Source: Gammaproteobacteria bacterium
Lineage (GTDB): Bacteria; Pseudomonadota; Gammaproteobacteria; HK1
Reading direction: 5' to 3'
Assembly: GCA_022823045.1 (NCBI GenBank)
Contig: JAJDXW010000069.1
Location: 1-37,880 of the forward strand
Length of the DNA stretch: 37,880 nt
Part shown: piece after piece, positions 1-37,880 of the stretch
Layout: every line of letters begins with the position of its first letter
How positions within the stretch are numbered: the first letter of the stretch is position 1
The notes under the pieces: model-generated
Databases searched by the model: none
Told to the model about the DNA's origin: nothing
Seen by the model: only the letters and a program-made list of their open reading frames with translations
Position numbers and translations under genes: made by a program

Positions 1-1547
1 TTGACGAGGAAGATCCACGGCACGGTCTCCGCCACCCGCTCCTGGATGCGCATGTCCATCGCCAGGCGCTCCGGCCCGAAGTCGGTGACGAACATCTTCT
101 CCGTCAGCTCGTTCAGCTCCGGGTCGTCGTTCTGCACCGCGTCCATCACGTTCACCTCCGGATGGGTCAGGTAGACCCACGCGGTGTAGCCGGTGTCCGC
201 GATCCAGGGCCACTGGAAGTTGTCGCAGTGCGCCATCTGCTTGCGGCTGAACTTGGTGTCCGAGTACACCGCCGAAGGCAGTCCCTGAAGCTGCACCCGG
301 ATCCCGATCTTCTCGAAGTTGCTCTTGATGAGGGTGCAGGCCTCCTCCATCTCGGAGATCGCCTTGTCGTACGAGATGGTCATGTCGAACCCGTCCGGGT
401 AGCCGGCCTCCGCGAGCAGCTTCTTCGCCGTCTCCAGGTCCTCCTTGTACACCCAGAACTTGTCGGTCGCGTTCGGATAAATCTGCGGCGTGATCGTCTT
501 GATGAGGTGGCCGCCTCCGAAGTAGACCTTCTTGTGGATGTCCTCGTAGGGGACCGCGTAGGCGAGCGCCCGGCGGACTTCCGGCTTGGCCATGATCTCG
601 TTGGTCTGCACCGGCCCGAAGTAGGGGATGAAGTTCCCCGGGTGATACGCGACCTGTAGGTTCGGGTCGTTCTCCACCTCCCGGTACTCACGCTGGCGAA
701 GCCGCATCGCGTAGTCGACCTGGCCACGCTTGAGGAGGGCGAGACGGGTCGCCGAATCGGGCACGATCTTGGCGATGACCTTCCCGACCGCGGGCCGAGG
801 TTCGAAATTGGGGTTCCGCACCAGGATGAGCTCCTGACCCGGGGTATGGCTCTCGAGGTGGTAGGGCCCGAAGCCCGCCGTGTTGTTCTTGAGCCACTCC
901 TTCGCCCACGGGTCGTCCGCCGTCGCGTGCTTCAACGCCTCGGTCGAGTCGAACACGCCGCCGTAGTAGTTCATGGCGAGAAGCTGGAGGAAGAGCGGGT
1001 TCTTCGCCTTGATCTTGAACCGCACGGTGTAGGGGTCGGGACAGGAGACATCCTCGTGCTTGTCGATGAGGAGCACCTTGGTGAAGAAGAACTTGACCGC
1101 CTTCATCTCGAAGCCGCGCTCCCAGCTCCAGCGGTGGTCCTCGCAGGTCATCTCGTTGCCGGCGTAGCTGACGATGCCCTTGCGGAGCTTGAAGGTCCAT
1201 ACGGTTCCGTCCTCGGACTCCTCCCAGCTCTCCGCCCAGCGGCCGGTGACCTGCTTCTCGCCCTCCTGGTTGACCCCGGCGCCGCACGTGCCGTGCTCCG
1301 GGTACCACACCGAGACGTACTGGACGAGGTCCCCCGCGTAGGTGTTGTACATGATGTTCTCGACTTCCATCGTGAACGCGATCTCGTCCACGGCGGGCGG
1401 GCTCGCCGCGTAGGCGGCGATCAGGGTGTGGTCCTGATCGGAGGGCGGCGGGGCCATGCAGTCGATGTCGGCGTGGGCGGCTGCGCCGAGAGCGAGCGCT
1501 CCCGTCGCCGCAATTGCCACGATGCTTCGGCGGATTTCTGTCTTCAC
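1..1547 (-). CDS. ABC transporter substrate-binding protein, family 5 (peptide/oligopeptide type), 3' end truncated by window edge
   Basis: Minus-strand reading from GTG at 1547: VKTEIRRSIVAIAATGALALGAAAHADIDCMAPPPSDQDHTLIAAYAASPPAVDEIAFTMEVENIMYNTYAGDLVQYVSVWYPEHG..., i.e. a signal peptide followed by SBP_bac_5-like sequence. Open to the window edge. Confidence 0.8.
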   Translation of the reverse strand, partial: MKTEIRRSIVAIAATGALALGAAAHADIDCMAPPPSDQDHTLIAAYAASPPAVDEIAFTMEVENIMYNTYAGDLVQYVSVWYPEHGTCGAGVNQEGEKQVTGRWAESWEESEDGTVWTFKLRKGIVSYAGNEMTCEDHRWSWERGFEMKAVKFFFTKVLLIDKHEDVSCPDPYTVRFKIKAKNPLFLQLLAMNYYGGVFDSTEALKHATADDPWAKEWLKNNTAGFGPYHLESHTPGQELILVRNPNFEPRPAVGKVIAKIVPDSATRLALLKRGQVDYAMRLRQREYREVENDPNLQVAYHPGNFIPYFGPVQTNEIMAKPEVRRALAYAVPYEDIHKKVYFGGGHLIKTITPQIYPNATDKFWVYKEDLETAKKLLAEAGYPDGFDMTISYDKAISEMEEACTLIKSNFEKIGIRVQLQGLPSAVYSDTKFSRKQMAHCDNFQWPWIADTGYTAWVYLTHPEVNVMDAVQNDDPELNELTEKMFVTDFGPERLAMDMRIQERVAETVPWIFLV

Positions 1548-1771
1548 GTCGTTCTACTCCCTGCTCCATCAATCAATCCCGGAAGGCCGGAGCGGACTCC
1601 CGGTATCGCCCGCCCTTCGTTCCGCCGGTGCTCCCTCACCTGTCGCAGAGGGCGGGTCGTGTCCCAATGTTCGCACGTTCTCGGGACGAGTGCCGGCGGG
1701 CGGGTTCGGCAGGTACGCGGCCCCGAATCCGGAACGACGGAGCGCTGCGGCGCAAGAAACGAGGGGGCGGG

Positions 1772-2770
1772 TCAGGAGCCATCGTCGGAAAGGACGGGGT
1801 CGTAGATCGCGGACGCGGCGCGGAGGGCGTCCGCCACCTCGGCGCGCAAGGCCTCGGGGCCGAGCACCTCCACCTCCGCCCCGTACTTGAGGATGTTCAT
1901 GACGAGCTCGCGCGAGTCGGTGTACGGCACCTTGAGCTCGTAACGACCGTTCGCGTCGAACGCACCCTCCTGGCGCGAGTGCCAGACCTCGTCCGCCACC
2001 CAGCGCGCCTGCACCTCGGAGAAGCGAAGGTGCGCCACCCGGGGACGCCCCGCACCGGCGAAGATCCCGTAGCCCGCGCCGAGGTCCCGGTCGAGGGTGA
2101 AGTCCGCGATCTCGCGCGCCGGCTCGTCCACCACCGCCGCATCGCGGACGCAGTCGAGGGCGAAGCTCCGAAGGCCGTTGCGAAGGTGGCACCAGGCGTC
2201 GAGGTACCAGTTCTCGCGGTAGTGCACGAGGCGCTGCGGCGAGAGGGTGCGCTCCAGCGTCTCGTCGCGCGGCCGGCTGTAGTGGACGACGCGCACCCGC
2301 CGGCGGGCGAGCAGCGCCTCGCAGATGGTTCCGAACTCGGTAGAGCGGACCTCGCGGCGCGGCGCGTGCAGGATCCGAACGCGCCGCGCCACCTCCGACG
2401 ATGCCTCGCCGTCGCCGCCGAGCAGGTCGCGCGCGCGGTCGATCAACGGCTCGACATGCGGCCCGAGCAGCCCGGGGTGCACCTTCTCGAGCAGCTCCCG
2501 GAGCGCGAGGAGGGCCCGGATCTCCGCCTCGTTCAGCCACAGGCCGGGGAGGGCGTAGCGGGGCGCGGCCGGGGCGTGGTCGGCGAACCGGTAGCCGCGC
2601 TCTCCCCGGTCCCACTCGATCGGCGCGTTCAGCCGGTCGCGCAGGTACTCGAGGTCGCGCTTGAAGGTGGCGCGAGAGATCTCGAGCTCTTCGAGAAAAG
2701 TCTCGATCGGGACGACCCCTCGCTCGCGCAGCAGGGCATCGATCCGGTAGAAGCGTTCGGTCCGGTCCAC
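1772..2770 (-). CDS. HTH/WYL-domain transcriptional regulator (YafY-like)
   Basis: MDRTERFYRIDALLRERGVVPIETFLEELEISRATFKRDLEYLRDRLNAPIEWDRGERGYRF: N-terminal HTH_11-like domain with a WYL-type C-terminus (LVHYRENWYLDAWCHLRNGLRSFALDCV). Confidence 0.9.
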   Translation of the reverse strand: MDRTERFYRIDALLRERGVVPIETFLEELEISRATFKRDLEYLRDRLNAPIEWDRGERGYRFADHAPAAPRYALPGLWLNEAEIRALLALRELLEKVHPGLLGPHVEPLIDRARDLLGGDGEASSEVARRVRILHAPRREVRSTEFGTICEALLARRRVRVVHYSRPRDETLERTLSPQRLVHYRENWYLDAWCHLRNGLRSFALDCVRDAAVVDEPAREIADFTLDRDLGAGYGIFAGAGRPRVAHLRFSEVQARWVADEVWHSRQEGAFDANGRYELKVPYTDSRELVMNILKYGAEVEVLGPEALRAEVADALRAASAIYDPVLSDDGS

Positions 2771-2954
2771 TCGCCCCCTCCCGTCGATTCGCCCCTTCAG
2801 CCGCCCGACGTGATCCCGGCCGCGCGGAACTACGGCAGTTTAGCCGCGCCGCACGTGGACAGGCGCCGCGAGCCTCCATAGACTCGTCCCGCCGGTGCCT
2901 GGCTCCGCTCCATAGCATGGACCCTGGGCGCCCGTCGCGACCACCACGATCAGG

Positions 2955-4148
2955 ATGACGGACACGATGGAGACCGCGAGCGCACCCCGCCAGCCGGAGA
3001 CCCCGCCCCCGAGCCCGGCCTCGACTCCGGTGCCCACTCCCGGGCCCATGCCCGGCGCGGTGGCCCTCGCCGCGATGGACTCGGGAGAGATCCCGCGCCG
3101 CTACCTCGGAGCCGCGGCGTGGACGGGGGCGGAGATGAGGGAGCGCGACGACTGGATCGTTCGGCTCTCCGAAGCCGATCGGGCGGAGCTCGACGCGGCC
3201 TGGCGCGCGACCGCGCAGCTTCCGATCGAGTCGATCGGACCCCGCGACTTCGTGCTTCCCGCCCTCGGCCCGAAGCTCCACGCGCTCCGCGACGAGATCA
3301 TCGACGGTCGCGGATTCGTGCTCCTCCGGGGGCTCGACATCGAGGGCTGGCCGATCGAGCGTACGGCCCGCACCTGGTGGGGGATCGGCTCGTGGTTCGG
3401 CCGGGCGGTGTCCCAGAACGCGATGGGGCATGTGCTCGGCCATGTCCGCGACCTCGACTACGACACCCGCGACCCGAACGTGCGCACCTACCAGACCACC
3501 GAGCGCCAGTACTACCACTCGGACTCGTGCGACATCGTGGGGCTCATGTGCCTCCGCCCGGCGAGGCGGGGCGGCTTGAGCAGCATCGTGAGCTCGGTGA
3601 CCCTCTACAACGAGATGGCGCGCCGGCGGCCGGAGCTCGCCGCCGTCCTCTCCGAGCCGGTGCCCTTCGACCGCCGCGGCGAGGTCCCCGACAACGAGGA
3701 GCCGTTCTTCCTCAACGCCGTCTTCAACCACCACGAGGGGATGGTCTCGAGCTACGTCTCCCGGCGCTACGTCGAGTCCTCGCAGCGCCACCCGAGCGCG
3801 CCCCGCCTCGCCCCGCTCCACTTCGAGGCCATGGACCTCCTCGACGAGCTCGCCGAGGACCCCGATCTCCATCTCGACATGGAGTTCCGGCCCGGGGACA
3901 TCCAGCTCCTCCACAACCACACCATCTTCCACGACCGCACCGCGTTCGAGGACTGGCCGGAGCCCGAGCGCAAGCGCCACCTGCTCCGCCTCTGGCTGTG
4001 TCCCCCGAACGGCCGCCCGCTCCCCGAGCGCTACGCGGGCCGCTGGGGAAGCGTCACCATCGGCGATCGGGGCGGGATCGTCTGCCCCGGCACGAAGCTC
4101 CACGCCCCCCTGACCCCAGTACAGGACGGCGCACCCCGAACCCGATGA
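2955..4148 (+). CDS. TauD/TfdA-like (clavaminate synthase-like) non-heme iron oxygenase
   Basis: GRGFVLLRGLDIEGWPIERTARTWWGIGSWFGR... YQTTERQYYHSDSCDIVGLMCLRPARRGG... RPGDIQLLHNHTIFHDRTAFEDWPEPERKRHLLRLWL. HxD and distal H motifs present; Pro-rich N-terminus. Confidence 0.88.
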   Translation: MTDTMETASAPRQPETPPPSPASTPVPTPGPMPGAVALAAMDSGEIPRRYLGAAAWTGAEMRERDDWIVRLSEADRAELDAAWRATAQLPIESIGPRDFVLPALGPKLHALRDEIIDGRGFVLLRGLDIEGWPIERTARTWWGIGSWFGRAVSQNAMGHVLGHVRDLDYDTRDPNVRTYQTTERQYYHSDSCDIVGLMCLRPARRGGLSSIVSSVTLYNEMARRRPELAAVLSEPVPFDRRGEVPDNEEPFFLNAVFNHHEGMVSSYVSRRYVESSQRHPSAPRLAPLHFEAMDLLDELAEDPDLHLDMEFRPGDIQLLHNHTIFHDRTAFEDWPEPERKRHLLRLWLCPPNGRPLPERYAGRWGSVTIGDRGGIVCPGTKLHAPLTPVQDGAPRTR

Positions 4149-4220
4149 AGATGCCAAGGGCCGCCGGACGATCCGGAGAAGAGTCGGCGGGGAAGAGTTC
4201 CCCCTTCAGCCACGATCGCC

Positions 4221-4387
4221 ATGGTGGCGGGTGCGCGGACGAGCGGTTGCTGGAGAAATCACCCGGGGGGTTCGTCGGGCACCTGCTCTCGATTCCCGAT
4301 GTCGGCGACGACACCGACTTCGAACGCGACAACTCCGGTCCGCGCCGAGCCGAGACTCGATCCTTCTCTTCAACGCCAAGGCGCTGA
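4221..4387 (+). pseudogene. Possible decayed VapB/Phd-like antitoxin C-terminal remnant
   Basis: In-frame stretch ERLLEKSPGGFVGHLLSIPDVGDDTDFERDNSGPRR resembles the C-terminal tail of small type II antitoxins (xLLSIPDVGDDxDFER). No intact start, DNA-binding domain or toxin is seen. Confidence 0.3.
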
Positions 4388-4445
4388 AGCCGACACTTCC
4401 CGACAACCGGCCCGTTCCGCTTCGCTCCGTTCGTTGAGGCGACGA

Positions 4446-5531
4446 TCAGGCGTTGGCGAGGAGGGCGGCGGCCTCGCTTCGAGGAAGGCCGACCTGCTCG
4501 CCCGCGTCGAGGATGCCGTCCCAAGTGACCGGATCCACCGGGATCCCGTCCGCCATCCGCGCCTCGAGGGCCATCCGCTCGGGGTCGCCGGGGATGAGGA
4601 CCGGCTCGTCGGGATTCGCGGGCGGCGAGGAGGTCACGTAGTCGACGAGGGTGTCGATCTCGCGCTCCATCCATTCCGGATCGACGAGCGAGGCCGGGTC
4701 GATGACGACGGTGAGCATGTGGTTGCAGATGGTGTCGAGGCCGTGCGTCTCGGGGTTCGAGGTCCCGCCGCCGCCGAGGACCCCGGCGAGCAGCTCCGCC
4801 GCGAACAGGAGGCAATAGCCCTTGTGGAGGCCGAAGGGGAGGATCGCACCCCGCTCGGCCTCGTCATCCGGGAACATCACCTTCGGGTCCGTCGTCGGCT
4901 GCCCCCTCGCGTCGACGAGGGTCCCGGGCGGCAGCGCCTCGCCCTTGTTGAGGGCGACCCGTGCCTTCCCGACCGCTACGAGCCCGGTCGCCATGTCGAG
5001 GAGGAAGGGCTCGTGGCGCTCCGTGCCCGGCACTCCGATGCAGATGGGGTTGGTGGCGAACCGCCCGTGGCTCCCGCGGTAGGGAGCGACGAGGGGCGGG
5101 TGGCCGGTCACGTTGACGAAGTGGATCGAGACGAGCCCCGCCGCCACCGCCATCTCCGCGTAGGTGCCGATGCGGCCGAGGTGGTGGACGTTGCGGAGCG
5201 CCGCCACCACCGTGCCGAGCTCGCGGGCCCGCTCGATGAGGCGCTCCATCATCTCCGCCCCGACGCGCTGGCCGAAGCCGAAGCCGCCGTCGAACTGCAT
5301 CACCGCCCCACCGTCCCGAACGAGGGTGAGACCGGTGTTGGGGCACATCGTCCGGTTCTCGATGTTGTGGACGTAGTGCGGGATGAGCCCGATGCCGTGG
5401 CTGTCGTGGCCGCGGAGGTTCGCATCGACGAGATGGTCGGAGACCTGCGCGGCTTCGGCCGGCTCGCTGCCGGCCCGTTCGAGCAGGGTGCGGATCACGC
5501 GCCGGAGCGCGACATCTTGGAACTTGTGCAT
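4446..5531 (-). CDS. Ldh2 family malate/L-lactate/ureidoglycolate-type dehydrogenase
   Basis: MHKFQDVALRRVIRTLLERAGSEPAEAAQVSDHLVDANLRGHDSHGIGLIPHYVHNI... HHLGRIGTYAEMAVAAGLVSIHFVNVTGHPPLVAPYRGSHGRFATNPICIGVPG. Confidence 0.9.
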   Translation of the reverse strand: MHKFQDVALRRVIRTLLERAGSEPAEAAQVSDHLVDANLRGHDSHGIGLIPHYVHNIENRTMCPNTGLTLVRDGGAVMQFDGGFGFGQRVGAEMMERLIERARELGTVVAALRNVHHLGRIGTYAEMAVAAGLVSIHFVNVTGHPPLVAPYRGSHGRFATNPICIGVPGTERHEPFLLDMATGLVAVGKARVALNKGEALPPGTLVDARGQPTTDPKVMFPDDEAERGAILPFGLHKGYCLLFAAELLAGVLGGGGTSNPETHGLDTICNHMLTVVIDPASLVDPEWMEREIDTLVDYVTSSPPANPDEPVLIPGDPERMALEARMADGIPVDPVTWDGILDAGEQVGLPRSEAAALLANA

Positions 5532-5661
5532 GGCGGCGCGAATTCTAGCCCGCCTTCGAGCGGGTCGGGCCGGCGCGCCTTCGCCCCCGGACCGCCGGCA
5601 TCCCCGGGAGCGCCGGCCCTGACCTATGATCTGGCCTCGATTCATCATCGAGGGCACGCAG

Positions 5662-6441
5662 ATGCCGGTCGAGCTCGAGCGCCGTGACGACGTCGACATC
5701 CTCACCCTGAACCGCCCGGAGGCCCTGAACGCCTTGAGCTTCGCGGTGCTCCGCGAGATCGAGGCGCGGGTGGCGGAGGTCGAGCGGGGTATCGACGAGG
5801 GCAAGGTGCAGGCGCTCCTCGTGGCGGGGGCGGGCGACCGCGCCTTCTGCGCGGGGGCGGACGTAAACGAGCTCATGGGCCGCACCCCCCTCGAGCACCG
5901 TCGCGGGCTCCGGTTCGGCCAGGCCCTCTTCGAGCGCATCTCGGACCTGCCGGTTCCTTCGATCGCAGTCATCGACGGGTTCGCCCTCGGGGGCGGCCTC
6001 GAGCTCGCGATGGCCTGCACGTTCCGGCTCGCGACCGGGGCGGCCCGGATGGGGCTCCCCGAGATCAAGCTCGGCCTCGTGCCGGGCTACGGCGGGACGC
6101 AGCGCCTCCCGCGCCTCGTCGGCGAGGCGAACGCGCTCGACATCGTCATGACCGGGCGCATGGTGAGGGCGGAGGAAGGGCTCTCGATGGGGCTCGTCAA
6201 CCGCATCGTCGAGGGCGACCCGATCGAGGCGGGCCTCGCGTTCGCGGGGGAGATGACCTCGTACTCGCTCCCCGTGCTGAGGCTCGCACGCGACGCGGTC
6301 ACGCGCGCCCTCGACCTCCCCGTCCGCGAGGGGCTCGAGGTGGAGGCGGACATCGGCGCCCTCTCCTATCAGACGAAGGACGCGGCCGAGGGCATGAGCG
6401 CGTTCATCGAGAAGCGGGCGCCGGAGTTCCGCGATGCCTGA
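5662..6441 (+). CDS. Enoyl-CoA hydratase/isomerase family protein
   Basis: MPVELERRDDVDILTLNRPEALNALSFAVLREIEARV... GDRAFCAGADVNELMG... IDGFALGGGLELAMACTFRLAT...LGLVPGYGGTQRLPRLVG. The upstream in-frame start at 5626 is less likely. Confidence 0.93.
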   Translation: MPVELERRDDVDILTLNRPEALNALSFAVLREIEARVAEVERGIDEGKVQALLVAGAGDRAFCAGADVNELMGRTPLEHRRGLRFGQALFERISDLPVPSIAVIDGFALGGGLELAMACTFRLATGAARMGLPEIKLGLVPGYGGTQRLPRLVGEANALDIVMTGRMVRAEEGLSMGLVNRIVEGDPIEAGLAFAGEMTSYSLPVLRLARDAVTRALDLPVREGLEVEADIGALSYQTKDAAEGMSAFIEKRAPEFRDA

Positions 6442-7156
6442 CCGGCCGCCGAAACGGGGCGCGGTCATCGTCACCGGGGCGAGCCGCGGGATCGGGGCCG
6501 CGGTCGCGGTCGAGCTCGAAACGCGCGGATTCGGCGTGTGGTCGCTCTCGCGAAGCGGCGAAGCCCCGGCCGGTCGCGCCCTTCGCTGCGACGTCACCGA
6601 CGAGCAGGCGCTCCGCGACGCGTTCGCGGCCATCGCCTCCGAAGGGCCGATCGAGGCCCTCGTCAGCAACGCCGGGGTCCACGCGTCCGCCCCCAGCCGG
6701 AAGCTCGCGACCGCCGAGTACGAGCGGGTCATGGCCCTCAACGCGACGGCGGTGATGACGGGAGCACGCGAGGTCCACCCCCACCTCGTCCGCGCGGGGG
6801 GCGGAACGATCGTCAACATGGGCTCGTTCTTCGACCGGATGGCGGTCCCCTACAACCTCGCCTACTGCGCCTCGAAGGCGGCGGTCGGAGCGATGACCCG
6901 CTGCCTCGCGGCGGAGTGGGCGACGGACCGGATCCGGGTCATCAACGTCGCCCCCGGCTACGTCGAGACCGCCCTCAACCGCGACTTCCTCGCCCGCGAG
7001 GACATGCGCCGCTACATGGAGTCGCGGGTTCCCCTCAAGCGCGCCGGCCGACCCGAGGAGGTGGCGCGGCTCGTCGCCGCCCTCCTCTCGGAGGACATCC
7101 CGTACCTCACCGGCGAGACCATCTACGTCGACGCCTCCCACGCCATCGCCCACTGA
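6434..7156 (+). CDS. SDR family oxidoreductase
   Basis: GAVIVTGASRGIGAAVAVELETRGF... LVSNAGVHA... YNLAYCASKAAVGAMTRCLAAEWA... INVAPGYVETAL; overlaps the upstream gene by 8 bp. Confidence 0.93.
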   Translation: MPDRPPKRGAVIVTGASRGIGAAVAVELETRGFGVWSLSRSGEAPAGRALRCDVTDEQALRDAFAAIASEGPIEALVSNAGVHASAPSRKLATAEYERVMALNATAVMTGAREVHPHLVRAGGGTIVNMGSFFDRMAVPYNLAYCASKAAVGAMTRCLAAEWATDRIRVINVAPGYVETALNRDFLAREDMRRYMESRVPLKRAGRPEEVARLVAALLSEDIPYLTGETIYVDASHAIAH

Positions 7157-7360
7157 CGAGGCTGGGCATGCGGGCGCGCGGCCGACCACCGCCCCCGCAG
7201 CGCGCAGTCCGAGCGCCCCGGCCGGCACGCCTCCGACGAGGAGGAGGCAGCGGACGAACGGAAACCCCGGCCCCCGTGTTGCAAGCGCCTCCGGTTCGGT
7301 GCATAAGGCACGCACCCCCGCGCCGCTCGGCCCGGCCCCATCACCAGCGAGGAGATCACC

Positions 7361-8263
7361 ATGAGCTCGGTCTACCTGTTCTCGGTCACCCCGGAGACGC
7401 CGCCCGTCGAGACCATCGAATCGGGCGACGAGGTATCGCTCGTCGTTCGCGGCGCATTCGCGGACGTCGAGGACATCCGCACTGTCCCGACCCCGTTCAC
7501 CCCCGCGTGCGACGGACATCCCCTCGCCCCCGTCTCCGGGCCGATCCGGGTCAACGGGGCGGAGCCCGGGGACGCGGTCCTCATCGACATCCTCAAGATG
7601 GATGTCCACGAGGACGGGATGACCGCGATCCTCCGCGACTTCGGGGTCCTGCGGCACGAGTTCGGGGACCCGAAGCTCCTCCAGTGCCCGGTACGCGACG
7701 GAAAGGCATGGTTCGCCGACCGGGTACCGCTGCCCCTCAACCCGAACCTCGGCACCGTCTCGACGATGCCGCCGGAAGGCTACAAGCCGTCCTACGCGGG
7801 CGAGTACGGCGGCGACTTCGACCAGAAGGACGCCGGCGTCGGAAGCCGCATCCACCTTCCGGTCATGGTGCCGGGCGCGATGGTGTTCTTCGCCGACCCG
7901 CACGCCGCGATCAGCGACGGGATCATCACCGGGACGGGCGTCGAGTGCACCTCGACAGTCACCGCGCGGATCACCCTGGTAAAGAACCATCCGGTAGTGC
8001 ATCCGATCATCGAGTACGAGGACTCGATCCAGTTCGTGGGCACCGGGCCCTCGGTCGAGGCGGCGACCGAGGCGGCGGCGGAGCACGCGGTCGGCTACGT
8101 GACGGCGGGCACCGACCTCGACCGCGAGGAGGCATACATGCTTCTCAGCATCATCGGAGAGCTCCGGATCGGGACCTCGCCGCGGCCGATCATGGCCGCG
8201 CGGCTCATCGTCCCCCGCGAGACGCTGGAGCGGACCGGCTGGAGCGGACCGGTCGCGGCCTGA
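7361..8263 (+). CDS. Acetamidase/formamidase family protein
   Basis: GDEVSLVVRGAFADVEDIRTVPTPFTPACDGHPLAPVSGPIRVNGAEPGDAVLIDILKMDVHEDG... YAGEYGGDFDQKDAGVGSRIHLPVMVPGAMVFFADPHAAISDGIITGTGVECTSTVTARI. Confidence 0.9.
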   Translation: MSSVYLFSVTPETPPVETIESGDEVSLVVRGAFADVEDIRTVPTPFTPACDGHPLAPVSGPIRVNGAEPGDAVLIDILKMDVHEDGMTAILRDFGVLRHEFGDPKLLQCPVRDGKAWFADRVPLPLNPNLGTVSTMPPEGYKPSYAGEYGGDFDQKDAGVGSRIHLPVMVPGAMVFFADPHAAISDGIITGTGVECTSTVTARITLVKNHPVVHPIIEYEDSIQFVGTGPSVEAATEAAAEHAVGYVTAGTDLDREEAYMLLSIIGELRIGTSPRPIMAARLIVPRETLERTGWSGPVAA

Positions 8264-8351
8264 TCCGATCCGAAGCGCGCCGGCGCCCGGCGCCCGGGGT
8301 TCGGCTCGTCCGTGTGCCTTCCCCGCCGGGGGCCGGCGGCCGGACGCGGCG

Positions 8352-9149
8352 TCAGACCTGCTTCGAAAGGAAGGACCGGACAAGGGTGTTGAAGCGCTCG
8401 GGGTGCTCCAAGCTCGCGAGGTGGCGGGCGGGGATGAGCCACTCGAGCGACGCGTTCGGAATGAGGCGGGCCATCTTCTCCGTCACCTCGCGCGGCGCGC
8501 CCGGGTCCTCCGGGGTGCCAATAACGAGGGTCGGGGCGGCGATCCGCGGCAGGCGCGGGGTAGTGTGGAGGTGGCACATCGCTTCGACGGCGGCGGCGAA
8601 GCTCTGCGGGGGAAACCGCCGGATCGCGTCCGACATGTAGCGATACCCCGGAGGCTGCTCCGCCGCCGCCTCGTCGGTGAACCAGCGGGTCATCAGCGCG
8701 GCGTGCACGGCCTCGATCCCCTCCTCGAGGACCTGCCGCGCCCGCGCCCGCCACAGCGCGACCTGGTCCTCGCCGTACTCGCAGGTGGTGTTGACGAGGA
8801 TGAGGGACGCGACGCGTTCCGGATAGTCGAGGGCGAAGGTCTGGGCGATCTGTCCGCCGATCGAGACCCCGCAGAAGTGCACCCGGCCGACGCCGAGCGC
8901 GTCCAGGAGCCCGGCGACGTCCGCGGCCAGCATCTCGAGTCGGTACGGGCCGTCCGGCGCATCGCTTCCGCCGTGTCCGCGCGTGTCGTAGCGCAGCACC
9001 CGAAACCCCTCGAATGCGTCGAGGTGCCGGTCCCAGTAGTGGAGGTCGCTCCCGAAGCAGTGGTTGAGGCAGGCGACCGGCGCCCCCTCCGGCCCGGTGA
9101 GCTCACAGGCCATGCGGATCTCACCCGCATCGATCCGCCGAATCGCCAT
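8352..9149 (-). CDS. Alpha/beta-fold hydrolase (3-oxoadipate enol-lactonase-like)
   Basis: MAIRRIDAGEIRMACELTGPEGAPVACLNHCFGSDLHYWDRHLDAFEGFRVLRYDTRGHGGSDAPDGPYRLEMLAADVAGLLDALGVGRVHFCGVSIGGQIAQTFALDYPERV. Confidence 0.88.
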   Translation of the reverse strand: MAIRRIDAGEIRMACELTGPEGAPVACLNHCFGSDLHYWDRHLDAFEGFRVLRYDTRGHGGSDAPDGPYRLEMLAADVAGLLDALGVGRVHFCGVSIGGQIAQTFALDYPERVASLILVNTTCEYGEDQVALWRARARQVLEEGIEAVHAALMTRWFTDEAAAEQPPGYRYMSDAIRRFPPQSFAAAVEAMCHLHTTPRLPRIAAPTLVIGTPEDPGAPREVTEKMARLIPNASLEWLIPARHLASLEHPERFNTLVRSFLSKQV

Positions 9150-9504
9150 CGCGTCTCCACCCTTCTCGCTCATCGACCAACGAACGAACCGTCTCCGGCC
9201 GTTCTCAGCGGCAGGGCCCGGGGCCCGAACGCGCCGCACCATCGTTGCCCGCACCGTTTGGCCGATATCCTGCCGCGGACGCCAATCCGTTGCTACATCT
9301 TCACCGAATTCGTCGCCGTAGCGAGCCGTACTCTTGCGACCTGCTTCGTCGACCGCTCCTTCGGTGTCTCCGGAGCCGTACAGGCGACCGGCGCGACAAG
9401 CACCGGTCTTCGCACCTTCGCGTCGCCCTCGCGGCGAAGATGGATGGGCATTGCGGGGGGACGGGCGACGAAGCGGCGATTCGGTCCGCATTCCAAATTG
9501 GGTT

Positions 9505-9539
9505 CTTGAAAATTCGGACACTAATTCCGAATTTTCAAG
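9505..9539. promoter_or_regulatory. Perfect 13-bp inverted repeat (9-nt spacer), candidate operator upstream of the AAA/DUF4143 ATPase
   Basis: cttgaaaattcgg-acactaatt-ccgaattttcaag, immediately followed by TATACT (9541-9546). AT-rich island in an otherwise very GC-rich sequence. Confidence 0.75.
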
Positions 9540-9552
9540 CTATACTGTGGCA

Positions 9553-10707
9553 ATGCTCCCGCGCCCCGATTACCTGCATCGGATCGAGACCGCGACCGGC
9601 CGCTCGCCGGTCACCGCGTTGCTCGGACCGCGCCAGTGCGGCAAGACGACGCTCGCCCGGCAGTTCGCCGCGACTCGCGAATCGACCAGATTCGACCTCG
9701 AGTCGGAACCGGACGTGCGCCGGCTTGCCAATCCCGAGCTGGCGCTCTCGAGTCTCGAGGGACTCGTGGTGCTCGACGAGATCCAGCGCATGCCGCAGCT
9801 TTTCAGCGCACTCCGGGTCCTCGCGGATCGCACCGAAGCCCCGGCGCGCTTCCTCGTCCTTGGCAGCGCGTCGCCCGAGCTCATCCGCGGCGTCTCCGAG
9901 TCTCTCGCCGGCCGGGTCGAGTTCATCGAGATATCCGGGTTCGACCTCGCCGAGATTGGTGCCGATTCATGGCGAACGCTCTGGCTCCGCGGCGGGCTGC
10001 CGCGCGCGTACCTGGCTGAATCGGACGACGACAGCATGGCCTGGCGCGAAGGATTCGTCCGCACGTTCCTGGAACGCGACATCCCGCAGCTCGGCATCAC
10101 GATCCCGGCCGCCGCAATGCGGCGATTCTGGACCATGCTTGCGCACTGGCACGGCCAGACCTGGAACACATCCGAGCTCGGACGAGCCATGTCCTTGTCG
10201 GACAAGACCGTGCGGAGCTACCTCGACCTGCTGGCGGGCACGTACATGGTCCGGCAACTGCAACCCTGGTTCGAGAACGTGGCGAAACGCCAGGTGAAGG
10301 CGCCCAAGATCTACCTCCGCGACACGGGCCTGCTGCACGCACTGCTGAACGTGCACGACGACGGTGCGCTCCTGGCCCATCCCCGTGTCGGCGCTTCCTG
10401 GGAGGGGTTCGTCATCGAGCAGGTCTTGCGGGCCGTGCGCCCGTCCAGCGCATGGTATTGGGCCGCCCATGGCGGTGGCGAGCTCGATCTCCTGGCCTTC
10501 GACAAGGGCCGGCGCATCGGATTCGAGGTGAAATTCAATGAAGCTCCCGACGTGACCAGGTCCATGCACGAAGTCGTGCGCCTGCTGTCCCTGGATCACC
10601 TGTTCGTCGTCTGCCCCACCCGCGACGCCTATCCCGTGGACGCGCGCATCACCGTGCTCCCGGCAAAGGACGTGCCGCGCCTTGCGGAGCGGATCGACGC
10701 CGTGTAG
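9553..10707 (+). CDS. AAA_14/DUF4143-type ATP-binding protein
   Basis: MLPRPDYLHRIETATGRSPVTALLGPRQCGKTTLARQFA (Walker A), LVVLDEIQRMPQLFSALRVL (Walker B), wHTH-like TWNTSELGRAMSLSDKTVRSYLDLLAGTYMVRQLQPW, and C-terminal ELDLLAFDKGRRIGFEVKF (PD-(D/E)XK-like). Confidence 0.9.
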   Translation: MLPRPDYLHRIETATGRSPVTALLGPRQCGKTTLARQFAATRESTRFDLESEPDVRRLANPELALSSLEGLVVLDEIQRMPQLFSALRVLADRTEAPARFLVLGSASPELIRGVSESLAGRVEFIEISGFDLAEIGADSWRTLWLRGGLPRAYLAESDDDSMAWREGFVRTFLERDIPQLGITIPAAAMRRFWTMLAHWHGQTWNTSELGRAMSLSDKTVRSYLDLLAGTYMVRQLQPWFENVAKRQVKAPKIYLRDTGLLHALLNVHDDGALLAHPRVGASWEGFVIEQVLRAVRPSSAWYWAAHGGGELDLLAFDKGRRIGFEVKFNEAPDVTRSMHEVVRLLSLDHLFVVCPTRDAYPVDARITVLPAKDVPRLAERIDAV

Positions 10708-10855
10708 CGGTTCGTGGCGGCTGTCCCGCCCAGGGAGATCGAGAACATCCGGCAACGAATGGGGCCCCTCCGGGGCGGCTCGGGACTGGTCCGCGGGTCA
10801 CGGACTCGCCGTGCCGTAGCAGGCCGAGACTCGGGCCGGGCGCCCTCCGGTCGCG

Positions 10856-11948
<1,093 letters not shown>

Positions 11949-11956
<8 letters not shown>

Positions 11957-12743
11957 GGCGGGGCTCCCGGGTCATCACCAGGACCTGGGCGATCACCACC
12001 AGGGTCATCGAGGTGACGAACACGAAGGTGCCGATCGCGTTGATCCGGGGATCGACGTTGCCCTGCAGGATCTCGAGGATCATGACCGGCACCGTCTTGT
12101 TGAGCCCCGACACGAACCACGCCACCGCGAATTCGTCGAAGGAGACCGCCGCGGTTAGGCAGAGGGCGGAGACGATCGCGGGGCGGGTGAACGGCAGGAT
12201 CACCGCGCTCATCGCCCGCCACTCGCTCGCGCCGAGGTTCCACGCCGCGGCCTCCAGGTTCGGGTCCATCTGCGCGAGGCGGAGCCGGATGATGGCCATC
12301 GCGAACGGGGAGCAGAGCACCACGTGGGCGACGATGATCGAGTGGAGCTGCCCCGACATCCCGATCCGGGAGAGGAGGGCCAGCATCGCGAGCCCCATGA
12401 TGACGAGGGGAATGGTCGGCGGGAGGAGCGCCAGCCCGAGGTAGGCGCCCTTCCCGAAGAAGCGGTAGCGAAAGTCGGTGTACGCGGTGCAGAAGCCGAT
12501 GAAGGTCGCGATCACGCTCGTTACCGCGGAGACGACGAGGCTGTGGCCGAACGCCTCCCGGACGTCGGGATCGCCGAAGATGCTCTCGTACCAGTGCAGG
12601 GTGAAGTGGCCGAGGGGGATCGTGGGGAAGCGGTCCGAATTGAACGAGAAGACGAAGCTCGCGACGATCGGGGCGAACACGAACGCGAACACCACCGCGA
12701 CGTAGGCGCGGAGGAACCACGAGATGGCCCGCCGCTCGCTCAC
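11949..12743 (-). CDS. ABC transporter permease (PotC-like)
   Basis: GTG start: VSERRAISWFLRAYVAVVFAFVFAPIVASFVFSFNSDRFPTIPLGHFTLHWYESIF... LEAAAWNLGASEWRAMSAVILPFTRPAIVSALCL (EAA loop). 4-bp overlap with upstream permease. Confidence 0.93.
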
Positions 12744-13606
12744 GCGCGCCTCCGGTAGGCAAGGGTGACCGCGGTGAAGGCGACCACGAAGAGGGTCACG
12801 ATCATCGTGCACGCGACCACCGCCGCCCGCGGCCACTGCTGCCCGGCCTTGGTGGTGTCGATGATGAGGATGCTCAGGGTGGGCGGCCGGCTGCCCCCGA
12901 GGTAGTAGGGGCTCACGAAGTCGCCGAAGGAGAGGATGAAGCAGAAGGTCGCGGCGATGATGAGCCCGATCTTCGCGAGCGGGAGGATGACGGTGAAGAC
13001 GGTGCGCATCCGCCCGCACCCGAGGTTCCAGGCCGCTTCGACGAGGCTCCGGTCGACCGCGGCGAGGCTGAAGAGCTGGAGCACCACGACCAGGGGGAGG
13101 GTGAGGGTGAGGTAGCCGACCACGGTTCCGAAGGGGGTGTTCAGCATCGGGAAGGGTCCGAGCCCGGCGAAGGAGAGGAGGCCGTTGATGATCCCTTCGT
13201 CGCCGAGAAAGATCTGCCAGGAGTAGGCGCGGACGAGGTAGCTCGTGAAGAACGGGATGATGAGGAAGAAGACGGCCCAGCGACGCGCCGCCGCCGAAAC
13301 GTGGAACGCGAGGGCGTAGGACGCGGGAAAGGCGAGGAGGCTGGTGACGGCGGTCGAGACGAGAGCCATCAGCAACGTGAAGCCGTATGCATCCCAGAAG
13401 TAGCCCCGCGTGTACATCTTCACCCAGTTGACGGAATCGAAGCCGGGGACCATCCGGTAGTTCTTGACGAGCCAGAAGGTGAGCGCGACGAGGAACAGGA
13501 GCGGGAAGACGAAGAAGACGAGCTGCCACACCACCATCGGCAGCGCGAAGGTGAGACCGTATACGGTGACCGTCCTCTTGCCGCGGAAGCGATCCGGAAC
13601 GGTCAT
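12740..13606 (-). CDS. ABC transporter permease (PotB-like)
   Basis: Polytopic; VDRSLVEAAWNLGCGRMRTVFTVILPLAKIGLIIAATFCFILSFGDFVSPYYLGG (EAA loop and PotB-like tail). Confidence 0.93.
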   Translation of the reverse strand: MTVPDRFRGKRTVTVYGLTFALPMVVWQLVFFVFPLLFLVALTFWLVKNYRMVPGFDSVNWVKMYTRGYFWDAYGFTLLMALVSTAVTSLLAFPASYALAFHVSAAARRWAVFFLIIPFFTSYLVRAYSWQIFLGDEGIINGLLSFAGLGPFPMLNTPFGTVVGYLTLTLPLVVVLQLFSLAAVDRSLVEAAWNLGCGRMRTVFTVILPLAKIGLIIAATFCFILSFGDFVSPYYLGGSRPPTLSILIIDTTKAGQQWPRAAVVACTMIVTLFVVAFTAVTLAYRRRA

Positions 13607-13775
13607 GCGCGAAGAACGGACGCGGCAGGAGGATTCGCGGGAGCGCTCACGTCATGCGCGCCGCCGTCTCTCCCCGAGCCGGGAAGAGGCGGCGCAAATC
13701 GGCGCCTCGACCTTCCCTCTCGAGGCGCCACCGGTCTTGCGCTCGAGCCGAGGCCAGCCGGAGACCGTCCGGGAG

Positions 13776-13845
13776 CGCGGGTTCCGGCCCGCGAGCGACC
13801 CAACGAACCGCATCGTCCACCTGTGCGCGGGCAGGACGCCCGCGC
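13776..13845. repeat. Pair of GC-rich hairpins with GCGGGC-type arms
   Basis: CGCGGG-ttccgg-CCCGCG (13776-13793) and GCGCGGGC-aggac-GCCCGCGC (13825-13845) in the non-coding gap between the permease and SBP genes. Confidence 0.6.
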
Positions 13846-13985
13846 TCCCCGGAACGAACCCCCCTCATGCGTCGGCACCGGCAACCTCCCGACAAGGGGA
13901 GCCCGCGCCGCGCGGGAAACCGGTCCGACGCTCCCCCGCCCGACGGGGCAATACTTGCTCCGTCGGGCCGGGGGGCGCCGCCTCG

Positions 13986-15146
13986 TCAGGCGACCTTGTA
14001 CTCGGACCAGAACTCGTTCCACTCCTCGAGGCTCTGCTGCTTCGGCGTGTCGCGGTAGTGGATGCGTCCCTGGTCAATCAGGGTGATCGGGTGGTTGGGC
14101 GCCCCGTCGACCTGACCGGTGCGGGCCGCTTCCTCCGGGGTCTGCTCCCCAAGCGCCTTGAACCCCGCTCCGGTGACGACGAAGGCCGGGTAGGCCGCCA
14201 TGTTGGCTGAGCGGACCTGGCCCTCCGGGGTCATGGTGTACTGGATGTACTTGTGGACGAGGTCCTTCTTCGTGGAGCTGGAGACGACCGAGTACGACTC
14301 CGTCCACTGGATGCCGCCCTCTTCGGGCACGGTGGAGCCGACCGGCGCACCGTCCTTCTCCAGCACCCCCGTCACCCAGTCGCCGATCCCGACGCTCGCC
14401 CAGACGTCGCCGTTCTTGAGCGACGCGAACGTCCCCCCGTAGTCGAAGAAGCCCTTGACCTGGGGCTTGAGCGAGAGCGTCTTGTCGCGCACCTGGCCCC
14501 AGGCGTCGGCGGAGATGTCGAAGGGGCCCGGATCGGTGTTGCCCTCGAGGAGACTCACCTGGCCAAGGTTCGGCAAATGCCAGTCGAAGTGGCCCACCTT
14601 GCCGGCGACCTTCGGGTTCCAGTACACGTTGTAGCTCATCGCCTCTTCGAGGCTGACCTGGTCCTTGTTGTAGGAGACCCCGAGGTGCCCGAAGCGGTTG
14701 ATCACCGAGTAGAGCTTGCCGTCCTTCCAGTGGCCCGGGAAGCTCGCGAAGCTCTCGTGCAGCAGGTCGTCGAAGGGATAGTCCGCGGGGTCCAGCTCGT
14801 CGACCAGGTCTCCGCGTTCGATGAGGATCCGCGCGTACTCCGCGTCCGTGTGGATGATGTCGAAGGTGCCGGGCGGCGACTGCGCGAGCGCGGCCAGCAT
14901 GTTGTCTCCCCCGGCGTAGTACTTCGGCTTGAACTTGACGTTGTGCTCGGCCTCGAACGCCGCGACCATGTCGGGCTCGGCAAGGCCGTACCACGACAGC
15001 ATGTTGATCTCGGTCGGCTCGGCGAATGCCTTGCGGGAGGTGATGACGAAGGGCGCGGCGGCCGCCCCCGCGAGCGCGCCGGTAGCCTTGACGAAGGTGC
15101 GCCGGGAAACTGCGCCGCGACCCGGAATCTCTCGATGTTCTGACAT
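13986..15146 (-). CDS. ABC transporter substrate-binding protein (PotD-like) with Tat-type signal
   Basis: MSEHREIPGRGAVSRRTFVKATGALAGAAAAPFVITSRKAFAEPTEINMLSWYGLAEPDMVAAFEAEHNVKFKPKYYAGGDNMLAALAQSPPGTFDIIHTDAEYARILIERGDLVDELDPADYP; same strand as the permease/ATPase genes. Confidence 0.92.
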   Translation of the reverse strand: MSEHREIPGRGAVSRRTFVKATGALAGAAAAPFVITSRKAFAEPTEINMLSWYGLAEPDMVAAFEAEHNVKFKPKYYAGGDNMLAALAQSPPGTFDIIHTDAEYARILIERGDLVDELDPADYPFDDLLHESFASFPGHWKDGKLYSVINRFGHLGVSYNKDQVSLEEAMSYNVYWNPKVAGKVGHFDWHLPNLGQVSLLEGNTDPGPFDISADAWGQVRDKTLSLKPQVKGFFDYGGTFASLKNGDVWASVGIGDWVTGVLEKDGAPVGSTVPEEGGIQWTESYSVVSSSTKKDLVHKYIQYTMTPEGQVRSANMAAYPAFVVTGAGFKALGEQTPEEAARTGQVDGAPNHPITLIDQGRIHYRDTPKQQSLEEWNEFWSEYKVA

Positions 15147-15309
15147 GGTTGAGTTCCTCCTCGGCCAAACGTCTTTGGCGCCGCCGCCCGGCGGCGGCCG
15201 GCGCCGCGGCGCCCGAGCGACCGCGCATGGATCGTTCGTCGGATATTAGCGCCTCGCCCGGAGCGTGCAAGACTATTCGGGATGCGTGCGAGGCTCGGGC
15301 CGGGACCGG

Positions 15310-15413
15310 GGCCTCCCGGGAGCACGGCTTCCCGGGCGCGGGCTTTCCGCCCGCGGACGGCCGAAGGCCCGCCGTTTCCCGCGCGCGCAGGATGACCGTG
15401 CTCCCGGGAGGCC
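15310..15413. repeat. Long 18-bp inverted repeat enclosing nested hairpins (candidate structured leader, operator or palindromic repeat element)
   Basis: ggcctcccgggagcacgg (15310-15327) is the exact reverse complement of ccgtgctcccgggaggcc (15396-15413). Nested: CGCGGGC-tttcc-GCCCGCG (15337-15355) and GGCC-gaa-GGCC (15359-15369). Confidence 0.75.
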
Positions 15414-15456
15414 GGCGGCACGGACCGTGCGAAGCGCAACGCAGGGGATCGAAGCG

Positions 15457-16857
15457 ATGAACCGGATGCAATTTCGCCGACTGTTCAAGACCGCCGGCCC
15501 GGCGGTGCTGCCGGTGATCCACGTGCGCGACACGGTGCAGGCGTGCCGGAACGCCTCGGTCGCGATCGAGGCGGGGGCGCAGGGCGTGTTCCTCATCAAC
15601 CACGACTTCCCCCGCGAGGAGCTGGTGCCGATCCTCGGCGAGGTGCGGGCCCGGTTCCCGTCGCTCTGGCTCGGGGTCAACTTCCTTGCGGTGACCGGCC
15701 GGGACGCGTTTCCGGTGCTCGGCCGGCTCCAGGCCGAGGGAGTCGAGATCGACGCGTACTGGGCGGACGACGCCCGGATCGACGAGCGCGCGGCGACGGA
15801 CGGGCAGATCGAGGCGGCGGCAATCGCGGCCGCCCGCGAGGAGAGCGGCTGGACGGGCCTCTACTTCGGGGGGACCGCGTTCAAGAAGCAGCGCCCGGTC
15901 GCGCCCGCCGACCACGAGACCGCGGCCCGGACGGCGGCCGGGTGGATGGACGCGGTGACGACGTCGGGGGTCGCGACGGGGAGGGCGGCGGACCGGGCCA
16001 AGATCGCCGCCTTCCGGCGCGGGTGCGGGGATGCGCCGCTCGCTCTCGCCTCCGGGGTCACGCCGGAGAACGCGGCCGGCTACGCCCCGGAGGTGGACGC
16101 GATGCTGGTCGCGACCGGGGTCAACCGCCCCGGCGATTTCTACGAGATCGACCCGGCGCGGCTACGCCGGCTCCTCGCGGCGACCCGGTCGGCGGGCGCG
16201 GCGGGCGCCGGAACCGCACCGGCCGCCTGCGCCGATTTACCGGGCGAGCGCGCCTACCTCGGGGCGATGGCCCCGAACGTCAAGGGCGAGACCTTCGCCT
16301 GGCTCGACCCGTCCACCCTCTACATCAACGCGGCCATGTTCCAGGCGGTGGTCGACGACCTCGTCGCGCCCTTCGACGCCGCCGACGTCGACGTGGTCGC
16401 GGGATTCGACGCCATGGGCTTCGTGCTCGGGTCGGCCATCGCGGTCCGGCTCGGGAAGGGCTTCCTCACACTGCGCAAGGCGGGAAAGCTCCCGGTCGAA
16501 GCCGACACCGTCGAGTTCGTGAACTACTCGGGGCGAACGCAACAGATGGAGATGCGCACCCCCGCCTTTCGCCCGGGGACGCGGGTGCTCCTCGTCGACC
16601 AGTGGGTCGAGACTGGCGGGACGATGGACGCCGGCGTGCGCCTCGTCGAGGGCCAGGGCGGGGTGGTGGCGGGGATCGCGACGGTGTGCATCGAGGAGAA
16701 CGAGCGCACCCGGGCCTTTCGCGAGCGCTACCGCTGCTCGACCTCCGTGCCCCCCGGGAGCGAGTGGCAGCGCCAGTGCAACGCCCAGCGGCTCGACACC
16801 TTCGAACGCTACGACCCCGCCGTCTACTTCCCGGAGACCGCAGCGAGCGCGCGCTGA
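15457..16857 (+). CDS. Fusion protein: N-terminal BtpA/SgcQ-like TIM-barrel domain plus C-terminal adenine-phosphoribosyltransferase-like PRTase domain
   Basis: N-terminus: MNRMQFRRLFKTAGPAVLPVIHVRDTVQACRNASVAIEAGAQGVFLINHDFPREEL...LASGVTPENAAGYAPEVDAMLVATGVNRPGDFYEIDPARLRRLL. C-terminus: VDVVAGFDAMGFVLGSAIAVRLGKGFLTLRKAGKLP... RVLLVDQWVETGGTMDAGVRLVEGQGG (PRPP-loop-like). Confidence 0.85.
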   Translation: MNRMQFRRLFKTAGPAVLPVIHVRDTVQACRNASVAIEAGAQGVFLINHDFPREELVPILGEVRARFPSLWLGVNFLAVTGRDAFPVLGRLQAEGVEIDAYWADDARIDERAATDGQIEAAAIAAAREESGWTGLYFGGTAFKKQRPVAPADHETAARTAAGWMDAVTTSGVATGRAADRAKIAAFRRGCGDAPLALASGVTPENAAGYAPEVDAMLVATGVNRPGDFYEIDPARLRRLLAATRSAGAAGAGTAPAACADLPGERAYLGAMAPNVKGETFAWLDPSTLYINAAMFQAVVDDLVAPFDAADVDVVAGFDAMGFVLGSAIAVRLGKGFLTLRKAGKLPVEADTVEFVNYSGRTQQMEMRTPAFRPGTRVLLVDQWVETGGTMDAGVRLVEGQGGVVAGIATVCIEENERTRAFRERYRCSTSVPPGSEWQRQCNAQRLDTFERYDPAVYFPETAASAR

Positions 16858-16960
16858 CCGCAACGCCGAACGGGAAAGGCAGGCGGGCCGGAGCTCGGAA
16901 GGCCGGACGTCGCCCGGAAGGCCCGGGGCGGGCTGCCGGGGTCGAGATCGGGGTCAGCCG

Positions 16961-17614
16961 CTACCAGGGGTGCTCGCGCCCCTCCCAGGTCCAGAAGCGG
17001 CCGTGCCCCGACTCGTCGAGGGAGGCCATGAGGTCGCAGATCCCGCGGGCGCTCTCCTCCACCGAGACCGCGGCGTTGCGCCCGCCCATGTCGGTGCGGA
17101 CCCACCCGGGGTGGATGACGACCGCGAGGCAGCCCCGCTCGCGCCAGCTCCCCTCGATCTCGCGGAACCGGTCGTTGAGCGCGGCCTTGGAGTCGCCGTA
17201 CTTCCCGAGGCTCCGGGTGGAGCCGCGGCGCGCGCCCATCATGCTGGTGATGAGCGCGATCTTGCGCTGATCGCTGCGCAGCACCGCGGCCATCAGGCTC
17301 TCCGCCACCTCGAACGGGGCCTCGGCGTTGATGCGGTTGACGGTGGCCGCCCGCATGCCGCGGCCGTAGACGCCGGCGTTGTGGATGAGGACATCGACGG
17401 CCTCGTCCTCGAGGGCCTCGCGCAGGGCGCGTTGCTGCGGGCGATCCGTCACCTCGAGCCCATGGACGTGCACGTCCCCCGCGACCTCCCCGAGCGCCCC
17501 CGGGCGCCCCGGAGTGCGGGTCGTCGCGTGCACCCGCCACCCTTCGCTCGCGTACCTCTCGACGAGACCGAGTCCGATACCCCGGCTCGCCCCGATGATC
17601 GCCGCAGTGGGCAT
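16961..17614 (-). CDS. SDR family oxidoreductase
   Basis: MPTAAIIGASRGIGLGLVERYASEGWRVHATTRTPG... LIHNAGVYGRG... GKYGDSKAALNDRFREIEG. Confidence 0.88.
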   Translation of the reverse strand: MPTAAIIGASRGIGLGLVERYASEGWRVHATTRTPGRPGALGEVAGDVHVHGLEVTDRPQQRALREALEDEAVDVLIHNAGVYGRGMRAATVNRINAEAPFEVAESLMAAVLRSDQRKIALITSMMGARRGSTRSLGKYGDSKAALNDRFREIEGSWRERGCLAVVIHPGWVRTDMGGRNAAVSVEESARGICDLMASLDESGHGRFWTWEGREHPW

Positions 17615-17732
17615 GTTCGTCCTCCCCGATTGCATCCCGTGCGAGCCGGGCGCGGACCGCGCACCCCGCCGCCTGCACCGTCATTATCATGGACGGACGA
17701 AGGCACGGCGATCCGGGGGGAGGCATTCCGCC

Positions 17733-18542
17733 ATGAACGAGAAGGCCGACGACAGGGCGGCAGGCCCGGAATCGGGCGCCGCTTTCCCCTTCCCGCCCCG
17801 ACCACTCGGCCGGCGGACACTCGCCGCCGCGGCAGGAACCGTCCTCGCGCTCGCGTGCGCGGCGCCTACCCAATCCGCCGACCCCCATGCCGACATGCGC
17901 CGCGGCATGCTGGAGGCGATCGCGGACACCACCGCCCGCACCGCCGGGAGCACCGGCGTCGAGGCGATCGCTCCCGAGGTGATGGACGCGATCGAACGGG
18001 TGCCGCGGCACGAGTTCGTTCCGCCCGAGATCGCGGACCGTGCCTACGAGAACCGGCCCCTGCCCATCGGCCACGGGCAGACGATCTCCCAGCCCTACAT
18101 CGTCGCCCTCATGACCCACCTCCTCGGCCTTGACTCCCCCCACCGGGTGCTCGAGATCGGCACCGGATCGGGATACCAGGCGGCGGTCCTCGCGGAGCTC
18201 GTCGAGCGGGTGCACACCATCGAGATCGTGCCGCCCCTCGCCCGACAGGCGAAGGAGCGGCTGTCCCGGCTCGGCTACCGCAACGTCGAGGTGCGCCTCG
18301 GGGACGGGTACTACGGATGGCGCGCCGCCGGACCGTTCGACGCGATCGTGGTCACCGCCGCCGCCTCCCACGTGCCGCCGCCGCTGGTCGAGCAGCTCGC
18401 CCCGAACGGGGTGCTGGTGATCCCCGTCGGCGAGCAGTTCTCGGTCCAGATGCTGCTCCTCGTGCGCAAGCACGAAGACGGCGCGGTGAGCGTTCGTCAG
18501 ATCCTGCCGGTGCGGTTCGTGCCCCTGACCGGCGGGCACTAG
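17733..18542 (+). CDS. Protein-L-isoaspartate O-methyltransferase-like protein with an N-terminal export-type signal
   Basis: MNEKADDRAAGPESGAAFPFPPRPLGRRTLAAAAGTVLALACAAPTQSADPHADMRRGML... RVPRHEFVPPEIADRAYENRPLPIGHGQTISQPYIVALMTHLL... VLEIGTGSGYQAAVLAELV. Confidence 0.92.
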   Translation: MNEKADDRAAGPESGAAFPFPPRPLGRRTLAAAAGTVLALACAAPTQSADPHADMRRGMLEAIADTTARTAGSTGVEAIAPEVMDAIERVPRHEFVPPEIADRAYENRPLPIGHGQTISQPYIVALMTHLLGLDSPHRVLEIGTGSGYQAAVLAELVERVHTIEIVPPLARQAKERLSRLGYRNVEVRLGDGYYGWRAAGPFDAIVVTAAASHVPPPLVEQLAPNGVLVIPVGEQFSVQMLLLVRKHEDGAVSVRQILPVRFVPLTGGH

Positions 18543-18551
18543 AGCCCGTCC

Positions 18552-21005
18552 ATGGGCGACGAAGAGCGGGCACCGGGTGTCCTGCTGCTCGCCGCGGTGG
18601 CGCTCCTCTCCGCCGCCACCCTCGGCTACGAGGTTCTGCTGACCCGGCTCCTCGCGATCGTCCAGTGGCACCACCTCGCATTCCTCGTGATCAGCACCGC
18701 CCTCCTCGGATTCGGGGCGAGCGGCGCCTTCCTGGTGGTGGTCGGCCATCGGCTCCGGGTCTCCGCCGGACCCTTCCTCGCCCTCTGCGCCCTCGCGTTC
18801 GCGGTCGCGGCCCCCGTCTGCTTCGCGATCGCCCAGCACGTCCCCTTCAACGTGCTGGAGCTGCCCTGGTCGCTCCGGCCGCTCGGCTGGCTGCTCGTCA
18901 TCGAGGTCTTCCTCGCCATTCCCTTCTTCATCGCCGCGACCGCGATCGGGCGCACCCTCATCGTGTTCGGGGACCGCCTCTCGCGGGTCTACGCGGCGGA
19001 CCTCGCGGGCGCCGGGGGCGGAGCGGTCCTCGCGGTGGCTTTGCTCTCGTGGTTCCCGGCGGAACGGACCCTGGACGCCCTCGGGGCGATGGCAGCCCTC
19101 GCGGGAGCGATCGCCGCGGTCCGGGCCCGGCGGGCGACCCGGTGGGCCCTCCTCGCTCCCGCGGCCGGCATCGTCTTCCTGCTGGTCTCCGGCCAGGGGT
19201 ACTGGAACGAGCTTCGGATATCGCCGTTCAAGCCGCTCCCGCAAGCCCTTCGGGTGAGCGGTGCGAAGCTCGCCGAGACCCGGTCGGGCCCGCTCGGGCG
19301 CGTGAGCGCGGTCGAGAACGAGAAGGTGCCGCTCCGGTGGGCGCCGGGACTCAGCCTCCTCGCCCGCGCTCCGGTCCCCGAGCAGGTGGCCCTCTTCGTC
19401 GACGGCGACGGGCCGATTGCGATTCCGCGCAAACGGCGGGAGGCACCACCGCCCGCCTATCTCGACGACCTCCCCTCCGCCCTTCCCTACTACCTCTTCG
19501 AATGGCCCCGCCGCGTGCTGGTGCTCGGGGCGGGCGGGGGTGCTCCGGTCCTCCAGGCGCTCGGAGGCGGGGCGCGTACGGTGGACGCGGTCGAGCTCCA
19601 GCCGGACATCGTCGCCCTCGCACGGGCCCGGTACCGGAGGTTCTCCGGCGGCGCGCTCGTGCATCCCGCCGTGAATCTCCACGTCGGCGACCCCCGTGCG
19701 TTCGTCGAGGCGGCGCGCGGGGAGGAGTACGACCTCATCCAGGTCGATGCGCTCGGGGCGAGCCCGTCCGGGCTCCATGCCCTCAAGGCGGAGCGGCTCC
19801 TCACCGTGGAGTCGATGCGGGCCATGCTGGCGCGGCTCGCCCCCCGCGGGCTCGTCGCGTTCACCGGCTGGAACGAGCTTCCGCCGCGGAGCGGGCCGCG
19901 GCTCCTCGCGACCCTGCTCGAATCCCTCGCGGCGGAAGGGATCGGGCCCGCCGCGGAGCACCTCGCGTGGGTCCGGAGCTGGAACACGAACACCCTCGTC
20001 GCGAGCCGTGCGCCGCTCTCCGGGGGGCAGGTCGCGGCGGTCCGCTCCTTCGCCCGTTCCCGGGCCTTCGACCTCGTCCACGTACCGGGTATGGAGGCGG
20101 ACGAGGCCAACCGCTTCAACGTGATGAAGCGTCCCTGGTTCCACGAGGCGGCGGCGCGCCTCCTCGGCCCGGAGCGGGAGGAGTTCCTCCGCGACTACAA
20201 GTTCGACATCCGGCCCGCGACCGACGACCGGCCCTACCTCTGGAGCTTCTTCCGGTGGGCGCACGCGCCCGAGATTCTCGCCTTGGGCCGCGAGGGCGGG
20301 ATCGGCCTCCTCGCGATCGGCTACCTCGCCCTCCCCGCCGCCCTCGTCCAGGCCGCGGCCGCGAGCGCGGCCCTCATCCTGCTCCCCCTCCTCCTCGTGC
20401 GGCGACGCTCCGTCGGCGCACGAGGCGGAGCGCGGCGCGGGGCGGCCCTCGCCGGCTTCTTCGCCCTCGGGCTCGCGTTCCTCATGATGGAGATCGCGTT
20501 CATCAGCCGGTTCACGGTAGTCCTCAGCCATCCGCTGCACGCCCTCGTCGTGGTGCTCGCGGCGTTCCTCGTCTTCGCCGGCGTCGGAAGCTGGCTCGCG
20601 GGCCGGCGCGAGTCGGGCGAAGAGCACGGTTCCGTCGCCTGGCCGACGGCCGGGATCGTGGTCCTCGCGTTGGCCTGTCTCGCCGCCCTTCCCCACCTCA
20701 CGAGCGTGCTCCTCGGCGCCGCGCCCCACGTCAAGATCGCGGCCGCGGTTGCCCTCGTCGCACCGCTCGCGACGTTCATGGGAATGCCCTTCCCGCGCGC
20801 CCTCGCCCGCCTCCGACGCCTCGACCCCGATCTTGTTCCCTGGGCGTGGGGGGTCAACGGCTGCGCATCGGTCATCGGCGCGGTGCTCGCGACCGGGCTC
20901 GCGATCCACCTCGGCCAGACGCTCGTCATCACCTGCGCCGCCCTCCTCTACGCCGCGGCAGCGCTCGCCCTCAACCGCATGGGAGCGCCCCGCGAGCACG
21001 GCTGA
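18552..21005 (+). CDS. Polytopic membrane protein with spermidine-synthase-like domain
   Basis: N-terminal TM region (GVLLLAAVALLSAATLGYEVLLTRLLAIVQWHHLAFLVISTALLGFG), soluble Rossmann-like domain VLVLGAGGGAPVLQALGGGARTVDAVELQPDIVALARARYR... YDLIQVDALG, DDRPYLWSFFRW, then a C-terminal TM block. Confidence 0.85.
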   Translation: MGDEERAPGVLLLAAVALLSAATLGYEVLLTRLLAIVQWHHLAFLVISTALLGFGASGAFLVVVGHRLRVSAGPFLALCALAFAVAAPVCFAIAQHVPFNVLELPWSLRPLGWLLVIEVFLAIPFFIAATAIGRTLIVFGDRLSRVYAADLAGAGGGAVLAVALLSWFPAERTLDALGAMAALAGAIAAVRARRATRWALLAPAAGIVFLLVSGQGYWNELRISPFKPLPQALRVSGAKLAETRSGPLGRVSAVENEKVPLRWAPGLSLLARAPVPEQVALFVDGDGPIAIPRKRREAPPPAYLDDLPSALPYYLFEWPRRVLVLGAGGGAPVLQALGGGARTVDAVELQPDIVALARARYRRFSGGALVHPAVNLHVGDPRAFVEAARGEEYDLIQVDALGASPSGLHALKAERLLTVESMRAMLARLAPRGLVAFTGWNELPPRSGPRLLATLLESLAAEGIGPAAEHLAWVRSWNTNTLVASRAPLSGGQVAAVRSFARSRAFDLVHVPGMEADEANRFNVMKRPWFHEAAARLLGPEREEFLRDYKFDIRPATDDRPYLWSFFRWAHAPEILALGREGGIGLLAIGYLALPAALVQAAAASAALILLPLLLVRRRSVGARGGARRGAALAGFFALGLAFLMMEIAFISRFTVVLSHPLHALVVVLAAFLVFAGVGSWLAGRRESGEEHGSVAWPTAGIVVLALACLAALPHLTSVLLGAAPHVKIAAAVALVAPLATFMGMPFPRALARLRRLDPDLVPWAWGVNGCASVIGAVLATGLAIHLGQTLVITCAALLYAAAALALNRMGAPREHG

Positions 21006-21094
21006 CGACGGGAGAGTCGTGCGAGTAACATCCACCAGACCATCGCCGGACCGACGGTTCTTCCGTCCGGCGACGTATCGAAGGGAACGCGAAG

Positions 21095-21892
21095 ATGAGC
21101 GACGCTGCTGACCGCGGGGCACCTGCGCCGCTCCTCGAGGCGCGGGGGATCACCAAGCGGTTCGGGGCGATCACTGCCCTCGACGGCGTGGACCTCCGCC
21201 TGTTTCCGAGCGAGGTGCTCGGGATCGTCGGGGACAACGGGGCGGGCAAATCGACCCTGATGAAGGTGCTGTCCGGCCTCTATGCCCCCACCGAGGGAGA
21301 GATCGTCTTCGATTCGAGGCCGGTCGTCCTCCACTCGCCCCGCGATGCCCAGAACATCGGAATCGAGATGGTGTACCAGGACCTCGCGCTCGCCGGGAAC
21401 CTCCCCATCCACGAGAACATCTATCTCGGCCGCGAACCGGGACGCAGGGTCCTCGGCTTCACGGTGGTGGACGAGAAGCTGTCGCGCCGGATGGCGATGG
21501 ACCATCTCGATCGGCTCAACATCACCGTCAAGTCCGTCGACCAGGGCGTCGAGGAGCTTTCCGGGGGGCAGGCCCAGGCCGTCGCGATCGCCCGCGCGAC
21601 CGCCTTCGAGGGCCGCGTGGTGATCATGGACGAGCCGACCGCCGCGCTCGCGATCCGCGAGGTCGGCAAGGTCCTCGACCTCATCAAGAGCCTCAAGGAT
21701 CACGGTGCGAGCGTCATGCTGGTGAGCCACCGGATGGATGACGTCTTCTTCGTCTGCGACCGGGTAATGGCCCTCTTCCACGGGCGCAACTTCGAGGAGG
21801 CGTCCATCGCCGAGACCAGCCGCAACGAGGTGATCGGCTGGATCATGGGGACCCGGGGCCACGCCGCCACGCCGGCGCACGAGAGGGCTTGA
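21095..21892 (+). CDS. Sugar ABC transporter ATP-binding protein (single-domain RbsA/FrcA-like)
   Basis: LLEARGITKRFGAITALDGVDLRLFPSEVLGIVGDNGAGKSTLMKVLSGLYAPTEGEIVF... ELSGGQAQAVAIARATAFEGRVVIMDEPTAAL. Confidence 0.93.
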   Translation: MSDAADRGAPAPLLEARGITKRFGAITALDGVDLRLFPSEVLGIVGDNGAGKSTLMKVLSGLYAPTEGEIVFDSRPVVLHSPRDAQNIGIEMVYQDLALAGNLPIHENIYLGREPGRRVLGFTVVDEKLSRRMAMDHLDRLNITVKSVDQGVEELSGGQAQAVAIARATAFEGRVVIMDEPTAALAIREVGKVLDLIKSLKDHGASVMLVSHRMDDVFFVCDRVMALFHGRNFEEASIAETSRNEVIGWIMGTRGHAATPAHERA

Positions 21893-21896
21893 GCGG

Positions 21897-22898
21897 ATGG
21901 CGGCTCAACCGGCGGCGGACGCGAGGCGGCAGCGACTGAGGTTGCTCGAGAAGTACGGCGTCTTCGGCATGGTGCTGGTGATGGCGCTGGTCCTCACCCT
22001 GCTCCAGCCGGACATCTTCCTCTCGACCCAGAACCTCACCAACATCCTGCGCCAGGTCGCGATGAACGCGTTGCTCGCGCTCGGGCTCTACGTCGTGATC
22101 CTCACCGCCGGGATCGATCTGTCCGTCGGCTCGATCATGGCCTTGACGACGATGCTCCTCGCGATGGCGGACACCTCGGGCTGGCCCTGGCCCGTCGCGA
22201 TCCTGGTGGGCCCGGCGGTCGGGGTCCTCTGCGGTCTCGTCAACGGCCTCGGGCTGACCGTGCTCCGCCTCCCCCACCCCTTCATCATGACCCTCGGCAC
22301 GCTCTACACCCTGCGCGGGGTCACGAACCTCGTCTCGGGGGGACGCCCCGTCTCCGGCGTCTCCGACCCCATCCGGTTCCTCGGGTCGGGCGAGATCCCG
22401 ATGCCCTTCCTCGGCAAGTTCGGCTCCCTTCCGGTGAGCGCGGTGGTCCTGCTGGTGTGCTACTCCGGCACCGCCTGGTTCCTGAACAAGGTCTCGATCG
22501 GCCGGCACATCTTCGCCGTCGGCGGCAATCCACAGGCGGCGCGCGTCAGCGGCATCAACGTCGATCGGATCCTCCTCATCGTCTACGCGATGTCGGGATT
22601 CTTCGCGGGGCTCGCCGGTCTCCTCATGGCCGGCCGGACCGGAGCCGGATTCCCGAATGCGGGGATCGGGGCCGAGCTCGACGCGATTGCGGCCGTCATC
22701 ATCGGCGGGGCGAGCTTCTTCGGCGGACGGGGGACGGTGCTCGGGGTCTTCGCGGGGGTGCTCGTCATGGGGCTGCTGCGCAACGGGCTCAACCTGATGG
22801 ACGTGAGCGCCTTCTGGCAGCAGACTCTCATCGGCATGATCGTGGTCGGGGCGGTGTTCGTCGACGTGCTCCGCCGCCGCGCGGCGAACCGGCCGTGA
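21897..22898 (+). CDS. Sugar ABC transporter permease (RbsC/FrcC-like)
   Basis: LQPDIFLSTQNLTNILRQVAMNALLALGLYVVILTAGIDLSVGSIMALTTMLLA... GRHIFAVGGNPQAARVSGINVDRILLIVYAMSGFFAGLAGLLMAGR. Confidence 0.95.
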   Translation: MAAQPAADARRQRLRLLEKYGVFGMVLVMALVLTLLQPDIFLSTQNLTNILRQVAMNALLALGLYVVILTAGIDLSVGSIMALTTMLLAMADTSGWPWPVAILVGPAVGVLCGLVNGLGLTVLRLPHPFIMTLGTLYTLRGVTNLVSGGRPVSGVSDPIRFLGSGEIPMPFLGKFGSLPVSAVVLLVCYSGTAWFLNKVSIGRHIFAVGGNPQAARVSGINVDRILLIVYAMSGFFAGLAGLLMAGRTGAGFPNAGIGAELDAIAAVIIGGASFFGGRGTVLGVFAGVLVMGLLRNGLNLMDVSAFWQQTLIGMIVVGAVFVDVLRRRAANRP

Positions 22899-22996
22899 CG
22901 CAGCCCACGATACCGGGCGGGTTCCGGCGCGCGAACTCCGGCGCCGGAACCCGTGCATTGGAAACCAACGGAGTTCGCAACGAGAGGAAGTGAATC

Positions 22997-23914
22997 ATGA
23001 CTCGATACACGAAGAGCCTCCTTGCCGCGGCCGGCCTCGCCGTGGCGTTCAGCGGAGCGGCCGTCGCGGAGACCAAGGTCGCGGTCATCATGTCCGATTC
23101 CGGCTCGGCCAATCCGTTCTGGGCCGCGGTCACCAAGGGAGCTCTCGACAAGGGCGCGGAGCTCGGCATCGACGTCGCGGCCGTCGCCCCGGCCGGGGGC
23201 GAGACCGACGTCGCCGGGCAGATCGCGATGGTCGAGGACCAGATCGCGAAGGGGGTGGTCGGCATCGCGATCGCACCCGCGGACACCGCCGCGCTCGTAC
23301 CGGTGCTCGAGCAGGCCCGGGAGCGGGGAGTGCACGTCGTCTTCATCGACAAACGCGCCGACATGCCGGGAACCTACATCGGGACAGACAACATCCCGGC
23401 TGCCCGGCTCGGCGCCCAGCACATCTGCGACACCGTGGAGGCAGGGAGCGACGTCGCGGTGCTGCAGGGCATCGTCACGTCCACCACCGGACAGCACCGG
23501 GCGGAGGGCGGCCGCGGCGGCCTCGTGGACTGCGGCCTCAACCTCGTCGCGGAGCAGCCCGCCGACTGGGACGCGGGGAAGGCGTTGACCACCACCGAGA
23601 ACATCCTCACCGCCAACCCCAACCTGCGGGCGATCTTCGCCTCGAACGACAACATGGCCCTCGGCGCGATCGAAGCGCTCCGCAACGCCAAGCTGCTCGA
23701 CCAGGTCATGGTCGTCGGATTCGACGGCAATCCGGACGCCGCGGAGAGCATTCTCAAGGGCGAGATGGCCGCCTCCGTCGCCCAGCGTCCGGCCGTCATG
23801 GGCGCCATGGGGGTCGAGGCGGTCCTGAAGCTCGTCGCGGGCGAGGAGCTTCCCGACGAGATCGACACCGGGGCGGAGCTCGTGACCCCGGACAACGCGG
23901 AGAGCTACCGCTAG
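22997..23914 (+). CDS. Sugar ABC transporter substrate-binding protein (RbsB-like)
   Basis: MTRYTKSLLAAAGLAVAFSGAAVAETKVAVIMSDSGSANPFWAAVTKGALDKGAELGIDVAAVAPAGGETDVAGQIAMVEDQIAKGVVGIAIAPAD. Confidence 0.94.
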   Translation: MTRYTKSLLAAAGLAVAFSGAAVAETKVAVIMSDSGSANPFWAAVTKGALDKGAELGIDVAAVAPAGGETDVAGQIAMVEDQIAKGVVGIAIAPADTAALVPVLEQARERGVHVVFIDKRADMPGTYIGTDNIPAARLGAQHICDTVEAGSDVAVLQGIVTSTTGQHRAEGGRGGLVDCGLNLVAEQPADWDAGKALTTTENILTANPNLRAIFASNDNMALGAIEALRNAKLLDQVMVVGFDGNPDAAESILKGEMAASVAQRPAVMGAMGVEAVLKLVAGEELPDEIDTGAELVTPDNAESYR

Positions 23915-23941
23915 GCCGCGCGCATCTCCCTGACGGAAGCA

Positions 23942-23974
23942 CGGCCCGGGGCGCCGACGGGGCGCCCCGGGCCG
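23942..23974. terminator. Strong GC hairpin downstream of the sugar ABC operon (terminator-like, no U-tract)
   Basis: cggcccggggcgcc-gacgg-ggcgccccgggccg: perfect 14-bp arms, 28 bp after the rbsB-like stop codon. Confidence 0.5.
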
Positions 23975-24114
23975 CGCCGATCGATCGACCGGCGGAACAC
24001 GGCGGCACGACGCTTGACATCGGGATGCGGGTGGCACGCGATCACGGTGTCCGGCACCCCGCGCGCACTGGAGGACGGGGACCATACGGAACCCGCCGCC
24101 CTGGAGGCGTAGCG

Positions 24115-24693
<579 letters not shown>

Positions 24694-24784
24694 GGAACAG
24701 GCGGCGTTCCTCCCTCCCGCGACCCCGAAGTTCGCACCGCGTACCTCGGCGAGACGGGCGGCCGGGAGCGCCTCGGACGACGGT

Positions 24785-25552
24785 TCAGCTCGAGACGTTC
24801 GGCAGCGAGCGGACCCTTCCCAGGAAGGCCGACGCTCCGGCCGCAACCCAGCGCGGCCAGGCCACGATGAGGCAGCGGACGCCGGCCGCCACGTACCGCT
24901 CCGCGTTCTCGTCATCGACCAGGGTGCCGGCGACGCGTCCGGCCGCGACGATCGCCTCGATCGCATCCGCGATCGCGTGCTGCACGGCCGGGTGGCCGGG
25001 GTTCCCGAGGTGTCCCATGCTCGCCGCGAGGTCCGAGGGCGCGACCTGGAAGACGTCCACGCCCTCCACCTGGAGCAGGGCGTCCAGGTTGTCGAGGGCC
25101 GGCGCGTCCTCGATGAGGGCGATGCACTGCACCTCGTCGTTCGCAAGCCGGAAGTAGTCGCTCGCACCGTAGCTCCGGCGGTTCCCCGCGACCCCGCGGT
25201 TCCCTTCCGGTGGGTAGCGGCACGCGCGGGCCGCCCGCTCCGCCTGCTCCGGGGTGATGACGTGGGGAACGATGATGCTGTTCGCGCCGAGATCGAGGGC
25301 GCGGAGGATCAGGGCCTCGTCGATTTGCGGGACGCGCACCGCGGTGCCCATCTCCCACAGGTCGCAGGCGCGGCTGATGTCCGAGACCTCGCGCCAGTCG
25401 AAGCCCCCGTGCTCGAAGTCCACGAACGCCGCGTCGAATCCCATCGGGCCGAGAAAATCGCACATGTCGGCCGAATTGAATCCGAGCGCGATGATCGCGA
25501 CGTCACCCGCCGCGAGACGACGGCGGAGGGGATTGGAGTGATGACCGGCCAT
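24785..25552 (-). CDS. HpcH/HpaI-family aldolase
   Basis: GDVAIIALGFNSADMCDFLGPMGFDAAFVDFEHGGFDWREVSDISRACDLWEMGTAVRVP... ALDLGANSIIVPHVITPEQAERAARACRYPPEGNRGVAGNRRSYG. Confidence 0.93.
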   Translation of the reverse strand: MAGHHSNPLRRRLAAGDVAIIALGFNSADMCDFLGPMGFDAAFVDFEHGGFDWREVSDISRACDLWEMGTAVRVPQIDEALILRALDLGANSIIVPHVITPEQAERAARACRYPPEGNRGVAGNRRSYGASDYFRLANDEVQCIALIEDAPALDNLDALLQVEGVDVFQVAPSDLAASMGHLGNPGHPAVQHAIADAIEAIVAAGRVAGTLVDDENAERYVAAGVRCLIVAWPRWVAAGASAFLGRVRSLPNVSS

Positions 25553-25818
25553 GAAACGCTCCTTTCGTGACACCCGGGAAGGGCACTCGCAGCACCCGAG
25601 TCTCGCAGATTCGCGCCCCCGGCAGAACGTCCTATCCCGACCGGCCGCCTCGAACGGCCCCGGCGCCGACCGCGCCCCGCCGCCCTCACCTCGCCCCGGG
25701 ATCGCGAGCGCAGACCCCCGCGCGACCCGTCCCGGAAGCCGGGGAGAGGTCCGCAAACCCTGGAAAACGCACAAACCGTGTGCAACGATGGAGTGTCCTT
25801 GACTCTGGAGAGCATGCC

Positions 25819-27096
25819 TTGAGCGCGTACGAAGCCATCGAGGACCGCGTTGCGGCGGATGTGGAGACAGGTTCGTCGGGCTATGTCCCGACCCTCGAAC
25901 GCACGGCAGGACAGCCGCCGCCCATCGCGGCGAACGGCAGCCTTTCCTACATGTCGTTCGAGCGGGATGGGGATGCAGGAACCGCCGCGGCGATCGAGGC
26001 GGCGCTCGACCAGATCGCCGAAGGGCATGCTCAGGCGTTCATCGAGAAGATCGAGAACGCGCCCCCCGGCCCCATCGAGACCAAGTGGGGCCTCGGGTTT
26101 CGCGAGTACGAGGAGTGCCTGGAATACATCCGGGCGAACGACATCGAAGCCCCCGAGGGGGGCCTCGCGCTGCCGCTTCGCTACACCGTCTACGAGCAGC
26201 CGTCCTACTCCATCGTGCCGTCCAACGCCCTGTGGCGGGATCCGGCGCGTGAGGCCGACGCGAAGGCGTTTCGCAAGGCCGAAGAAGACCTCGGGCGGCG
26301 CAATCTCTACTTCCCGCAGGTGATGCGCGACGCCCGGCGCATCGGGGAGTACTACCCCGGACTCTCGGTCAGCAGCCCCGAGTGCATGGACCGGCTCGGC
26401 GTCTCGCTGGCCCATCTCGAATCGAAGTGCGCGAACTTCTACGACTCGGCGGAGGTGGAACGCGTGTTCTACCCGGAGATCGAGAAGCTCCTCCTCGACT
26501 TCTTCCCGGATGCGACCGACGCGCTCGTCTACAACCACGACGTCTTCGACAAGGACTACCAGGGCGACCGCACGGAAGACCAGGAGGCCAAGAACCCGGG
26601 AGTGAACGCCCGGTACGCCAACATCGTGCACAACGATCTCAACGACAACAGCGGCCGCGTGCGCTGCCGGGAGCTGCTGACGAAGAACCTGCGGAACTTC
26701 GGGCGCGAGCAGCACTACACGGAGGCGGAGGCCGACGCGAAGATGTCGCGGCGGTTCATGTCGATCAACCTCGCCAAGCCGATGGAGACGGTGGGCCAGT
26801 TCCCCTTCGTGCTCTGCGCCTGGCCCTCGTTCGCCGATCAGCCCTACATCACCAACTACCGCGTCTACGACGACCGCGTCGGCGAGACCACCCGCTTCAC
26901 CTACCGCCCCGACCACGAGTGGTACTGGTTTCCCCGGCAGAAGCCGACCGAGGTCTCGATGCTCAAGTGCTACGACTCGGTGACCGACGGCTCGGTCTCG
27001 CGCTGGTCCTTCCACACCGCGTGCATCGACCCGACCGCGCCCGCCGACGCGCCCTGCCGGAAGAACGTCGTGGTCCGCTCCTATGTCTTCTTCTGA
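25819..27096 (+). CDS. CmcJ/NvfI (gibberellin desaturase-like) family oxidoreductase
   Basis: SLSYMSFERDGDAGT... ALVYNHDVFDKDYQGD... NIVHNDLNDNSG... RFMSINLAKPMETVGQFPFVLCAWPSFA... SMLKCYDSVTDGSVSRWSFHTACIDPTAPADAPCRKNVVVRSYVFF. A TTG start at 25819 with GGAGAG upstream is plausible; the start is uncertain. Confidence 0.7.
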   Translation: MSAYEAIEDRVAADVETGSSGYVPTLERTAGQPPPIAANGSLSYMSFERDGDAGTAAAIEAALDQIAEGHAQAFIEKIENAPPGPIETKWGLGFREYEECLEYIRANDIEAPEGGLALPLRYTVYEQPSYSIVPSNALWRDPAREADAKAFRKAEEDLGRRNLYFPQVMRDARRIGEYYPGLSVSSPECMDRLGVSLAHLESKCANFYDSAEVERVFYPEIEKLLLDFFPDATDALVYNHDVFDKDYQGDRTEDQEAKNPGVNARYANIVHNDLNDNSGRVRCRELLTKNLRNFGREQHYTEAEADAKMSRRFMSINLAKPMETVGQFPFVLCAWPSFADQPYITNYRVYDDRVGETTRFTYRPDHEWYWFPRQKPTEVSMLKCYDSVTDGSVSRWSFHTACIDPTAPADAPCRKNVVVRSYVFF

Positions 27097-27195
27097 AGCA
27101 GGCGGGAAGACGCGGAGGGGGAAAGGGGAAGACGGAAGCCGCGTGCGTCCCCGTCGCCGCTCCTGAAGACGACCCGGCCGATCCCGCGAACGACG

Positions 27196-27225
27196 AGCCC
27201 CGCATCTTCACGAAGATGCGGGGCT
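27196..27225. repeat. Perfect 14-bp inverted repeat, 2-nt spacer
   Basis: agccccgcatcttc-ac-gaagatgcggggct between the CmcJ-like and dehalogenase-like genes; no U-tract. Confidence 0.7.
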
Positions 27226-27257
27226 GATACGTCCCTGTTGCTCCCGGAGGGGTTTCG

Positions 27258-28151
27258 ATGGACCGGACTGCATCGACCGGCCGCCCGGACTGGGTATCGA
27301 ACGAGCTGTACCCGTTCGAGAGCAGGTTCTTCGCCACCGCGTCGGGTCACCGGATGCACTTCATCGACGAGGGCGACGGCGAGCCCATCGTCTTCGTGCA
27401 CGGAAATCCCGCCTGGTCGTTCGAGTTCCGGCATCTCGTCAAGGGGCTTCGATCCGAGTTCCGGTGTGTCGCCCCCGACCATGTCGGATTCGGTCTCTCT
27501 TCGCGAAGCGACCGGCGTGAAGACCATCGCCCCGAAAGCCACGCGAACCGGTTTGCCGCCTTTCTCGATTACCTCGATCTTCGTAACGTGACCCTGTTCC
27601 TGACCGACTGGGGCGGTCCCATCGGCCTCGACTTCGCACGCAAGCAGCCGGCGCGGGTGAAGCGCATCGTCATTTCGAACACCTGGTGCTGGCCGGTTGC
27701 GGACGACTTCCATTTCAAGTCCTTCAGCTACCTCATGTCGAGCTGGTTCGCGCAATACCTCATCAAGCACCACAACGTCTTCGTGCGCCGGCTCATGCCG
27801 CAGGCGGTCGGCGACCGGAGAGTCCTCACGCCGGAGATCATGGCGCACTACCGCAACGCACTGCCTTCGCCGAAGGCACGAGCCGCGAACGCGGCACTCC
27901 CGGGCTACATCGTCGGTGCGACCGACTGGCTGGCCTCGATCTGGCGCGAGCGCGCGGCCTTCACGGACAAGCCCGCGCTCATTCTCTGGGGGTTCGAGGA
28001 CGTGGCGTTTCGGAGGAAGGAGCTCGAACGGTGGAAGTCCGAGCTCTCCGACTTCGAGCTCCACGAGTTCGACGACTGCGGGCACTTCCTCGCCGAGGAA
28101 GCGCCCGACCGGATCCTTCCGCTGCTCCGCGCCTTCCTGGCGCGCGCCTGA
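27258..28151 (+). CDS. Alpha/beta hydrolase, haloalkane-dehalogenase-like
   Basis: GEPIVFVHGNPAWSFEFRHLVKGL... NVTLFLTDWGGPIGLDFARKQPARVKRIVISNTWCWP: aspartate nucleophile elbow (TDWGG) and HGNP motif typical of haloalkane dehalogenases; DCGHFLAEEAPDRI supplies the His. Confidence 0.85.
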   Translation: MDRTASTGRPDWVSNELYPFESRFFATASGHRMHFIDEGDGEPIVFVHGNPAWSFEFRHLVKGLRSEFRCVAPDHVGFGLSSRSDRREDHRPESHANRFAAFLDYLDLRNVTLFLTDWGGPIGLDFARKQPARVKRIVISNTWCWPVADDFHFKSFSYLMSSWFAQYLIKHHNVFVRRLMPQAVGDRRVLTPEIMAHYRNALPSPKARAANAALPGYIVGATDWLASIWRERAAFTDKPALILWGFEDVAFRRKELERWKSELSDFELHEFDDCGHFLAEEAPDRILPLLRAFLARA

Positions 28152-28315
28152 CCGACCGCTCGACCGGCCCACGCCGAGCGCCGGTCCCGGTTCCAGTCCC
28201 TCACACCTTGCGGGGCCCGGCCGCTCACCGGATAGCGCCCCGCACCGCCAACACTTCCAGTAAGACGCGGGCTACCGTGTTGGACCTCCGTGGGCGCGAG
28301 GGTGAGTCGTCCTTG

Positions 28316-29269
28316 TCAGGCGAGGCCCAGGACCTCGGCGATCCCGATTCCCGACTCGCCGCCGCCGCAGTAGAGCAGGTAGGTCCTCCCGTCTTCCTCG
28401 TACACGCACGGATCCCGGAGCTGGCGCGCGAGGCCGGTGACCTCGCCGCGCGCCGACGGCTCGACGGAAAGGCCCACCCCTTCCCAGTCGTGCTCCGGCT
28501 CGAGCACCGCAGTGGTGCCTTGCTCGTGCCACCCCATCCAATCGCCATCGATGCGGACGCGCGAATGGAGGATGCGTTCCGGCGCGTCCCCGACCCTCGT
28601 CCAGAAAACGTCGAGCACATCCTCCCGATAGCGCACCGCCGCGTGGCGCATCTCGGGACGGAACAGCATCGGACCCGACTCGAAGCCGGTGAGCCCGTCG
28701 CGCGAGCGGCGGACCTCGCCCGGCATGACCAGCGCGTAGTGCCAACCCCGGTGCCGGAACACGCGAAAGTACGAGTTGCCGAGGATCTCGGGGCGGGCCG
28801 CGAAGGCGATTCCGTCCCCGGACACCGCAACCCGGGTGCGCTGCTCGCCGTTGTCGAGCATGCCGTGGTAGTACATCCGGATCTCGCAGCGGTCGTGGTC
28901 GACGTGCACGTCGGGTGAAGCGATGTGGGGGCGGAGATGGTCCCGCTCGACCGTCCACGCCCCTTCGGCACGCTTCGCGTCGGTCACCACCGAGGGGTCC
29001 GGGCGCTCGGTGGCGAAGTGCGAAGCCTCGAGCGCAAGGGTCCCCGGCGGGTGCATGCGCCACGGACCGGCGAGCGCGTCCGCGAAGGCAAGCCGAATGT
29101 ACCCACCCTTGTGATCGGCGAAGTACAGGTAATATCGGCCGAGCGGCTCATCGATCCACTCCGGAACGCGGATGAGCGAGGGCCCGTTGATGTTCGAGCC
29201 CATCCGTTCGTCCATGTGGGGCCGGATGATCGGCTCGGCAGAGAGTCGCACAACGCGCACCGATTCCAT
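28316..29269 (-). CDS. Glycosidase-like five-bladed propeller protein (GH43/GH32-like)
   Basis: RPHMDERMGSNINGPSLIRVPEWIDEPLGRYYLYFADHKGGYIRLAFADALAGPWRMHPPGTLALE... ASPDVHVDHDRCEIRMYYHGML... LRDPCVYEEDGRTYLLYCGGGESGIGIAEV. Confidence 0.75.
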   Translation of the reverse strand: MESVRVVRLSAEPIIRPHMDERMGSNINGPSLIRVPEWIDEPLGRYYLYFADHKGGYIRLAFADALAGPWRMHPPGTLALEASHFATERPDPSVVTDAKRAEGAWTVERDHLRPHIASPDVHVDHDRCEIRMYYHGMLDNGEQRTRVAVSGDGIAFAARPEILGNSYFRVFRHRGWHYALVMPGEVRRSRDGLTGFESGPMLFRPEMRHAAVRYREDVLDVFWTRVGDAPERILHSRVRIDGDWMGWHEQGTTAVLEPEHDWEGVGLSVEPSARGEVTGLARQLRDPCVYEEDGRTYLLYCGGGESGIGIAEVLGLA

Positions 29270-29417
29270 GTCCCTCCCTTAAGGCGTGGGGCCTCGACGC
29301 CGCGGCATGCCACGCGACGCGGGCGCCATCTCGCGCCACTCCCCCTGCCCGCTCCTTGGGCCAGGAAGCCGGGATCTTCTCCCGCCCGGTGGACCCGGAC
29401 TCAGGGGCATCTCCAGG

Positions 29418-30356
29418 TCAGGGCTGGAACTCCTCGTGGTGGTCCAGCCACCAGTTGGCGATGTCGAGGCGCGTCGCGAACCAGACGCCGCCCTTGTCGA
29501 GGGCGTGCTCGAGGAAGTCCCGGAGCCCGGCGATGCGGGCGGCCTGGCCGACGAGGCGGGGGTGGAGTCCGACGGACATCATGCGGGGACGCTCGGCGCC
29601 CTCCTCCCAGTAGGTGTCGAATCCGCGCTTGAGGGTGGTCGCGAAGTCGTCCGGCGAGCCGTAGCCCTGGGGCAGGACGAAGCGTGCGTCGTTGTAGGTA
29701 AAGGTGTAGGGCACGATGAGGTGGCGCTTGCCCATGACCTCGGTGAAGTAGGGGAGGTCGTCGTTGTAGGCGTCCGCGTCGTAGACGAAGCCGCCCTCCT
29801 CGACGAGGAGCTCGCGGGTGTGGACGGACGGCCCGTAGCGGCAGTACCAGCCGAGAGGCCGCTGCCCGACCGTCTCCTCGAACGACTCGATCGCCCACCG
29901 GACGTGCTGGCGCTCGAGGTCGCGCCCGAGCCGCCACACCTCCTCCCAACGCCAGCCGTGGCTGCAGGGCTCGTGGATCGACTCCCGGAGCCAGGCCGCG
30001 ACCTCGGGGTTGCGTTCGAGGGCGGTCGCCGCCGCGAAGAAGGTCATGGGGATCCCGAGACCGTCCACCAGTCGCTGGACCCGCCACACCCCCGCCCGCG
30101 AGCCGTACTCGTAGACCGATTCGGCGGCGAGGTCGCGAACGGAGGAGTCTATTCCCCACGGGATCTCGGTCAGCCCGTCGTTCTGGCCGTCGCCCGCGGG
30201 ATGGGTGTACTCGGACCCTTCCTCGTAGTTGAGGACGATGTTGACGGCGACGCGGGCATCGTCCGGCCATCGCACCTTCGGGATGTGGCGGCCGTAGCCG
30301 ACATAGTCTCGCTTCGGGCCGGGAACGTCCCGATCGACGAACGGTTGGAGCGCCAT
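29418..30356 (-). CDS. Polysaccharide deacetylase family protein (PuuE allantoinase-like)
   Basis: DARVAVNIVLNYEEGSEYTHPAGDGQNDGLTEIPWG... YEYGSRAGVWRVQRLVDGLGIPMTFFAAATALERNPEVAAWLRESIHEPCSHGWRWEEV. Confidence 0.9.
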   Translation of the reverse strand: MALQPFVDRDVPGPKRDYVGYGRHIPKVRWPDDARVAVNIVLNYEEGSEYTHPAGDGQNDGLTEIPWGIDSSVRDLAAESVYEYGSRAGVWRVQRLVDGLGIPMTFFAAATALERNPEVAAWLRESIHEPCSHGWRWEEVWRLGRDLERQHVRWAIESFEETVGQRPLGWYCRYGPSVHTRELLVEEGGFVYDADAYNDDLPYFTEVMGKRHLIVPYTFTYNDARFVLPQGYGSPDDFATTLKRGFDTYWEEGAERPRMMSVGLHPRLVGQAARIAGLRDFLEHALDKGGVWFATRLDIANWWLDHHEEFQP

Positions 30357-30451
30357 GGCTCGACCTCCTCGTATGCGGCTCGGGTGAGCGGTGCGTTCCG
30401 GGACGATGGTACCCGCCGCACTCCACGGCCGCCAACGCGCCGGTGGCGGCC

Positions 30452-31171
30452 TCAGGCCGCGGTCGCAGCGACGGGAGGAAACCGCCCCGACTCGAGGAAC
30501 CCCCGGACGAGGCCCGCGACCGCGGGGCTCCAGCAGATAGTGGTATGGGAGTGGTGCACGGTCACGTGGGGGACGTCGGGGAGGCGGGTGTTCCGCAGCT
30601 CCACCGTGCCATCGTGGGGGTCGTCGGGATCGAGGGCACGGCGGAGCCACCAGGAGGGGTGCAGCATGGTGGCGGGGCGGTCCCCCGCGATGATCCCGGA
30701 GCCGGGGAACGGGGGTGGCAGGGTGCGGACGAAGTCGGAGCCCTCCCGGAGGTCCGCGATGGCGGGGCCGCCGCAGCGCCGCGCCACCGCCGGGAGCGGC
30801 CCGGCGAGGAGCCCGACCCCGTGATTGGGCGGCGCGATCATGACGAACCGGCCGGCCGGGAACCCCGGGCGCGCGGCGAGGGCGGAGCGAAGGGCGAGCG
30901 CCCCGAGCGAGTACCCGACGAAGTGGACCGGGACGCCGCCCTCATCCCCGTTCGAGGCGGACCACTCCCTGTCGAGGAAAGCGCCGATCTCGCGTACCGA
31001 CTCCGCGGCCGGCTGGCGGTTGCCTGCGTATCGGACCAGCGAAGGCTCGAATCCCGCCCGCCGGAGAGCCCTGAGCACGACCACGAACTGGAACGGTACG
31101 AAGAAGAGGCCGTGGACCACGATCACCCGGCCCGCCGGGGCGGCCCCGGACAGCGAGTCACAAGATTCCAT
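30452..31171 (-). CDS. Alpha/beta hydrolase (lipase-like)
   Basis: GRVIVVHGLFFVPFQFVVVLRALRRAGFEPSLVRYAGNRQPAAESVREIGAFLDREW... VHFVGYSLGALALRSALA. Confidence 0.75.
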   Translation of the reverse strand: MESCDSLSGAAPAGRVIVVHGLFFVPFQFVVVLRALRRAGFEPSLVRYAGNRQPAAESVREIGAFLDREWSASNGDEGGVPVHFVGYSLGALALRSALAARPGFPAGRFVMIAPPNHGVGLLAGPLPAVARRCGGPAIADLREGSDFVRTLPPPFPGSGIIAGDRPATMLHPSWWLRRALDPDDPHDGTVELRNTRLPDVPHVTVHHSHTTICWSPAVAGLVRGFLESGRFPPVAATAA

Positions 31172-31329
31172 GCTTCCCAATTCGCGTTACCTCGTCCGGG
31201 AGCATGCGGCCTTGCGGCGAAGAATCAACCCCGCCCCGACTGTGCTACCGTCCGCGGCCCGCGAAGGCCCGCGGCCCACGAAGGCGTCGAATCGGCACCG
31301 CGGCCCCCACGAGAACCGGCACCTGCCTC

Positions 31330-32502
31330 ATGAACCTCATCGAGCGGCTCGAGAACCGGCGTGAACGAAGCGAGGAGGAGCGGCTCGTCCTCGTCCAGGT
31401 GGCGCGCCTCGCGGACGAGTCGCTCGCGCCCCGCGCGGCTCACTACGACCGCACGGCGGAGTTCCCGGCCGACAACCTGCAGGCCATCAACGAGCTCGGG
31501 CTCAACGCGATCTTCGTCCCCGACGCCTACGAGGGCGCGCTCCTGCCCTTCGGCACCTACCTCGAGTGCGTGAAGCTCCTCACCCGGGCGTGCGCGTCGA
31601 CCGGCATCATCTACGCCACCACCTTTCACGCGATGAAGCCCCTTATCGACTTCGGCTCCCCGGAGCAAAAGGCCCGCCTTCTTCCCCGGATCGCCCGCGG
31701 CGGACTCGGCTCCCTCGTCATCACCGAGCCGACCGCGGGCTCGGACGCGACCGCGATGCGCACCCGCTTCGTGCCGGACGGCGACGAGATCGTCGTCACC
31801 GGGGAGAAGACGTTCATCTCGAGCGGCGACGTCTCCGAGCTCCTCCTCGTCTTCGGCAAGTGGTCGCAGATCGACGACCCGCGGGGCGCGATCACCGCCC
31901 TCGTCGTCGAGCGCGGGGCGTCCGGCCTCTCCGTCGCCGGCCGCGAGGACAAGATGGGGATGCGGGCCTCGTCCACCGTCACCCTGCGCTTCGAGGAATG
32001 CCGGGTCCCGCGCGCGAACCTCCTCGGCGGCCCCGGCGACGGGCTCCGCATCCTCCTTGCCTCGCTCAACAAGTCGCGCCCGTCGATCGCGGCCCACGCC
32101 CTCGGCATCGCACGCGCCGCCTTCGACGACATGGTGGGATGGATGAACGAGCGCCGCCAGTCCGGACGCGCGATCATCGACTTCCAGGGCAACCAGTTCC
32201 TCCTCGCGGACCTCGCCTCGGAGCTCGTCCTGACCGAGGCGTGGCTCGACTACGTGGCGGAGCTCGTCGAGGGCGATGCGGGAGCCGGGGACTACGCGAT
32301 GGAGGCGTCGATCGCGAAGCTCCGCGCTTCGGACCTCGCGATGCGGATGACCACCGAGGCGGTCCAGATGCACGGAGGCTACGGCTACATCAAGGACTAC
32401 CGCGTCGAACGGCTGATGCGGGACGCGAAGATCACCCAGATCTGGGAGGGGACGAACCAGGTCCACCGCCAGCTCATCGGCCGGCACTTCCGCGCCCGCT
32501 GA
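31330..32502 (+). CDS. Acyl-CoA dehydrogenase family protein
   Basis: GSLVITEPTAGSDATAMRTRFVPDGDEIVVTGEKTFISSGDVSELLLVFGKW... YAMEASIAKLRASDLAMRMTTEAVQMHGGYGYIKDYRVERLMRDAKITQIWEGTNQVHRQLIGR. Confidence 0.96.
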   Translation: MNLIERLENRRERSEEERLVLVQVARLADESLAPRAAHYDRTAEFPADNLQAINELGLNAIFVPDAYEGALLPFGTYLECVKLLTRACASTGIIYATTFHAMKPLIDFGSPEQKARLLPRIARGGLGSLVITEPTAGSDATAMRTRFVPDGDEIVVTGEKTFISSGDVSELLLVFGKWSQIDDPRGAITALVVERGASGLSVAGREDKMGMRASSTVTLRFEECRVPRANLLGGPGDGLRILLASLNKSRPSIAAHALGIARAAFDDMVGWMNERRQSGRAIIDFQGNQFLLADLASELVLTEAWLDYVAELVEGDAGAGDYAMEASIAKLRASDLAMRMTTEAVQMHGGYGYIKDYRVERLMRDAKITQIWEGTNQVHRQLIGRHFRAR

Positions 32503-32546
32503 GCCCGGCTGCCCCGCCGGCAAATTCCGCGCCGGCCCCGACCCTT

Positions 32547-33506
32547 TCAACCGCGGTAGCGGCGCGCCCCGCCGTCGCGGTGCCAGAGCCTCAGCATGAG
32601 GCGCTTTCGCTCGGGGTCCGGGTGGTCGGTGTAGGACGCCCGCCCGTGGCCGCACCAGCGGTTGTTCACGAACTGGAGCTCACCCGGCTTCAGGGTGAAC
32701 TCGCAGCAAAGGGACGGATCCTCCACCACCCGGGTCATCGTCTCGAACGCGGCGCGCGTCTCCGCGTCCATCTCCACCCCCGCCGTCTCGTAGCCGGCCG
32801 GGATGGTGAAGTGGGTGTAGCGGCAGCGAAGCTCCGGCCGCAGCTCGAACACCGGGAAGAACACGGTCTGCGGCTCGTCCGGCCAGAAGTCGCCCTGGCG
32901 GTCCTGGTAGAACGGCCGGTAGAGGCGGTCCAGCGCCTCCGGGTGCTCGGCGAGCAGCGCGTTGTGGACCGAGTAGAAGCTCACGAAGCGGCTCGCCCCG
33001 CCCTCGCGCGCCGCGCGCAGGCAGAGCAGGCTCACGTGGTCGGGCGGGGTGTGGTTGAAGGAGTTGTCGACGTGGGGGGGCTGGGCGACGTTGGTGCGAA
33101 AGCCCCGCACCCCGATCCGCTTCGGGACCCCGGTATCGGTCACCTCCACCATCACCTCCCCGTCCCGGGTCTGGACGACGGGGCGCCCCACCATCGCCCC
33201 GAGGAGCCAGAACGCCCCCTCGATGCGCGGGCGCGCAGGGAGCTCCTCGATCGGCACCCGGTCGACCACCACCACCCCGGGCCCGTCGTCGAGCCGGCGG
33301 CGCACCTCGGCCATGAGGCCGCGGCACGCGTCGAGCTCGTAGTCGGCGGGGTCGAGGAGGAAGGATGGGACGGGGTCGCGTTCGAGGGTGCGGGCGAGTC
33401 GCTCGATCTCCGCCGCGCACCCCTCCGGCATCGGGATGCGCCAGTCCTCGTCCCGGATGGTGGCGCGGGTCCAGGCCCTCGGCCCGGTGACCGGCTCGCG
33501 GATCAT
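32547..33506 (-). CDS. TauD/TfdA-like non-heme iron oxygenase
   Basis: MIREPVTGPRAWTRATIRDEDWRIPMPEGCAAEIERLARTL... QPPHVDNSFNHTPPDHVSLLCLRAAREGGASRFVSFYSVHNALL... FTLKPGELQFVNNRWCGHGRASYTDHPDPERKRLMLRLWHRD. Confidence 0.9.
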   Translation of the reverse strand: MIREPVTGPRAWTRATIRDEDWRIPMPEGCAAEIERLARTLERDPVPSFLLDPADYELDACRGLMAEVRRRLDDGPGVVVVDRVPIEELPARPRIEGAFWLLGAMVGRPVVQTRDGEVMVEVTDTGVPKRIGVRGFRTNVAQPPHVDNSFNHTPPDHVSLLCLRAAREGGASRFVSFYSVHNALLAEHPEALDRLYRPFYQDRQGDFWPDEPQTVFFPVFELRPELRCRYTHFTIPAGYETAGVEMDAETRAAFETMTRVVEDPSLCCEFTLKPGELQFVNNRWCGHGRASYTDHPDPERKRLMLRLWHRDGGARRYRG

Positions 33507-33519
33507 GGGCGCGGCAGGG

Positions 33520-34491
33520 TCAGTCCGCGGCCGCCGCGCGCTCGCGGGCCGCACCCTGCTCCGACTCCGACTCCGACTCCGACTCCGGTGCCGGCTCCGG
33601 CTCGTCCGCGGTCGCGAAGTAGCGGTGGCCGAGGGTGCGCTGGTTCTCGTAGAGCGAGCCCTGGTGGACCGCCTTGGGGAGCGGGATCCGGACCGGCGCC
33701 GGGGCGAGCCGGGGCTCGAGGGTCGGCTCGCCGTGCACCACCCGGCGGTTGAACCCGTCGAGGTCGTCGAGGGGCTCGGTCCCCGCGAGCGGCCAGGCGT
33801 CCGCCGCCGCGTACTCGAAGAACAGGAGCCGGCGCGGCCGCTCGCTCCGGTTGACGGCCGAGCCGTGCACGAGGCGCGCATGGTGGATGGTGACGCTCCC
33901 GGCGGGCGCAGTGAGGGCGACCGCCCCCGAAAGGTCGAGCGGGGTGCGCGCGAGATCGATGCCGCCGCAGAACGCCCCGTCCGCATCGTGGTGGTCGTGG
34001 ATCGGCCCGCGGTGGCTCCGGGGGAGCACCATCATCGGGCCGTTCCCCTCGTCCATGTCGTCGAGGAGGATGCCGACCGCGAGCACGTCGTCATTGGTGT
34101 GCGGGTAGAAGGCCCAGTCCTGGTGCCACTCGACGGGCGCGCCGTAGCCCGGCGACTTGAGGTTCACCTTGCCGCCCGCCCGCACCCGGATGTCGCGGCC
34201 GATGAGGGGCTCGAGAGCGGCCATCACCGGCGGGTGGCCGGCCATGTCCCAGTAGAAGGGATGGGCGAGGTGGGGGCTCTTGATGCGCCGGACGCGCGGG
34301 CGCTCCGGGGTATGGGTGGGCTCGAGGTCGAGGACCTTCGTGTGGTCGGTGAGGCCGCGCGCGCCCGCGACCACCTCGTCCGTAACCCGCCGGAGCTCGC
34401 CGAGGGTGTCCGCGTCGAGGAGCCGTTCGACGACGACGTAGCCCTCGCGCCGGTAGTGCTCGATCTGTTCTCGCGTCAGCATCGTCCGCAT
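33520..34491 (-). CDS. Phytanoyl-CoA dioxygenase (PhyH) family protein
   Basis: MRTMLTREQIEHYRREGYVVVERLLDADTLGELRRVTDEVV... APVEWHQDWAFYPHTNDDVLAVGILLDDMDEGNGPMMVLPRSHRGPIHDHHD... SVTIHHARLVHGSAVNRSERPRRLLFFEY. Confidence 0.93.
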   Translation of the reverse strand: MRTMLTREQIEHYRREGYVVVERLLDADTLGELRRVTDEVVAGARGLTDHTKVLDLEPTHTPERPRVRRIKSPHLAHPFYWDMAGHPPVMAALEPLIGRDIRVRAGGKVNLKSPGYGAPVEWHQDWAFYPHTNDDVLAVGILLDDMDEGNGPMMVLPRSHRGPIHDHHDADGAFCGGIDLARTPLDLSGAVALTAPAGSVTIHHARLVHGSAVNRSERPRRLLFFEYAAADAWPLAGTEPLDDLDGFNRRVVHGEPTLEPRLAPAPVRIPLPKAVHQGSLYENQRTLGHRYFATADEPEPAPESESESESEQGAARERAAAAD

Positions 34492-34703
34492 CCGCTCCCG
34501 TCTCGCCCTCGCCCTCGCGCCGGCGCCGGCCTCGTCGTCCCCGCGTGCTGGCAACCCCGCCGCGCACCGCCGAGCGCACTCCGCCGCCCGCTTCCGTGCC
34601 GCCCACCGGGCGGTGCCATCATAATATCGCGCGGCGCGATCCCGACAAGCGGCGACGGGCCAGCCCCAGCCACTGCCCTCGCAGGGACCCGCGCAAGCTC
34701 CAG

Positions 34704-36005
34704 ATGAAGTCCATCGGACCGGACCGGCCGCCCGCCGGAACAGCCCCCGACGCCGCCCCGCCCGGCACCCCGGCTAGCGTGTCGGTCGACGCCGCGGCGG
34801 CGGCCCGGCCGTCGAAGTGGTTGTGGCTCGCGGTCGTCGCGATGCTCATCCAGCAGTCCTTCTCCTACATGTCGACCCTGGTGCTGCCCGTCGCCGCACC
34901 CGCCATTTCCGAGGCAACCGGGCTCGGCATCTCCCTCGTCGGCGTCTACACCGCCATCATGTACGTCGCGTCCACCCTCTCGGCGGGCGCCTCCGGGGCC
35001 TTCATCCAGCGCTACGGGGCGCTCCGGGTGAGCCAGGCCGCCCTCGTCCTCATGGGGCTCGGGCTCGTCTTCTCGTGGCCGGGCTGGGCGCTCCTCTTCG
35101 CACTCACCGCGTTCGTGATCGGAGCAGGGTCGGCCGTCTCGACCCCCGCGAGCTCGGACATCCTCGGCCGTTACTGCCCACCCCGGCGCGCCCCGCTCAT
35201 CTTCTCCATCAAGCAGACCGGGGTGCCGGTCGGGGGCATGCTCGCGGGCGTCCTCGTGCCCGCGTTCACCATCGCCCTCGGGTGGGAGGGGGCGTTCCTC
35301 GCGTGCGGGGCGATGTGTCTCGTCCTCGCCTTTCTCCTCCAACCGCTCCGCGCGGAGTTCGACCAGTACCGGAGCCCCTCGCACCGCATTTCGATGCGGG
35401 CGGTGGTCCACACCGTGCGCGGGGTGCTCGGACACCGGCGGCTCCGCGAGCTCGCCCTCTTCTCGGTCTCCTGGGTAGGACTTCAGGCCATCTACGGGGC
35501 GTTCCTCTTCGCGTTCCTCGCGGACGGGCTCGGCTATCCGCCGGAGACGGCGGGGTGGGTGTTCGCGGCCGGGAACGCGGCGGCGATCGGGGCGCGGATC
35601 CTCTGGGGCTGGATCGCGAGCCGCTTCGTCAACGCACGCATACTCCTCGGCTGGCTCGCGGTGGTCATGGCGGGGGCGAGCATCGCAACCGCCGGATTCG
35701 GACCCGGCTGGCCGATCGTCGCCATTGCCGCCGTCTCGGTGGTGTACGCGGGAACCGCGATCAGTTGGCACGGCGTGCTGCTCGCCGAGATCGCGCGCCT
35801 CTCCCCGGTCGACCGGATCGGCGCGATGACGGGGGGCGTGCTCCTCTTCACGAGCACCGGCATCATGGTGTACCCCCTCCTCTACGGCGCGATCCTCGAG
35901 GCAACGGGAAGCTACGCCCCGGGGTTCATCGTCGCCGCCGTCCCCGCCCTCTACACCGGCCTGCGCATGCTCCTCCGCCGACCTCGCCGCCCATCCCGGC
36001 GCTGA
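34704..36005 (+). CDS. MFS transporter
   Basis: WLWLAVVAMLIQQSFSYMSTLVLPVAAPAISEATGLGISLVGVYTAIMYVASTLSAGASGAFIQRYGALRVSQAALVLMGLGLVFSW; about 12 hydrophobic segments. Confidence 0.92.
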   Translation: MKSIGPDRPPAGTAPDAAPPGTPASVSVDAAAAARPSKWLWLAVVAMLIQQSFSYMSTLVLPVAAPAISEATGLGISLVGVYTAIMYVASTLSAGASGAFIQRYGALRVSQAALVLMGLGLVFSWPGWALLFALTAFVIGAGSAVSTPASSDILGRYCPPRRAPLIFSIKQTGVPVGGMLAGVLVPAFTIALGWEGAFLACGAMCLVLAFLLQPLRAEFDQYRSPSHRISMRAVVHTVRGVLGHRRLRELALFSVSWVGLQAIYGAFLFAFLADGLGYPPETAGWVFAAGNAAAIGARILWGWIASRFVNARILLGWLAVVMAGASIATAGFGPGWPIVAIAAVSVVYAGTAISWHGVLLAEIARLSPVDRIGAMTGGVLLFTSTGIMVYPLLYGAILEATGSYAPGFIVAAVPALYTGLRMLLRRPRRPSRR

Positions 36006-36226
36006 CCCCCTCGCACGCCGCATTACGGGCCATCGGATGGCACTTGGAGGTGAGTGCGGTAGACGACCCGCCGCTGAAGACGTAGCCGGGCAATCCAATC
36101 AACGCGCCGCCATACCCCGACCGTCATCGACGGTTCCCGCGGATTGACGATCCATCGAACCGACAGAGCGAAGCCGGGCTGGTGACTCGGACGGAAACCG
36201 GCGTGAAGCTAGCCCGAACTCCGACT

Positions 36227-37880
36227 TCAGCCATCGAAACGATAATCGAACACGCAAGAGGAGCCCACCATCTCGCGAAACCACAGTGTGGCCCCGACAC
36301 CCATCGAATCGGTGAGATGCACCGGTTCGTTCAGGCTGAATTGCACCGGCTGTTGCATGCCGTCATTGATCGCCACGTTGTCGGCGTAGAGATAGGTTCG
36401 ATCCAGGTTGTCGAGTATCGGGTTCAGCCGGCCCTGGATGCCCGGAAGATGTCCCGAGCGATTGGCGATGATCTGCGAGCCCCCGGCGGTTGCCGGCCGC
36501 ATGCCGAGCTCTATCGGCTGGCCGCCGGGCACCTGTCCGCCCGCCGTGCGTGCCATGAAGCCCGTTGCAGCGCACAGCACGGTCATCGGCAGCCTCGCGT
36601 GGAGCACGAAATCGGCGTGTCCGAATGCGTCGGTCCGCGCCTCCCGATACGTCTTGTTGGGATAGAGCATCAGCACGTGCACGCGCGGCAACGGCTCCCC
36701 GGTTTCATCGTTGCGGACCACGATGCGCGCCGCGACCCCGTCGGGCAGCGGGGGACTTGCCGCCGGCAAGACGAGTTGCAGCTCCCGCTCGCCGATCATC
36801 TCGAAGACGGGCTTCTCGCCGGCGAGCGAAAACGTCTCGTCCTCGATTACGGCGATGCCTTCGCCCCGCCGTTCAAGGAAGTACCGCCGCCCTCCGGCGC
36901 CGGGCACGTCGCCAACAGGACATTGGCCGAGCCGGGAAGCGAGGAGCTCGTTCCGGGTGAACTGGCTGGTTCGCAGATCGTCCGTCGTCATGGAGTTGCA
37001 CAGGCCGCCGGGCGAATAGAGCTCCAGGCGATCGTCGAACATGAACAGGCGGATCCGCGAACCCGAAACCGCGTAGTCCCGGTGCACCACCGCGTTGACC
37101 ACGGCTTCGAATACCGCCCGTTCGCTGAACTGCGGCACGTCGGCGCGCGCCGGCTCCTTGCGGGCGGCTACGCTCCGATTTCGGATCACGAAGCGCATCG
37201 CCTCCCGGACCTGCCGGTCCAACGGTCCCGCAATGTCCTGGGCATCGAGCTGCCGGTCGCCGTCCATGCGATTACCCTGGTAACGCACGGCCTGGATGTA
37301 TGCGTTCGGCAGCCACTCGCGAGGGTCCTCGGCACCGAGCAGCACGCCGCCGACCGTCGCCCGGGGGGTGCCCTGTCGATCGTCCTTCAAGAATTTCAGC
37401 TTCGAAAGGGTGACTTCGGGGGGCTCGCTGGCACGCGAGCTGGCGTATCGCCTCCACAGCTCCGGGCGCAAGCTGTTGATGCCGGTGCCATGGACGACCT
37501 GAGTATCGGTGGCCGCGGCGTCGGACTGCCCCCGCGCCTGCAACAGCCGCCGGATCTCGGCGGGCGGCATCTGCCGCCTTGAATCTCCGCGGCGCCGAAA
37601 GTAGCCGCGACGCGTGCGGTGAACGGCGGCGCCCGCCGGTATCTCCACGAGCAGGACGCCGCCCTCCTCCGGAGGCGGCGCCGGAACCCGATGGATGTCG
37701 AAGTCGAGCGGTGGCTCGATGCCGTCGGAACAGATCTCGCCCACGAGGCTTGCCAGCGCATCCAGTTGCTCCGGGTCGAGCGACTGCGGGCGGCGATCGT
37801 CCGAAACCCCCAGGACGAGACGGCCGCCCGTGGCGTTGGCGAACGCCGCGAGCTCGTCGGCAAGATCGTCGCGGCGGGGG
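36227..37880 (-). CDS. AlbA_2/Schlafen-type ATP-binding protein (RecG-like) with long C-terminal extension; N-terminus truncated by window edge
   Basis: Reading continues to the window edge: DDLADELAAFANATGGRLVLGVSDDRRPQSLDPEQLDALASLVGEICSDGIEPPLDFD... FSERAVFEAVVNAVVHRDYAVSGSRIRLFMFDDRLELYSPGGL (HATPase_c_4-like), then a carboxypeptidase-regulatory-like domain. Confidence 0.85.
   Translation of the reverse strand, partial: PRRDDLADELAAFANATGGRLVLGVSDDRRPQSLDPEQLDALASLVGEICSDGIEPPLDFDIHRVPAPPPEEGGVLLVEIPAGAAVHRTRRGYFRRRGDSRRQMPPAEIRRLLQARGQSDAAATDTQVVHGTGINSLRPELWRRYASSRASEPPEVTLSKLKFLKDDRQGTPRATVGGVLLGAEDPREWLPNAYIQAVRYQGNRMDGDRQLDAQDIAGPLDRQVREAMRFVIRNRSVAARKEPARADVPQFSERAVFEAVVNAVVHRDYAVSGSRIRLFMFDDRLELYSPGGLCNSMTTDDLRTSQFTRNELLASRLGQCPVGDVPGAGGRRYFLERRGEGIAVIEDETFSLAGEKPVFEMIGERELQLVLPAASPPLPDGVAARIVVRNDETGEPLPRVHVLMLYPNKTYREARTDAFGHADFVLHARLPMTVLCAATGFMARTAGGQVPGGQPIELGMRPATAGGSQIIANRSGHLPGIQGRLNPILDNLDRTYLYADNVAINDGMQQPVQFSLNEPVHLTDSMGVGATLWFREMVGSSCVFDYRFDG

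Follow-up and report, generated by a model that had tools for sequence, protein, structure and literature searches.

A conserved fusion of a BtpA-type barrel and a non-APRT type I phosphoribosyltransferase, divergent from an ABC transporter and possibly a two-step enzyme for an imported heterocycle

Why would a BtpA-type barrel be joined to a phosphoribosyltransferase (PRTase) in one polypeptide, and what might such a protein do? The question is raised by a gene in a 37,880-nucleotide contig from a gammaproteobacterium (GenBank JAJDXW010000069.1; the whole stretch is referred to here as the window). The original prediction described an uninterrupted 466-aa open reading frame with a BtpA/SgcQ-like N half and a PRTase C half, and proposed that the two catalyze consecutive steps on a base or ribotide imported by a divergent PotABCD-like transporter. 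The frame reads as described: the plus strand is open from the ATG at 15457 through the stop codon at 16857 (Table 1). (A longer mechanical ORF starts upstream, at GTG 15265; the first Met, at 15457, is also the alignment start for two homologues.) The Ala/Gly-rich linker, which had been placed near 16180-16245, is present, reaches to about 16254, and varies among relatives. Downstream, at 17379-21005, the window encodes a protein-isoaspartate methyltransferase whose N terminus is longer by about 195 residues and then an 817-aa protein with a weak match to spermidine synthase.

Table 1. Features of the fusion gene and of the divergent transporter in the window
Feature	Coordinates	Strand	Remarks
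ABC ATPase	10856..11956	-	TOBE domain
ABC permease 2	11949..12743	-	GTG start overlaps permease 1 stop
ABC permease 1	12740..13606	-	
Tat-signal solute-binding protein	13986..15146	-	relatives include binding proteins encoded next to creatininase genes
Divergent intergenic region	15147..15456	.	35-nt imperfect inverted repeat, arms 15293-15327 and 15396-15430
Fusion gene, 466 aa	15457..16857	+	BtpA-family barrel joined through a variable linker to a type I PRTase
N domain, divergent BtpA-type barrel	15457..16185	+	
N-domain conserved residues			H22, N75, W102/D104, K143/Q145, SGxxTG (170-175), ASGxxxxN (198-205), VATG (218-221)
Ala/Gly-rich linker	16180..16254	+	matches the gene boundary of unfused relatives
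C domain, type I PRTase, non-APRT subfamily	16255..16857	+	includes C-terminal extension and stop codon
FAWLDPS	16294..16314	+	in place of APRT hood motif P-G-I/V-F-R-D-I
NYSG	16522..16533	+	in place of APRT flexible-loop LEYG; glutamate absent
PRPP motif VLLVDQWVETGGT	16585..16623	+	Gln instead of second acidic residue

Copies of the fusion with about 70% identity are present in three further genomes of the family (G014, G016, and G017, the last copy being 5'-truncated). When these relatives are compared with the window fusion, both halves have a dN near 0.2, a dS of 0.7-0.9, and a similar dN/dS, about 0.24-0.34; together with the variable linker, this is the pattern expected of two selected domains. 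A misassembly or frameshift artifact, which the original prediction had named as a possible refutation, is ruled out by the recurrence of the fusion in three other genomes and by the similar dN/dS of its halves. In addition, although the estimated contamination of the window's genome is 7.3%, a foreign contig is unlikely because such fusions exist in the same family. The truncated G017 copy (L030 1-512) is without the first 146 residues; only residues 147-461 match, the upstream end of its contig is unrelated, and a search of the G017 genome for the binding-protein gene found none.

Insight into the origin of the fusion comes from more distant bacteria in which the halves are separate. In Rhodovulum sp. 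P5 the barrel and the PRTase are separate annotated genes that overlap by 4 bp, in Pseudohalocynthiibacter they are 2 nt apart, and in two further genomes the separate genes are adjacent with overlaps of 8 bp (G310) and 4 bp (G206); in another (G230), some 7 kb separate the PRTase gene from the barrel gene, and the two are on opposite strands. Because the separate halves are mostly adjacent or overlapping, the fusion is best read as the joining of two genes that were probably already working together. The same transporter is divergent to the barrel gene in G014, G016, G206, G310, and Rhodovulum, and the binding-protein gene is divergent to it in G230. Unfused barrel and PRTase genes thus do occur together beside the Pot-like transporter (Rhodovulum, G206, and G310), the co-occurrence for which the original prediction proposed a survey. 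The occurrence of the halves as a fusion or as adjacent genes with one transporter supports a functional coupling between them.

Among the 369 genomes of the class sample, the barrel (E <1e-80), the PRTase (E <1e-35), and the binding protein (E <1e-60) have an identical distribution, each occurring in four genomes (G000, G206, G230, and G310); barrel matches in four others are only weak (E 2e-9 to 5e-4), and the phylum genome sample held no other carrier. This shows that the three genes travel together; they are neighbors, and hence do not count as independent evidence gene by gene. Other genes occur near some copies. A PRPP synthetase gene directly follows the barrel-PRTase pair in Pseudohalocynthiibacter, and a cytosine-deaminase-like gene ends the Rhodovulum transporter operon and lies downstream of the barrel gene in G230. 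Genomes that lack the cassette can carry the deaminase-like gene too, so its link to the cassette is loose. In a comparison of G014 and G016, no conserved gene order was seen in the further flanks. (The binding proteins of G014 (L085) and G016 are 62% and 81% identical to that of the window, while both fusions are about 70% identical; a gene replacement is possible for the G014 binding protein.)

The C half scores above the Pfam cut-off for PF00156 (35.6 bits against 26.3, residues 310-428), and the TGGT loop, as had been noted, is retained in nine of nine orthologues; on these grounds it is classed as a type I PRTase. Its best solved relatives are adenine PRTases (APRTs), and the earlier description "APRT-like" holds at the superfamily level only, since the adenine-PRTase signatures (the LEYG glutamate, the hood, EARGF, and DD) are replaced. 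When nine orthologues (four fused, five unfused) are aligned with eight APRTs from the same and related genomes, the orthologues have FAWLDP[ST] where the APRTs have F[RK]DI.P, DAMGF where they have EARGF, and NYS[GRA] plus one inserted residue where they have LEYG; DQW[VI]ETGGT is common to all nine orthologues, versus DD..ATGGT in the APRTs, and the orthologues have a C-terminal extension. The D-to-Q replacement in the PRPP motif was correctly noted, although the end given at 16626 takes in the next Met. The NCBIfam APRT equivalog cut-offs are all missed (107.2 against 170, 98.7 against 125, and 93.8 against 185.85), and an ordinary adenine PRTase is also encoded in the same genome, on contig C79. 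As judged from motifs and scores, the PRTase half is not an adenine PRTase.

The Gln of the PRPP motif (Q382) is invariant across the nine orthologues, which indicates a fixed feature of the subfamily, not a lesion. This invariance, together with weak matches of the C half to adenine phosphopsicosyltransferase and to PurR repressors, could be taken to mean that the domain functions without ordinary PRPP, the D-to-Q change marking either another pyrophosphorylated sugar phosphate or a non-catalytic sensing of ligand. Such a role is quite improbable given that the TGGT loop and an RK(A/S)GKL-type segment are retained and that a PRPP synthetase gene adjoins one barrel-PRTase pair; moreover, the second acid is also absent from uracil PRTases. 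In our judgment, the C domain very probably uses PRPP.

The N half is more divergent. The window protein matches only the C-terminal part of the PF03437 model (residues 151-242), at 28.2 bits, just below the cut-off of 30 (hmmscan); in a genome search the score is 29.7, or 30.5 with frame neighbors. The cut-off is passed by the unfused Rhodovulum orthologue (38.1 bits) and by a phage relative (36.1), and a profile of the family aligns with canonical BtpA over 228 columns (hhalign, E 7.7e-8, probability 94.5). By profile comparison, the N domain is a distant homologue of BtpA along the whole barrel, in keeping with the BtpA/SgcQ-like assignment first made. Its relatives, 34-70% identical, include plasmid singletons in Variovorax, Bosea, Delftia, and Pseudomonas mendocina and members in two large phages, and in a tree the window-type barrels branch apart from three canonical BtpA proteins with support 98/96. 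(The phage records, of 485 and 642 kb (L056 and L057), hold BtpA-like genes; one of the phage copies has a nucleoside deoxyribosyltransferase-like gene nearby, and a PHROGs scan gave no result.)

Several residues are invariant in 13 relatives: H22, N75, W102, D104, K143, Q145, SGxxTG, and the strand 7/8 motifs. A low-confidence AlphaFold model of the N domain alone (mean pLDDT 39) gives a hint that the first of these invariant residues may sit at predicted strand ends. The family profile has weak, mostly local matches to solved phosphate-binding barrels, including the strand 7/8 region, and over that same region the phage relative passes the cut-off for phosphoribosylanthranilate isomerase (PRAI, or TrpF; PF00697, 26.9 bits against 22.7); we infer a phosphate site in the barrel. 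The window protein itself has no PF00697 match up to E 1, and the TrpF catalytic residues could not be mapped onto its N domain. On a plasmid of Variovorax sp. WDL1 (L045 9007-10409), a BtpA-like gene overlaps a PRAI-like gene, giving two consecutive barrel genes.

Must the barrel be an enzyme? The role in photosystem I biogenesis that the original prediction gave for BtpA is dated: a 2024 review reports that the cyanobacterial protein stabilizes glutamyl-tRNA reductase and does not assemble photosystem I (PMC11449065). The literature searched contained no enzymatic activity for BtpA/SgcQ or BtpA barrels and no treatment of BtpA function together with PRTases. Given this stabilizing function and the distant relationship between the N domain and BtpA, the PRTase might be the sole enzyme, salvaging an imported base, with the barrel as a scaffold or stabilizer that regulates it. 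We consider this unlikely, as the predicted catalytic face carries polar and glycine residues that do not vary among the 13 relatives, a set that includes phage and plasmid singletons without a recognized PRTase gene alongside.

The four genes divergent to the fusion (10856-15146, minus strand) encode a binding protein, two permeases, and an ATPase. Of the label "PotABCD-like", the linkage and the Pot-like superfamily and gene set stand, but the tested subunits miss the polyamine equivalog cut-offs (PotA 307.6 against 482; PotB/PotH 93.7-103.3 against 348-489; PotD 33.7 against 582), and the transporters most closely related to it are found next to creatinine-degradation genes. Eight plasmid loci encoding related binding proteins were opened, and in six the transporter adjoins both a creatininase gene and an M24 creatinase-like gene; on those plasmids it is a candidate creatinine importer. 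(These creatininase-type loci (L059-L062, L064, and L066) mostly include a LysR-type regulator and the Pot-like transporter, on plasmids of several proteobacteria.) In a binding-protein tree, cassette and creatininase-linked members form two separate groups (support 88/96), so the ligand need not be shared; where the neighbors of cassettes were annotated, no creatininase gene was seen beside them. That the transporter imports polyamines, with the fusion unrelated to its ligand, would be very surprising: its nearest named models are polyamine transporter families, yet their cut-offs are missed by a wide margin, the closest relatives adjoin creatinine genes, and the gene linkage is kept across genera. 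Within the intergenic region, the inverted repeat (15293-15430) holds a 16-nt perfect core; no such repeat was found at the same position in G014 or G016, and a riboswitch looked for in 15147-15456 was not found, nor was an Rfam match.

Taken together, the creatininase-linked relatives, the deaminase-like genes, and the PRPP synthetase gene suggest that a ring-shaped nitrogen compound and PRPP are involved. The reading that we prefer, at chances just short of even, is that the fusion is the bifunctional enzyme of an uptake-and-conversion cassette in which import would be followed by the PRTase reaction and then by a barrel step on the ribotide. The divergent ABC transporter would import a small nitrogen heterocycle, either nucleobase-like or creatinine-like, and the PRTase domain would couple it with PRPP, the products being a 5'-phosphoribosyl adduct and pyrophosphate. 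The BtpA-type barrel would bind the 5'-phosphate of this ribotide through its strand 7/8 motif, and would then perform the next step, which might be an isomerization, a ring opening, or a lysis. The logic would be that of TrpD and then TrpF, assembled from unrelated or distantly related parts. As we judge it, the acceptor is probably the imported heterocycle, a catalytic second step by the barrel is evenly balanced, and TrpF-type isomerization specifically is at best rather unlikely; the identities of the substrate and of the barrel reaction are guesses. Weighing against a two-step enzyme are the failure of the papers searched to provide a BtpA-barrel activity, the stabilizer role of the cyanobacterial protein (PMC11449065), the lack of a PRAI match or mappable TrpF residues in the window N domain, the distant PRTase gene of G230, and the presence of deaminase and PRPP synthetase genes in some loci only.

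The order of events might also be reversed, with the barrel acting first on a phosphorylated nucleoside-like compound, from which it would free or reshape a base for salvage by the PRTase. Carbohydrate-kinase genes adjoin canonical BtpA genes, so BtpA barrels may meet phosphorylated substrates, and the deoxyribosyltransferase-like gene near one phage copy would also fit. However, no kinase gene was recognized in the cassette and the transporter is related to creatinine-linked rather than nucleoside importers, which makes the reversed order improbable.

If import, ribotide formation, and a barrel step do follow one another, the orphan BtpA family gains an enzymatic activity. The locus may then represent an undescribed route, a possibility clearly below an even chance, in which a new PRTase subfamily activates an imported nitrogen heterocycle as its ribotide and a BtpA-type barrel transforms the ribotide. 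A natural BtpA-PRTase fusion conserved beside one transporter predicts a ligand class and a direct two-step assay, and would define a PRTase subfamily whose PRPP and base sites are unlike those of every adenine enzyme compared (eight APRTs).

How does the cassette compare with known systems? With the PotABCD polyamine transporter it has superfamily and gene set in common, but it misses all polyamine equivalog cut-offs. The creatininase-linked transporters (on Paracoccus, Shinella, Mesorhizobium, Leisingera, Microvirga, and Azoarcus plasmids) have the same gene set, and their binding proteins are 58-67% identical to the Rhodovulum cassette member; they differ in falling into a separate tree group and in that the annotation shows neither a barrel gene nor a PRTase gene next to the creatininase sets. 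The PRTase domain is, like APRT (TIGR01090, NF002632-NF002636), a type I PRTase by sequence, with a TGGT loop and an RKxGKL-type segment; unlike APRT, it has replaced hood, EARGF, LEYG, and DD motifs, a one-residue loop insertion, and a C-terminal extension. The barrel shares with the BtpA/SgcQ family (PF03437, TIGR00259) full-length profile homology and the SGxxTG and strand 7/8 motifs, whereas its aligned identity is about 23%, it lies on a separate branch, and it is fused or operonic with a PRTase. Finally, although the window barrel has no PF00697 match and the fold of TrpD differs from that of type I PRTases, the window's type, the proposed order of a PRTase followed by a phosphate-binding barrel would be that of TrpD-TrpF; a phage relative scores as PRAI, and the Variovorax relative adjoins a PRAI-like gene.
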